From Gallionella sp. (GTDB taxonomy: Bacteria; Pseudomonadota; Gammaproteobacteria; Burkholderiales; Gallionellaceae): a stretch of 64,000 bases of DNA. The DNA lies in assembly GCA_028710525.1 (NCBI GenBank), contig JAQTTY010000001.1:275955-339954 (forward strand), written 5' to 3'. Shown piece by piece: positions 1-64,000 of this stretch. The notes under the pieces are model-generated. The model did not search any database. It was not told the origin of the DNA and saw only the letters and a list, made by a program, of their open reading frames with translations. The stretch's first letter is position 1; every line of letters starts with the position of its first letter. A program made the position numbers and the translations under genes.

Positions 1-7
1 CGTTCTA

Positions 8-51
8 CCCCCATCCTAGCCTTCCCCCTGTGAGGGGGCAGGAATGTTTAG
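8..51. repeat. Partial copy of the same dispersed repeat at the window edge
   Basis: ACCCCCATCCTAGCCTTCCCCCTGTGAGGGGGCAGGAATGTTTA closely matches 9004-9047. Confidence 0.7.
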
Positions 52-1311
52 TTATGTTCTGATCTGTCCGTTGCCCAACACGATGTATTTCTGCGAGGTC
101 AGTCCTTCTAGTCCTACCGGCCCACGCGCATGGATCTTGTCAGTCGAGATGCCGATCTCCGCACCCAAGCCATATTCGAAGCCGTCGGCGAAACGTGTCG
201 AGGCATTCACCATCACGCTACTGGAATCGACTTCGCGCAGGAAGCGCATTGCCTTGCTGTAGTTCTCGGTGACGATGCTGTCAGTGTGTTGTGAACCGTA
301 CTTGGCGATATGCACCAGTGCCGCATTCAGATCGTCCACCACGCGTATGCTCAGAATCGCGGCGAGGTATTCGGTCTCCCAGTCTTCCTCGGTCGCCGCC
401 GCCATTTGTGCGACCAACTTGCGTGCCGCGTCGTCGCCGCGCAGCTCCACGCCCTTGTCCAGATAGATCCTGCACAACGCTGGCAACACTTGCGCCGCGA
501 CCTTGGCATTTACCAATAGCGTCTCCATCGCGTTGCACACGCCGTAGCGATGCGTCTTGGCGTTGTCCGCGATGCGTATCGCCTTGGCGATATCCGCCTC
601 GTCATCGATATATACATGACATACGCCGTGCAGATGCTTGATGACAGGGATGCGTGCCTCGTTGCTGATGCGCTCGATCAGTCCCTTACCGCCACGCGGC
701 ACGATTACATCCACATAATCTTTCATGGTGATGAGTTCGCCCACCGCAGCACGGTCGGTGGTATTGATCACTTGCACCGCATCTGCTGGTAAGCCTGCGG
801 CTTTGAGTCCGGCATGCACGCAAGCAGCGATGGCTTGATTGGAATGAATGGCTTCTGAACCACCGCGCAAGATACAAGCGTTGCCGGATTTCAAACACAA
901 GCCAGCAGCATCTGCAGTCACATTGGGACGCGATTCATAGATGATGCCGATCACGCCCAAGGGCACGCGCATCTTGCCTACCTGTATGCCGGAAGGGCGG
1001 AAGCTCAGGTCAGTGATCGCACCGATCTGGTCGGGCAGGGTGGCAATTTGTTGCAAACCTTCGGCCATGCCGCGCACGGTCTTATCGGTCAGGGTCAGTC
1101 TGTCAACAGATGCGGCATCCAGACCATTCGCCTTGGCAGCTGCCACGTCTTTAGCGTTCTCGCTAATGAGCTGAACGCTGTTGCTCAAGATGGCGTCCGC
1201 GATGGCCAATAATGCGCGATTCTTGGTGGCGGTATCGGCCATCGCCATGTGGCGCGCGGCGGCGCGTGCCGCGATGCCGACTTCACGCATATAGGTTTTG
1301 ACGTTGTTCAT
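52..1311 (-). CDS. proA: gamma-glutamyl phosphate reductase
   Basis: ORF 52..1392; internal start [12 protein letters not shown] at 1311 is more typical; [28 protein letters not shown] motif. Confidence 0.95.
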
Positions 1312-1391
1312 GTCGTGTGCTGTGTTTTGCAAAGGGCGCATTTTACCCCAAGTGCTAGAATGCGCGCCTTTGTATAAACGCACGTTCAGCA

Positions 1392-2180
1392 ATGTCAGAC
1401 ATCCTCAATAAGATACTCGCGGTTAAGGCGCAAGAAGTCGCCGCCGCTAAGGCCATCAACCCACCTGCGCTGATGCGCATGGAAGCCGAGCAAGCCGCAC
1501 CTACACGCGATTTCGTCGCCGCGATACAAGACAAGATTGCCGCCGGTCAGCCCGCCGTGATTGCCGAAATCAAGAAAGCCAGCCCCAGCAAGGGCGTGAT
1601 ACGCGAGGATTTTCAGCCCGCTGCGATTGCCGCTAGCTATGCCAATCACGGTGCGGCCTGCTTGTCCGTTTTGACCGACGAGCAATTTTTTCAGGGTAGT
1701 GCGGCTTATCTACAACAGGCGCGTGCCGCCTGCGAGCTACCCGTGTTACGCAAAGACTTCATCGTCGACGAATACCAGATCTATCAGGCGCGCGCCATGG
1801 GTGCGGATGCCATCCTGTTGATCGCTTCAGCCTTATTCTTGGACGAGATGCGTCGCTTCGAGAAGCTTGCGCATAAGTTAGGGATGGCGGTATTGGTCGA
1901 GGTGCATGACGCCATCGAATTGGATGCTGCCCTGCAACTCAGCACGCCATTAATAGGCATCAATAACCGCAATCTTCGTACCTTCGAAGTTAGTCTGCAG
2001 ACCACACTGGATCTGCTGGCGAATATCCCCAAGGGTCGTATCGTAGTTACCGAGAGTGGCATCTTCACTGCCGAAGATGTGCAGCGCATGCGTACACATG
2101 AAGTGCAGACCTTCTTGGTTGGCGAGGCTTTTATGCGAGCCGCCGAGCCGGGTGAGGAACTGGAAAAAGTATTCTTCTAA
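1392..2180 (+). CDS. trpC: indole-3-glycerol phosphate synthase
   Basis: [49 protein letters not shown] motifs. Confidence 0.96.
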
Positions 2181-2420
2181 GGAACGTGCGCAGGCGCGAT
2201 ACAGATGCAATGTTTCATGATTATTACAAGCACCAACTTTCTTATTTTTCGTCGTAAAAAAGCAACGGTTTTATTAAGCTTTTATTAAACCTGCGCACTC
2301 CTGGTTGTTAGCAAAATTCCCGTCGGCATAATCCGCTCCGAAGTTCTCGAACGGGGATTTTCTTAATATCTGTGGGCAGCACGAGCTGCCTACAACATCA
2401 ATAACCACTAGGAGTTTTAC

Positions 2421-3452
2421 ATGCAAAAGAAACTGATCGCACTGGCTGTTGCTGCTGCTTTGACCGCACCTGCTGCGGCGATGGCTGCTGATGTTACCGT
2501 TTACGGTAAGGCATTCCTGACTATGGATCAAACCAGCGTCAATACAGTTAATACACCTAACAAGACACAAATCAACAGCAACGCTTCTCGCTTGGGTTTC
2601 AAGGTTAGCGAAGATCTGGGTGATGGTCTGAAGGCGCTGGTCCAATACGAACTGGAAATGGATGCGACTGGTCAATTGACTACTACAACTGGCACTGGCT
2701 TGGGCAAGTCACGTAACAGTGGTGCAGGTTTTGAAGGTGATTTCGGTAAAGTAATGGTTGGTATCTGGGATACACCTTACAAAGTTGTACACAACAAGAT
2801 CGAATTGTTCGACAACACAACAAACTACAGCGCACAAAACGTAATTGGTCGTTCTGCTGGTAAGAACTTCCAAACTCGCAAAGCTTCGATGATCCAGTAC
2901 TGGTCTCCTAAGTTCAGCGGTTTCCAAGTTGCTGCTATGTACAGTCCAGATCCAGCTCCAACAGCAACAGTAGGTGCTACTGCTGGTCTTAACAAGAGCT
3001 CCATGTCTTTCTCTGGTACATACGACGTTGACGCACTGTATGTTTCCTTGGGTTACGAGACACGTAACGATGTGGCTTTCGCAGGCAAGACTGATAGCGC
3101 AACTCGCTTGGCAGCTAAGTACAACTTGGGCGATTTCTGGTTGGGCGGTATGGTTGAAAGCATCAAAACTAACACCTCTGCAATTGCTAGCGTGACTGGC
3201 AAAAATGCTGAGTTTGTTGGTCAATTCAACTTTGGTGCTAACAGCGTTGCATTGAGCTTGGCTAAGCAAGGTTCTACATCTGTAGCTCCTGCTTTGTCTA
3301 ACGCCATCAATCAGACAACTTTGAAGTTGAACCACAGCTTCTCTAAGTCTACAGACCTGTTCGCTGCATATACCAGCAACAAGGCTGACAATGCTGCAGT
3401 CACAGGAATCACGACTACCTACGTTGGTTTTGGTCTGATCAAATCTTTCTAA
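2421..3452 (+). CDS. Gram-negative porin (Neisserial/betaproteobacterial type)
   Basis: Signal peptide MQKKLIALAVAAALTAPAAAMA, VTVYGK start, SRLGFKVSEDLGDGLKALVQYE, C-terminal F. Confidence 0.92.
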   Translation: MQKKLIALAVAAALTAPAAAMAADVTVYGKAFLTMDQTSVNTVNTPNKTQINSNASRLGFKVSEDLGDGLKALVQYELEMDATGQLTTTTGTGLGKSRNSGAGFEGDFGKVMVGIWDTPYKVVHNKIELFDNTTNYSAQNVIGRSAGKNFQTRKASMIQYWSPKFSGFQVAAMYSPDPAPTATVGATAGLNKSSMSFSGTYDVDALYVSLGYETRNDVAFAGKTDSATRLAAKYNLGDFWLGGMVESIKTNTSAIASVTGKNAEFVGQFNFGANSVALSLAKQGSTSVAPALSNAINQTTLKLNHSFSKSTDLFAAYTSNKADNAAVTGITTTYVGFGLIKSF

Positions 3453-3482
3453 TCTGATTTAACCATCAGTTAAAAAGAACTT

Positions 3483-3514
3483 AAAAGCGGGGCGCTTAGG
3501 CGCCCCGCTTTTTT
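3483..3514 (+). terminator. Rho-independent terminator after first porin
   Basis: AAAAGCGGGGCGC-TTAG-GCGCCCCGCTTTT perfect 13-bp stem followed by T tract. Confidence 0.9.
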
Positions 3515-3738
3515 ATTGTCTGAACTTAATGCTGTGACATGAATCTGTGTACCGCTCGCTGTGGGAATATGAAAGTAATGTTGCAGAAAAGCTACAGTGG
3601 AGCGCAAATCATTGAGGTAGGGCTTGCGTGAAATATTGCGGTGAGGATAATCCGCCGCAGAAGTCACCCGACTTGGGGATTTGCTTGTAATGATGCTGGC
3701 GTGAGCTGGTGACTAACTAATTAAACGAGGAGTTTTAC

Positions 3739-4857
3739 ATGCAAAAGAAACTGATCGCACTGGCTGTTGCTGCAACTATCTCTGCTCCAGCATTCGCTGA
3801 AGTAACCGTGTACGGCAAACTCGATGCAGGTTATGCCAGCATTAAGAAGACTGTGACTCCTGGTGGTGGCGGTGTTGCCGCGACCTCTAAGCTGGACGCA
3901 ATCGGCTTTAGCCAGTCCACCTCCAGCCGCTTGGGTTTCAAGGTAACTGAAGATCTGGACGGTGGCATGAAGATCTCTACTGTTATTGAAACTGGCCTGA
4001 GTTCCAACCCTGGCGCTGCAGCGGGTTATGGCACAACTGCTGATGTTGCTTTGAACGGCACTACCATAGATGCAACATCGCTGGGTAACCGCGAAATGTA
4101 TGCCAAGCTGGACTTTGGTCAAGGCACTGCAATCAAGGCGGGTTTCGGTACCTCTCCTATCTACGAATACGCCTATGCTTATGATGCAGCCTTGGGCGGC
4201 AACTTCGTGGGTAACCTGATCACCAATGATGCGAAAACAGGTGGCAACCGTGTGGTATCCGTTGATGCTATCCAGCAATTTGGCAGTATCAAAGCGACTT
4301 TGGGCTTGATGAAAAATGCGCGCACACCATCAGGTGTAGGTGCAGTAGCTTCAGAAACAGGAACTGGTTTCCAAGGTGCTTTGCAATTTAACGAAGGTCC
4401 TTTGTCTGCTGCGGTTGCACTGCAAACTGCCAAGACAGGCGTACCAGCAACTGAAATCAAGACTGACATCACCATGTTGGTCGGCTCCTATGATCTGGGC
4501 GTAGCTAAGGTGTTCGGTCAATACGCTAATGTGAAAACTAGCAATGGCGGTGGCGCTTTGGTTATTAACTCAGGTAAGCGCAATTTTGGTAACGTGGGTG
4601 TAGACGTACCTGTAGGCAATTTCATGGGCTTTGCGCAACTGAGCTTCGGTTCACGTAATGAAGTGTTTGTAGCGAATAATGCAGCGGTTAGCCGCAAGAT
4701 CAGTGGTTACACTGTGGGCGGTAAATACAGCCTGAGCAAGCGTGCTTATGCTTACGCTTCCATCGGTGAAACTAAGCAAGATGCGGGTACTACTGCAACT
4801 AACGGTGATGGTATCAAGATCAGCCAATTTGCAATCGGTCTGGCTCAAGTATTCTAA
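3739..4857 (+). CDS. Gram-negative porin, paralogue of upstream porin
   Basis: Same signal peptide start MQKKLIALAVAA; EVTVYGKLDAGY; SSRLGFKVTEDLDGGMK. Confidence 0.92.
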   Translation: MQKKLIALAVAATISAPAFAEVTVYGKLDAGYASIKKTVTPGGGGVAATSKLDAIGFSQSTSSRLGFKVTEDLDGGMKISTVIETGLSSNPGAAAGYGTTADVALNGTTIDATSLGNREMYAKLDFGQGTAIKAGFGTSPIYEYAYAYDAALGGNFVGNLITNDAKTGGNRVVSVDAIQQFGSIKATLGLMKNARTPSGVGAVASETGTGFQGALQFNEGPLSAAVALQTAKTGVPATEIKTDITMLVGSYDLGVAKVFGQYANVKTSNGGGALVINSGKRNFGNVGVDVPVGNFMGFAQLSFGSRNEVFVANNAAVSRKISGYTVGGKYSLSKRAYAYASIGETKQDAGTTATNGDGIKISQFAIGLAQVF

Positions 4858-4903
4858 TTTGACACTGGCCTAGCCAGTTTCAGAATGAGTACCTAGCAAA
4901 ATG

Positions 4904-4936
4904 AAAACCCGCTGTGGCGACACGGCGGGTTTTTTA
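4904..4936 (+). terminator. Rho-independent terminator after second porin
   Basis: AAAACCCGC ... GCGGGTTTTTT hairpin with T tract. Confidence 0.8.
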
Positions 4937-5079
4937 TCGACCGTAGCAGGCGAAAATTTTACGTAACACCTCACTCCGAGTTGGCATGGTATAGGCAATC
5001 TGCTATGGTGCATTGCGTCATTGTTGAACGAAATAATAAATCTGAATCGCTCTCATCAATCTTCGAAAAGGAAAGCCAC

Positions 5080-5973
5080 ATGTCACAACATCGCTTGTTA
5101 GTTGCCGCAACTTGTTTGCTGGTTTCCTCGGTCGCACTGGCACAAGATGCCACGGGTACTTTGCAAAAGATCAAAGAAACCAACACCATCTCACTGGGAC
5201 ATCGTGAGTCTTCGATTCCTTTCTCTTACTACAACGATAAGCAAGAAGTGATCGGCTATTCACAAGAGCTGATGATGAAAGCGGTCGATGCGATCAAAGC
5301 CGACCTGAAGCTGCCTAATCTAAAGGTAACCCTCACTCCGGTCACTTCACAAAATCGTATCTCCTTGGTACAAAATGGCACGGTCGATATCGTGTGCGGC
5401 TCTGCAACCAATAACCTCGAACGTCAGAAACAAGTTGCCTTCTCGACGACCATCTTCGTCATCGGCACTCGTTTGCTGACCAAGAAGACTTCAGGTATCA
5501 AAGACTTCGCTGATCTGGCTGGTAAAAATGTGGTCGTCACCGCCGGCACCACCTCAGAGCGTTTGTTACGCAAGCTGAACGAAGACAAGAAGATGGACAT
5601 GAGCATCATCAGCGCTAAAGATCATGGTGAGTCCTTTCTGACTCTAGAGACCGGACGCGCAGTGGCGTTCATGATGGATGATGCCTTGCTGGCCGGCCAA
5701 GTTGCCAACTCCAAGCACCCTGAAGAATGGGCTATCGTCGGCAAGCCTATGTCGAACGAAGCTTATGGCTGCATGATGCGCAAGGATGATCCGCAGTTCA
5801 AGAAGATCGTCGACGACACTTTTGCCAAGCTGATGACTTCCGGCGAAGCGGCGAAGATCTACGCGAAGTGGTTTATGGCGCCTGTGCCACCCAAAGGGCT
5901 GAACCTTAACTTCCCGATGAGCGACGATATGATAGAAGCGTACAAACATCCTAACGACATGGCTTTCCCTTGA
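5080..5973 (+). CDS. Amino-acid ABC transporter substrate-binding protein (glutamate/aspartate type)
   Basis: Signal peptide MSQHRLLVAATCLLVSSVALA; IPFSYYNDKQEVIGYSQEL; CGSATNNLERQKQVAFS; start refined to 5080. Confidence 0.9.
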   Translation: MSQHRLLVAATCLLVSSVALAQDATGTLQKIKETNTISLGHRESSIPFSYYNDKQEVIGYSQELMMKAVDAIKADLKLPNLKVTLTPVTSQNRISLVQNGTVDIVCGSATNNLERQKQVAFSTTIFVIGTRLLTKKTSGIKDFADLAGKNVVVTAGTTSERLLRKLNEDKKMDMSIISAKDHGESFLTLETGRAVAFMMDDALLAGQVANSKHPEEWAIVGKPMSNEAYGCMMRKDDPQFKKIVDDTFAKLMTSGEAAKIYAKWFMAPVPPKGLNLNFPMSDDMIEAYKHPNDMAFP

Positions 5974-6063
5974 TAATTAGTTAGGCGAATGTGAGGGTGA
6001 TGGTTGGAGGAGTACTCCGGTCATCACCCTTAGTTTATTGAAGTCCTACTATTCGAGCTCACT

Positions 6064-6795
6064 ATGAACTATCACTGGAACTGGGCTATCTTTCTGACTG
6101 AAACGCCGTCGGGAAGTACCACATATATGGGCTGGATGCTGTCCGGACTGGAAGTGACGCTTGCGCTGTCACTCTCAGCTTGGATCATCGCGCTGCTGGT
6201 TGGAGGCTTGATGGGTGTGCTGCGCACTGTACCCAATCGCTGGCTGTCCGGCATCGCCACCGTTTACGTTGAAATCTTTCGTAACACGCCGCTGCTGGTG
6301 CAGCTTTTCATCTGGTATTTTGTTTTGCCAGAATTGCTGCCCACCGCCATGGGCGATGCGATCAAGTCGCTCAATCCTTTCTTGCAACAGTTTCTGGCTG
6401 CGATGGTATGCCTCGCGCTGTTCACTGGTGCACGGGTCTGCGAGCAAGTTCGCTCCGGTATCAATTCGCTAGCCGTAGGGCAAAAGTCCGCCGGTCTGGC
6501 ATTGGGCCTGACGCTGCCACAGACCTATCGCTACGTGATATTGCCGATGGCGATACGCATCATCCTGCCGCCGCTGACCTCGGAGTTCCTCAATATCTTC
6601 AAGAATTCCGCAGTTGCTTCTACCATAGGCCTGCTGGAGCTGGCTGCGCAGGGACGGCAACTGGTCGATTACACCGCGCAACCCTATGAATCGTTCATCG
6701 CGGTGACGGTCATGTTCATGGTGATCAATACGGTGGTGATGATTTTGATGCATAAGGTCGAGGCGCGGGTACGCGTGCCTGGCGGAGGACACTAG
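6064..6795 (+). CDS. Amino-acid ABC transporter permease (GltJ-like)
   Basis: [24 protein letters not shown]; adjacent to second permease and ATPase. Confidence 0.92.
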
Positions 6796-6797
6796 CC

Positions 6798-7475
6798 ATG
6801 TATGAATTCGACTGGAGTTCGATTCCCGGGGCACTACCTTATCTCTGGATAGGCATGGTGATGACTCTGAAGATCACGGTGGTGGCGATAATCGCCGGTA
6901 TCGTATGGGGTACTTTGCTGGCACTGATGCGCATGTCCCCCATCAAAGTGTTGTCGTGGTTCGGTGCGGGCTATGTGAACCTGTTCCGTTCCATCCCGTT
7001 GGTGATGGTGTTGTTATGGTTCTTCCTCATCGTGCCTTCGCTCTTGGTCAGCCTTTTCGATATCCCGCGTAGTTACGACACGCGTCTGATTTCCGCGATG
7101 GTCGCGTTCTCTTTGTTTGAGGCGGCGTACTACTCGGAGATCATCCGTGCAGGGATACGCAGTGTCTCTAAAGGGCAGATGGGTGCGGCCAACGCACTCG
7201 GCATGAGTTACGCCCAGGCGATGCGTCTGATCATCCTGCCCCAAGCCTTTAGGAATATGGTGCCGCTGTTACTCACGCAAGGCATCATCTTGTTTCAGGA
7301 TACTTCGCTCGTCTATGTGAGTTCGCTGGCGGACTTCTTTGGCACGGCCTATCTGGTCGGTAGTCGCGACGGTCGTTTGGTCGAACTGCTGCTGTTCTCG
7401 GGCGCCGTTTATTTCATCATCAGCTTTTCAGCCTCCCAGCTGGTTAAGCATTTCCAGAAGAGAACGTCCTTATGA
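6798..7475 (+). CDS. Amino-acid ABC transporter permease (GltK-like)
   Basis: [50 protein letters not shown]. Confidence 0.92.
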
Positions 7476-8200
7476 TCTCCATAAAAAATATCAGCAAACA
7501 TTACGGCAGTTTTCAGGTGCTGACAGATTGTTCAGCCGAGGTTGAAAAAGGTGAAGTGATCGTTATCTGTGGGCCGTCGGGTTCGGGGAAATCGACGCTG
7601 ATCAAGTGCGTCAATGGACTTGAGCCTTTTCAGCAGGGTGAGTTGGTAGTCAATGGCATCTCGGTAGGTGCCCCCAAGACCAACCTCGCCAAACTGCGTG
7701 CGCATGTCGGGATGGTGTTCCAGAATTTTGAGTTATTTCCGCATATGAGCATCGTCGATAATCTCTGTATCGCGCAAATCAAGGTGCTGGGACGCAGTCG
7801 CGAAGAAGCCGTCGAGCGCGGCTTGAAATTGCTGGATCGTGTCGGCCTCAGTGCGCAAGCGGAAAAATTCCCCGGGCAATTGTCCGGCGGGCAGCAGCAA
7901 CGCGTGGCGATCGCCCGCGCTTTGGCCATGGACCCGACTTGCATGTTGTTTGATGAGCCGACTTCGGCACTGGATCCGGAAATGGTCAACGAGGTGCTCG
8001 ATGTCATGGTTGGGCTGGCCCAAGAGGGGATGACGATGATGGTCGTCACGCACGAGATGGGCTTCGCGCGCAACGTGGCGAGTCGCGTCATCTTTATGGA
8101 TCAGGGACGTATCGTTGAAGATGCTTCCAAAGATGACTTCTTCGGTACGCCGCGTTCCGAGCGGGCGCAGCAGTTCCTGTCCAAGATATTGCAACATTAA
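7472..8200 (+). CDS. Amino-acid ABC transporter ATP-binding protein (GltL-like)
   Basis: Walker [25 protein letters not shown], Walker [14 protein letters not shown]. Confidence 0.95.
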
Positions 8201-8313
8201 TGGCCAGAGCTGTGTTGTGGGTGATGTAAGCGGTGGGCCATATTTGTAGCGGCATTGACGCTGTGCCTTGAAGTATCTACATTGCGCCTTTAGTTATATT
8301 TGCGGAGTACCTA

Positions 8314-8940
8314 ATGCTTAACGTTGATCGTTTGATCGTGGAGTTCGATAAAGGACTGCGCACCCTGTTCAGTCAGGCGCATAGCGCCCGCCCTTATCCC
8401 GATGCGGAATTGCACGATGCGCCTTTGGATGAGACAGAAAAGAAGCATGCGGCTGCGCTGATGCGCGTCAATCATACCGGCGAGATCTGCGCACAGGCCT
8501 TGTATCAAGGGCAGGCGCTCACTGCGCGTGATCCGCAGGTACAACGTCGCCTAGAACTCGCGGCGCAGGAAGAGACTGAGCATCTGGCTTGGACGGCCAA
8601 GCGTGTGCATGAGCTGGGCGGGCATCTGAGCGTGCTCAATCCGCTTTGGTATAGCGGTTCTTTGGCGATGGGTGCGTTCGCAGGTTTGCTAGGGGATAAG
8701 TGGAATCTGGGCTTTTTGGCAGAGACCGAGCGTCAAGTAGGCGAGCATCTGCAAAGCCATCTGCAAAAACTGCCAGAGCAAGATGAGAAAAGTCGCGCTA
8801 TCGTGCAACAGATGTATGTGGACGAGACGGCGCACGCTGATATGGCGGTGGAGCTGGGCGGCGCAACCTTACCGCAACCCGTACAGTTCGTCATGCAACT
8901 CAATGGTAAGTTGATGACGAATACGGTTTATTGGGTTTAG
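8314..8940 (+). CDS. coq7: Coq7-family demethoxyubiquinone hydroxylase
   Basis: [39 protein letters not shown] di-iron ligands. Confidence 0.94.
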
Positions 8941-8947
8941 GCCGTTT

Positions 8948-9042
8948 CCTTCCCCTTGCTAGGGGGAAGGTTAGGATGGGGGTTAGTCGGGTTAGTGAGC
9001 ATTACCCCCACCCTAGCCCTCCCCCTGTGAGGGGGAGGGGAT
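8948..9042. repeat. Dispersed palindromic intergenic repeat between convergent genes
   Basis: CCTTCCCCTTGCTAGGGGGAAGGTTAGGATGGGGGTTA ... TTACCCCCACCCTAGCCCTCCCCCTGTGAGGGGGAGGGG; each arm is itself a hairpin. Confidence 0.75.
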
Positions 9043-9044
9043 GT

Positions 9045-9461
9045 TTACTCTTGTATCACCTCAAAATCATGGGTCACCGCAGCAGTAGCACCCAGCATGA
9101 TAGAAGCCGAGCAATACTTCTCTGCGGATAACTTGATAGCCTTTTCCACGACTTCTGGTTTGATGGCGCGGCCAGTGACGACGAAGTGCATATGGATGGT
9201 GGTGAAGACTTTGGGGTCAGTCTCAGCACGTTCTGCGCTCATTTCCACATAGCAGTCGGTCACGTCCTGACGACTTTTCTTGAGGATGGTGATGACGTCG
9301 TAGCTAGTGCAACCGCCCGCACCTATGAGCAACATCTCCATGGGGCGCGGACCCAGATTGCGGCCTCCTCCGGCGGGTGCGCCGTCCATCAATACAGCGT
9401 GGCCACTTTCGGTCTCACCTAAGAATGCGACCTGTTCTACCCATTTGATGCGTGCTTTCAT
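9045..9461 (-). CDS. OsmC family protein
   Basis: RPMEMLLIGAGGCTSYDVITILKKSRQ motif. Confidence 0.9.
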   Translation of the reverse strand: MKARIKWVEQVAFLGETESGHAVLMDGAPAGGGRNLGPRPMEMLLIGAGGCTSYDVITILKKSRQDVTDCYVEMSAERAETDPKVFTTIHMHFVVTGRAIKPEVVEKAIKLSAEKYCSASIMLGATAAVTHDFEVIQE

Positions 9462-9647
9462 GTCTTTCCCTGTTATTTGTTAGGTTGCAGATTTTATTCG
9501 ATAGCGGCATCTATCTTCCATCTAGTCGGATATATTTTGCTTATCTAGAGTGCCCATACTGCTTATATAAAGGTATGCACTTGGGGTGTGGTGGTGCGAT
9601 AGCGCAGTTTTTTGGGGAGCGTATCAAGAACTAAAGACAAAAAGGGT

Positions 9648-9677
9648 TTGACACGTTCGCCGAGGCTGAAATAGAAT
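9648..9677 (+). promoter_or_regulatory. Candidate sigma70 promoter of rplM-rpsI
   Basis: TTGACA, 18-nt spacer, TAGAAT upstream of rplM. Confidence 0.55.
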
Positions 9678-9724
9678 GCGCGCCCTTCGAGGTTTACTTA
9701 CAAGAATTTTTAGGAATTGTGGCT

Positions 9725-10162
9725 ATGAAAACATTTTCCGCTAAAGCCCAAGAAGTCCAGCACGACTGGCTTCTGGTTGACGCAGCAGACCAAGTGCTAG
9801 GCCGCTTGGCTGCACAAATCGCTTCCCGTTTGCGCGGTAAGCATAAAGCGATCTACACACCGCACGTAGACACTGGCGATTTCGTCGTAGTGGTCAATGC
9901 TGACAAGCTGCGCGTGACGGGTAACAAGGCTGAAGCCAAGCTGTACCATCGCCACACGGGTTACCCCGGCGGTCTGTACACGACTAACTTCACTAAGTTG
10001 CAAGGTCGCCATCCCGCACGTGTCTTGGAAAAGGCCGTTAAGGGTATGTTGCCTAAAGGCCCTCTGGGCTATGCAATGTTGCGCAAAATGAAGGTGTATG
10101 CAGGTGCAGCGCATCCACACGAAGCGCAGCAACCTAAACTTGTTAACTTGTTGAAAGCGTAA
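9725..10162 (+). CDS. rplM: 50S ribosomal protein L13
   Basis: [39 protein letters not shown]-like motif. Confidence 0.97.
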
Positions 10163-10164
10163 TC

Positions 10165-10557
10165 ATGAGCGTGACTTATAACTACGGTACGGGTCGTCGC
10201 AAGAGCGCGGTCGCTCGTGTATTCCTTAAAGCCGGCAAGGGCGACATCGTTGTTAACGATAAGCCAGTCGATGTGTTCTTCTCTCGTGAGACAGGTCGCA
10301 TGATCGTGCGCCAACCTCTGGAGTTGACAGAAATGATGGGCAAGTTTGACATCATGGTTAACGTGACTGGTGGCGGCGAAGCTGGCCAAGCAGGTGCGGT
10401 TCGTCACGGTATCACTCGTGCACTGATCGACTACAGCGCTGACTTGAAGCCGGTGTTGAAGGCAGCGGGTCTGGTGACTCGTGATGCTCGTGAAGTTGAG
10501 CGTAAGAAAGTCGGTCTGCGTAAAGCTCGCCGCAGGAAGCAATTCTCCAAGCGTTAA
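10165..10557 (+). CDS. rpsI: 30S ribosomal protein S9
   Basis: [16 protein letters not shown]-terminus [12 protein letters not shown]. Confidence 0.97.
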
Positions 10558-10572
10558 TCGCTACGGGATGTA

Positions 10573-10598
10573 CAAAAGCCGCCTTCGGGCGGCTTTTG
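10573..10598 (+). terminator. Terminator-like hairpin after rpsI
   Basis: CAAAAGCCGCC-TTCG-GGCGGCTTTTG. Confidence 0.8.
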
Positions 10599-10691
10599 CT
10601 TTGGGCTTTGTTGTATTATGCGCAACTCTTAGCGATGCCCGTGCGGGCTTGCGCAGACTCGGAATTTTGCTATCAGGACAGGAATCTTTAG

Positions 10692-11720
10692 ATGATCAAA
10701 GTCGGTATCGTTGGTGGGACAGGTTACACGGGCGTGGAACTGCTGCGTCTGCTGGCTGTGCATCCGCACGTCTCTTTGCAAGTGATCACTTCGCGCGCCG
10801 ATGCGGGCACGCCGGTGAGCCAGATGTTCCCCAGCTTGCGCGGCTATGTTGATCTGCCTTTCTGTCATCCTGACGAAGCCCATTTGGAAAACTGCGATCT
10901 GGTGTTCTTTGCTACGCCCAACGGTATTGCCATGCAACAGACTCGCGCATTGTTGGACGCGGGTGTGAAGGTGATCGATCTCGCGGCAGATTTTCGTATT
11001 AAGGATATCGCGACTTGGGAAAAGTGGTATGGCATGAAGCACGCCTGCCCAGACCTGGTTGAAGAAGCAGTTTATGGCCTGCCGGAAGTGAATCGTGCGC
11101 AGATCAAGTCGGCACGTCTGATTGCCAATCCCGGCTGCTATCCGACCGCGGTGCAACTGGGTTTCATCCCTTTGCTCGAAGCGGGTGTGATAGAAACGGG
11201 CAGCCTGATCGCCGATGCGAAATCGGGCGTGTCGGGTGCGGGACGCAAGGCTGAGATAGGTTCGCTATTCTCTGAAGCTGCGGATAGTTTCAAAGCTTAC
11301 GGTGTGGCGGGTCATAGACATCTGCCCGAGATCAAACAAGGTTTGGCTAGAGTTAAATCCAGCGAGGTTGGTCTGACTTTCGTGCCGCACCTGACCCCTT
11401 TGATACGCGGTATCCATGCCACTTTGTACGGGAGGCTGAACAAGGACATCGATCTGCAAGCGTTGTTTGAAACTCGCTACAAGGACGAAGCATTTGTTGA
11501 CGTGATGCCTGCGGGCAGTCATCCGGAGACACGCTCCGTGCGCGGCTCAAACCGCTGCCGTATCGCGGTGCATAGGCCTCAGGGTGGCGACACGGTAGTG
11601 GTGTTGTCGGTCATCGATAATCTGGTCAAGGGTGCTGCCGGTCAAGCGGTGCAGAATATGAATATCATGTTTGGTCTTCCTGAGACTACTGCACTGAATA
11701 TCGTGCCTTTGCTGCCATGA
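10692..11720 (+). CDS. argC: N-acetyl-gamma-glutamyl-phosphate reductase
   Basis: [37 protein letters not shown]. Confidence 0.96.
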
Positions 11721-12457
11721 TATTTCGCAAGATCAAGCGCAAGTTCAGTATCGATGCGACGCAGTTGTCGGTGCGTCCTCATGTAGCTTGGTATGTGCGT
11801 TGGAGCATCTATATCCCATTTGTGTTGGCTGCCATAGGCTTTGCATGGTGGGCATACGATAGCGGACTTGAGTTAGCCGGTTTCCATCGTGGCCAGACCC
11901 AGCGAGAATTAGAGCAGTTACACACACAGGTTGCGACGCTGACTCAGGAAAATCTGACCTTGAACAACAAGGTGGCACAGTACGAGCAGCAGCTCCAGAT
12001 CAACGAGGCGAGCAGTGCCGAAACGGCTAAACAGCTGAAGACGCTCAGCGAAGAAAACTCGCACCTGCAAGAGGACTTAGGTTTCTTCCAAAATTTGACG
12101 GAGACACGTGGGAAGGCGGGTGAGTTGGGAGTGCACCGATTGCGCGTGGACCCCGATACCATGCCGGGGGAGTATCGCTTGCGTATGTTGTTGGTGCAGA
12201 GCGGTCAGCGTGCTAAACAGTTCAGCGGTTCCTACCAGTTATTGGTCTCTGTGGTGCAGGATGGTAAGCATACGACACTGGTATTCCCTGCTACGGATGG
12301 GGACAAGTCTCAATTTAAGCTCGATTTCAAGTATTATCAGCGCGTTGAGCAAGCGCTGCATTTGCCGCCCACGGCAATACTAGAGAATGTGCAAGTTAGG
12401 GTGTTCGAGGGAGATGCTCACGAACCCAAGGTCAGACAGACTGTTACGCCATCCTGA
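11717..12457 (+). CDS. Hypothetical membrane/coiled-coil protein (DUF6776-like)
   Basis: One N-terminal TM segment then coiled coil; overlaps argC stop. Confidence 0.6.
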
Positions 12458-12478
12458 CTTTCTAAAAAGGAGATAACG

Positions 12479-12889
12479 ATGTTCAGCAATAAACACAGCA
12501 AACCCCAGAATCGCATCGATTCATTGATAGGTGCAGGTACTATCATCACCGGTGATTTAAACTTTAGCGGTGGTATGCGCATCGATGGTCAGGTGAACGG
12601 CAATGTAGTGGCGACACCGGGCAAGCCTAGTACTCTAGTGTTAAGCGAACTTGCGCAGATCAATGGTAACGTTGATGTCACTCACTTGGTGGTCAACGGC
12701 ACTATCAATGGTGACGTCAAGGCCAGCGAATATTTGGAACTACAAAGTAAAGCCAAGGTCACAGGTGACGTGAGTTACGCAACTATAGAAATACAATTGG
12801 GTGCCGTGGTGGATGGTCGTTTGCTGCATGCGGCGGTCGGCGCAGAGCGAGAGAAAGTGGTTTCACTGAAAGTCGGCAAGGCCGAATAA
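12479..12889 (+). CDS. Bactofilin (polymer-forming cytoskeletal protein)
   Basis: SLIGAGTIITGDLNFSGGMRIDGQVNGNV; beta-helical repeats. Confidence 0.9.
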   Translation: MFSNKHSKPQNRIDSLIGAGTIITGDLNFSGGMRIDGQVNGNVVATPGKPSTLVLSELAQINGNVDVTHLVVNGTINGDVKASEYLELQSKAKVTGDVSYATIEIQLGAVVDGRLLHAAVGAEREKVVSLKVGKAE

Positions 12890-12910
12890 TCAAATTTTAA
12901 GGAGCAGAAC

Positions 12911-13261
12911 ATGAATGCAATGACCGAAGTACAAGATCCGTTGGTTTTCACCGACAATGCGGCTAACAAAGTAAAAGAACTAATCTCTGAAGAAGGCAAT
13001 GAAGACTTGAAGCTGCGTGTGTTCGTCAGCGGCGGCGGATGCTCCGGTTTCCAATACGGCTTCACTTTCGACGAAGTGACTAACGAAGATGACACTGTGT
13101 TGGACAAGAATGGCGTGCAGTTGCTGATTGATCCTATGAGCTTCCAATATCTGGTCGGTGCGGAGATCGACTACCAAGAAGGTTTGGAAGGTTCGCAGTT
13201 CGTTATCAAGAATCCTAACGCGACAACGACCTGTGGTTGCGGTTCTTCGTTCTCTGTGTAA
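12911..13261 (+). CDS. erpA: Iron-sulfur cluster insertion protein
   Basis: [17 protein letters not shown] and C-terminal [11 protein letters not shown]. Confidence 0.95.
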
Positions 13262-13284
13262 TCACGGATAGCAAGGCAATAGTT

Positions 13285-13314
13285 ACGGGGCGCTAAGGCG
13301 CCCCGTTTGTTTTT
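13285..13314. terminator. Terminator between convergent erpA and anmK
   Basis: ACGGGGCGC-TAAG-GCGCCCCGT then T-rich. Confidence 0.8.
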
Positions 13315-14407
13315 ATGCGTGATGGATGGCGCCCAGCACACAGGCGTGTGCGGCGCCCGTGACTAGCGGCAGGTTGCTGCGTTTGCCCAATATGGTCTGC
13401 TGCGCTAACCATGCAAAGGCGATTGCCTCCAGATAGTCGCCCTGCACACCCAAACTATCGGTTACTGCTATCACGCAGTTGGGTAGCAATGCGGACAGAC
13501 GATTTCGTAGCGTCTGATTGTGCGCGCCGCCACCGCACAGATAGATCTCGCGTGCTCCCGCACAGTGTTGCTCTATGCTTTGCGCGATGCTGACACAGCT
13601 TAACTCTAGCAAGGTGGCTTGTACGTCTTGAGCTCGCTCTGCGCCATTCAACTTGTTGTGCAGCCAATCCATATTGAATAGATCGCGCCCGCTGCTCTTG
13701 GGGGGCGGAAGCGCGAAGTAGGGCTCGGCTAGCATCAGTGCTAGTAACTGGGGCAGGATCTTTCCTGTAGCTGCCCAAGCACCATCTTTGTCGTAGGGGG
13801 TGCCGAGATGACGTTCGCACCAGGCATCCATCAGCAAATTGCCTGGACCACAATCGAAACCCGAGGTCGGTGCAGTGGGTGACAGATTAGTCACATTGCT
13901 GATACCACCTATGTTTAGGATGACGCGATGGATGTCGGAATGACGGAGTATATGGTCATGAAACGATGGCACCAGCGGCGCGCCCTGACCACCGGCAGCG
14001 ATGTCGCGACTGCGGAAGTCGCTCACCACGCTGATATCGGTGAGTTCGGCGAGTAAGGATGCGTTGCCAATTTGTAGGGTGTAACCATGCTCGGGGCAGT
14101 GTCGGATGGTTTGTCCGTGGCAGCCTATCGCAATAATTTGCTGCGGATTGAATCTGCAATGTTCCAGCAGTGGAGGAATCGTAACTGCATAAAGACGCGC
14201 CAGTTGGTTCGCGATGACTTGACTGATATGCAGTTCGTTATCGCGCGGCGTATGCAACGCCAACAACTCAGCGCGTAGTGCAGCATCGAAAGCTAGGAAA
14301 TGGCTAGCCAGTAGCTGAGGGCTAGACTGAGAGAGGTCGACTAGGACAGCATCGACACCGTCCAAACTCGTTCCCGACATCAGCCCTATATACAGCTGCT
14401 GTTGCAC
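13313..14407 (-). CDS. anmK: Anhydro-N-acetylmuramic acid kinase
   Basis: GLMSGTSLDGVDAVLVD; NIGGISNVTNL; LCGGGAHN. Confidence 0.95.
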   Translation of the reverse strand: MQQQLYIGLMSGTSLDGVDAVLVDLSQSSPQLLASHFLAFDAALRAELLALHTPRDNELHISQVIANQLARLYAVTIPPLLEHCRFNPQQIIAIGCHGQTIRHCPEHGYTLQIGNASLLAELTDISVVSDFRSRDIAAGGQGAPLVPSFHDHILRHSDIHRVILNIGGISNVTNLSPTAPTSGFDCGPGNLLMDAWCERHLGTPYDKDGAWAATGKILPQLLALMLAEPYFALPPPKSSGRDLFNMDWLHNKLNGAERAQDVQATLLELSCVSIAQSIEQHCAGAREIYLCGGGAHNQTLRNRLSALLPNCVIAVTDSLGVQGDYLEAIAFAWLAQQTILGKRSNLPLVTGAAHACVLGAIHHA

Positions 14408-14414
14408 GGGAGGT

Positions 14415-15710
14415 CTAGTCTAGTTTTGCCAAGTTGGTGTTGCGTAGCAGATCCAAATTGGCGGTGAAGTTATCCGCAACAGGTTGGAATGCTGCCATTT
14501 GTGCAGCACTGATAGGCTTTGCATCAGGCAGTGAAACACGCAAGGGGTCATGCTGCTGACCATTGACCTTGAACTCGTAATGCAGGTGAGGGCCAGTCGC
14601 CAAGCCTGTCTTTCCTACATAGCCGATCACTTCACCCTGTGCAACGCGCTGACCTTTATGCAGGCCGGAAGCGTAGCGGGACAAGTGACCATAGACGGTG
14701 GTGTAACGGCCCTGATGATTGACCATGATGACGTTGCCATACCCATTCTGTTTGCCGACCATCTCTACTACGCCATCAGCGGTTACTTTAACGCGAGTGC
14801 CTGTTGGGGCAGCGAAGTCCACACCTTTATGCGCACGCCATTTGTTCAGCACTGGATGGAAACGAGAGGTCGTAAAACCCGAGCTCACGCGTGAAAATTC
14901 GATGGGAGAACGCAAGAAAGCTTTACGCACACTCTTGCCTTCAGGTGTGTAGTAGTCGCCGTGCTGAGCATCAGTTTGGAAGTACACCGCGCGATAGGTC
15001 TGACCTTTGTTGATCAGTTCAGCGGCTTGGATGCGGCCTGTGCTAACTAAAGCGCCATTGCTGTACAGCATCTCGTACATCACAGTGAATTTATCGCCAC
15101 GACGCAGGTCGTGATGGAAGTCGATATCACCACTGAACAATTCGATCAACTGGTGAGCAGCTGCATCGGGCATGCCTGCAACGTCGGTAGCAGCATACAA
15201 GCTGGTCTTGATCTCGCCGGTACGTACAAACAGGCGCTTCTCCATCTGTGCGGCCAAAATCTTCGCTTGAAACTTGCCATCCTTCTTTTCGATGACGACT
15301 TGTGCGCCATTCTCATTTAGGAAACGCAAAGACATCAGGTTGCCAGCGCTGTCGGTCTCGGCTTGTACATCTTTACCGGCAGGCATCTTGCGCAGATACG
15401 CAGCTTCAGGCGCGCTGCGCAGATAGCTGCTGGCAGTTTCATCGTCGATATTCATGCGACTCAACACTTCAGCCACGGTGTCGCCACGTTGGATGCGCTC
15501 ATTGCGCCAGAAGGTTGCAGCAGCAGTCTGTTGGGGGGCGATGTTCAGGTGTATCTCTTGTACAGTGAGCTGCGTGTCATCCAAACCGATCTGGTTTTGT
15601 GGAACCAAGCCGAATGCAGTCACGACCCCCAGCAAAGGCATGGTGGATAAAGTGACGAACCAGCGCAATTTCATTTTGCGTTCTTGGCTGAGCAGGTTTT
15701 GGGTTAACAT
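14415..15710 (-). CDS. M23 family metallopeptidase (murein DD-endopeptidase-like)
   Basis: HKGVDFAAPTGTRVKVTADGVV; TGPHLHYEF; start refined to MLTQNLLSQER at 15710. Confidence 0.92.
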   Translation of the reverse strand: MLTQNLLSQERKMKLRWFVTLSTMPLLGVVTAFGLVPQNQIGLDDTQLTVQEIHLNIAPQQTAAATFWRNERIQRGDTVAEVLSRMNIDDETASSYLRSAPEAAYLRKMPAGKDVQAETDSAGNLMSLRFLNENGAQVVIEKKDGKFQAKILAAQMEKRLFVRTGEIKTSLYAATDVAGMPDAAAHQLIELFSGDIDFHHDLRRGDKFTVMYEMLYSNGALVSTGRIQAAELINKGQTYRAVYFQTDAQHGDYYTPEGKSVRKAFLRSPIEFSRVSSGFTTSRFHPVLNKWRAHKGVDFAAPTGTRVKVTADGVVEMVGKQNGYGNVIMVNHQGRYTTVYGHLSRYASGLHKGQRVAQGEVIGYVGKTGLATGPHLHYEFKVNGQQHDPLRVSLPDAKPISAAQMAAFQPVADNFTANLDLLRNTNLAKLD

Positions 15711-15919
15711 TCGCGCCTCCTTGGGTTGCCTATTATCTGTTGTTGGCAACTTGCTACGTTTTTGAACAGGATGCGCACTTTATCAGAAAGGCGCTCACCT
15801 TCAAAACCCAGCAGACATGCGGCACGAGCGATCTTCGAATGGTGATGATCGGCCGATGAGCGGCAGAATAATCAGAATGAGTGGCGGATTTTCTCATTTC
15901 TACTAGTGATATTAAGAAT

Positions 15920-17125
15920 ATGAATGACATGACACATCAAGACGCACTCGCTGTTATCAAGCGCGGCGCAGACGAATTATTGATAGAAGCTGAGCTGATC
16001 AAGAAGCTGGCGCAGAACCGCCCCTTGCGTATCAAAGCGGGTTTCGATCCCACCGCGCCCGACTTGCATCTCGGCCATACCGTACTCTTGAATAAGATGC
16101 GGCAACTTCAGGACATGGGGCATCATGCCTTATTCCTGATCGGCGACTTCACCGGCATGATAGGCGACCCTACTGGCAAGAACGCAACTCGCCCGCCGTT
16201 GACGCGTGAGCAAGTGCTGGCCAATGCCGAGTCCTATCGCGAGCAAGTGTTCAAGGTGCTGGACCCAGCTAAGACCGAGGTGGTGTTTAATTCCACTTGG
16301 ATGGATAAATTCAGTGCGGTCGATCTGATACGTCTAGCCGCCACTCATACGGTGGCACAGATGTTGGAGCGCGATGATTTCTCCAAGCGCTATAAAGGCA
16401 ATCAACCTATTGCAATCCACGAGTTCGTCTATCCACTGGTGCAGGGATATGACTCGGTCGCCTTAAAGGCAGACATCGAGCTGGGAGGAACCGATCAGAA
16501 ATTCAATCTGCTGATGGGGCGGGAACTACAGAAACATTTCGGTCAGGCACCGCAGTGTGTGCTCACCATGCCTTTGTTGGAGGGCTTGGATGGCGTCAAC
16601 AAGATGTCCAAGTCGCTTGGCAATTACATCGGAGTCACTGATACGCCTACCGATATGTTTGGCAAGATCATGTCCATCTCTGACGTATTGATGTGGCGTT
16701 ATCTGGAATTATTGTCTTTCCGCAGTCTGGGTGAGATCGCCACATGGCGTGCCGAAGTGGAGGGCGGACGCAATCCGCGCGACATCAAAGTGTTGTTGGC
16801 GCAGGAGATCGTGGCGCGCTTCCATAGTCAACAAGCTGCCGTAGATGCTTTGGCTGAATTCGAGGCGCGTTTCCAAAAAGGTGTGTTGCCGGACGATATG
16901 CTCGAAGTTGCGGTAGCTTCCCAGGACGGTAAGGTAGGCGTGCCGCAGATGTTAAAACAGGCAGGTCTGGTGGATAGCACTTCCGAGGCGATGCGCATGA
17001 TACAAGCCGGTGCGGTCAAGCTGGATGGCGAGCGCGTTAACGATAAAGGCGATACGGTCAAGGTCGGCAGCGTGGTCGTAGCTCAGGTTGGCAAGCGTAA
17101 ATTTGCCCGGATCACGGTTAATTAA
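15920..17125 (+). CDS. tyrS: Tyrosyl-tRNA synthetase
   Basis: [17 protein letters not shown] (HIGH-like), [12 protein letters not shown]-terminal S4 domain. Confidence 0.95.
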
Positions 17126-17206
17126 ATAATTTAAATATAGGTTGTGGCGAGTTTGGGCTTTTGCTAGAATCGCGCCCTCAAATTTTTGGTAGAAGGTAGT
17201 TTGTTC

Positions 17207-17419
17207 ATGACAACAGTACGTGTAAAAGAAAATGAGCCGTTTGAAGTTGCAATGCGTCGTTTCAAGCGTTCCGTAGAAAAGACTGGTCTGCTGACCGACC
17301 TGCGCGCACGTGAGTTTTACGAAAAGCCAACTGCAGAACGCAAGCGCAAGCTGGCTGCTGCTGTGAAGCGCCATTACAAGCGCATCATGGGTCAGACTCT
17401 GCCTCCTAAGCTGTACTAA
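17207..17419 (+). CDS. rpsU: 30S ribosomal protein S21
   Basis: [28 protein letters not shown]. Confidence 0.96.
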
Positions 17420-17461
17420 GATCGTTCCCCTATCATCATCGCCCCAGTGGCGGTGCATGCT

Positions 17462-17908
17462 ATGACGCTCAAGCAACAGATCACAGATGATATGAAAGCC
17501 GCCATGCGCGCCAAGGATACGGCGCGTCTGGGGGCTATTCGTCTTCTCCTCGCAGCGATGAAGCAGCGCGAAGTGGACGAACGTGTCGAACTGTCCGATG
17601 CGGATGTGGTCGCTATCATCGAAAAGATGAATAAACAGCGCCGCGATTCCATCAGCCAATATGAAGCCGCTGGTCGTTCTGATTTGGCGGATGTGGAAAA
17701 AGCAGAGATGGCTGTGTTGGCGACTTATATGCCCAAGCAGTTGTCCGATGCGGAAGTCGCTGAAGTGGTGCAAGCCGCTATCGCTGCAACAGGAGCAACC
17801 GGCCCGCAAGACATGGGCAAGGTCATGGGTGTGGTCAAGCCCAAGCTCGCTGGTCTAGCCGATATGGGCAAAGTCTCTGCCTTGATTAAAGCGCAACTGA
17901 CCAAGTAG
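17462..17908 (+). CDS. GatB/YqeY domain protein
   Basis: MTLKQQITDDMKAAMRAKDTARLGAIRLLLAA; position rpsU-yqeY-dnaG. Confidence 0.92.
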   Translation: MTLKQQITDDMKAAMRAKDTARLGAIRLLLAAMKQREVDERVELSDADVVAIIEKMNKQRRDSISQYEAAGRSDLADVEKAEMAVLATYMPKQLSDAEVAEVVQAAIAATGATGPQDMGKVMGVVKPKLAGLADMGKVSALIKAQLTK

Positions 17909-17967
17909 TCGTTACATAACCGTACCCACGGCACTCGCTGCCGGCGTGAACTAGAGGGCGGCCTGGT

Positions 17968-19707
17968 TTGATTCCAAAAAGTTTCATTCAAGATCTGCTC
18001 AACCGTCTCGACATCGTCGATGTGGTGGAACGTTATGTCCCGCTCAAAAAAGCTGGCGCCAACTACGCCGCCTGCTGCCCCTTCCATAACGAGAAATCCC
18101 CTTCCTTCACTGTCAGTCAGTCCAAGCAGTTCTATCACTGTTTTGGTTGCGGCGCGCATGGCACGGCCATCAGCTTCGTCATGGAATATGCCGGCATGGG
18201 ATTCGTCGATGCAGTTGAGGATCTGGCGCGCAATCTGGGCATAGAAGTCCCGCAAGAACGTAATAACAACAATGAAGTCGCGCATAAAGTGGCGCCCGAT
18301 CTGTATGAGGTGATGCTGCAAGCCACGCGTTATTACCGCGAGCAACTCAAGGCATCGCCGCGCGCCATCGACTATCTCAAGAATCGCGGACTGAGCGGCG
18401 AGATCGCAGCGCGTTTCGGTATCGGTTACTCCCCCGAAGGTTGGCAGAATCTCGCGGCTGCATTCCCCGATTATCAGAGTGCGAATCTGACCCAGACTGG
18501 CTTGGTCATCGTCAATGAAGATGACAAGCGCTACGATCGTTTTCGTGATCGCATCATGTTCCCCATCATCAATGTGCGCGGCCAATGTATAGGCTTCGGC
18601 GGCCGAGTGCTGGACAAGGGCGAGCCCAAATACCTCAATTCACCCGAGACGGTATTGTTCGAAAAAGGCCATGAATTATACGGTCTGTTCCAAGGCCAGA
18701 AAGCGATACGTAATCAGCAGCGCGTGCTGGTGGTGGAAGGTTATATGGATGTGGTGGCCCTGGCGCAACACGGTGTGGACTACGCCGTAGCGACATTAGG
18801 TACCGCAACTACTTCTTTCCATGTGCAGAAGCTGATGCGACTTACCGACCACATCATCTTTAGTTTCGACGGGGATAAGGCCGGACAGAAGGCCGCATGG
18901 CGCGCACTGGAGAATGCCTTACCTTATTTGCAAGACGGCAAACGTATTAGCTATCTATTCCTGCCGGTAGAGCATGACCCAGATAGTTTTATCCGTGAGT
19001 ACGGGCACGATGAGTTTGAGCAAAGAGTGCAAGATGCGATGCCACTTTCTACATATTTGTTGCGTGAGATCAGTGTCGGTCTAGATCTGCGCACCGCCGA
19101 AGGGCGCAACCAGTTGCTGCAGAGTGCCAAGCCCTTGTTGAGCGCAATAACTGCACCAACCACCGCCTTGTTGTTGCGTAAAGAAGTTGCGGTGTTGGCG
19201 GGGGTGAGTCAGGCAGAACTGGAAGCCTTGTATCAAGTGAGTCCGGTAGCGCGTGCGCCGCGCGCCGCGCCGGCCAAAGTGAAGCGCGCGCAAGTTTCCT
19301 CTACGCTGCAGCTGTTGTTGCAATGTTTGCTGGCCAAGCCGGAGTTGGCGCGCGAGATCAGCGATGAGTGGCAGGGTGAAGGTGCAGAGGCCGAAGCCTT
19401 GCAGGATCTGCTGGCGGTGTTGCGCGAGAACGATTACGCCATCAGCAGCGCGGTGCTCACCCAATCGCTGCAAGGCACGCCACACGAACGTATCATTACT
19501 CAGGCGCAAACCGAGATGTTGAACTGGGGCGATGCCTTCGATGTCGAGGGTGAGTTCGCGGGGGTGTTGGGCAAGTTGGCAGACACCGAGCGTGTGCAGC
19601 GCTTCCAACATTTGCAGGCGCGCTTTGCACAAGTAGGCCTAGCGAATCTCAGTGATGAGGAGCGTGCGCAATATATGCAATTGATGCGACCAATAAACAA
19701 GCAGTAA
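17968..19707 (+). CDS. dnaG: DNA primase
   Basis: CHC2 zinc finger CCPFHNEKSPSFTVSQSKQFYHCFGC; VVEGYMDVVAL Toprim; TTG start. Confidence 0.96.
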   Translation: MIPKSFIQDLLNRLDIVDVVERYVPLKKAGANYAACCPFHNEKSPSFTVSQSKQFYHCFGCGAHGTAISFVMEYAGMGFVDAVEDLARNLGIEVPQERNNNNEVAHKVAPDLYEVMLQATRYYREQLKASPRAIDYLKNRGLSGEIAARFGIGYSPEGWQNLAAAFPDYQSANLTQTGLVIVNEDDKRYDRFRDRIMFPIINVRGQCIGFGGRVLDKGEPKYLNSPETVLFEKGHELYGLFQGQKAIRNQQRVLVVEGYMDVVALAQHGVDYAVATLGTATTSFHVQKLMRLTDHIIFSFDGDKAGQKAAWRALENALPYLQDGKRISYLFLPVEHDPDSFIREYGHDEFEQRVQDAMPLSTYLLREISVGLDLRTAEGRNQLLQSAKPLLSAITAPTTALLLRKEVAVLAGVSQAELEALYQVSPVARAPRAAPAKVKRAQVSSTLQLLLQCLLAKPELAREISDEWQGEGAEAEALQDLLAVLRENDYAISSAVLTQSLQGTPHERIITQAQTEMLNWGDAFDVEGEFAGVLGKLADTERVQRFQHLQARFAQVGLANLSDEERAQYMQLMRPINKQ

Positions 19708-19822
19708 TCGTAGGATAAGCATCTAAGGCAGTTAGGAAATCACAGGGAGTGCTAGGAAAAAGTATAGGGTTTCGAGTATAATCCGCCGCTTTTCCGCGCC
19801 GACCCGCATCTAGGAATCAAAT

Positions 19823-21772
19823 ATGGCAACGCTCAAAGACAAGAAAAAACTCGATAAAAAGCCGCAGCTCGAAGTGGCTGCAGTCATCGTGGATCCTCAA
19901 CTGGATCTCGAGGCTCGCCGTACGCGACTCAAGGCGCTTATCGTCTTGGGTAAAGAGCGCGGTTACCTGACGTACGCCGAGATCAACGACCATCTGCCCG
20001 ATATGCTGGAAGTGGAGCAGATCGAAGGCGTGGCGAGCATGATCAATGACATGGGTATTAAGGTGTGCGATGTTGCACCTGATGCAGAAGCTATGATCAT
20101 GAACGACTCCGCACCGGCTGTGGCGGATGAGGATGCTGCTGAAGAAGCGGAAGCTGCACTGTCTACAGTGGACTCCGAGTTTGGCCGTACCACTGACCCA
20201 GTGCGTATGTATATGCGTGAGATGGGTACGGTAGATCTGCTGACACGTGAAAAAGAGATCGAGATCGCTAAGCGTATCGAAGAAGGTCTCAAGCACATGA
20301 TCCAGTCCATCTCGGCCTGCCCTGCGACCATCGCTGAGATCCTCGCGCTGGCTGGCAAGATAGAGACTGACGAATTGAAGGTAGATGATTTGATTGACGG
20401 CTTCGTCGACCAAGAGGCTGAAGCGGAAGCCGAGGCTGCTGCAGCTGCGATCTCCAACGCCATCGAACCTGAATCTTCCGAGGAAGAGCAAGACGAGGAA
20501 GAGGACGAAGAAGAGAACGAAGCAGCCAATGCGGCCGCAGCCGCAGCCAATCTAGCGCAGCTCAAGGCCGATGCGCTGGAACGTTTCGCGCTGATTGCAG
20601 ACATGTTCACCAAGATGGGTAAGGCCTACGAAAAGTATGGCTACCGCAGCAAGCAGTACGACAAATACCAGTCTGGCATCTCCGAGATGTTGATGAACTT
20701 CCGCTTCTCCGCCAAGCAGGTAGACGCCTTGTGCGACACCATGCGCGGTCTGGTAGAAGAGGTGCGCCGTTGCGAGCGCAGCATACAGGAATTGTGCGTC
20801 ACCAAATCCAAGATGCCACGTGCGCACTTCATCAAGGTGTTCCCTGGCAACGAAGTCAATCTGGAATGGGTTAAGCTGGAAGGGCAAGCTAAGAAGTCAT
20901 ACGGCGAAGCCTTGCTGCGCTTTGAATATGCGATCGTCGAGCAACAGCAATATCTACTTGCTTTGCAGCAACGCGTGGGTATACCCATCAAGGATCTGAA
21001 AGAGATCAACAAACAGATGACTAACGGCGAAGCCAAGGCACGCCGCGCTAAGCGCGACATGATCGAGGCCAACCTGCGTCTGGTAATCTCTATCGCTAAG
21101 AAGTACACCAACCGTGGTCTGCAATTCTTGGATCTGATTCAAGAAGGCAACATCGGTCTGATGAAGGCCGTGGACAAGTTCGAATATCGTCGTGGCTACA
21201 AATTCTCGACCTATGCGACATGGTGGATACGTCAGGCCATCACCCGCTCCATCGCGGATCAGGCGCGCACCATCCGTATACCGGTGCACATGATAGAGAC
21301 CATCAACAAGATGAATCGTATCTCGCGCCAGATTTTGCAAGAGACCGGCTTCGAGCCAGATGCGGCGACCTTGGCGATCAAAATGGAAATGTCGGAAGAC
21401 AAGATTCACAAAATTTTGAAGATCGCCAAAGAGCCTATCTCGATGGAAACGCCAGTGGGCGACGATGATGACTCTCACCTCGGTGACTTCATCGAAGATT
21501 CCAACACCACCGTGCCTATCGATGCGGCGGTGTACGAGAGTCTGCGCGGCGCGACTTCCGACATCTTGGACAGTCTCACTCAGCGCGAGGCCAAAGTGTT
21601 GCGTATGCGTTTCGGTATCGAGATGAACACCGACCACACGTTGGAAGAAGTCGGCAAACAATTCGATGTCACACGCGAGCGTATCCGCCAGATCGAAGCC
21701 AAGGCTTTGCGCAAGCTGCGTCATCCATCCCGTTCCGAGAAGCTGAAGAGTTTCCTGGACGGAGAAAAATAA
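19823..21772 (+). CDS. rpoD: RNA polymerase sigma factor RpoD
   Basis: [79 protein letters not shown]. Confidence 0.98.
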
Positions 21773-21788
21773 GAATACAACTAGTTTC

Positions 21789-21865
21789 GGGTCTGTAGCT
21801 CAGTTGGTTAGAGCAGAGGACTCATAATCCTTTGGTCGTCGGTTCAAGTCCGACCGGACCCACCA
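21789..21865 (+). tRNA. tRNA with CAU anticodon (tRNA-Met or lysidine-modified tRNA-Ile2)
   Basis: 77-nt cloverleaf GGGTCTGTAGCTCAGTTGGTT...CTCATAA...GGTTCAAGTCC...GGACCCACCA; acceptor GGGTCTG/CGGACCC. Confidence 0.93.
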
Positions 21866-21868
21866 ACA
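21819..21868 (+). repeat. attL direct repeat (50 bp, overlaps tRNA 3' half)
   Basis: GACTCATAATCCTTTGGTCGTCGGTTCAAGTCCGACCGGACCCACCAACA. Confidence 0.95.
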
Positions 21869-21870
21869 TT

Positions 21871-21909
21871 AAACCCACTAACTCAATTGGTTAGTGGGTT
21901 TTTCTTTTT
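21871..21909 (+). terminator. Element-supplied terminator directly after the tRNA
   Basis: AAACCCACTAAC-TCAATTG-GTTAGTGGGTTT perfect 12-bp stem then TTCTTTTT. Confidence 0.85.
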
Positions 21910-21985
21910 CACTTCCCCAAATTCATGGACACCCGAAGCTTGATAAAGTACAGTTTCGGTACAGTCATCAGTTTTGAAGGGCATC

Positions 21986-23035
21986 ATGGCAACTATCACA
22001 AAGACACCTTCCGGCACTTGGAAGGCACTTATTCGCAAAGCAGGTTGGCCAACTACTTCTAAAACATTTCGCACTAAACGTGATGCGGAAGATTGGTCAC
22101 GTCGGACAGAAGATGAAATGGTGCGAGGGGTTTTCATTCAACGTGCTCAGGCAGAGCGGCTCACTCTGGAAAGTGCACTGGATCGCTATCTGAAGGAAGT
22201 GTCTATAACTAAGAGCGCATTTACTCAGCGTGGTGAAACTTCAAAATCCAAACAGTTGAAATTGGAGCTGGGCAAATATTCTCTTGCCGCTATCACACCT
22301 GATCTAGTCGCAGCGTATCGAGACAAACGATTGGAGGCTGGGAAACAGAACAACACGGTGCGCCTCGAACTTGCTCTGTTAGGCCACTTGTTTACGGTGG
22401 CTATGCGAGAGTGGGGGGTCGGTCTTGCTTATAACCCTGTTACCAATATCAGAAAACCTAGCCCAGGCAAAGGCAGAAATCGCCGACTCACTTCTGCCGA
22501 AGAAGCTAAGCTTATCAAGGCTGTTTCAAAGCACAGTAATCCAATGCTGGGTTGGATTGTTCGCGCCGCACTAGCCACAGCAATGCGTTCAACTGAAATA
22601 GTTACACTTAGGCGGTCTCAGGTTGATATAAACCGACGAGTAATACACTTAACAAAAACCAAAAATGGCAGTGAGCGTACCGTACCTTTAACTTTGGCAG
22701 CGAAGGCCGTTTTTGATGAGGCATTGGCTAATCCTGTTCGGCCAATTGACTGCGATTTAATATTTTTTGGTGAGCCAGGTGAGGATAAGAAAACTCGTAA
22801 ACCTTATCAATTTAACAAAGCGTTTGGCATCATTAAAAAAGAAATTGGCCTTGCGGATTTCCATTTTCATGACATCAGGCATGAAGCAGTCAGCCGGCTA
22901 GTTGAAGCTGGATTGAGTGACCAGCAAGTCTCAGCAATTTCAGGTCATACAGATATGAATATGTTGAAGAAATATACGCACCTGCGCGCTGAAGATTTGG
23001 TGGGTGAGCTGGATGCGGCATTTTCGGCAAAGTAA
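21986..23035 (+). CDS. Tyrosine recombinase/site-specific integrase
   Basis: TAMRSTEIVTLRRSQVD, HDIRHEAVSRLVEAGLSDQQVSAISGHTDMNMLKKYTHL catalytic R...HxxR...H...Y. Confidence 0.95.
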   Translation: MATITKTPSGTWKALIRKAGWPTTSKTFRTKRDAEDWSRRTEDEMVRGVFIQRAQAERLTLESALDRYLKEVSITKSAFTQRGETSKSKQLKLELGKYSLAAITPDLVAAYRDKRLEAGKQNNTVRLELALLGHLFTVAMREWGVGLAYNPVTNIRKPSPGKGRNRRLTSAEEAKLIKAVSKHSNPMLGWIVRAALATAMRSTEIVTLRRSQVDINRRVIHLTKTKNGSERTVPLTLAAKAVFDEALANPVRPIDCDLIFFGEPGEDKKTRKPYQFNKAFGIIKKEIGLADFHFHDIRHEAVSRLVEAGLSDQQVSAISGHTDMNMLKKYTHLRAEDLVGELDAAFSAK

Positions 23036-23184
23036 TAAATTTACATTTAGTTACAAATCAGAATTCAAAACAAAATATAGCAAACAAACTCACCAAAAAA
23101 ACCTACAAATACCCCTTCTTTTTGTATAAAACAATAGGTTGCAAAAATCATCAAAGTGTTAATTAGGTGTTAATATTCAATATG

Positions 23185-23202
23185 ATAGGCACGCGTGCCT
23201 AT
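23185..23202. promoter_or_regulatory. 18-bp perfect palindrome upstream of HTH genes (candidate operator)
   Basis: ATAGGCACGCGTGCCTAT. Confidence 0.45.
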
Positions 23203-23278
23203 TTGACTTGGCAATAGTAAAGCTTACATAATCCTATCCAGAAGCAACTAGAAGTAATTAAAAAAAGGATAGTGAAAA

Positions 23279-23491
23279 ATGAACACAGAAACGTTTTTGT
23301 TGCAAAAATTTGGGCCGCTGCTTTCGCTTGAGCAGCTTGCTGGACTGCTTGATCGTTCAACCGATGGCTTGAGATTGAGCCTTGCAACTGACAGCGAAAT
23401 TTCCAAAAAATTTGGGCCTGCGCGTAAAAAAATTGGTCGCCGCATCTACTTTCGATCAGCTGTGGTTGCTTCTGTATTGGATGCTGAATGA
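23279..23491 (+). CDS. Small putative DNA-binding protein (HTH)
   Basis: LSLEQLAGLLDRSTDGLRLSL...IGRRIYFRSAVVASVLDAE, AlpA/plasmid-regulator-like layout. Confidence 0.6.
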   Translation: MNTETFLLQKFGPLLSLEQLAGLLDRSTDGLRLSLATDSEISKKFGPARKKIGRRIYFRSAVVASVLDAE

Positions 23492-23763
23492 TGTGTGCAA
23501 CGCTTGATATTGAAGAGTTGGCAGCCAGATTGAAGCGGCACAAGCGAACGATTGAAAGGTGGTTGGTAAAAATTGAAGCAGGTGAAATGGATAAAAATAA
23601 ACTGCCTCCCTGTGATCATAAAACTGGGAAGTGGCTTTGCCTTGAGGCTGACTTCGAGGCGTGGTGGAGAATGCCAAAACCACAGCACTGTTCAAAATTT
23701 GTCAGGGGCTCACTTGCTGATTTGGCAACACATCAACTGATTTCAACTAGCAAGGGCAATTAA
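23488..23763 (+). CDS. Small helix-turn-helix protein
   Basis: DIEELAARLKRHKRTIERWLVKIEAGEMDKNKLP; ATGA overlap with previous ORF. Confidence 0.55.
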   Translation: MMCATLDIEELAARLKRHKRTIERWLVKIEAGEMDKNKLPPCDHKTGKWLCLEADFEAWWRMPKPQHCSKFVRGSLADLATHQLISTSKGN

Positions 23764-24696
23764 ATGCAAAACCGAATTTTGCATTTAACGCGGAATATTA
23801 TTCCCTACATCCGCGAATTGCAGCCGCTTGCTGGATCAACAAGCGGCTGTATTTTAATGCAGCAGCTAGATTATTGGTTTCATCGCCACCCAAATGGATT
23901 TTGGAAGTTCCTTGAGCCTTCATCACACCAAAAATATAAACAGGGTGACAGCTGGACAGAGGAGCTGGGGATAAGCTGCGCTGAATTCAGAACCGCATTT
24001 GACAGGATTGGAACAAGGCATAAATCAAAGTCAGAATTTGATCTGGCGACAGATAAATTTGCTGGAAAATTTTATTGTAGCTATCTAGACCGGCGCGAAA
24101 ACTTAACTTTCTATTTCAGAAATGATTCATTGCTAGACGAGGCATTGGATAATATTATCTCTGATAAACAATGCAATACAGTAAATAAAGAAAGTTCATT
24201 TACTGTAAATAAGGAAAGTGGATTTACAGCAAATGAAAAAAATCAATCCACTGAAATGAAGAAAGTCAATTTACAGGAAATTGAGAAAGTTGATGTCGAT
24301 ATAACAAATACTACTTCTCATACACTACAACAACTTGTTATTCCTTCTCAGCTTGGAAGCGAGGAACTTAAAACAGTTTTTACTCTACTCAAACAAGTGC
24401 CAGTTGCAAGACATCAGGAGTTGCTCGATGAGTTGCAGGGGGCAATTGTCACTAGTTCTATCAGAAAAGGAAAAATCCAATTCTTCAGATCGCTGGTCAA
24501 GTCAGTTCAGTTAGGCGGGTTTGTACCAAGTGCTGGTGTTTCAATCAGAGCAGCGCGAAATCAAAAAGCACAAAGAGAAAAAACAGATTTCGAAAATGAA
24601 TCTAAATTTTTGCTGGATCCAACACTTAGAGCAAAGGGTTCAAAGTATTTCACAAATGGACATCCTCCAGCATCAAGGGAGCATGTCCAAAACTGA
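23764..24696 (+). CDS. Putative replication-initiation-like protein of the element
   Basis: Position after HTH genes and N-terminal PYIRELQPLAGSTSGCILMQQLDYWF resembling winged-helix phage/island replication proteins; homology not verified. Confidence 0.4.
   Translation: MQNRILHLTRNIIPYIRELQPLAGSTSGCILMQQLDYWFHRHPNGFWKFLEPSSHQKYKQGDSWTEELGISCAEFRTAFDRIGTRHKSKSEFDLATDKFAGKFYCSYLDRRENLTFYFRNDSLLDEALDNIISDKQCNTVNKESSFTVNKESGFTANEKNQSTEMKKVNLQEIEKVDVDITNTTSHTLQQLVIPSQLGSEELKTVFTLLKQVPVARHQELLDELQGAIVTSSIRKGKIQFFRSLVKSVQLGGFVPSAGVSIRAARNQKAQREKTDFENESKFLLDPTLRAKGSKYFTNGHPPASREHVQN
24178..24249 (+). repeat. Three tandem 24-bp repeats inside the putative rep gene
   Basis: ACAGTAAATAAAGAAAGTTCATTT / ACTGTAAATAAGGAAAGTGGATTT / ACAGCAAATGAAAAAAATCAATCC. 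Confidence 0.7.
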
Positions 24697-24702
24697 GTCA
24701 GA

Positions 24703-25194
24703 CTACTTGACTACTCTCAGAGATGGGAGTCTTGCTTGGATTTGAGTTGTGCTGGATGTATTCTGAACTGGAGTCTGTGTTAATGGCTGTCGATTTAGAG
24801 ACGCATTATTATTTTCTATCAGTTTGAACAATTCTTGCGTCCTTGCGATTTGCATTGTGTAAGATTTTGGGGAAACGGATTCCTTTAACCTGTAGTCAGC
24901 TATGATACGCCCGCTGTAAATAGCACCAAGCTTTACCCCGACAGACCGCTCAATGGTACTTGGTTGTGACTCTTTTAGTTGCTCAATGTAACCAGTATGC
25001 ATTCCCAAAGTTCTCTTTGTACCATCTGGGGCGGTTGTGTACCTCGGCTTACCATCTGGAGCAATTGCACCACAAGCTTGATGGTAGGAGGCATAGTAAG
25101 CTCTAGAAATTGCATTGCGCTGATTAATTTCACCCAAACCAGAAGCGGCGAACTCTAGAGCACTCTTGAGAAAATCATCCGGAGTAACACTCAT
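24703..25194 (-). CDS. HEPN-like domain protein
   Basis: NAISRAYYASYHQACG (R-x6-H) plus helical ADYRLKESVSPKSYTMQIARTQELFKLI; fold inferred only. Confidence 0.5.
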   Translation of the reverse strand: MSVTPDDFLKSALEFAASGLGEINQRNAISRAYYASYHQACGAIAPDGKPRYTTAPDGTKRTLGMHTGYIEQLKESQPSTIERSVGVKLGAIYSGRIIADYRLKESVSPKSYTMQIARTQELFKLIENNNASLNRQPLTQTPVQNTSSTTQIQARLPSLRVVK

Positions 25195-25925
25195 ACGGGA
25201 TCACAAGAAAGATAAAGGAATTTATCAACATTAGAAAAAGGAATTTCCGCTAGTGCGGCTAACATACGAGATTCGGCAGCGAGCGCATCCTCTACTGATG
25301 AGTGCAGAAGGAATCTGAATATTATCACCCCGTCATGTAGATAAGAATGGCGGCCACGTGGGGCAACGTTGTTTTGTGTACCAATCAAGGATGATGCCAG
25401 TTTGACCCGTTCTGCAATATCGTACCAAGTAACTCCATAGGATGCTAACAGATCACTCTTCTCGGTTAATTCACGCTCAATGTTTATGCTACCACCAAGA
25501 TTTTTAAGGTGTAATACCAAACGCTGAGTTCCGGCCACATCAAATGCTTCAAGATGCATCCTGATTGCTTCCTCAACAACAGTTTTGTTGTCGGGTGCCA
25601 TTGCAACAACCTGATCAATCCAGTCAATGGCACCCTTCAGGTCGCCGATATTAGAAAGAGCTGATGCATAATTAGCGCAGGTGAAAAATTCCTTCCCGCT
25701 GGCGCGAACGGCAGCAAGAAACTGAGAGTGCACACTCTCAATGTCCCACTCAAGAGTAGCAATCATCCCCTTGACACGCTTGGCATCTACAAACATGCCT
25801 ATATCTTCCAATTTCTGCGCTTCAGAACGGACGTAACTAAGTTTTGAGTGATCTACTCCGTTTTCTACCATAGCGTTAATGGTATTAATCAGTGTAGTGG
25901 CTTTTTCGAGTGGAGCTATTGTCAT
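25191..25925 (-). CDS. Helical/TPR-like protein, coupled partner of the HEPN-like gene
   Basis: FTCANYASALSNIGDLKGAIDWIDQVVAMAPDNKTVVEEAIRMHLEAFD resembles TPR helices; 4-nt overlap with next ORF. Confidence 0.5.
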   Translation of the reverse strand: MTIAPLEKATTLINTINAMVENGVDHSKLSYVRSEAQKLEDIGMFVDAKRVKGMIATLEWDIESVHSQFLAAVRASGKEFFTCANYASALSNIGDLKGAIDWIDQVVAMAPDNKTVVEEAIRMHLEAFDVAGTQRLVLHLKNLGGSINIERELTEKSDLLASYGVTWYDIAERVKLASSLIGTQNNVAPRGRHSYLHDGVIIFRFLLHSSVEDALAAESRMLAALAEIPFSNVDKFLYLSCDPV

Positions 25926-26090
25926 TGGATATGATTTGTACTTAACTGCGCAAATATTGAAATTGTGTGCAGGAGCTGTCTCGCGATTATATCCGCACCA
26001 TCCAATTTATATGCAAGTTATAAGTATATTTGCTGTAATGCTTTCGACTAAAGTACACGTGAGCATCCGTCCTCGATGAGTAAAATTATC

Positions 26091-26310
26091 GAGGACGTTT
26101 ATGGGGACAATAAGGACATTTATGGTTGAAAACAGGTGAATTCAGTAGGTCTCAGCACAATAAGAAATTACTCTGGCTGCAAGTGAATAAAAATATATGA
26201 TTCTAAATCAGATAGTTATATTATTTCATGAAGCATTTAAGTTTGAACTTATGGTAATTGCGCATAGGCGATTAGAGCAATTTTGATGAAAATTCCCCAT
26301 AAATGTCCTC
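26091..26310. repeat. Inverted and direct repeat cluster in an intergenic region
   Basis: GAGGACGTTTATGGGG (26091-26106), AAGGACATTTATGG (26112-26125), and inverted CCCCATAAATGTCCTC (26295-26310). Confidence 0.65.
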
Positions 26311-26380
26311 TTTGGATGTTAGTGCACACAAACATGCTGAGTAATTACATTATTCTTTAGCTTTGGTTCATCCAACAAAC

Positions 26381-26420
26381 CGGCACGAAGTGCCGCAGGG
26401 ATGCCGCATCGCGGCATCCC
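26381..26420. terminator. Tandem hairpins at the 3' end of the trb operon
   Basis: CGGCAC-GAA-GTGCCG and GGGATGCCGC-ATC-GCGGCATCCC; no T tract. Confidence 0.5.
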
Positions 26421-26432
26421 CATGTGTTTACA

Positions 26433-27262
26433 TCATCGACTAGGCTCTGACTTCCCCAGCTCCTTGCCTGAGACCAAGCCCTTCCCATCTTTGTACAATA
26501 TGCCAACTACTTCATCTTTAACTGGCACGCGCGATAAGTTGGCAATGTCATGTCGGACAAATACATCAGGATCTCGTCCAGTTTTCTGAATCACTTGGTT
26601 ATCCTGTACATCAAGGATCTTCCCCTCATAGCTTCCCCTTGTGACTGGCCGTTGCGCGAGACGCTCGGCAAGTTTTGATTGAGCCTCTTTTGTCGGTATG
26701 TAGTTAGTAACTTCGATCCCAGCCAACTGCGCTGCAATCCAAGCCGCTTCTACGACTTTGGGTTTGCCGGTGAGCGACATGGCAGTCCAGCCCTTTGCTT
26801 TTGCCAACTCGACGGCTGCATCTAGGTTCTGTTCACCAGCTTTCAGTTTCAGTGTGTCACCCTGATCTACAAGGACTGAGCGGCCACCACTAGCAGGACG
26901 ATATGCACCTTTTTATCACGGATAAACATGCCACCCATCAAATCCTTAGGCTGTGCCAGATTCCGCTTGCGCCATGCGTCGTCTAGATAAATTTGTTCTT
27001 CCACGACGCTCAACCCCAGTGATTGGGCTGTTGGATACGCCAGCAACAATTGCTTGATTGCATCCTCCTTCTCGTTGAGCATGCTTGCCTGAACCTGCTT
27101 GTTGATTTCTTCTGCCAACTCCAACCCTTCCAGGTTGTGCAGGCCATTCACCCAGTAAGGTGCGTGTACTGCAAAGCGACTATTGTTTGTAGCGGCTGAC
27201 TTCAGTTGACCTTCTTTAGCCAGTGTCAAGTCGTCCTGCATTTCTTGATTCTCTAACATCAC
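26433..27262 (-). pseudogene. LPD7/KfrB-domain protein, split by a single frame change near 26911
   Basis: Upstream frame ends ...GGMFIRDKK; the -1 frame continues GAYRPASGGRSVLVDQGDTLKLK...AKAKGWTAMSLTGKPKVVEAAWIAAQLAG (LPD7-like) and YEGKILDVQDNQVIQKTGRD (KfrB-like). Confidence 0.65.
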
Positions 27263-27279
27263 TAACCCCTAAATATCTT

Positions 27280-28686
27280 TTACAGCTCAGAATGGGTGTT
27301 CATCGAAACATGGACCGCGCTACCTTCGCGCTGAGTGTGATCGTTGAGCTCTTTCAAGTGATCGCCAAAGCTTGCCATTCCTCCGTTGCCATTGTCGGTG
27401 CCTGTATTGGCAGTTCCGCCTATACCAGCACTCTGACCCTTTGCACTTGATGTAGATGGCGTGGGTGACACATCCTGACGTTGATGCGGCGGATTGTTCC
27501 CATGCGAAATTGAGGGGCTAGGGGCTTTGCTGCTTGGAGATTCAAAGTCAGAACGCTTTGGTGGCGTTGAACCATTTGCAGCTATTTCAGCGAAGGACAT
27601 GGCTGGAGCTTGTGGTGCAGGACCAGAATCTATTTCTCTACCGCCGATTCCACCTCTAGATTCATTTTTTGCGGCAGCTCCTCCTCCGGCACTCATGCTC
27701 TTAAGCAAATTGCCAATCGGACCTGTACTTTTTGCACCTGAGGCTATTGAGGTTCCGCCTGATACAGCTGCTGCAGCTGCTGCACCAGCAACTGCGCCCA
27801 CTGCTGCTGCATCGCCAGTGCTCATCTGCGACGAACCTGATGACAGCATTGCGGCAATGCTGTCTGCTTTCCATGCAACACCAAAGAGCAAAACGTATCC
27901 AAGCGCAGCGGCCCAGATTGGCGGCCAAACACTAGGATCTGACATTGAAGGAAGCGTTGCGAATTCTTTGATGATCTCAGCACTGAAAGCAGTCATCGTG
28001 ATCAGAATCGCAGCGTAGATCATTATTCTGTATACGAGTGAGATGAGATATTTGAGAGGCGCAAATCCCTGCTCGCGCAAAGCGTCTAGACCTAATAAAG
28101 CAAAACTGATTGGTGACAGTGCCACCACAATCTTGGTTTCAATGAATGTCATCAATATTTTGAAGGCAATCAGGGCCGAAGTTCCCAAGATAACAACGCT
28201 CACTAAACCCATCATGATCGAGGGGAATGGATTGAGTGATTGAAAAATTCCTTGGGACTTATCCAGTTGCTCCAGCAAGGATGATGCAACCTCTATTCCT
28301 TTATTTAGCGGAGAGGTGGGGTCAAATGCAACTGCCCCTGATCCACTTCCTATTTGAAGAAATTCAGCCGCAACTTTAGAGATGAACGGCCCGCCGTGTT
28401 CAAATACATACAAAGCAATTCCAGCCCACATGAGTGATCCAATAAATTTTGCAAAGACTTGCTCTAGATCAGCGCCTGTTATGAGTTTGGTTATATTGGT
28501 CCATGTAAGCTGAAAGATCATGAACAGGCATAGCCATCGCAGTGCTACGCCTTGTAGCGTGTTGGAAACTGTTCCCAATGATGTTTCCATTGAACTCATC
28601 AGCAACTCTGTTGCGGCTTGTTGAGTTGCACTGAATGCTGGCGATGTAAAGAGCAGCAATGCGATTATCACTAAATATTTTTTCAT
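27280..28686 (-). CDS. trbL: P-type conjugative transfer protein TrbL (VirB6-like)
   Basis: Signal peptide, multiple TM segments, Gly/Ser/Ala-rich hydrophilic C-terminus; position after trbJ and small ORF. Confidence 0.85.
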   Translation of the reverse strand: MKKYLVIIALLLFTSPAFSATQQAATELLMSSMETSLGTVSNTLQGVALRWLCLFMIFQLTWTNITKLITGADLEQVFAKFIGSLMWAGIALYVFEHGGPFISKVAAEFLQIGSGSGAVAFDPTSPLNKGIEVASSLLEQLDKSQGIFQSLNPFPSIMMGLVSVVILGTSALIAFKILMTFIETKIVVALSPISFALLGLDALREQGFAPLKYLISLVYRIMIYAAILITMTAFSAEIIKEFATLPSMSDPSVWPPIWAAALGYVLLFGVAWKADSIAAMLSSGSSQMSTGDAAAVGAVAGAAAAAAVSGGTSIASGAKSTGPIGNLLKSMSAGGGAAAKNESRGGIGGREIDSGPAPQAPAMSFAEIAANGSTPPKRSDFESPSSKAPSPSISHGNNPPHQRQDVSPTPSTSSAKGQSAGIGGTANTGTDNGNGGMASFGDHLKELNDHTQREGSAVHVSMNTHSEL

Positions 28687-28696
28687 TTTTCAGACC

Positions 28697-28858
28697 TCAA
28701 AATTTGTGATTTTTGTATGCACTTTCAGGCGTGATTGGAACCGCCTTGAAGTGAATTTCTTGCGCCGCCTGTTTCTCCTTGTATTTGAAGAATTGAGCGG
28801 CTACCAAACCAGCAACTAACAGTAAGAAGATGGCGACTGGGATTGAATATTTTTTCAT
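28697..28858 (-). CDS. 53-aa membrane-anchored protein in the trbK position
   Basis: MKKYSIPVAIFLLLVAGLVAAQFFKYKEKQAAQEIHFKAVPITPESAYKNHKF, below the ORF-track cutoff; start preceded by a purine-rich region. Confidence 0.7.
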   Translation of the reverse strand: MKKYSIPVAIFLLLVAGLVAAQFFKYKEKQAAQEIHFKAVPITPESAYKNHKF

Positions 28859-28867
28859 TTTAATCTC

Positions 28868-29584
28868 TCAGAATTTACGGCTTTTGTAGGCACTTTCAGG
28901 AGTTACCGGCACTGCTTTGAAGTGGATTTCCTGAGCGTCGTTTTTTGCTTGATCCTTCTTTGTTTGTGTCGCCATGTAGTCTGTCTGAGCGGCCTGTTGT
29001 AGCCTCAGCAACTCTTTCAGGTCTGTGATCTGAACCAGCAACTCATGGTTGATAGATGCCAACGCTTGTAATTGCGCCTGCTCTCCATCTGCTGCTTGGG
29101 CCTTGCGACCCAAGGCATCAACTTTCCCTGTCAAATTTTGCTTGTCATCCTTTTCTTTCATGCCAGCACCGTTCAACGCGGCAGCATGAAGAGAATCCAA
29201 CGTTTTGTTGGCCATCACGTCGAACTTCAACCCAAAGCCTGCTGCATCAGGATTGGTAAATGCCTTTGAAAAGTTTTTATCGACGTTAGCCATGTTTTTA
29301 GCGATTTCGTGTCCACCGGATTCAATCTTTTTCTGATTGTCAGCCAGTTGCTGCAAGCTACCCATACTCACATTCACAGGATTGTTTTGCAGGTTCCTGA
29401 TCTGAGCTTCGTATTGCAAAACTTGGTTCTGATATTGCAAAACCTGTTGAAAGTATTGATCGGTCAGCTTGATGAAGTTAAGAACCTGAGTCCATTCGCT
29501 TGCACCACCTGAGGCGGCTCCACCGGCAATTGCTTGCCCGGAGCACAGCAGCATGATGCTCAAAATTATGGGGAGAATTTTCAT
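28868..29584 (-). CDS. trbJ: P-type conjugative transfer protein TrbJ (VirB5-like)
   Basis: Signal peptide; NFIKLTDQYFQQVLQYQNQVLQYEAQIRNLQNNP. Confidence 0.85.
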   Translation of the reverse strand: MKILPIILSIMLLCSGQAIAGGAASGGASEWTQVLNFIKLTDQYFQQVLQYQNQVLQYEAQIRNLQNNPVNVSMGSLQQLADNQKKIESGGHEIAKNMANVDKNFSKAFTNPDAAGFGLKFDVMANKTLDSLHAAALNGAGMKEKDDKQNLTGKVDALGRKAQAADGEQAQLQALASINHELLVQITDLKELLRLQQAAQTDYMATQTKKDQAKNDAQEIHFKAVPVTPESAYKSRKF

Positions 29585-29805
29585 TCTGAAATCTCCTTTT
29601 CACTCTCTTCTTTGAAGTCTTTGGCAAGATCCAAAATGCCTTTCTTGTGCAGGTAATAAATGACTATTAGCCCAGAAATCATCCCTAAAATTATTGAATA
29701 AATTCCTGCTCCTGCCAGTGCAAACAAAGCTGATAAAACAGAAAAGAACGTGAGCATTTGGAGCTTTCTGGTAATCATCATTGGTGTATCTGTGTCCTTA
29801 ATCAT
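29581..29805 (-). CDS. Small two-TM membrane protein, coupled to trbJ
   Basis: MLTFFSVLSALFALAGAGIYSIILGMISGLIVIYYLH; 4-nt overlap with trbJ start. Confidence 0.6.
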   Translation of the reverse strand: MIKDTDTPMMITRKLQMLTFFSVLSALFALAGAGIYSIILGMISGLIVIYYLHKKGILDLAKDFKEESEKEISE

Positions 29806-29855
29806 TTCAATCTCCTTAAAAAGTTTTGCTGCAAAAGATTTGTGCTACTTGTTTC

Positions 29856-30050
29856 CTACAGTCCAAATGCACTGCCGTTGAAATTGATAAAGCGTATTCG
29901 CTGCCGTTCAATTTTTAACAACATCTTGTGGGGAATTTTCCCGCACGGCTCGTCTGCCAGTGCGCGCATCGCGCGCTGATCTGCATCTGATAATTCATAC
30001 TGTTTAACGACTGGATTTCTCTTCGTTACTGGTAAAATTGCACTAGCCAT
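29856..30050 (-). CDS. Hypothetical 64-aa protein
   Basis: ORF between traM-like and trb genes, same strand. Confidence 0.45.
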   Translation of the reverse strand: MASAILPVTKRNPVVKQYELSDADQRAMRALADEPCGKIPHKMLLKIERQRIRFINFNGSAFGL

Positions 30051-30127
30051 TTCTGGATCTCCTGTGATCTGTTGTGGTTAGCTGTGTCTAACTGTTAGCG
30101 CAGTTAGGCACAGCGCATTTAGAAATT

Positions 30128-30781
30128 TCAAAGCATGATTTTTAGCGCGATCACGCTTACGATTGCAGCGCTTACACCTCCTGTAAAAAAGGAAAGAAGA
30201 ATCCATTTCTTTAGTTCAGATTTGTGAATCCGCTCCCGTGTCAAAATTTTTGTTTCGGCGACCTGTACCTGGCTCTTTGCTGTGCCAGTTATCGCAGCTG
30301 TGGCCTTTTCAATTTCAGAGATCATTGAGCTAAGCGTCTGCAGCGATTTGTCAAACGCATTCCGGAAATGTTGTGTGGCAATTTCCATTTCCGTTTTATG
30401 AACCGCTGTGATGTCATCTCGAATCTGCTTTTGGGCATATCGTCCAACGGTTTCGACTTGTTGGCTTTGGAATGAGGCTTGAAGTTTTTGCTCCTTGATG
30501 TACTCCTGCTTTGACGCTTCAAGGTGGCTCTTCAATTGTGTGGTTAGGTCCAGTAGAGCTTGTCCACAATTGGATGCCACCTCTTTCATTTTTTCAGGGG
30601 AGTAGCTGGACTCGATTTCTGAAGTTAATGTTTCAACTTTGGCGGCCAGCGCACGCTGATGCGCATCGACTATTTCATGTAGTGCCACTTCATTAAGAGC
30701 AACTAAAGTGAACACTGGGTCGTCGTCCGCGACGCGGATTCCCCTGGACATCAAAACTGCCTGGAGCTTTTTGATGTCCAT
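30128..30781 (-). CDS. traM: TraM-like IncP transfer protein
   Basis: RGIRVADDDPVFTLVALNEVALHEIV resembles RP4 TraM N-terminus; C-terminal TM; next to traL. Confidence 0.7.
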   Translation of the reverse strand: MDIKKLQAVLMSRGIRVADDDPVFTLVALNEVALHEIVDAHQRALAAKVETLTSEIESSYSPEKMKEVASNCGQALLDLTTQLKSHLEASKQEYIKEQKLQASFQSQQVETVGRYAQKQIRDDITAVHKTEMEIATQHFRNAFDKSLQTLSSMISEIEKATAAITGTAKSQVQVAETKILTRERIHKSELKKWILLSFFTGGVSAAIVSVIALKIML

Positions 30782-30783
30782 TG

Positions 30784-31515
30784 CTACAGCCCTGCTTTGT
30801 CAAGTTCAGCAAATACTTCTTTGACTACTTTCTGTAAGCGGTTTTTTGCTAAAAAGCTGAAGTCAGAAGAATCCATTACATCCGCGAGCGTCATGTTGCG
30901 CTCAGTCATTTGTTTCATGTCGCCGGTGAATGTGTCTGACTGGCTCCGATCAATGATTTTGACGATGCCTGCAATTTTTCCAGCTTTTTCAGCTTCTCTA
31001 AAAAGTTTGCCGGCAGAGATAGGCAGCCCGTCAAATTCAACCTTGCCCCAAAATTCATTTTCCCAGACGACGACTTTTGCATGGTTGTTTACCTTGCTAA
31101 GCAGTTCCGCAAAGCCGTTGAAGGTGTCAGGCTTGGCCTGCCCGCCGGTTAAGACGGTATGAACAAAAACTTTTTTCCCTGCCTCTGCCATGATTTGAAA
31201 AATGTCGTTTTCGGCTAGGTATCTGGTCAAAGGCATGAAGGTGGCAGCCCCGTTATCTATTACGAAATCTGCATCACTTGAAACAATCAACTCCATTAAA
31301 GGGTCAAACTTTCTCTGAATGACATTGCCTCCCTCTGCAATCTCGATGTGCGCAACATCTAGTGACTTGTATCCGGAAAATGTGGCATTTACCGGATCGG
31401 TGTCGGCGCAAACGACCTTATAGCCAATGCTCTGGAGATACTGAGCAATCAGTACAGCTATCAGCGATTTACCAACGCCGCCCTTGCCCTGCAAAATCAT
31501 GTGAATACTGCTCAT
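30784..31515 (-). CDS. traL: TraL-like ParA-family ATPase
   Basis: IHMILQGKGGVGKSLIAVLIAQY, DTDPVNATFSGYKSL, DNGAATFMPLTRYL as in RP4 TraL. Confidence 0.9.
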   Translation of the reverse strand: MSSIHMILQGKGGVGKSLIAVLIAQYLQSIGYKVVCADTDPVNATFSGYKSLDVAHIEIAEGGNVIQRKFDPLMELIVSSDADFVIDNGAATFMPLTRYLAENDIFQIMAEAGKKVFVHTVLTGGQAKPDTFNGFAELLSKVNNHAKVVVWENEFWGKVEFDGLPISAGKLFREAEKAGKIAGIVKIIDRSQSDTFTGDMKQMTERNMTLADVMDSSDFSFLAKNRLQKVVKEVFAELDKAGL

Positions 31516-31533
31516 ATTTTTCCCTTCAATAAG

Positions 31534-31917
31534 TTAAGTGTTATCTACTTCAAATTTTGCTAAGGGGATTGCGCTGTGCTCCCCCTCCCTTGCCTTGCCG
31601 GATAAAACTCGCAGTGGATTACCTGTTGCTGGTAAAACCGGCGCGGGTCTTGTTGCATGGCTGTGATTTGGTAATTTGCTATTTGTAGTCGTTACGCCTT
31701 TGTTCTCTTTTCTGATTCTGTAAACAGCCAGTTCAAAGCTGGCAAATGAAAGTGAGATTCCACTTTCCATTAGCACTTTGTGGACATCCTTCCGTGGCAC
31801 GCCAGCCCGTAATGCATTCTCAATTTCATTGAAAATTTCACGAATCCTCGCGGTCGCAGACCTATTTTTCCCTCTGGCTAGGCTCTGTAGCTTTTCTGAT
31901 ATGTCGTTGTTACCCAT
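31534..31917 (-). CDS. traK: TraK-like oriT-binding protein
   Basis: SATARIREIFNEIENALRAGVPRKDVHKVLMESGISLSFASFELAVYRIRK; upstream of traL. Confidence 0.85.
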   Translation of the reverse strand: MGNNDISEKLQSLARGKNRSATARIREIFNEIENALRAGVPRKDVHKVLMESGISLSFASFELAVYRIRKENKGVTTTNSKLPNHSHATRPAPVLPATGNPLRVLSGKAREGEHSAIPLAKFEVDNT

Positions 31918-32036
31918 CTGATTTGCACCTGGTTTGTGTTGATGTGTTCCTTATGATTTTTTTATCTCCTTCTCGCTTGCAGTTGATGTGTGCATTATGT
32001 CTTTGTGATAAATAATTACAAATAATCAATAAATTA

Positions 32037-32083
32037 AGCGACACGCAGCGGCATGGAGCGACAGCGAGCGACACACAGCGGCA
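32037..32083 (+). repeat. Direct repeats in oriT (candidate TraK-binding region)
   Basis: AGCGACACGCAGCGGCA (32037-32053) and AGCGACACACAGCGGCA (32067-32083), plus AGCGACAGCG at 32057. Confidence 0.75.
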
Positions 32084-32136
32084 ATCTATTCATTACTCAA
32101 TTTGTGCAGGTATTCTGTAAATGCGGGGCAGGACGG

Positions 32137-32155
32137 AGGGCGGTTGCACCGCCCT
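32137..32155. promoter_or_regulatory. Inverted repeat next to nic (candidate TraJ site)
   Basis: AGGGCGGT-TGC-ACCGCCCT. Confidence 0.7.
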
Positions 32156-32265
32156 TAAAACACACTCAACGCCTTCGGCTTATTCATGATGTTTTTGTCC
32201 TGCGCCTGGCGGCGAGCTGGATTCGTTTTCTCGCCTCAACTGAGAATTGAAACGAAGGATTGGTT

Positions 32266-32631
32266 ATGTCTGTGAGATCAGAATCGCGACAAAAAACTGT
32301 GACGATTGGTGTACGAGCAACACCAATCGAAAAAGAAAAATTGAAATCGCGTGCCGAGGCATTTGACGTGTCGGTTGGTGAGCTTTGTCGCCAAGCAATA
32401 TTTGGTGCAGTTCCAAAATCAAAGACCGATCAGGATGCGCGGCGTGAGCTCGCCGCTACACGTGCCGATTTGGGCCGGTTGGGTGGATTACTGAAAGGAT
32501 GGTTGTCCGGTTCCTTTGAGCAAGGCGCACCGGTAGCTAAGACTCATGCTGATGTAGTGAAGCTGCTGCGCGACATTGAGGCTACACAACAGCGTGTTGT
32601 TGCTGCCGTTAAAAAATTGGCCGAGAAATAA
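32266..32631 (+). CDS. traJ: TraJ-like relaxosome accessory protein
   Basis: VGVRATPIEKEKLKSRAEAFDVSVGELCR-type RHH and RADLGRLGGLLKGWLSG as in RP4 TraJ. Confidence 0.88.
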   Translation: MSVRSESRQKTVTIGVRATPIEKEKLKSRAEAFDVSVGELCRQAIFGAVPKSKTDQDARRELAATRADLGRLGGLLKGWLSGSFEQGAPVAKTHADVVKLLRDIEATQQRVVAAVKKLAEK

Positions 32632-35114
32632 TGATTTCTAAGCGCATCAACAGTCGCAAGGATGGCAAGTCGTCAGCAGTTGCTGCTTTGCGTTATGGGG
32701 AAGGGCTGGTTCCTGACCGCGAAACTGGTGAATTCCTAGATAAATCGCATCGCACCAGGTTGGGTAACTTTGGTTTAGTTGACGATGGCGTGTACGCCGA
32801 CCGCACCACAGAGGAAATGTCTGAACTGATTTCGTTGGCTGGGCTTGAGATGCAAGACGTGTGCGATCTCAACACCCGTGTAGGTGCAGACAAAAAGCTT
32901 GCGCACTTTGTTGTCTCTTTTAATCAGGATAGGCCAAGTGAAGCGGTGTTGCGTGACACAGAGGATTCCATGCTTGCAGCAATGAAGTTGGATAAGAACC
33001 ACTTCGCTACTTTTCTTCATAACGATAATGGCTATTGGCACCTCCACATTTTTTCGAGTCGGATTGAGAAGGAAAAGCCACATCGCGGCAATGCGCTGTG
33101 GCAAGACAAAACCATGCGCGACAAGGTTTGCCGAGAGGTTGAACTACGCCACAAATTGCATCGTGATAACGGTATGCATAAAGTCGATGAGCAGGGGCAG
33201 CTTGTTGAGATACCGCGCGACGAACGCAGGGCTATTCGAGATGCAAAGCCAGTCGGAATAAGTGACCGTGCCAAAACGACCGAGATATATTCCGGTGAAA
33301 AGTCATTCCAGACCTGGTGCAATGAAATCAGAATCGGCGACAGGCTCAAACACGCTAAGAATTGGCAAAATATGCACGTTGCCGCTGCGGCCTATGGCTG
33401 CGAGGTAAAACCCAAGGGGGCTGGCTTCATCATCTGCCCGATTGGGCAGCGGGGTGCTATCCAGTTATCCAAGGTAGGTCTTAAAAATCTACCTGCCAAA
33501 TTCGGTGCGTTTGAGGTTGCCAAGCTCGGTCATCATGCGCAGCTAGAAACCGCCTATACACCTTCATCTACTAATACCAAGGCAGCAAGCCATTACGACC
33601 AATGGCGCAAAGCCAAGGATGCATTCAAGCCCCACAAGACTGAGCAGATCAGTGTGCAGCGCGAATCACACAAGCAGATTCGCGCGACATTGCGCGCGCA
33701 ACATAAAGCTGAACTTGAAAATATCCGAGCTACTAAGAAAGGACAGGAGCGTTTTGCTGCTGTCTCGATTGCCAAAATGCAACATACCGTCGCACTGGCT
33801 GAACTAGCAGATCAGCTTAGACGTGAACGACAAATTTTGCGTAGGCAACTCGCCGGTGAGGGGCCAGGCAATACTTTCCGAGACTACTTAGTGAGGGAGG
33901 CGGCCAAGGGCGACAACATTGCGTTAGGCCTTGCACGTAAGTATGGCGTGGATGAAGTCACAGACGTTTTGCGCAAGCGCGAGGTCGAACAGCTCAAGAT
34001 TGTGGCAGTCATCACCGGCAGGGAGTATCGCCCAGCATTTCGTCTACATTTCACCCATCACATCGAGCGAAATGGATCTGTTGTATTCAGTCTTGGTTTT
34101 GGGCGGACGATTACCGACAGCGCGATTTCTAGGCAGCTACAGCTCAATTCTGCCGCAGCTAACAACCCCGAGGCCATTGCCACTGCGCTGAGTTTTGCGA
34201 CCACACGCTTCGGCAACACGCTCACTCTTACGGGCTCACAGGAGTTCCAACGACTCGCCGTGGAAACCGCAGTCCTTAAAGGGCTAGGAATCAAGTTCGC
34301 TGATCCAGCCTTGGAAGCATATCGAGAAAAGTTTGCAGCAGAGCAGCAACGTAAATCATCCATCCAACCACAGGAAAAACTCAATGCATCCCGTTATAGA
34401 AACAAGCACGCTCAACAAGTCCCACCTGCCAACCTCCGAGATCGCTTGCGCCACTTGTCCCCTGGCGACTTGGTACTCGACACCGAACGAGATGTCGGCG
34501 CACTGCGGTCGAATGTTTATGACCGTGTGGAACAGCAACAAGAAGGGAGCGATCACGGAATGCAGCGCACAGCAGGAAGCGTTGCAGGAAAAGGAGTTGG
34601 AAGAGCAGCAGACGAAGGTATATCTCCATCAGGAGCCTCGCGCGCAACTGTCTTCGACGATGACAACTTCGTTCGGTCTGGCCGTGCAAGAGGTGAGCCA
34701 ACCAGTCGTGGCCGATCAATCGCCGTTTCTGTAGTCGTTCCATCCAACCAACCTGCGCAGCAGGAGCAAGCGCAGCGCGCAGCCGCACCAGCGGCGGAGA
34801 TTCCAACTGAGCAGCTGCAAGTTGAAGTTGTGCCCAATCCACAATCGCTTACGGCAGCTGAGTGGATTGCCGCACACGGGAAGCGAGAAGTGCAACCACA
34901 CTATACCGGCGATACATCAGTTGAATATTCCGTTGCCTACATCGCGCACGATGGCGTGGTGATTAATCACGGCGCCGGAAACATGGCTACCTATCCATTA
35001 CCACCCAACACTGTTTTACATGTTGGACAGAAAATCATCATCGACAAATCAGGAGCAGTTTCCATCTCTCCTAGACGCACCGAAGTTGAGGGTGGAAAGG
35101 GCAGGGGAGATTAG
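32631..35114 (+). CDS. traI: TraI-like MOB_P relaxase
   Basis: N-terminal MISKRINSRKDGKSS; motif III HNDNGYWHLHIFSSRI; overlaps traJ stop. Confidence 0.92.
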   Translation: MISKRINSRKDGKSSAVAALRYGEGLVPDRETGEFLDKSHRTRLGNFGLVDDGVYADRTTEEMSELISLAGLEMQDVCDLNTRVGADKKLAHFVVSFNQDRPSEAVLRDTEDSMLAAMKLDKNHFATFLHNDNGYWHLHIFSSRIEKEKPHRGNALWQDKTMRDKVCREVELRHKLHRDNGMHKVDEQGQLVEIPRDERRAIRDAKPVGISDRAKTTEIYSGEKSFQTWCNEIRIGDRLKHAKNWQNMHVAAAAYGCEVKPKGAGFIICPIGQRGAIQLSKVGLKNLPAKFGAFEVAKLGHHAQLETAYTPSSTNTKAASHYDQWRKAKDAFKPHKTEQISVQRESHKQIRATLRAQHKAELENIRATKKGQERFAAVSIAKMQHTVALAELADQLRRERQILRRQLAGEGPGNTFRDYLVREAAKGDNIALGLARKYGVDEVTDVLRKREVEQLKIVAVITGREYRPAFRLHFTHHIERNGSVVFSLGFGRTITDSAISRQLQLNSAAANNPEAIATALSFATTRFGNTLTLTGSQEFQRLAVETAVLKGLGIKFADPALEAYREKFAAEQQRKSSIQPQEKLNASRYRNKHAQQVPPANLRDRLRHLSPGDLVLDTERDVGALRSNVYDRVEQQQEGSDHGMQRTAGSVAGKGVGRAADEGISPSGASRATVFDDDNFVRSGRARGEPTSRGRSIAVSVVVPSNQPAQQEQAQRAAAPAAEIPTEQLQVEVVPNPQSLTAAEWIAAHGKREVQPHYTGDTSVEYSVAYIAHDGVVINHGAGNMATYPLPPNTVLHVGQKIIIDKSGAVSISPRRTEVEGGKGRGD
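34384..34734 (+). CDS. Cys-containing small protein encoded in an alternate frame inside traI (traH-position)
   Basis: MHPVIETSTLNKSHLPTSEIACATCPLATWYSTPNEMSAHCGRMFMTVWNSNKKGAITECSAQQEAL...; AGGA-like RBS 8-12 nt upstream; +1 frame relative to traI. Confidence 0.65.
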   Translation: MHPVIETSTLNKSHLPTSEIACATCPLATWYSTPNEMSAHCGRMFMTVWNSNKKGAITECSAQQEALQEKELEEQQTKVYLHQEPRAQLSSTMTTSFGLAVQEVSQPVVADQSPFL

Positions 35115-35267
35115 TTTTCTACAACAATTTTGATTGTTATGAAATTTCTATGGTGTGCGTCAGGTGTTAATTTAAGGCATTGATTATAAAGGACATAAAT
35201 GACGCAAAACGTCACGCTGTCCTCTATAATAAAACCAGTAATCAAGACAAATATCGAGAGCTAAAAA

Positions 35268-35554
35268 TGAGTAAATTTTCCATCGGGCTTGTTACTGCAA
35301 CGCCGAATGCGCTTGTCATGCTGGCCGCGTGCTACACCTTGCCAGAGGATTTGCTAGATCGCCATGCAAGCGGCGACTGGGGCAATCTGGACGAGGAGGA
35401 TCGTCTGCGCAATGAGAAGGCCTTGCAGGATGGCTCTCGCATTTATTCTGCCTATGTTATGGATGAGGGCTGGAAGGTGTGTGTTATCACTGAAGCTGCT
35501 GACGATCATGGTGTGCGCAGCCACACAACAATTTTGTTGCCGGGGGAGTATTAA
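35268..35554 (+). CDS. Conserved hypothetical accessory-element protein
   Basis: TPNALVMLAACYTLPEDLLDRHASGDWGNLDEEDRLRNEKALQDGSRIYSAY...TTILLPGEY. Confidence 0.75.
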
Positions 35555-35575
35555 GTCAGCAAATTGCAAACTACG

Positions 35576-35695
35576 ATGGCACAGGACACTCCAAAAAACC
35601 TAAGTCAGGTGCCGCGCTTGCGCCGTCATCACGCGTTGGACGATGCCAAGGCAAACCGATTAGCCTGGTTGGCTTGGAAGGATGCAAGCAAATGA
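35576..35695 (+). CDS. 39-aa microprotein coupled to HAD1
   Basis: MAQDTPKNLSQVPRLRRHHALDDAKANRLAWLAWKDASK, ATGA overlap with the next start; not in ORF track. Confidence 0.5.
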   Translation: MAQDTPKNLSQVPRLRRHHALDDAKANRLAWLAWKDASK

Positions 35696-36147
35696 TTGTC
35701 TTCCTAGACTTTGATGGAGTGCTGCACCCAGAACTTCCAGACCGGGCAGATGATTTTGCTTGTCGCTCGCACTTCTGGCAGATATTGCGTGCCTGTCCAC
35801 ACGTGGACGTGGTTTTTTCAACCTCCTGGCGTGAACTGCATCCCGTTCATGAGTTGATCGACTTTGCGACACAAGGCGGCGGGGAAGATTTAGCGCATCG
35901 GTTTATGGGCTCGACACCTTGCATACCTCAAGAGCCGGTTGGATCACGCATCGAGCAGTACTACTGCCGAGAAAGCGAATGTCGCTTGTGGTTGGCCGAC
36001 AACGGACGAGAAGAGTCCTCATGGCTGGCTATTGATGATTTCTCTGCTTACTTTTCACCATCCTGCCCCTCGCTCTATGTGGTTGACCACACAACTGGAC
36101 TGACAGAATTGGATGCCGAAAGGTTGATTGAAAGGCTAAAAAAATGA
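35692..36147 (+). CDS. HAD-fold protein 1
   Basis: MIVFLDFDGVLHPE (motif I), STSWREL (motif II), WLAIDDF (motif IV). Confidence 0.8.
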   Translation: MIVFLDFDGVLHPELPDRADDFACRSHFWQILRACPHVDVVFSTSWRELHPVHELIDFATQGGGEDLAHRFMGSTPCIPQEPVGSRIEQYYCRESECRLWLADNGREESSWLAIDDFSAYFSPSCPSLYVVDHTTGLTELDAERLIERLKK

Positions 36148-36815
36148 TTCTCTTCCTAGATTTCGATGGCGTGCTACACCACGAAAATGTCACCGTGAAA
36201 CGTTGCCCACCGGCCGCGCGGCGTTACCTCAAAGCGCATGAGAGCCGCTTCCTGACGCGCGACGGTAAGCTGGTCAAGGGTAAGAATATGTTTGAGCATG
36301 CTGACAGGCTGGCAGCGGCTCTTGAGCCGTTCCCAGATGTACGGATTGTGATTTCATCGACATGGCGCGAGCATTTCCGTCCCGAGAAACTCTTGCAGTT
36401 TTTGCCCGCTACGCTTGCCGACCGCGTGATCGGACATACCCCACTTTGCGATAAGTTTGGTGGGGTGGGATCACGGCTGTTCGAGATATTGGCCTACCTT
36501 GAGGGAAATGGATTGGCTGGTGAGCCTTGGATCGCTTTGGATGACCAGGCACAGCTCTTTTGGGACGATACTGAAAATCCACCGGACAACCTGTTTATTC
36601 TGAAAGGCGAAGAGGCTTTTTCAGAAGCGGTGGCTTTGGTCTTCAGTGAGTTTCTGAATCAGCACAAACTCACTGACAAAACACATCACGAACAGCTTGT
36701 GGCTCCACACCTTGATACCGCCTACACCGCTGAGGATATTCAACGCGCTATTGCAGACGAGGAGCGTCTAGGAGCACGGAATGTGCCGAGCGACATTCTG
36801 AAATTGAGCCTATGA
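36144..36815 (+). CDS. HAD-fold protein 2
   Basis: MILFLDFDGVLHHE, SSTWREHF, WIALDDQ; ATGA overlap. Confidence 0.8.
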   Translation: MILFLDFDGVLHHENVTVKRCPPAARRYLKAHESRFLTRDGKLVKGKNMFEHADRLAAALEPFPDVRIVISSTWREHFRPEKLLQFLPATLADRVIGHTPLCDKFGGVGSRLFEILAYLEGNGLAGEPWIALDDQAQLFWDDTENPPDNLFILKGEEAFSEAVALVFSEFLNQHKLTDKTHHEQLVAPHLDTAYTAEDIQRAIADEERLGARNVPSDILKLSL

Positions 36816-37561
36816 AACTGTACATACTGAGTGACATACACCTTGAGTTCTCAAACTTCGAGCCATTTGCAACCGATGCGGATGTGGTCGTGCTGGCTGG
36901 CGACATCGGCAAGAAATCCAACGGCATTATCTGGGCGCGAGAAAATTTTCCCGACAAGGAAATCATCTATGCTCCTGGCAACCATGAGTTCTATGGTGCT
37001 CAGCGTGAGGACACGCTAGTGTTGATGCGGATCGCTGCCGAGCAATGCAAAGTGCATCTACTCGATAACGATGAGGTTGTGATCAATGGCGTGCGATTTT
37101 TGGGAAGCACGCTATGGACAGACTTTTTGCTGTTCGGCGAGCACAAGAAAAACGAGGTCATGATGGACGGGCAGAATTGCCTGAATGATTTCCGTTTGAT
37201 TCACGAAGGGATCATGCTTTTCACGCCGATGCTTTCTACCCAGTTGCACGCGCAGTCACTGGCATGGTTGACGGAAAAACTTAACCAGCCGTTTGAAGGT
37301 AAGACAGTGGTGGTGACGCATCACTTGCCGTCAGCACTTTCTGTAGTAGAACGGTTCAAGGATACTGCGCTCTCGGCCTGCTTCGCATCCAACTTGGATC
37401 ATCTGTTTGGCAAGATGAACATTTGGATACACGGGCACACGCACGACAACTTGGAATATGTGGCGAACGGCACACGCGTCATCTGCAATCCACGCGGATA
37501 TGTGACTTATCGCGGTTCGGAAAACTTCGAGTTCAATCCAAAGTTGGTCGTCGAGGTATAA
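36812..37561 (+). CDS. Calcineurin-like metallophosphoesterase
   Basis: SDIHLEF, GDIG, GNHEF, VVTHHLPS, GHTHDN; ATGA overlap. Confidence 0.92.
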   Translation: MKLYILSDIHLEFSNFEPFATDADVVVLAGDIGKKSNGIIWARENFPDKEIIYAPGNHEFYGAQREDTLVLMRIAAEQCKVHLLDNDEVVINGVRFLGSTLWTDFLLFGEHKKNEVMMDGQNCLNDFRLIHEGIMLFTPMLSTQLHAQSLAWLTEKLNQPFEGKTVVVTHHLPSALSVVERFKDTALSACFASNLDHLFGKMNIWIHGHTHDNLEYVANGTRVICNPRGYVTYRGSENFEFNPKLVVEV

Positions 37562-37779
37562 CGCAACGATGCAAAAAGCCGACAATTCCTTGCAACGTCT
37601 GGGCTCCAATTGCCCAGGGTCTTGCAAAGCGTCATCGGCTCAGGGCGAAATCTACGCTCAACATGCTGAACACGCAAGCAACACTGCAATGCAATGGCTG
37701 TGACGTGCTAGCGATGCAGGGTAGAATCTAGCGTCAGCCCTTTACCCTGCATTCTGTTGACCAATAAATTAGTTCCAGT

Positions 37780-38067
37780 ATGAACCGATCCGACCTCATA
37801 GTTCGCCTAGCCGAGCTACACCCTCAACTGCTTGCCAAAGATGCAGAGCTTGCCGTTAAAACTATCTTGGATGCGATGTCTGGCACGTTGGCGCGGGGAG
37901 GGCGTATTGAGATTCGCGGCTTTGGTAGTTTTGGGATTAACTACCGTCCACCTCGTCAGGGGCGTAATCCAAAAAATGGCGACCAAGTGAAAGTGCCAGC
38001 GAAGTATGTGCCGCATTTCAAAGCGGGTAAGGAGTTGCGTGAGCGAGTTTGCTCTGGAGACGAATAG
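37780..38067 (+). CDS. Integration host factor beta-like DNA-binding protein
   Basis: [17 protein letters not shown]...[51 protein letters not shown]. Confidence 0.9.
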
Positions 38068-38190
38068 TTTAGCTTTTAGTGAGTCGGTAACCGGCGTATC
38101 GATCAACACGAATACGGTTTCTAGAGTAGCAGTACGCGTTATATTTTCCTTACGTAGTAATATGCGCCAGTTATATATTCTGGTGGCGAT

Positions 38191-41040
38191 ATGACCCCTC
38201 AGCAGTTCATACAAAAATGGCAAGGCAATACGCTTAAAGAGCGTGCCAGTTACCAACTCCACTTCATTGATTTGTGTGCTTTAGTGGGTGTTTCGACACC
38301 AGAACCAGCAACAGCCGAAACATATTGTTTTGAACGCGGTGCAACACGTACTGGTGCAGGGCAGGGTTGGGCCGATGTATGGAAACAAGGCTATTTCGCT
38401 TTTGAATATAAAGCCACACGTCGCAATCTAGGCGAAGCACTTAAACAGTTGATGACCTACGCGCTAGCGCTGGACAATCCACCGTTGCTTGTCGTGTGCG
38501 ATACCAATATCATCGAAATCCACACACATTTCACCAACGCACCAAGTGAGGTTCATACCATCTCGCTGGAAGAAATCAGCGAACCGGCCAACCTCGATAA
38601 ACTGCGCTGGCTTTTTACCGACCCAGACAAGTTCCATCCCAAGCGCACCATCACCCAGATCACTGAGGAGGCGGCAGGTACATTTGCAGACCTTGCGCAG
38701 TCGTTGAATGTGAGAGGCCATGCCCCACAAGACGTTGCACATTTCCTAAACCAATGTTTGTTCTGTATGTTTGCAGAGGATGCGGAATTACTCCCTGGGA
38801 AATTATTTGAACGCTTGCTTGATAAGAGCCAGACCGATACCGACAAACTAACCACGCGTTTGGAATCCTTATTTTCCTCAATGCGTAAAGGCGGTGACTT
38901 TGGTGCTGATGACATCGCCTGGTTTAACGGTGGCTTGTTTGAGAAGGTCAAAGTGTTGCCGCTTGAACCGTCAGAAATCAAGATGCTGTTTCATGCGTCA
39001 ACGCTCGATTGGAGTGGTATTGAGCCGTCCATATTTGGAACGCTATTTGAACGCGGTCTCGACCCACAAAAACGATCACAGCTCGGTGCGCACTACACAG
39101 ATCAGCAATCAATCTTGCGCATTATTAATCCTGTCATTGTCGAACCTTTGACCAAGGAATGGGACGTTATTAAACTGAAACTCAGTGAGTTACATCCTAA
39201 GTTTGCTCTAATTGGAAAAAGGAAGGACGCTCCAAACGAAGCGATGAAGGAAGGATATAAACTATTTCTCGGTTATCTTGAACAAATCAGAAACTTCCGA
39301 GTGCTAGATCCTGCTTGTGGCAGCGGTAACTTTTTATATCTCGCTCTGCGTGCGCTGAAAGACCTCGAACACCGAGCCAACTTAGATGCCGAAGTTTTGG
39401 GATTACATCGAGAAATCAGTATTGAATGCTCACCAGCCAATGTGCTAGGCATTGAACTCAATAGCTATGCCGCAGAACTGGCGCGTGTGACTGTGTGGAT
39501 AGGTGAAATCCAGTGGATGCTCAAAAACGGCTATCCCATCCGCAAGAACCCCATTCTTCAACCACTAGACCATATCGAAAACCGCGATGCCGTGCTAAAT
39601 GCGAATGGCAGCGAAGCGCAGTGGCCTGCCGTGGATGCCATCATCGGTAACCCGCCATTTTTAGGTGATAAGAAAATGCGCGCAGAGTTAGGCAATGAAT
39701 ACACCGAAGCCCTGCGCAAATGCTACGCTGACCGCGTGCCAGGTGGTGCTGACTTGGTGGTGTATTGGTTCGAGAAAGCACGTGCACAAATCGAAGCGGG
39801 CAAGTGTCGTCGCTCGGGATTAGTTGCCACGCAATCCATCCGCAAAGGATCAAACCAGAAAGTGCTGGCACGTATTTGTAATACCACAAAAATATTCAAC
39901 GCCTGGAGTGATGAGGAATGGATTAACGAAGGCGCAGCGGTGCGTGTCTCACTGGTGTGTTTTGGCAATGTCGAACGCATGCAACTTGATGGACAAACCG
40001 TTGAAGCCATTCATGCCGACCTTACGGCGGGTAACAATCTGACACAAGCCAATGCGCTAGAAGAAAATGCGGGGGTGGCTTTTCAAGGCCCGGTTAAAGT
40101 CGGTTCATTTGATATTCCTGGTGAGATTGCGCGGCAATGGCTTAAGCAACCCAATCCGAACGGAAGACCAAATAGCGATGTGGTGAGGCCATGGGCGAAT
40201 GGTCAAGATGTAACCGGCCGTCCTTCCGATACTTGGATTATCGACTTCGGTGCTGACCGCACAGAGCAAGAAGCGGCACTATACGAGACACCGTTTGTGC
40301 AGGTATTGCGGGAGGTTAAGCCACAGCGTGATGCGCAGAACGATGCAGGTCGTAAAGCAAAATGGTGGTTACACGGTAGGACAGGGACTGATTTCCGCGC
40401 CGCAGTCGCGCCGCTCAAACGCTACATTGCAACGCCGCGCGTAGCTAAGCATCGGATGTTCGTTTGGTTGGATGTAAGCGTGTTGCCAGACAGCCGCCTT
40501 TACGCCATTGCTCGCGATGATGATGTTACCTTTGGCGTGCTCTCTTCACGAGTTCATGAGGTTTGGTCGCTGGCTAATGCGTCCATGCACGGAGTGGGAA
40601 ATGATCCAACTTACAACGCCAAATCGTGCTTCGAAACTTTCCCTTTTCCAGAATGGCTAATGCCAAACCTCACTCCAGCAGATTGCACTAATGCGGTAAC
40701 CACCGAGATTGCAACCGCAGCACAGGAGTTAAACAAACTGCGCGACAACTGGTTGAATCCTATCGAGTGGGTGGACTGGTTACGAACACCAGCAGAAGAA
40801 AAAGCTGACTATCCGTTGCGTCCTGTCCCTAAAATCGGGCATGAGGATGAACTTAAAAAACGCACGCTAACCAATCTATACAATGCCCGCCCAGCATGGT
40901 TGGATAACGCCCACAAGACTTTGGATGCGGCAGTCGCAAAAGCCTACAACTGGAACGACTACACCCCAGAAATGACCGACGAGGAAATTTTGCGGCGGTT
41001 GTTAGTGCTGAATCAAACAAGATTCATAAACATTGCTTAA
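38191..41040 (+). CDS. MmeI-like type IIL restriction-modification enzyme
   Basis: Nuclease motif D-x9-EYK (ADVWKQGYFAFEYKA), motif I DPACGSGNFLY, motif IV NPPF, C-terminal TRD. Confidence 0.85.
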   Translation: MTPQQFIQKWQGNTLKERASYQLHFIDLCALVGVSTPEPATAETYCFERGATRTGAGQGWADVWKQGYFAFEYKATRRNLGEALKQLMTYALALDNPPLLVVCDTNIIEIHTHFTNAPSEVHTISLEEISEPANLDKLRWLFTDPDKFHPKRTITQITEEAAGTFADLAQSLNVRGHAPQDVAHFLNQCLFCMFAEDAELLPGKLFERLLDKSQTDTDKLTTRLESLFSSMRKGGDFGADDIAWFNGGLFEKVKVLPLEPSEIKMLFHASTLDWSGIEPSIFGTLFERGLDPQKRSQLGAHYTDQQSILRIINPVIVEPLTKEWDVIKLKLSELHPKFALIGKRKDAPNEAMKEGYKLFLGYLEQIRNFRVLDPACGSGNFLYLALRALKDLEHRANLDAEVLGLHREISIECSPANVLGIELNSYAAELARVTVWIGEIQWMLKNGYPIRKNPILQPLDHIENRDAVLNANGSEAQWPAVDAIIGNPPFLGDKKMRAELGNEYTEALRKCYADRVPGGADLVVYWFEKARAQIEAGKCRRSGLVATQSIRKGSNQKVLARICNTTKIFNAWSDEEWINEGAAVRVSLVCFGNVERMQLDGQTVEAIHADLTAGNNLTQANALEENAGVAFQGPVKVGSFDIPGEIARQWLKQPNPNGRPNSDVVRPWANGQDVTGRPSDTWIIDFGADRTEQEAALYETPFVQVLREVKPQRDAQNDAGRKAKWWLHGRTGTDFRAAVAPLKRYIATPRVAKHRMFVWLDVSVLPDSRLYAIARDDDVTFGVLSSRVHEVWSLANASMHGVGNDPTYNAKSCFETFPFPEWLMPNLTPADCTNAVTTEIATAAQELNKLRDNWLNPIEWVDWLRTPAEEKADYPLRPVPKIGHEDELKKRTLTNLYNARPAWLDNAHKTLDAAVAKAYNWNDYTPEMTDEEILRRLLVLNQTRFINIA

Positions 41041-41298
41041 CTACCATCTGACTGACTGCCATGCGTAATCAAGTGAACAATGTAACGGATGTATTACAAA
41101 AGCTGACAACCTTCTTTGAAGCAAATCACTCCAATCGCCTAACCCTGTGTCGTCGTGCTGTCATTTATCGTTCAGATGACAAATGGCGGTTCGGCGTGCC
41201 TACCGCGAACACATCACCTTCATCGCCCTATTGGATGATACCGCACCACACTTTACAGTCATCGCTACTTTATCAGCGTACTGGGTGAGAGTTATTTC

Positions 41299-42312
41299 TT
41301 ATTGATTTTCAGTCGGTGTGGTTGCGACTGGCTGGCCATCATTTTGAGGCTGCGGTTTGATGTTCAACAAGTCCAAAGCAGTCTGTACCTGTTGAGGACG
41401 CAAAACTGGTTGCGGTGCTCCCATAAGCACCGTTGCAACTCCAAGATGATTTTCAATGGCTTTGGTAGCGGCGTGCATCGAAAATGTGTGCATATAGGCG
41501 TGATGCACTGTCAGCACCAAATCTTGGAGAACTGGGTCATCTTCAAGTTTTTCAATTTTGAGTCCAATATCCACACATTTTTGTAGTGGCACATGTCTAG
41601 CATGCGCTCCTGTAATTGTGTGGTTACCTAGATAACTCACTATTGCACTAGCTTTGCCATCGCATTCACTGCTTCCCGCAAACATGTTTTGGCATAACCA
41701 ACCTTTTACCATTTCGCTAGACCATGAGATTGCTTGAGTACACTCATTTAAAAACGATGGGTGATACTTAGAGACAATTTGTTGCCAAAGTGGGGCGCTA
41801 GCAGGGTTTTGTTCAATGCTGCGAACAGCTAATTGGAATTCATCTAGGACACCCTGCGCAGGCACTCCGCCAATTTGTGGATCAATGGGGCCCAAGCTAG
41901 ATTGCTTACCCATCACGATGCTTTTCGCAGAGCAGGCAATCATCGTTCCAGCTGACATGGCCAATTGAGGAACAATCACACGGATATCTTTGCCGAACAT
42001 TGTCCAAAGATAGTTAACAAGAGCTTCAGTGGCTGCAATATCACCGCCTGGGGTGTGAAGTATGAGGTCTAAACCTTTAGAGCGATCTAAACGATGGACT
42101 GCTGCCATAAACCCATTCATATCCTCATCACCAACACCTAGATTTGGCGTAGATGGCGGCCTATAAAGCCAACCAGAATAATACGCTACAATGTTGCGAC
42201 CAGTATGTTTATGCAGTAGCTTAAGATATTTTCGTCTGACGCTATCAACAGCGGTGTGACCGCCTTGTTGTTTAAGTCCTATTTCGGTAAGAACTTTACC
42301 CCACACTGGCAT
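41299..42312 (-). CDS. SDH-family Clp-fold serine proteinase
   Basis: LDLILHTPGGDIAATEALVNYLW, VPQLAMSAGTMIACSAKSIVMGKQSSLGPIDPQ. Confidence 0.82.
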   Translation of the reverse strand: MPVWGKVLTEIGLKQQGGHTAVDSVRRKYLKLLHKHTGRNIVAYYSGWLYRPPSTPNLGVGDEDMNGFMAAVHRLDRSKGLDLILHTPGGDIAATEALVNYLWTMFGKDIRVIVPQLAMSAGTMIACSAKSIVMGKQSSLGPIDPQIGGVPAQGVLDEFQLAVRSIEQNPASAPLWQQIVSKYHPSFLNECTQAISWSSEMVKGWLCQNMFAGSSECDGKASAIVSYLGNHTITGAHARHVPLQKCVDIGLKIEKLEDDPVLQDLVLTVHHAYMHTFSMHAATKAIENHLGVATVLMGAPQPVLRPQQVQTALDLLNIKPQPQNDGQPVATTPTENQ

Positions 42313-42313
42313 C

Positions 42314-42535
42314 TTAATTGGTCACCGTATTAGATTGCACTACAACCCGAATATTGGGGTCGTACATAGAAAAAATATCAAATTTCTGCGACTTAACTGG
42401 AGTAGTAACGGTCGTAGTGAAATATTTATCGTACTCGGCAACCAAGTTGGCGGTCTGTACGTTTGTTCCAGATTGCACAGCTCGGTATGCAGCCATGAGA
42501 ATATTCTCGTCTGCTGATAATTGCAGTACAGTCAT
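42314..42535 (-). CDS. Hypothetical 73-aa partner of the SDH-family protease
   Basis: 1-nt gap to the protease ORF, same strand. Confidence 0.6.
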   Translation of the reverse strand: MTVLQLSADENILMAAYRAVQSGTNVQTANLVAEYDKYFTTTVTTPVKSQKFDIFSMYDPNIRVVVQSNTVTN

Positions 42536-42735
42536 GTGCTTTTCCCCCAGTTAGTTATATAAGGTAAGCCTAACATCATCAGCTGGAGCAGTAAATAGAC
42601 CTTATGGCCTAGGAAGGGTAGGCTCGATGATGAAAATGCGCCTATTGTCGGTACAAACCATGCCGCCTGTTATCTACAACTGCAGTCGCTTCCAGTTGTA
42701 AACACTTCGCACATTAACTCGTTGGCGTTGTAGGA

Positions 42736-43836
42736 TTATTGCTGCTCGTGATTCCAGACGAATTTTTGCTTTAGGTCATTGCAGTGCGTTACCGGCAAGA
42801 AGCCAGCATGTTGCAGTTGCCCAACCACGATACCGGGAGCAATTCCCATACGATTAGCAAAATCACGTATCGCTGCTTTGTTGAAAGGTCCAGATCGAGT
42901 AAAGCTAGCAAACGTAGCCCTGGAGATCAATTCCTCTTGAGCAAATTTGTTTGCCTCTTCCTCCTTCTCGGCATCTAGGCCGTTAGTCCCTTCAAGGAAT
43001 AGCTCCTTCTTGCCATGCAAATAAATATGCCCTGCTTCATGGAAGAACGTAAACCAAAGGTGGTCATCAGTTCTGTAGCGCAGGCTCAATTGAATAAGTG
43101 CTTTGTTTGGATTTAACCAACGCGTTGCTCCGCTTACAGCAGTTTTTGGCAAGCAAGGAACAAATACGACCGCAACGCCTGCTTGCGCACAAAGCTCTTG
43201 CATACGCGGTACAAAAACTTCAGGCGACTCTACAGTAAGAGTTTTAATTTGGTCGAGTGCGGCACGGAACACAGCTTTATCAAATGGGACGCAAGCAATT
43301 TGTGCAGCCTCTATCTCGCCTTGGCGCAACCAAGCCGACACAGCCTCAGGAAAAATTTCTTGGTTATTATGTTGTCGATACGCCACTTTGAGGTTAGGCC
43401 ACATGCTGGCCCATTGATCAACGCTTGCAATACCAAAAAATCTCAACACTTCGACCAATTGAGCCTTAGTATTATTTTTAAACTTGGCAATCCAGCCTAG
43501 TTTCGCCATCTCTGCAACCGGAATATGATTTAGCCAGTCCAAATCACCCTCTAACTGCACCTCTTCATGTAGACGTGCCAATATCTCTTGGTAATGGCTT
43601 TCCAAGTTCAACCAGTAGTCAGCTGGCATGCCAAGCGCACGTTCAAATTTGATTGCAGTTTCAGGTGTAATCGACGATTTTGCTTTGACAATAGAAACAA
43701 TGTGCTTAGGCGTTAACCCGGTACGTTTGGCTAACTCATTTTGAGTCATACCTCTCAAATCGAGTTCCGCACTTAACACCTCACCAGGTGATACGGCATA
43801 GTCAGGTTGATATTCGTTTGTAGTTTGCTTATCCAT
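42736..43836 (-). CDS. HigA-like HTH antitoxin fused to an ImmA/IrrE-type metallopeptidase
   Basis: LDLRGMTQNELAKRTGLTPKHIVSIVKAKSSITPETAIKFERALG plus WFTFFHEAGHIYLHGKKE (HExxH). Confidence 0.88.
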   Translation of the reverse strand: MDKQTTNEYQPDYAVSPGEVLSAELDLRGMTQNELAKRTGLTPKHIVSIVKAKSSITPETAIKFERALGMPADYWLNLESHYQEILARLHEEVQLEGDLDWLNHIPVAEMAKLGWIAKFKNNTKAQLVEVLRFFGIASVDQWASMWPNLKVAYRQHNNQEIFPEAVSAWLRQGEIEAAQIACVPFDKAVFRAALDQIKTLTVESPEVFVPRMQELCAQAGVAVVFVPCLPKTAVSGATRWLNPNKALIQLSLRYRTDDHLWFTFFHEAGHIYLHGKKELFLEGTNGLDAEKEEEANKFAQEELISRATFASFTRSGPFNKAAIRDFANRMGIAPGIVVGQLQHAGFLPVTHCNDLKQKFVWNHEQQ

Positions 43837-44173
43837 GAGTATCCTCTATCCCCCTAATTTCTATGGATGTAACCATCTTCCAATCCAAACCACCTTCTGC
43901 TCTTTGCGGCAATGGGTTATGGTTGGGCTCAAACACTAATCTGTAAGGATGATCCAAATCGACGGTCAATTGACCTTTACGATTTCCGGTTAGCTCGTGA
44001 CATCTATGCGGAGGGCTCATGGGTGGCGCGAACGTCCCAAGGTTCGGGGCAGCCCAAAGCTGCGCCAGAACAACCTTAAGTTTTTTTGTCCGCAATGAGC
44101 CGTGAGCTTTAATCATGGCCTTTTCCTCGTTGAGTTGCTTTTTGAGGCTCGATGTAGCGAAAGAAATGTCCAT
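43829..44173 (-). CDS. HigB/RelE-family toxin
   Basis: PPHRCHELTGNRKGQLTVDLDHPYRLVFEPNH; overlaps antitoxin. Confidence 0.82.
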   Translation of the reverse strand: MDISFATSSLKKQLNEEKAMIKAHGSLRTKKLKVVLAQLWAAPNLGTFAPPMSPPHRCHELTGNRKGQLTVDLDHPYRLVFEPNHNPLPQRAEGGLDWKMVTSIEIRGIEDTHG

Positions 44174-44466
44174 TAGAAGTTAAGAGATTTTCTTAACCGA
44201 TTAGGTTATACAAATTATATCATTTTGTCCAGACGAGTTTCGCATAAAGCCCATAGGTCCCATAGGTGGGTTTTGCAATTTTGAATCGACGTATTGCAAA
44301 TAATTGCACTCAATCAAGTGATGAGCATTGGTACGATTGCGGTACAATGCCCAGCTTTTCTAGGTTACGTTTAACTACGTTAACCTTATGTTTGCAAACT
44401 TCTTTATTGTTTGGCTAACTTCGCTTGCATGTGCTTGATTATCAGTAACTTATTGATTTAATTGGT

Positions 44467-44516
44467 GACTCATAATCCTTTGGTCGTCGGTTCAAGTCCG
44501 ACCGGACCCACCAACA
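44467..44516 (+). repeat. attR direct repeat (50 bp)
   Basis: Identical to 21819-21868. Confidence 0.95.
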
Positions 44517-44519
44517 CTC

Positions 44520-44552
44520 AAGGCTTGCAGCGATGCGAGCCTTTCTTTTTTT
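44520..44552 (+). terminator. Displaced original tRNA terminator
   Basis: AAGGCTTGCA-GCGA-TGCGAGCCTT then TCTTTTTTT immediately after attR. Confidence 0.75.
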
Positions 44553-47500
44553 GCGAGGTATTGTGGTAGCAGCAGTGTTGTCAGCGAGTGCGCAACGGCG
44601 CAAGACGAGACTGGAGAGTCTGTCTGCTATCGAGTTTCCTGCGGACTTGCCTGTCGTCGGCAAGCGCGAGGAGTTGGCGCGCGCTATCACTGAACATCAA
44701 GTCGTCATCGTGTGCGGTGAGACCGGTTCGGGTAAGACCACGCAGTTGCCCAAGATATGTCTGACACTGGGGCGCGGTGTACTGGGTTGCATAGGCCACA
44801 CCCAGCCGCGCCGAGTTGCGGCACGCACCGTGGCTAACCGCATCGCCGTGGAGCTTAAGACCGAGCTGGGTGGGGCGGTCGGATACAAGGTGCGTTTCCA
44901 CGACAAGGTGGGGGCGGACACTAGCATCAAGTTGATGACCGACGGCATCTTGCTAGCCGAGATACATAGCGACCCGCTGCTCAGACATTACGACACACTG
45001 ATCATCGACGAGGCGCACGAGCGCTCGCTCAACATCGACTTCCTGCTCGGTTACCTCAAACAGCTTTTGTCGCGCCGTCCCGACCTCAAACTCATCATCA
45101 CTTCCGCGACACTGGATGCGGATCGCTTTGCCAAGCACTTCAACGCCAAAGTGATCGAAGTATCGGGGCGCAGCTATCCGGTGGAGACACGCTATCGTCC
45201 GTTAGAAGTGAGCGACGAAGGCGAGGCGCAAGATGTGCCGCAGGCTATCAGTGCCGCGCTGGATGAGTTGGCGGCGGGCGGCTTGCGCGGTGATGTGTTG
45301 GTATTCCTACCGGGTGAACGTGAGATACGCGACACCGCTGAAGTGTTGCGCAAGCATCACCCCAAAGGCATAGAAGTGTTGCCGCTGTATTCGCGTTTGT
45401 CGGCGGCTGAACAAGACAAGGTATTCAAAGTCGGCGGACAGCGTCGCGTGGTGCTGGCAACTAACGTGGCTGAGACATCTCTCACTGTGCCCAACATTGG
45501 TTATGTGATCGATTGCGGATTGGCGCGGGTGAACCGTTACAGCATCCGGCAGAAAGTTGAGCAACTACATATCGAGAAGATCTCGCGTGCCGCCGCCAAT
45601 CAGCGCGCCGGTCGTTGCGGTCGTGTGATGAGTGGCGTGTGCGTGCGCCTCTACGAAGAGGCTGAATTTTTGCAGCGCGACGAGTTCACTGACCCCGAGA
45701 TATTCCGCGTCTCGCTGGCCACCGTCATCCTGCGCATGAGTGCGCTGAATCTGGGAGACATCGCCGAGTTCCCCTTCATCGAGCCACCCACGCCGCGCAT
45801 GATCGCTGACGGCTATCAGCTGCTGGCAGAACTGGGCGCGATAGACGACACACGCAGGCTGACCAAGCTGGGGCACGAGCTTGCTAAGTTGCCGCTCGAT
45901 CCCAAGATTGCGCGCTTGTTGCTGGCCGGTCGTCAATATCATTGCTTGAGTGAGATTCTTATCATCGCCAGCGCACTGTCGGTGCAAGACCCACGCGACC
46001 GCCCTATTGAAAGACAAGAGGCTGCGGATGCTGCACATAAGCGCTTTGCCGATGAGCGTTCCGATTTCCTCGCCTACATCAAAATCTGGGCGTGGTACGA
46101 ACAGGCCTTGGCGCAGAAAAAATCCAACCGCTTGATGATGGAAGAATGCCGCAGCAACTTCCTTTCGCCGCTGCGCTTGCGTGAGTGGCGCGAGTTGCAC
46201 CAGCAGTTGCACGGACAAGTTGCCGAGATGGGCATGAAGGAGAACGAACAGCCCGCCAGCTATGCCGAGATACACAAGGCGCTGCTGTGCGGCTTGCTCG
46301 GCAACCTCGGTATGAAGGGCCTGGAAGGCAATGAATATCTGGGGGCGCGTGGCATCAAGTTTCTCATCGCGTCCAACTCGGTGCTGGCCAAGAAGGGTAC
46401 CAAGTGGGTGATGGCAGGCGAGTTGGTGGAGACGCACCGCTTGTACGCACGCACCATGGCGCGCATCGAGCCGGAATGGTTGGAAGAGGTGGGTGCGCAT
46501 CTCATCAAGCGCCATTACTTCGATCCACATTGGGAAAAGAAGGCCGCTCAAGTCACCGCCTATGAGCGCACTACCTTGCACGGTCTGTTGCTCAATGCTA
46601 AGAAGCGTGTGCATTACGGGCCGATGAGTGTGGCTGAGTCGCGCGAGATCTTTATTCGTCAGGCACTGGTGGGTGGCGAGTTCGAGACGCGTGCGCCATT
46701 CTTTATGCATAACCAGAAGCTCATCGCGGACATCGAGGCGCTGGAGCACAAGGCGCGCCGGCCTGATGTGTTGGTGGACGATGAGTTGATCTTTGCTTTC
46801 TACGATGCGCGGGTCGCGGCCGACATCCACAACGGCGCGAGTTTCGAGCATTGGCGCAAAGAAGCAGAGCGCAATGATGCCAAGTTGCTGTACCTGAAAA
46901 AAGACGACTTGATGCGGCATGAGGCGGCGGGCATCACCACCGATCAGTTCCCACCGCAGCTCAAGATAGACAACGTCAGTTTCGCGCTGAGCTACAACTT
47001 CTCGCCAGGCAAGAACGATGACGGCATCACGCTCACCGTGCCGCTGGCGCTCATCAACCAAGTCTCGGCTGCGCGTTGCGAGTGGTTGATACCGGGTATC
47101 CTCGCGGAGAAGGTTGCGCAGCTACTTAAGACTTTGCCGCAAAAGATACGGCGCAACCTAGTGCCTGTGCCGGAATTCGCGGCTGGTTTTTGCCGCACAG
47201 TGCATCCTTCCGCCACGCCGCTGTTGCAAGCTTTGGCGCGTTATATCCGCGAACAGAAACAGCTCGACACACCACTGGATGCCTTCCGTCTCGAGCAATT
47301 GCCGCCGCATCTGTATATGAACTTCCGTGTGCTGGACGAGCATGGCCGCCAACTCGGCATGTCGCGCAACTTCGCACAACTGCATAGCGAACTCGCACCG
47401 CGTGCCGCGCCTATCATCGTGGCTGGAACCAAGCAGAGCAGCACGGCGCCAGCCGTGGAGCAGCGCAGCGCGACATGGAGTTTTGGTGATTTCGCCGAGA

Positions 47501-48300
47501 CCTGCGTGGTACAGCGTGCTGGGCAGAACGTGACCTTGTTCAATGCGCTGGTCGACGATGGCGATGCGGTCATCCTGCGTGCTTATGACACGCGCGACGC
47601 GGCGCAAGCCGAGCATCGCAAAGGTCTGAGCCGCTTGTTCATGCTGCTGCTCAAGGAGCAGGTCAAATACATGGAGAAGAATCTGCCGGATGCGCAAAAG
47701 CTGGGCATGTTGTTTATGTCCTTGGGCACGCCGCAGGAATTGCAGCAACAAATCATTGCGATGACCTTCGAGCGCTGCTGTTTGAACGACCCTTGGCCGA
47801 CCAACGAGACGCAGTTCCTCGCGCGCGGCAAGGAGGCAAAGAACCGCTTACTGCTGATCGCGCAGGAGATTGCGCGTTTGGCCGCCGGCATACTTACCGA
47901 ATATCACGCCTTGCAAAAGTCTTTGCCTCAACTCAAGGCACAACCCACTGTGGCGCAGGATGTGCGCACTCAGCTGGAATTTCTGGTGCATAAACGCTTC
48001 GTCTTTGATACGCCGTATGAACGTCTGCAGCATGTGCCGCGCTATCTCAAGGCCATCAATCTACGCATCGAGAAGTTGCGTAGTAATCCGGCTCGCGATG
48101 CGCAATGCATGAGTCAGTTGCAGCCCTTGCTGCAAGCCCTACACAAATTGCGTCAAGCGCATACCGGTGATGTACGGGTGGAAGAGTTCGCTTGGTTGTT
48201 ACAAGAGCTGCGCGTGTCGCTGTTTGCGCAGGAACTTAAGACCCCAGTAATCGTCTCGGTAAAACGTTTGGAAAAGATGCTCGCAGGGATGCGTAACTAG
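44533..48300 (+). CDS. hrpA: ATP-dependent RNA helicase HrpA; listed start is probably too far upstream
   Basis: CGETGSGKTTQLPKICL, DEAHERSLNIDFLLGYLK, QRAGRCGRV; ATG at 44533 is in a terminator loop. Confidence 0.93.
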   Translation: MRAFLFLRGIVVAAVLSASAQRRKTRLESLSAIEFPADLPVVGKREELARAITEHQVVIVCGETGSGKTTQLPKICLTLGRGVLGCIGHTQPRRVAARTVANRIAVELKTELGGAVGYKVRFHDKVGADTSIKLMTDGILLAEIHSDPLLRHYDTLIIDEAHERSLNIDFLLGYLKQLLSRRPDLKLIITSATLDADRFAKHFNAKVIEVSGRSYPVETRYRPLEVSDEGEAQDVPQAISAALDELAAGGLRGDVLVFLPGEREIRDTAEVLRKHHPKGIEVLPLYSRLSAAEQDKVFKVGGQRRVVLATNVAETSLTVPNIGYVIDCGLARVNRYSIRQKVEQLHIEKISRAAANQRAGRCGRVMSGVCVRLYEEAEFLQRDEFTDPEIFRVSLATVILRMSALNLGDIAEFPFIEPPTPRMIADGYQLLAELGAIDDTRRLTKLGHELAKLPLDPKIARLLLAGRQYHCLSEILIIASALSVQDPRDRPIERQEAADAAHKRFADERSDFLAYIKIWAWYEQALAQKKSNRLMMEECRSNFLSPLRLREWRELHQQLHGQVAEMGMKENEQPASYAEIHKALLCGLLGNLGMKGLEGNEYLGARGIKFLIASNSVLAKKGTKWVMAGELVETHRLYARTMARIEPEWLEEVGAHLIKRHYFDPHWEKKAAQVTAYERTTLHGLLLNAKKRVHYGPMSVAESREIFIRQALVGGEFETRAPFFMHNQKLIADIEALEHKARRPDVLVDDELIFAFYDARVAADIHNGASFEHWRKEAERNDAKLLYLKKDDLMRHEAAGITTDQFPPQLKIDNVSFALSYNFSPGKNDDGITLTVPLALINQVSAARCEWLIPGILAEKVAQLLKTLPQKIRRNLVPVPEFAAGFCRTVHPSATPLLQALARYIREQKQLDTPLDAFRLEQLPPHLYMNFRVLDEHGRQLGMSRNFAQLHSELAPRAAPIIVAGTKQSSTAPAVEQRSATWSFGDFAETCVVQRAGQNVTLFNALVDDGDAVILRAYDTRDAAQAEHRKGLSRLFMLLLKEQVKYMEKNLPDAQKLGMLFMSLGTPQELQQQIIAMTFERCCLNDPWPTNETQFLARGKEAKNRLLLIAQEIARLAAGILTEYHALQKSLPQLKAQPTVAQDVRTQLEFLVHKRFVFDTPYERLQHVPRYLKAINLRIEKLRSNPARDAQCMSQLQPLLQALHKLRQAHTGDVRVEEFAWLLQELRVSLFAQELKTPVIVSVKRLEKMLAGMRN

Positions 48301-48337
48301 TAGAATCAGCGCCATTCGGCGTACTAAGGAACTGGAA

Positions 48338-49822
48338 ATGAAGAAGAACAAAGTCGATGTGCTTTTGGTCGGTGCGGGCGTGATGAGCGCCACACTAGGC
48401 ACGCTGCTGACACATCTGGATCCCTCGCTGCGTATCTTGATGGTGGAGCGCCTGAGTAAGGTGGCACACGAGAGCTCGCACGGTTTGAATAATGCGGGTA
48501 CCGGCCACGCGGGTTATTGCGAACTTAACTACACCCCCCCGCTTGCCGACGGTACGGTCGCTATCGAGCGCGCCTTGCAGATCAACGCCGCGTTCGAGAC
48601 TTCTTTGCAGTTCTGGACCTATCTGGTCGAACAGCACGAACTGCCTGCCTCTGGTAACTTCATCAACCCTATCTTCCATCAGAGTCTGGTGTGGGGCGAC
48701 GAGGACGTAGCCTATCTGCGCCAGCGTTATAAGCAGCTCAGCGAGCATCATCTATTCGAGGAAATGGAATACAGCGAAGACCCCGCCGTGTTGCGCGAGT
48801 GGATGCCGTTGGTGATGGAGAAGCGCGACCCCACGCAAAAAGTCGCCGCCACGCAAGTGAAGCACGGCACCGATGTGGATTTCGGCCATCTCACCCGCAG
48901 CCTAGTCAAATCGCTTAAGAAGCATGCAGGTTTCGAGTTGCGTTTGAGTCACAGCATCGTCGGCATGAAGCAGTTACCCAACGGTCGCTGGCGCGTACGT
49001 GTGCAAGACCATCACGATGACTCGATACGCAGTGTCGATGCGGGCTTCGTGTTCCTAGGTGCGGGCGGTGGTGCATTGCCTTTGCTGCAAAAATCAAAAC
49101 TGCCTGAAGCCCAGGGTTACGGCGGTTTCCCAGTGAGCGGCCAATGGCTGATCTGCAAAAACCCCGAGGTGGTGAAACGTCACCTGACCAAGGTGTACGG
49201 CAAAGCCCCAGTGGGCGCGCCTCCCATGTCCGTGCCGCATCTGGACGCGCGCATCATCGATGGCGAGCCGGCCATGTTGTTCGGCCCCTTCGCCAGTATC
49301 ACCGGTAAGTTCCTCAAGGAAGGCTCGATGTTCGACATCCTTGCCTCGCTCAAGTCTGGCAACTTGAAGCCCATGATGGCTGTGGCGATGGATAACATAG
49401 ACCTGATGCGCTACCTGATCTCCGAAGCGTTTAGTACGCACAAGAATCGCGTCGATGCACTACGTAACTTCTATCCAGATGCAAAAGAAGAAGACTGGGT
49501 CTTAGCCTCTGCCGGACAGCGCGTGCAGATCATCAAACAATGCGATGCCAAGGGCGGAAGATTGGAATTCGGCACCGAGATCGTCACCGCCCAAGACGGC
49601 AGTCTGGCAACGTTGTTGGGTGCTTCACCCGGCGCGTCCACTTCCGTACAAGCGATGATAGAAGTGCTGGAACGCTGTTTCCCCAAACGCGTGGCTAGCC
49701 CAGAGTGGCAAGCTAAGTTCAAGCAGATGATTCCTTCGTATGGAGAGTCGCTTGATGAGAATGTGCCGTTGTTGCATGAAGTTCGCGAGCGAACATTGAG
49801 AGTGTTGAAGTTGGTAGATTAA
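48338..49822 (+). CDS. mqo: Malate:quinone oxidoreductase
   Basis: DVLLVGAGVMSATLGTLL; SSHGLNNAGTGHAGYCELNYTP. Confidence 0.96.
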   Translation: MKKNKVDVLLVGAGVMSATLGTLLTHLDPSLRILMVERLSKVAHESSHGLNNAGTGHAGYCELNYTPPLADGTVAIERALQINAAFETSLQFWTYLVEQHELPASGNFINPIFHQSLVWGDEDVAYLRQRYKQLSEHHLFEEMEYSEDPAVLREWMPLVMEKRDPTQKVAATQVKHGTDVDFGHLTRSLVKSLKKHAGFELRLSHSIVGMKQLPNGRWRVRVQDHHDDSIRSVDAGFVFLGAGGGALPLLQKSKLPEAQGYGGFPVSGQWLICKNPEVVKRHLTKVYGKAPVGAPPMSVPHLDARIIDGEPAMLFGPFASITGKFLKEGSMFDILASLKSGNLKPMMAVAMDNIDLMRYLISEAFSTHKNRVDALRNFYPDAKEEDWVLASAGQRVQIIKQCDAKGGRLEFGTEIVTAQDGSLATLLGASPGASTSVQAMIEVLERCFPKRVASPEWQAKFKQMIPSYGESLDENVPLLHEVRERTLRVLKLVD

Positions 49823-49858
49823 GAAGCTAGCTAGCTTGCTTGTATTTGAAAAGTCCTG

Positions 49859-49897
49859 AAGCAAAACCGCCGGTCTAACACTGGCGGTTTTGCTTTA
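49859..49897 (+). terminator. Terminator after mqo
   Basis: AAGCAAAACCGCC...GGCGGTTTTGCTT. Confidence 0.85.
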
Positions 49898-50069
49898 TAT
49901 CCTTAATCTTTCGATAAACTCGGACGAAAAATCTAAGCAGTCTAAAAAGTCGACTTGGTCGGCCATAGCGACGCTCGCATCATCATCAAATACTCCAGAC
50001 ATCACCATGCCCAGCCACTAGCACTGGGCTATAATCCTTGCACAGTTCTTCTGATGATCGGCGACCCAT

Positions 50070-52340
50070 ATGGACAAGCAATTGCGTGAAGCAGCTCTGC
50101 AATATCACCGTCTAGCCCCAGCCGGCAAGATATCGGTCAACGCCACCAAACCCATGATCACACAACGCGACCTCGCTCTGGCTTATTCGCCGGGCGTGGC
50201 GGCCGCGTGTGAAGCCATCGTCGATGATCCGAGCGAGGCGCGTAACCTCACAGCACGCGGCAATCTGGTAGGCGTCATCACCAATGGTACTGCGGTGCTG
50301 GGCTTAGGGGCGATAGGCCCGTTGGCGGCCAAGCCGGTCATGGAAGGCAAGGGTGTGCTGTTCAAGAAGTTCGCTGGCATCGATGTGTTCGATCTAGAGA
50401 TAGAGGAACGCGACCCCGACAAGTTAGTAGACATCATCGCCTCGTTGGAACCCACCTTCGGCGGCATCAATCTGGAAGACATCAAAGCGCCCGAGTGTTT
50501 TTACATCGAGCGCAAGTTGCGCGAGCGCATGAAGATACCAGTCTTCCATGACGATCAGCACGGCACTTCCATCATCGTCGGTGCAGCACTGCTCAACGGT
50601 CTCAAGGTGGTGGGCAAGGACATCGCCAAGATCAAGTTGGTGGCATCTGGTGCGGGTGCGGCGGCGCTTGCTTGCTTGGATATGCTGGTGGGGCTGGGTG
50701 TGCGTATGGAGAATATCATCGTCACCGACATCAAGGGGGTGGTCTACACGGGCCGCACTGAAGAGATGGACGACAATAAAGTACGCTATGCGAAAGACAC
50801 CGCTGCGCGGACTTTGGGTGAAGTGATAGACGGGGCGGATGTGTTCCTTGGTTTGTCTGCTGGTGGCGTGCTCAAACAGGATATGGTGCAACGCATGGGT
50901 GAGCGTCCCATCATCTTCGCGCTGGCCAATCCCACGCCGGAGATATTGCCTGAACTAGCCAAGGCGGTGCGACCCGACGCGATACTCGCGACAGGTCGTT
51001 CCGATTATCCTAATCAGGTGAACAACGCTTTGTGCTTCCCCTATATCTTCCGAGGTGCATTGGATGTAGGTGCGCGCACCATCAATGAGGAGATGAAGCG
51101 GGCGGCGGTGCATGCCATCGCCAGCTTGGCCAAGGAGGAGCAATCGGATGAAGTGGCGCAGGCTTATGGGGACGAGAGTCTGGCCTTTGGCGCTGAGCAT
51201 CTCATCCCCAAGCCTTTCGATCCGCGCCTCATCATGCGTATCGCACCAGCTGTGGCGCAGGCGGCGATGGATACGGGAGTAGCCGAGCGACCCATAACAG
51301 ATATGGCAGTTTACCGCGAACGACTGTCCGGTTTCGTCTATCACTCCAATATGATCATGAAGCCGGTGTTTGATGCCGCTAAAAAAGCACCGAAGCGTCT
51401 GGTGTATGCGGAAGGCGAGGACCTGCGTGTGCTGCATGCGGTTCAGACCGTGGTCGATGAAAAGCTAGCACTGCCTATCCTGATCGGGCGACCCTCAGTG
51501 GTCGAGAAGCGTATCGCCAAGCACGGCTTACGCATCCGCCCTGGGGTAGATTTCGAATTGGTTAATCCGGACAGCGACCCGCGCTACCGCGATTACTACA
51601 CCGAATACCACAGGCTGGTAGAACGCAAAGGTGTAACACTGGACACTGCCAAGCGCGAGATGCGCAGGCGCAATACCTTGATCGCAGCGATGCTGGTGCG
51701 TATGGGCGATGCGGATGCGTTGCTATGCGGCACCATCTTTCAGCCCTTGATGCATCTGCTCTATATCGATCAGGTGTTGGGACACAGTCCCGGCAGTAGC
51801 GTGTATGCCGCGATGAACGTGTTGCTGTTACCCAAGCACACGCTGTTCATCTGCGATACTCATGTGAACTACGACCCCACCGCCGAGCAAGTAGCCGAGA
51901 TGACGCTGCTGGCGGCGGACGAGGTGAGACGTTTCGGTCTCATCCCTAAAGTGGCGCTGTTGTCACATTCGAACTTCGGCAGTCATGATGATGAGTCGGC
52001 ACGCAAGATGGCGCGTGCGCGTGAACTGGTGATGCGAGATGCACCTGAGTTGGAAGTAGAAGGCGAGATGCACGGCGATGCGGCACTGTCCGAAACGATG
52101 CGTAACGATGTGTTTCCCAGCTCGCTACTCAAGGGCACGGCTAATCTGCTCATCATGCCCAATCTGGATGCCGCCAACATCGCCTACAATCTGCTCAAGA
52201 TGACGGCGGGTGACGGCGTGACGATAGGCTCGATCTTATTGGGCGCGAATAAGTCGGCACATATCCTGACGACGAGCACGACGGTACGACGTATCGTTAA
52301 TATGAGTGCGCTGGCAGTTGCCGGCGTGAAGACACACTAA
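50070..52340 (+). CDS. maeB: NADP-dependent malic enzyme with phosphotransacetylase domain
   Basis: [17 protein letters not shown]-terminal PTA-like [21 protein letters not shown]. Confidence 0.95.
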
Positions 52341-52345
52341 GGAAA

Positions 52346-52576
52346 ATGATGAACAAGAACGAAATAGGTCTGTTGGGTGAACAAGTAGAGATGTTGATGG
52401 CGGAACGCGCCAACATGCTCAAGGTGGTGGGTGCAGCGGCAGTGTTTATCGCGCACAGCGATCCCGAGAGCATGAGCAGTGAGGCTATGAATGCTGCAGA
52501 TAGCTTATCCGAAGCACTCAATCAGCTGACTGAAGAGACCTTGCAAGACGCATTGAACTCGGTACGCGAGATATAA
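52346..52576 (+). CDS. Hypothetical protein
   Basis: 76-aa ORF between maeB and patatin, same strand. Confidence 0.5.
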   Translation: MMNKNEIGLLGEQVEMLMAERANMLKVVGAAAVFIAHSDPESMSSEAMNAADSLSEALNQLTEETLQDALNSVREI

Positions 52577-52589
52577 ATAGGAGAAGCGG

Positions 52590-53750
52590 ATGAAACATCG
52601 CTTGGGCTTGGTCCTTACTGGAGGTGGCGCTCGTGCCGCCTATCAGGTAGGTGTGCTCAAGGCCATCGCTGAATCCATGCCGCGCCGCGCGCACAATCCC
52701 TTCCCCATCATCTGCGGTACTTCAGCAGGCGCGCTCAATGCCACTGCATTGGCAGTGAACGCGGGCAGCTTCCGCAAAGGTGTGCAATATCTGCACAACA
52801 TCTGGCGCAACTTCCACGCTGATCAGGTGTATCGCACCGATGTCATCGGAGTGTTCAACAATAGTGTGTTGTGGCTGTCTGGACTGTTCATGGGAAGCTT
52901 GGGTTTCCGCATGCCTAGACAGATATCGCTGCTGGACAATTCGCCGCTGGTGGAGTTATTGGATGAGGCGCTGCCCTGCGAGAAGATACAAGACAGCATA
53001 GATTCGGGTCTGCTGTACGCACTTAGCGTCACTGCGTCTGGATACGGTTCTGGGCAGTCCGTGACCTTCTATCAGGGTGTGAAAGAGATACCGCCCTGGA
53101 AGCGCACACGCCGTGTTGGTGTGCCGACTATGATCAAGCTGGAGCATCTGTTGGCGTCTTCGGCTATTCCTTTTATCTTCCCTGCAGTGTTGGTAAACCG
53201 AGAATATTTTGGCGACGGTTCCATGCGCCAGATAGCGCCGGTCAGCTCCGCCTTGCATCTGGGAGCGACGCGCATACTGGTAATAGGTGTGAGCCATGCG
53301 GACGATTATGATCCGGTCAGTCGTGAGCATATCGGCGGTTATCCAAGCTTGGCGCATATCGCTGGACATGCTTTGAATAGCATCTTCCTCGATAGTATGG
53401 AAATCGATTTGGAACGGGTGCAGCAGATCAACAAGCTGGTGATGAGTATGCCGGAAGAAACACGTGAGCAGACGCAGTTCCGAAATGTCGATGTGTTGTC
53501 TATTGCGCCCAGTCTTTCCATAGAGAAGATCGCCGAGAAATATGCCAAGAATCTACCTTGGACCATCAGAGTGTTGTTGCGGCTGGTTGGTGTGCGCCAA
53601 CATAGTGGTACCTCTTTGGTCAGTTACCTGCTCTCTGAAAAGAAGTTCTGCAATGCGCTGATCGAGCTGGGCTACAAGGATGCGCTTGCCAGAAAGGAGG
53701 AGATACTTGCCTTCTTGGATCTCGATACCGTACCGGAGTCGCGGGCATGA
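52590..53750 (+). CDS. Patatin-like phospholipase
   Basis: GLVLTGGGARAAYQVGVLKAI, GTSAGALNA, DGSMRQ. Confidence 0.92.
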   Translation: MKHRLGLVLTGGGARAAYQVGVLKAIAESMPRRAHNPFPIICGTSAGALNATALAVNAGSFRKGVQYLHNIWRNFHADQVYRTDVIGVFNNSVLWLSGLFMGSLGFRMPRQISLLDNSPLVELLDEALPCEKIQDSIDSGLLYALSVTASGYGSGQSVTFYQGVKEIPPWKRTRRVGVPTMIKLEHLLASSAIPFIFPAVLVNREYFGDGSMRQIAPVSSALHLGATRILVIGVSHADDYDPVSREHIGGYPSLAHIAGHALNSIFLDSMEIDLERVQQINKLVMSMPEETREQTQFRNVDVLSIAPSLSIEKIAEKYAKNLPWTIRVLLRLVGVRQHSGTSLVSYLLSEKKFCNALIELGYKDALARKEEILAFLDLDTVPESRA

Positions 53751-54724
53751 GTGGCACATTGGAACTGCGCGCTTGGGATATCCTCAAGCTGTTGTCGAAT
53801 GGCGGTTTCCATTCCGGTGAGACGATGGCGCAGCATCTGCAGGTATCGCGTGCCACGGTGCACAATGACCTGATCGAGATCGAGGCGGCGGGTATCGCGG
53901 TGCAGCGTATCCACGGTAAAGGTTATCGACTCACCCAGCCTTGGCAGCCTCTAGACGAGCACGCGATACACATCGCCTTAGCGGATGTTGCAGTGCGCTT
54001 CGATGTGCAGGTGCAAGGCCAAGCCACTTCGTCCAATGCATTGTTGTTACAGCGCGCCGCACAGGGTGCGCCCAGCGGCTCGGTGTTGGCAGTGGAGCTA
54101 CAGACTGCCGGTAGGGGGCGGTTGGGCCGTATCTGGCATTCGAGTCTTGGCAATGCGCTGACTTTTTCTGTGCTGTGGCGTTTCGACTGCGGTTTGAATG
54201 CTTTATCGGGCTTGAGTCTGGCAGTGGGATTGGCTATCGTGCGCGCCCTGCAGCGTGTAGGTTTGCCGAATGCAGGGCTGAAATGGCCTAATGATGTGAT
54301 GGCCAGTGGCGCTAAGTTGGGCGGGGTGTTGCTGGAAGCACAGGGCGATATGTTGGGCCCGTGCGCGGTAGTGATAGGCATAGGCTTGAATTGCAGTCTG
54401 CCCCTGCATCTGGAGCAGCGCATAGATCAGTCGGCGACGGCGCTGGATCAGTTGGTCGACGAGATGCCCTCACGCAACGACTTACTGGCCGCACTGCTGC
54501 AGGAGTTGGTAAAGGTACTAGACGAATTTTCTCAGCAAGGTTTTGCAGGGATGGCGGGAGACTGGCAACGCCATCATGTTCGCCAAGATGAGCACATCAC
54601 GCTGAATATGCCAGATGGCAGCAAGGTTCAAGGTATGGCTAAAGGAGTGAATGGTCGCGGTGAGTTGTTGCTAGAGACCGCAGGTGGATTGCAGACGTTC
54701 AACTCGGGAGAGGTGGGACTGTGA
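53747..54724 (+). CDS. birA: Biotin--[acetyl-CoA-carboxylase] ligase/repressor
   Basis: N-terminal HTH; QTAGRGRLGRIWHS; LKWPNDV. Confidence 0.94.
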   Translation: MSGTLELRAWDILKLLSNGGFHSGETMAQHLQVSRATVHNDLIEIEAAGIAVQRIHGKGYRLTQPWQPLDEHAIHIALADVAVRFDVQVQGQATSSNALLLQRAAQGAPSGSVLAVELQTAGRGRLGRIWHSSLGNALTFSVLWRFDCGLNALSGLSLAVGLAIVRALQRVGLPNAGLKWPNDVMASGAKLGGVLLEAQGDMLGPCAVVIGIGLNCSLPLHLEQRIDQSATALDQLVDEMPSRNDLLAALLQELVKVLDEFSQQGFAGMAGDWQRHHVRQDEHITLNMPDGSKVQGMAKGVNGRGELLLETAGGLQTFNSGEVGL

Positions 54725-55449
54725 TGAAACTGATGATAGATGCTGGTAACACACTAATCAAATCTGCCGTGCTGGCTGGGGATGAGTGGCTGCACCTGAC
54801 GCCGGTGCCAACTGCCGAGGCCGACACCATGACAGCACGGGTCGCGCACATCCCCGAGGTGAGCGAGGTATGGGTGAGTAATGTGGCGGGTGACGAGGTT
54901 GCGGCTCACCTCGCTGCCGCATGCAAGTCGCGCGGCTGGACCATGTACCTCATCGGCAGTAAGAAACAGCAGTGTGGAGTGAGCAATGCTTACAAGGTCG
55001 TCGAGCGTTTGGGGAGCGACCGTTGGGCCAGTCTGATCGCAGCATGGCAGATGAACAAAGCCCCCACCTTGGTCGTGACCTGCGGGACGGCGACCACCAT
55101 AGATGCCTTGTCGGGACAGGGAGAGTTCTTGGGCGGCTTGATACTGCCCGGTCTGGCGCTGATGCAGAGCAGCCTGATCGATGCGACTGCCAAACTGATA
55201 CATGACGCGGGTCGTTACGCTGAGTTTCCAGTCAATACGGCTGACGCGATCTGGAGTGGAGCGCTGCAAGCGACTTGCGGTGCGATACAAAGACAGTACG
55301 CTTTGTTGAATGACGCCAATGCACAGATATTGTTGAGCGGCGGCGCTGCCCAGGAGTTACAAGAATTGTTGGGAATACCAGCGCAGACAGTGCGCAATCT
55401 GGTATTGCAAGGACTAGGATATATCGCTCGGGAGGCAAGTAAGTCATGA
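54721..55449 (+). CDS. coaX: Type III pantothenate kinase
   Basis: MIDAGNTLIKSAV; GSDRWASLIAAW; TCGTATTIDAL; GGLILPGL. Confidence 0.95.
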   Translation: MMKLMIDAGNTLIKSAVLAGDEWLHLTPVPTAEADTMTARVAHIPEVSEVWVSNVAGDEVAAHLAAACKSRGWTMYLIGSKKQQCGVSNAYKVVERLGSDRWASLIAAWQMNKAPTLVVTCGTATTIDALSGQGEFLGGLILPGLALMQSSLIDATAKLIHDAGRYAEFPVNTADAIWSGALQATCGAIQRQYALLNDANAQILLSGGAAQELQELLGIPAQTVRNLVLQGLGYIAREASKS

Positions 55450-56120
55450 AGGTTTGGTTTTGGATAGTGTTGTTGGCAAATGTGCTGTTGTTCGGCGTGA
55501 TGTATTCCGGCGTATTGGATGACCACTCGGCCGTGCTTGCGCAAGCGCCGTTGAATGAGCAGAAGATAGAGGTATTGAGTGGGGCGGATGTTGTGCAAGC
55601 CAGTCCGGATGCCGTTGCTCCTGTAGTTACACCCGCTGTGACTGCGACATCTGTAGCTACGTCGTGTTTAGAGTGGAGTGATTTCTCCGGAACTGATTTG
55701 AAGCGTGCTAATGAAGTGCTTGCGTCCCTGAGGTTAGGGAGCAAACTCTCGCAGCGAGAGATCGAATACAACATAGGCTACTGGGTCTATATCCCGCCTT
55801 TGAAGGATAAGGCCAGCATCACGCAGAAGATCGCGCAATTAAAGGCGCGCGGCGTGGAAGAGTATTTCGTGTTGCAAGAGGCGGGCGAGTGGCAGCATGC
55901 CATATCACTAGGTGTATTCAAGTCAGCGGATGCTGCACAGAAATTCCTCGAGAGTTTGGCAGCCAAGGACGTGCGCAGTGCCAAGATAGGAGAGCGCGCC
56001 AGCAAGCTTAAGGCGACGGTGTTTGTGTTCAACGGTGTGGATAGCGCAATCGTGGATAAGCTCAATGAGCTGAAGAAGGACTTTCCTGCCGCCGATCTGA
56101 AGAAGTTGGCATGTCGCTAA
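55446..56120 (+). CDS. SPOR-domain protein
   Basis: N-terminal TM; YWVYIPPLKDKASITQKIAQLKARGVEEYFVLQ...ISLGVFKSADAAQKFLESL. Confidence 0.75.
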   Translation: MKVWFWIVLLANVLLFGVMYSGVLDDHSAVLAQAPLNEQKIEVLSGADVVQASPDAVAPVVTPAVTATSVATSCLEWSDFSGTDLKRANEVLASLRLGSKLSQREIEYNIGYWVYIPPLKDKASITQKIAQLKARGVEEYFVLQEAGEWQHAISLGVFKSADAAQKFLESLAAKDVRSAKIGERASKLKATVFVFNGVDSAIVDKLNELKKDFPAADLKKLACR

Positions 56121-56157
56121 TCTTCTCTCTCGTAACATTGGTATCTGGCTAAGCGAT

Positions 56158-56703
56158 ATGAGCCGATATTCGAATCCCGCACTGGCGTTCGAATGCGATA
56201 TTCCGCAAGGTTGGACTTCCTTACCCGCCCCATGGGCACGCAAGCTAAAGCTGAGTGCCTCGGCAAGTTCGGAGAAGGTCGCGGTACTGCTGCACGACAA
56301 TCACGACAGCCCGTTTCTGAGTCTTTATCCTGTTGACTACAACGCCAACGAATCCATCCCCATGATGCAATGCACAGTACGACCAACTGCCATCGTCGAA
56401 GAGATGGGAGGGATGGAGGCATTGCTAGACCGTGTGTCGACCGAGATGGAGCAGGCCTATCCCGACTACCAGCTATTGCAACGCGATGACACCTGTCTGG
56501 TCGCGGGGGTGGTGGGCGCTTATATGAAGGCGGCTATGTCGGTTTTGAATGATGCGCACACGCAGTACGCATGTGTATCAGAGATATATCTGTTGGAGAC
56601 TGAGCGACACTGTTTCATCCTAGGACTCAGTGGTCCAGCAGATGAAGGCAAGCGTCCCGTAGCAGATTTTCACGACATCATCCGATCTATCCGCATCGTA
56701 TGA
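56158..56703 (+). CDS. Hypothetical protein
   Basis: 181-aa ORF, PsbP/DcrB-like layout. Confidence 0.55.
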   Translation: MSRYSNPALAFECDIPQGWTSLPAPWARKLKLSASASSEKVAVLLHDNHDSPFLSLYPVDYNANESIPMMQCTVRPTAIVEEMGGMEALLDRVSTEMEQAYPDYQLLQRDDTCLVAGVVGAYMKAAMSVLNDAHTQYACVSEIYLLETERHCFILGLSGPADEGKRPVADFHDIIRSIRIV

Positions 56704-56904
56704 GTCGTCACAGACCTTGCCCAGAGTAATCATTGCTCTGGCAGCTAGCGCATGGCAGTGTTTCCTGCGAGTAGCGCAATCAAGTGTTGAGACTGCTGCT
56801 GAACTTAGATCCTTTTCAGGAAGATTCGGCGACAGAAGTCAGTCAGTTGAATTTCAGTCCACATCAAAGTGTGGTGAAGGCCATACGCGCAGAAACTAGG
56901 GACG

Positions 56905-56932
56905 TAAAAAAACCCGCCGGAGCGGGCTTTTT
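56905..56932 (-). terminator. Terminator of rpmB-rpmG
   Basis: Minus strand GCCCGCTCCGGCGGGTTTTTTT. Confidence 0.8.
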
Positions 56933-56950
56933 AGTGTCTGAAACGGCTGA

Positions 56951-57109
56951 TTACTTTAGCTTGGTTTCTTTGTACATGACGTGTTTGCGTGCCTTAGGAT
57001 CGAATTTCTTCATCTCCAGTTTTTCAGGCGTAGTGCGCTTGTTCTTAGTCGTGGTGTAAAAGTGACCAGTTCCTGCGCTTGATTCCAGTTTGATTTTTTC
57101 GCGTGCCAT
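56951..57109 (-). CDS. rpmG: 50S ribosomal protein L33
   Basis: [52 protein letters not shown] (not in ORF track). Confidence 0.97.
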
Positions 57110-57120
57110 TTTCTATCTCC

Positions 57121-57357
57121 TTAGATGCTCTCGCCACGGGCGCGCATATCGGTCAACACTGAATCGATACCATTCTTATCGATGGTACGCAGTGCGGCAT
57201 TGGTCAGACGCAAGCTGACCCAACGATTTTCGCTCTCAACCCAAAAACGACGACGTTGCAGATTAGGCAAGAAGCGACGCTTGGTTTTATTGTTTGCATG
57301 GGAAATATTGTTCCCGCTCATCGGGCCTTTACCCGTAACTTGACAGACACGTGCCAT
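57121..57357 (-). CDS. rpmB: 50S ribosomal protein L28
   Basis: [34 protein letters not shown]. Confidence 0.97.
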
Positions 57358-57459
57358 GGTTCTACTCCAACCGATTTTCAAAAGAGCGTGGATTCTACCG
57401 AATACATCCCAAACATACAACACGAATTTTGAAAATTCGCGAGAATCTGCGTGAGTAGC

Positions 57460-58707
57460 TCAAGGGACAAGGCTTTCGCCTGCAATCAAGTGCTGGAAAG
57501 TCTCGCGGGCACGGACCAGATAGGCTTTGTCGCCATCCACCATGACTTCGGCTGCGCGACCGCGGGTGTTGTAGTTAGAGCTCATGCTCATGCCGTAAGC
57601 ACCTGCCGAATACACCGCCAGCAAGGATTGCGGGGCGATGGCCAGTTTGCGGTCATGGCCGATGAAGTCGCCGGTCTCGCAGATTGGGCCGACGATCTCG
57701 AAGTTTTGGGCGGGATGGTCTTCCAACACCACGGGCTGGATGTTGTGATAGGCATCATATAGAGCGGGACGCATCAGGTCGTTCATAGCTGCATCGACGA
57801 TGGCGAAGTTCTTTTCCTCGCCATGTTTAAGAAACTCGACACGGGTCAACAACATGCCGGCATTACCTACCAGCACTCGGCCTGGTTCCAGTATCAGCTT
57901 CTGGGTACGTCCTGCGAGTGCCTGCAGCAAGGCAGCGATATAGTCGGGAATGGCTGGCGGGGTCTCGTCGTCATAACGTATGCCTAAGCCGCCACCGAGA
58001 TCCAGATGCTCTAGATGGATGCCCTCGGCCGCTAAGGCATCGACCAGTACCAATACTTTTTCTACTGCGGCGATGAAGGGGCTGGTCTCGGTCAGTTGCG
58101 AGCCGATATGGCAATCCATACCGGTGATGTGCAGGTTGCTATAACCCTTCGCCTTGCGGTAGAGCGCGATGGCCTCGGTATAGGCCACGCCGAACTTATT
58201 CTGTTTGAGACCGGTAGAAATATAAGGATGGGTCTTGGCGTCCACGTCCGGATTGACGCGCAAGCTGATAGCGGCGACCTTGCCCAGCTCGGCCGCGACT
58301 GCATTGAGCCTGTCCAACTCGGGAGCAGACTCTACGTTGAAGCACAAGATGTCGGCCTGCAAAGCCATACGCATTTCTTCCGCGGTCTTGCCCACACCTG
58401 AGAACACTACTTTGCGTGCGTCACCACCCGCAGCCAGAACGCGCTGTAGCTCACCGCCAGAAACGATGTCGAAGCCCGCACCCAATCGGGCGAACACATT
58501 CAGTACAGCTAAGTTGGAATTGGATTTCACCGCAAAGCAGATCAGGTGTTCGCGGCCCTGCAACGCGCGGCTGAATTGCTGGTAGCCATCGGTCAGCGCG
58601 GCACGTGAGTAGACGTAGCAGGGTGTACCAAATTGGGCGGCGATATCTGTCAGTGCTACGCGCTCGGCGTGCAAACGGGAATCTTGGTAATGGAAATGGG
58701 CGGACAT
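57460..58707 (-). CDS. lysA: Diaminopimelate decarboxylase
   Basis: CFAVKSNSNLAVLNVFARLGAGFDIVSGGEL; DCHIGSQ; SAGAYGMSMSSNYNTR. Confidence 0.96.
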   Translation of the reverse strand: MSAHFHYQDSRLHAERVALTDIAAQFGTPCYVYSRAALTDGYQQFSRALQGREHLICFAVKSNSNLAVLNVFARLGAGFDIVSGGELQRVLAAGGDARKVVFSGVGKTAEEMRMALQADILCFNVESAPELDRLNAVAAELGKVAAISLRVNPDVDAKTHPYISTGLKQNKFGVAYTEAIALYRKAKGYSNLHITGMDCHIGSQLTETSPFIAAVEKVLVLVDALAAEGIHLEHLDLGGGLGIRYDDETPPAIPDYIAALLQALAGRTQKLILEPGRVLVGNAGMLLTRVEFLKHGEEKNFAIVDAAMNDLMRPALYDAYHNIQPVVLEDHPAQNFEIVGPICETGDFIGHDRKLAIAPQSLLAVYSAGAYGMSMSSNYNTRGRAAEVMVDGDKAYLVRARETFQHLIAGESLVP

Positions 58708-58715
58708 GATTTTTT

Positions 58716-58862
58716 CTATTGGTTGGTTGGGGTGGCGGGAACGGCCGATGCTGTAGGGAGGGCATGCGGTGTCAGCGTGAGCGGACCTTTTCTGCCACAG
58801 CCTTGCGATAGCAAAGCCAATACCACGATAATGCACAGACGTGACTGCATAGTTGCACCCAT
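58716..58862 (-). CDS. lptM: LptM-like small lipoprotein
   Basis: MGATMQSRLCIIVVLALLSQGCGRKGPLTLTPHALPTASAVPATPTNQ; lipobox then GCGRKGPL, upstream of lysA (not in ORF track). Confidence 0.9.
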   Translation of the reverse strand: MGATMQSRLCIIVVLALLSQGCGRKGPLTLTPHALPTASAVPATPTNQ

Positions 58863-58886
58863 GAATTGTAAAGAGGCGGATTATAG

Positions 58887-59198
58887 ATGACTGAGAGTGA
58901 ATTCAACCAACTTGCGGATGCGGCCCTAGCGCGCATCGAGACCGCAGTGGACGACTGTGGCGGCGATGCAGAGTGCAACCGTAGCGGCAATGTGCTGGAA
59001 GTCGAGTTCGACAATGGTCAGAAGATCATCATCAACCGTCACGACGTCAATCAGGAGATATGGGTGGCGGCTAAGTCAGGTGGCTTCCACTACGCTTGGC
59101 AAGACGGCATCTGGCATAGCCGCCGTGACAATGGTGAGCTATATAGCAAACTGATCGAGTTGTTCGCTGATCAAGGTGAACAGCTGAGCTTGGACTAG
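58887..59198 (+). CDS. cyaY: Iron donor protein CyaY (frataxin)
   Basis: MTESEFNQLADAALARIETAVDD; INRHDVNQEIWVAAKSGGFHYAW. Confidence 0.95.
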   Translation: MTESEFNQLADAALARIETAVDDCGGDAECNRSGNVLEVEFDNGQKIIINRHDVNQEIWVAAKSGGFHYAWQDGIWHSRRDNGELYSKLIELFADQGEQLSLD

Positions 59199-59216
59199 TG
59201 AGAAAAGCTCACCAGT

Positions 59217-61130
59217 CTAATCAGTCCCAAACCATTTTTTGCGTAGGTTCTTGAGCTTGATCATCAAGCCCGAGCTAGGCCCAGATGTGTGGGTCAAGGT
59301 GGGCGGATCGACACGCACCATCTTGGTCAGATTGGGCGTGACTTTGTAGGTTAGGTAGCGTTGCAATGCGGCATGCAACTGGCTCTTGAGCAGTCCCACA
59401 CTCAAAGGACGACTCAGGATACGGAACACCTGGGCCTGATTGATCATATTGATCACGGTCTCGGAATCCGCCGCCTTAGTCACCACTACTGCCAAAATCT
59501 GCGGATTTTCCTGTTTCAGTAGCTTGAGCAAAGAAGTCAGTTTGGCCTCGCCAGCCTCTACATCCGCTAGCACCACCGCTACCTCATGCTGATGCAACAG
59601 TTCGAGTGCACTGTCGGTGTCGGCCGCGTAGTAGACCGGACATAGTCCGCCTATCAGTTCGCGCGCCACGCGGAAGATCTCCTCGTCGTTGTCGATGACC
59701 AATATTCCTGCTGACATCTTGTCAGGCAGACCCACTGGGTCGCTCTTAGTGTCGGCGAGCTCTAATGCGATGGTCACGGCTTCTGAGACCAAGGTCTGTA
59801 AAGCTTGATCGTCCCAGGGCTTGTTGATGAAGCGATACACCTCGCCGTCGTTGATGGAACCGACGATGGAAGCAAGGTCGGAATAGCCAGTAAGTAGGAT
59901 ACGCACGCTACGCGGCGATATTTCGCGCGACTGACGTAACAGATCCACCCCCAACATGATGGGCATGCGTTGGTCGCTGATGATCACGTGCATCTGGTAT
60001 CTACGAAGGAAATCCAATGCCTTGTTGCCGTCGGTCGTGACGAACACATGATAGCGTTGGCGGAACATGGATTTGAGCGCGCTCAAGATACGTTCATCAT
60101 CGTCTACTACTAGGATACGTGCCTTACGTATGCTGGTGTCTAGGCTGATAGGGCTTTCGGTAAGGGTGAGCGGCTCGCCTTGTATGACGCTGGACTGGGT
60201 TGCATCCGCGTTGAGCATACGGGCGAAATTGAGCATGGAATTACCTTCGCCGTTCGCGCTCTTGTTCTGAGTGATAGGGCCGGGCGTGCGCGGAGATTCC
60301 TTGTGCAAAGAGGCTCGTATCGCCTCACTGAACGCATCGGAGAATTGGCGGGCACTCTGGTAGCGCTGCTCCTTCTTCTTCGATAGGGCTTTGTGTATCA
60401 CGGCATCTATCAGCGGTGACAGATTTTCATTCAGCTCGGTGGGCTTGGGCGGATCCACATTCATCACTTGCTGCATCACCGTTGCCATATTGCCGTTGAA
60501 TGGACGCTTGCCAGTAAGGAGTTCATAGGCGATAACGGCGATTGCAAATAGGTCGGTAAGGCTGTCTATGTCTATGCCGAGAAACTGTTCCGGTGACATG
60601 TAATGGGGAGTGCCCAACATATCGCCAACTTGCGTGAGGGTGGAAGATTCGACGTGCGCGATGCCGAAGTCGTTGATTTTGATACGCCCATCTTTATTGA
60701 TCAGGATATTGGATGGTTTGAGGTCGCGATGTATCACCTTTTGGCTGTGCGCATACCCTATACCATCGAGCAGTTGCACGATGATCTGGCCTACCTCATG
60801 GATATCGTAACGGTCGCCCTCGGCGATGTGATGGGCAAGGGTCTTACCGTTGACCAACTCCATGACGATGTAAGCACCTTGGTCGTTTTCGAGATAATCG
60901 TAGATCTGCACGATACCAGGATGAACCAAACGCCCGACTGCTTTAGCTTCCTGACGGAAACGGTTCAATACACCCTCCAGCTCATCGCCTCGGTGCAGTT
61001 TTTTGTTGATGGACTTAATCGCGACGCCGCGCGCAATAGCTGGGTCCCAGCCTTTAAGGACCACGCCCATGCCGCCAGTGCCGAGCTCGCCCTGAATCTC
61101 GTATTTGCCTATGGTTTTAGGATGTTCCAT
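59217..61130 (-). CDS. Ser/Thr protein kinase fused to two receiver-like domains
   Basis: Hanks motifs GTGGMGVVLKGWD, VIHRDLKPSNILI; then ILVVDDDERILSALKSMF and ILVIDNDEEIFRVAREL. Confidence 0.9.
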   Translation of the reverse strand: MEHPKTIGKYEIQGELGTGGMGVVLKGWDPAIARGVAIKSINKKLHRGDELEGVLNRFRQEAKAVGRLVHPGIVQIYDYLENDQGAYIVMELVNGKTLAHHIAEGDRYDIHEVGQIIVQLLDGIGYAHSQKVIHRDLKPSNILINKDGRIKINDFGIAHVESSTLTQVGDMLGTPHYMSPEQFLGIDIDSLTDLFAIAVIAYELLTGKRPFNGNMATVMQQVMNVDPPKPTELNENLSPLIDAVIHKALSKKKEQRYQSARQFSDAFSEAIRASLHKESPRTPGPITQNKSANGEGNSMLNFARMLNADATQSSVIQGEPLTLTESPISLDTSIRKARILVVDDDERILSALKSMFRQRYHVFVTTDGNKALDFLRRYQMHVIISDQRMPIMLGVDLLRQSREISPRSVRILLTGYSDLASIVGSINDGEVYRFINKPWDDQALQTLVSEAVTIALELADTKSDPVGLPDKMSAGILVIDNDEEIFRVARELIGGLCPVYYAADTDSALELLHQHEVAVVLADVEAGEAKLTSLLKLLKQENPQILAVVVTKAADSETVINMINQAQVFRILSRPLSVGLLKSQLHAALQRYLTYKVTPNLTKMVRVDPPTLTHTSGPSSGLMIKLKNLRKKWFGTD

Positions 61131-61136
61131 AAGTTC

Positions 61137-62879
61137 TTATCCTTCTAATGCCGCTTCGTCAGGCGGTTTGAGTGGCAGCCATACGGAGAAACGTGTGCCC
61201 ATGCCGAGCTTGGATTCCACTGTGATGCGGCCGCCGTGTTGCTGGATGATCTTGTAGGAGATAGATAAGCCTAAGCCTGTGCCTTTGCCGATGTCCTTCG
61301 TAGTAAAGAAAGGATCGAATATCTTGGGTAATACATCAGGTGGGATGCCCTTGCCGTTATCCACCACTTCTACTAATACGCCACCACCATCCACGCGGGA
61401 ATTTAAGGTGATGGTGCCGCGCTCATCGGGCAGTGCCTGCGCGGCGTTAGTGACGAGGTTAAGGAAAACTTGGTTGAGTTGCGAGGGCGAACAGACGATC
61501 TCGGGCAGTTTGCCAAAATGCTTGACGACATCTATGGTTTTCAACAGGTGCTTGGCCAGTAGCAGTGTGCTGTCCAGGCCGTCGTTGAGGTTAAACTTGG
61601 AAACCTTGCTACGATCTAGACGACTGAAGTTTTTCAGGTTGCCGACGATCTCGGCGACTTGTCCGGTACCGAATAAGCCATCTTTGATCAGCGTCTCCAA
61701 CTCTTCCAGCACTTGCTGTTGCTTGAGCGCCGCAATCTGGGTGGAGGTCTGTTTGAATTCACGTGATAGGCCTTCGGCATCGTCACCAGCCTTGAGTAAT
61801 TCCAACAGTCTTTCACTGTGTTCCAGTGTGTCGCGTATCGTGGGCAATTGTTCAGCCACCCGTCCCAAGCTATTCTTCACATAGGCCAGTGGCGTATTGA
61901 TCTCGTGCGCCACACCGGCCACCATCTGGCCCAATGACGACATCTTTTCCGACTGTATAAGTTGGGCCTCAGACTCCTTCAGGTGTTTCATCGCCTCGGA
62001 AAGTTCCTGGGTGCGTCTATTGACACGATGTTCTAGGCTCTGGTTGGCAGTCTTGAGGCGGAAGCCCATATAACTAAGCAACACCAGCAGTGCGCCTGAA
62101 TAGTAGATGAGGTAGATGCGATAACGCTCTTTCTCTTGGAAGTGATCGTCCAGTTCTTTGTTGAAGGACAACGTCATGCTGAGTAGGCGAGGGCCGGATG
62201 TCAGTGCTTGCAATTCGTTATAGGTCTCGAGTTCAGCTGGCAGATGAGCAAACAATGTGCGTACGGCGGACTCTATCTCGGCAGCTTCATCTTTGTAGCT
62301 CTCGGGCGCTGGGCGCAGTGCTGCTGCGGCAACGGATAGATTGAGGCGTTCTGAAGGCAGGCCCTGCAGATAGTATTGCGATGCATGTTCACTAACATCA
62401 GCGGCCACCTGATTCAGCGCGGTAGCGGAGGGCTTAGTTGCGCCGCTCTGTGAGCCCAATGTATTGGAGATGGTGAAGATGGTGCTGAGCGCCCCCTTGG
62501 TTTGGCGATTTTCGAATTTAAAGCGTTCGAACAGTTCTGCTTTAAGTTCTATCGATTTGCGTAACTCAGTCAACCCTTGGCGCAGCGTGCTGCTGGAGGT
62601 ACGTGCTGCGACGCGGGTGATGTCGCGCAAAGCCTGCTCACCGGCTTCAGCTCGGCTGAAAGTCAGCTTTTCGCCTCGACCCAAATCTATGCGCGCGCGC
62701 TGGGTCTCTAGATCCCAGCGGTTGTCGATATCTTTTAATTCGTTGAGCAGGGTCATCACTTCATTCTGTTCACGTAAGTCCACGGCTTGGGTCTTGTCGT
62801 AGAAGAACGCCAACACGCCTATCAAGATAAGGGCGGTTAGTGCGAGCAGTATGTTCTGCAGTATGTCGGATTTGTTCAT
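61137..62879 (-). CDS. Membrane sensor histidine kinase
   Basis: MVAGVAHEINTPLAYVKNSLG H-box; DNGKGIPPDVLPKIFDPFFTTKDIGKGTGLGLS. Confidence 0.94.
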   Translation of the reverse strand: MNKSDILQNILLALTALILIGVLAFFYDKTQAVDLREQNEVMTLLNELKDIDNRWDLETQRARIDLGRGEKLTFSRAEAGEQALRDITRVAARTSSSTLRQGLTELRKSIELKAELFERFKFENRQTKGALSTIFTISNTLGSQSGATKPSATALNQVAADVSEHASQYYLQGLPSERLNLSVAAAALRPAPESYKDEAAEIESAVRTLFAHLPAELETYNELQALTSGPRLLSMTLSFNKELDDHFQEKERYRIYLIYYSGALLVLLSYMGFRLKTANQSLEHRVNRRTQELSEAMKHLKESEAQLIQSEKMSSLGQMVAGVAHEINTPLAYVKNSLGRVAEQLPTIRDTLEHSERLLELLKAGDDAEGLSREFKQTSTQIAALKQQQVLEELETLIKDGLFGTGQVAEIVGNLKNFSRLDRSKVSKFNLNDGLDSTLLLAKHLLKTIDVVKHFGKLPEIVCSPSQLNQVFLNLVTNAAQALPDERGTITLNSRVDGGGVLVEVVDNGKGIPPDVLPKIFDPFFTTKDIGKGTGLGLSISYKIIQQHGGRITVESKLGMGTRFSVWLPLKPPDEAALEG

Positions 62880-63090
62880 GTCACCTCGTTATACAACAGA
62901 CATAGCAATTGCTGACTGCCAAGAGTTGGGTAGAAACAGCCACTGCGATATCGTGTCCGCGCCAGTCTTGATAGCGAGCGGAGCACGACCTACCCCCCCG
63001 CGGACAGGCTATAAGATACCTGAATGGCGCGGGATTGAGTCGAACAAATTTATCTAGTTATTTTTTATGCTGTGCCGTCTGATGGGGATT

Positions 63091-63822
63091 TTAGAGCGCA
63101 ACGGCTTTCAGTTCTGCACGTAGGCTCAGGTAGTCCGGACAGGCAGAAGACACTACTTCCCAGAAACGCCTCGAGTGATTCATCTCGCGCAGATGGGCGA
63201 GCTCATGCACCACTACATAGTCGATGAGGCGCAGCGGGAGCTTGATGAGTTGAGTGTTGAGCCGCACGGTACCATCCGTGGTACAGCATCCCCATTGGGT
63301 CTTGGCGGTCGAGAGTTTGATGCGTGCGGGTACGACATTCAGTAGTGGTGCGTAATGCGCGACACGGTCGGTATAGAGTTGTAGGCCTTGGTGTTCATAC
63401 CATTGTTTTACGTCCCGTGCGATATGACGCTCGGTGCCTGACGGCGAAAGAAAAACACACAACAGTTCTTCGCGACGCTGCGCTGGTGCGACAAAGCTGC
63501 CGCGTTCAACACGGAGCGTAAGGAGGTCGCCGAGATAATCCACTTGTGCCCCGTCTTGCCAAATCACCTGTTGAGGTCTGCGGTCCTCCCAAGTCAGTAG
63601 TTTGTCGACCACCCACTCGGCTTTGTCCTGTAGGACCTGATGCAGCCACTGCTCGGAAGCACGGGTAGGTAGACTGACCGTCAGTCCCTGCGCATCAATG
63701 CGCAAGCCTATGCTGCGGCGCTTGCTGCTGCGTTTCAGAGTATAGGTTATGTGTTGCCCCGCGAGTAAGGTGGCGCGTTGTTCCCCTCTGACAGGGGTAG
63801 ATGCGGTTTTGCTGCCGAGCAT
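63091..63822 (-). CDS. YgjP/SprT-like metallopeptidase (M48-related, DUF45)
   Basis: VVHELAHLREMNHSRRFWEVV; start refined to 63822. Confidence 0.9.
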   Translation of the reverse strand: MLGSKTASTPVRGEQRATLLAGQHITYTLKRSSKRRSIGLRIDAQGLTVSLPTRASEQWLHQVLQDKAEWVVDKLLTWEDRRPQQVIWQDGAQVDYLGDLLTLRVERGSFVAPAQRREELLCVFLSPSGTERHIARDVKQWYEHQGLQLYTDRVAHYAPLLNVVPARIKLSTAKTQWGCCTTDGTVRLNTQLIKLPLRLIDYVVVHELAHLREMNHSRRFWEVVSSACPDYLSLRAELKAVAL

Positions 63823-64000
63823 CAGTGTGCCAGTTGCTTGATCTCGTTCTCTATCCATGCCTCTACCTTGGCATTGATCTCATCGGCCTTGAGGCCTTTG
63901 GTCTCGATGGGCTCGCCTATGCTCATGGTGATGACACCGGGATGTTTGCTGAAAGCGTTGCGTCCCCATAAGCGACCGGCATTGTGCGCGACGGGGATGA
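63823..64000 (-). CDS. 1-acyl-sn-glycerol-3-phosphate acyltransferase, C-terminal part (truncated by window)
   Basis: Minus-strand frame ...PVAHNAGRLWGRNAFSKHPGVITMSIGEPIETKGLKADEINAKVEAWIENEIKQLAH*. Confidence 0.85.

Follow-up and report, generated by a model that had tools for sequence, protein, structure and literature searches.

Accessory genes that overlap the relaxase gene are known from RSF1010 (MobB) and ColE1 (MbeB/MbeD). In RP4, the acidic protein TraH is encoded within traI and stabilises the TraI-TraJ-oriT complex (PMC7314908; PMC10521675). We analysed a stretch of 64,000 nucleotides of a Gallionella sp. contig (JAQTTY010000001.1; hereafter the window) in which a 116-codon frame lies inside a traI gene, and comparison with plasmid and genome sequences indicates that this frame is very probably a true overlapping gene that belongs, as a divergent member, to the IncP TraH family.

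The host gene product scored 253.7 bits against the NCBIfam model TraI_MobP_relax (cut-off 250). The surrounding genes showed an RP4-type layout (Table 1), with the traJ-like gene and traI/traH facing the divergent traK and traL positions across a putative oriT; the traK gene was assigned by position only. The intergenic region between the traK-position gene and the traJ-like gene carried a perfect 8-nt inverted repeat (AGGGCGGT/ACCGCCCT, 32137-32155) and a run of gcgacac/gcggca repeats, and the RP4 nic consensus YATCCTGY was absent from it (31918-32259). No traG was present downstream of traI in the window. The place that traG holds in IncP plasmids, directly downstream of the transfer genes, was occupied by two adjacent and apparently tandemly related genes (35674-36147 and 36144-36815) whose products start with MI(V/L)FLDFDGVLH. 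Adjoining the transfer region we also observed an MmeI-type restriction-methyltransferase fusion (38191-41040, Pfam MmeI domains), and a TrbL/VirB6-like gene lay on the minus strand at 27280-28686.

Table 1. Transfer genes of the window and elements of the nested traH frame (positions in the window).
Feature	Position	Strand	Basis
ParA/CbiA-type ATPase in traL position	30784..31515	-	Pfam CbiA, E=1.2e-9
Small gene in traK position	31534..31917	-	Position relative to RP4-type layout; no Pfam match
Divergent intergenic region, position of RP4 oriT	31918..32259		Between traK-position gene and traJ-like gene
traJ-like (NikA-like) oriT-binding protein, directly 5' of traI	32260..32631	+	Pfam NikA-like, E=4.7e-15
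traI, MOBP relaxase, 827 aa (Relaxase PF03432, TraI_middle, LPD7)	32631..35114	+	Pfam, NCBIfam
Shine-Dalgarno-like AGGA	34372..34375	+	8 nt 5' of TraH ATG
traH homologue, 116 aa	34384..34734	+	+1 frame within traI; profile and alignment with RP4 TraH
Conserved TraH core, approximately residues 16-62 (P16, C22, C25, W30, C41, W49, C60)	34429..34569	+	Alignments

An earlier note on this DNA had pointed to a 116-aa frame, offset by +1 from traI and preceded by a sequence resembling a ribosome-binding site, and both observations were confirmed. The frame runs from the ATG at 34384, the sole ATG or GTG preceding the Cys core, to the stop codon at 34732-34734, wholly inside 32631-35114, and AGGA or AGGAG recurred at similar spacing 5' of the ATG in nearly all TraH relatives inspected. 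From stop to stop it spans 34288-34734 (148 codons). The length of the frame was considered as evidence for traH and rejected, being within chance: when the synonymous codons of traI were permuted, 15% of the shuffled sequences kept the 116-codon stretch open and 4% kept the 148-codon stretch open, and in 35% a +1 run of 148 codons or more arose anywhere in traI. The statement that the frame is unlike a random shadow ORF was thus not borne out on length; it did hold on composition and conservation. The overlap falls in the linker that makes up the C-terminal part of TraI after the LPD7 domain. When complete TraI was compared with plasmids by tblastn, most alignments ended near residue 560-600, just where TraH begins.

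A TraH profile was built from 16 relatives with own-genus sequences excluded, and it matched the window frame at E=5.1e-17, compared with E=0.15 for the best non-family match in the genome. When the 116-aa product was searched against plasmids by tblastn, matches fell in other traI genes, likewise in their +1 frame (E ~1e-8); one of these carried the label 'conjugal transfer protein TraH', and the homologous frames of pAKD33, pMBUI1 and pMCBF6 are annotated as TraH by their submitters. At the corresponding position and in the same phase of traI, RP4 (CP152305.1) has a frame of 119 aa that shares this Cys/Trp core. The core pairwise score between window TraH and RP4 TraH was 110 (z=18). Homology to RP4 TraH, which the earlier note had called not obvious, is therefore clear over residues ~16-62, and its suggestion that nested coding is retained at the traH position is supported both by this homology and by open frames in relatives; homologues with the frame open were found in many plasmids and genomes, including a relative of the same genus.

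The window protein resembles RP4/RK2 TraH in its nesting and phase within a MOBP TraI, its Cys/Trp core, its acidity, its own Shine-Dalgarno sequence and ATG, and its size (116 aa vs 119 aa, and a computed mass of 12.87 kDa for both). However, the two can be aligned over the core only: 21 residues precede the first Cys in window TraH vs 70 in RP4 TraH, the window protein continues for 55 residues beyond the core as a C-terminal tail, and it is less acidic (computed pI 5.2 vs 4.4). Nitrosomonas stercoris plasmid 1 (AP019756) also has a TraH-like frame within a TraI-like relaxase gene, with an identical phase (tblastn E=3e-5), but this frame is shorter (80 aa) and carries no annotation in the record. 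RSF1010 MobB and ColE1 MbeB/MbeD work alike, as relaxosome accessory proteins made from a second frame of the relaxase gene, whereas the Cys core marks TraH as a separate family.

The nested TraH core was found in relaxase genes of three classes, MOBP, MOBQ and MOBF. The MOBP hosts were many, the MOBQ (MobA-MobL) hosts were in Dickeya and on a Selenomonas plasmid (Bacillota), and the MOBF (TrwC) host was in Moraxella bovis; the gene of an IncQ-like relaxase-toprim protein also held the core. In the Selenomonas plasmid the core lies at 3501-3677 within the MobA/MobL relaxase gene, which places it beyond Pseudomonadota. All nested cases inspected showed an identical offset between TraH and host frame. 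In these cases the third reading frame is blocked over the TraH core, often by the TGA in the GTG-ATG of the CYCRVM motif, which offers a straightforward explanation of why the phase of the overlap does not vary. Among genomes sampled from the order, 13 of 398 had a TraH match, as did 7 of 159 in the family, and tblastn found TraH in more than 700 plasmid records, with few of the matches listed labelled traH. No model in Pfam, NCBIfam or PHROGs matched TraH, and the phage collection that we searched contained no match. TraH is thus a known but neglected relaxosome protein that is far commoner than annotation indicates. We found no description of its breadth across relaxase classes in the literature searched, which lay mostly outside the subscription journals.

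By analogy with RP4, window TraH is most likely a small acidic relaxosome protein that stabilises TraI-TraJ at oriT and carries a Cys4 metal site. The traJ-traI transcript would probably be translated twice in the overlap segment, once as the poorly conserved TraI linker after the LPD7 domain and once, from the Shine-Dalgarno sequence and ATG of traH, as the 12.9-kDa acidic TraH. TraH would then enter the relaxosome and stabilise the TraI-TraJ complex at oriT prior to nicking, as its RP4 homologue does, and nesting would couple its dosage and inheritance to those of its relaxase. Alternatively, the nested protein could be made and have another role, for example in controlling how active the relaxase is or how it couples to the transfer channel. 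We regard this as unlikely, though it carries some weight: the role of RP4 TraH is based on one published complex, and TraH pairs with MOBP, MOBQ and MOBF relaxases, which use different oriT-binding partners, so that a TraJ-specific role is not universal. For the members nested in or paired with MOBF and MOBQ relaxases, such a role would have to differ in some respect, and the general function of TraH may be broader. In the window, however, the partner set is RP4-like (traJ-like gene, traI and the divergent traK and traL positions), and this gene order fits a relaxosome-stabilising role for TraH.

The Cys4 layout of TraH is CxxC-x15-C-x18-C plus two Trp, with the four conserved Cys falling into two pairs. 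Cysteines C22, C25, C41 and C60 were invariant in all alignments, RP4 TraH included; P16 and W30 were invariant or nearly so, and W49 was replaced by Tyr in a few distant members. The earlier note had proposed that a CxxCP...HC arrangement could bind a metal. The invariant residues are the four cysteines rather than the H40-C41 pair, and we infer that a single structural metal ion, probably zinc, most likely organises the fold of the core. AlphaFold2 models of window TraH and of one IncP TraH were of low confidence (pLDDT 53-64), a Foldseek search of these models against the PDB gave nothing significant, and a PDB sequence search with TraH found no match. We considered whether the window gene is homologous to traH and has decayed to a non-functional state, with a cysteine of the CxC motif lost and the tail overextended. 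Position 39 is indeed Ala, giving AHC where the family, RP4 TraH included, usually has CxC, the tail past residue 62 is unconserved with the family, and core identity to the nearest relative is only 15/36. However, this residue varies elsewhere in the family (Ala in Rhodoferax, Arg in genome G297), the tail of the same-genus relative is similarly long, and the window gene retains every invariant Cys and the two Trp together with an intact start codon and Shine-Dalgarno sequence, so we judge decay to be very unlikely.

Selection was assessed in 23 IncP-like traI genes, using pairs whose relaxase domains were less than 60% identical; because such pairs are related by descent, they do not count as independent observations, and the values that follow show a strong pattern but should not be read as a formal test. 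Upstream of the TraH core, nucleotide change followed the codons of traI (0.38/0.30/0.63 by position), and over the core it followed those of TraH (0.14/0.13/0.39 by TraH codon position). Identity over the core was 80% for TraH vs 58% for TraI. Where TraI residues were identical, the same codon was used at a frequency of 0.88 in the overlap vs 0.39 upstream. The depression of synonymous change in traI that the earlier note had proposed looking for was therefore present in the IncP-like set; in the clade of the window one close relative with TraH was found, from the same genus (G312, TraI 60% identical), and its divergence was too great for rates to be estimated. This relative has kept the TraH frame, the ATG and the Shine-Dalgarno sequence. 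Over 36 core codons its identity to the window was 15/36 in TraH vs 14/36 in TraI, and the BLOSUM score was 101 in the TraH frame vs 47 in the TraI frame. A genome of the same family (G419, TraI 54% identical) had a shorter TraI, in which no TraH was found.

Since the core similarity exceeded z=5 in 66/66 pairs in the TraH frame vs 16/66 in the host frame, TraH is on these comparisons the conserved partner and the relaxase linker carries its shadow, with family-wide purifying selection acting on the TraH frame as judged from the alignments. The converse, that conservation resides in the TraI linker and that the +1 frame merely looks conserved through homologous DNA, is hardly credible: the weak similarity of the host-frame peptide among relatives, seen in those 16 pairs, and an ORF length within chance speak for it, but it is refuted at the family level by the greater similarity of the TraH frame, the concentration of change at TraH third positions and the suppressed synonymous change in traI, and TraH also occurs inside unrelated relaxases with non-matching host frames and where there is no long host frame at all. 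A long overlapping gene pair has thus been verified from sequence evidence alone.

The free-standing forms include one in the same genome (contig C3), where a 67-aa TraH homologue with its own Shine-Dalgarno sequence begins 25 nt beyond the end of a MOBF relaxase-helicase gene. The latter is of TrwC type and lies on the minus strand (9314-12184), and the free-standing TraH is followed by a gene whose product has a prepilin-type N-terminal methylation motif. A second free-standing TraH was found in a genome of the same genus, ~400 nt upstream of a helicase-bearing gene of 1.5 kaa in a transfer-like region. We lean slightly towards a general reading in which TraH, rather than being peculiar to IncP, would be a widespread Cys4 relaxosome cofactor that has entered the linkers of MOBP, MOBQ and MOBF relaxases in the one phase that its core permits and persists next to some relaxases as a free-standing gene, with the TraH core as the sequence under constraint and the linker as a by-product. 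TraH in RP4 and IncP is known already; its breadth across relaxase classes and its free-standing forms may be less expected. The presence of nested and free-standing TraH in one genome makes possible a direct test of the effect of nesting on relaxosome assembly.

A third TraH copy in the genome of the window was nested in a second MOBP traI (contig C30, 3253-5583). Downstream of this traI lies a 'DFDGVLH' gene that resembles the one at 35674-36147 in the window, and this shared gene suggests that contig C30 and the window represent two related elements.
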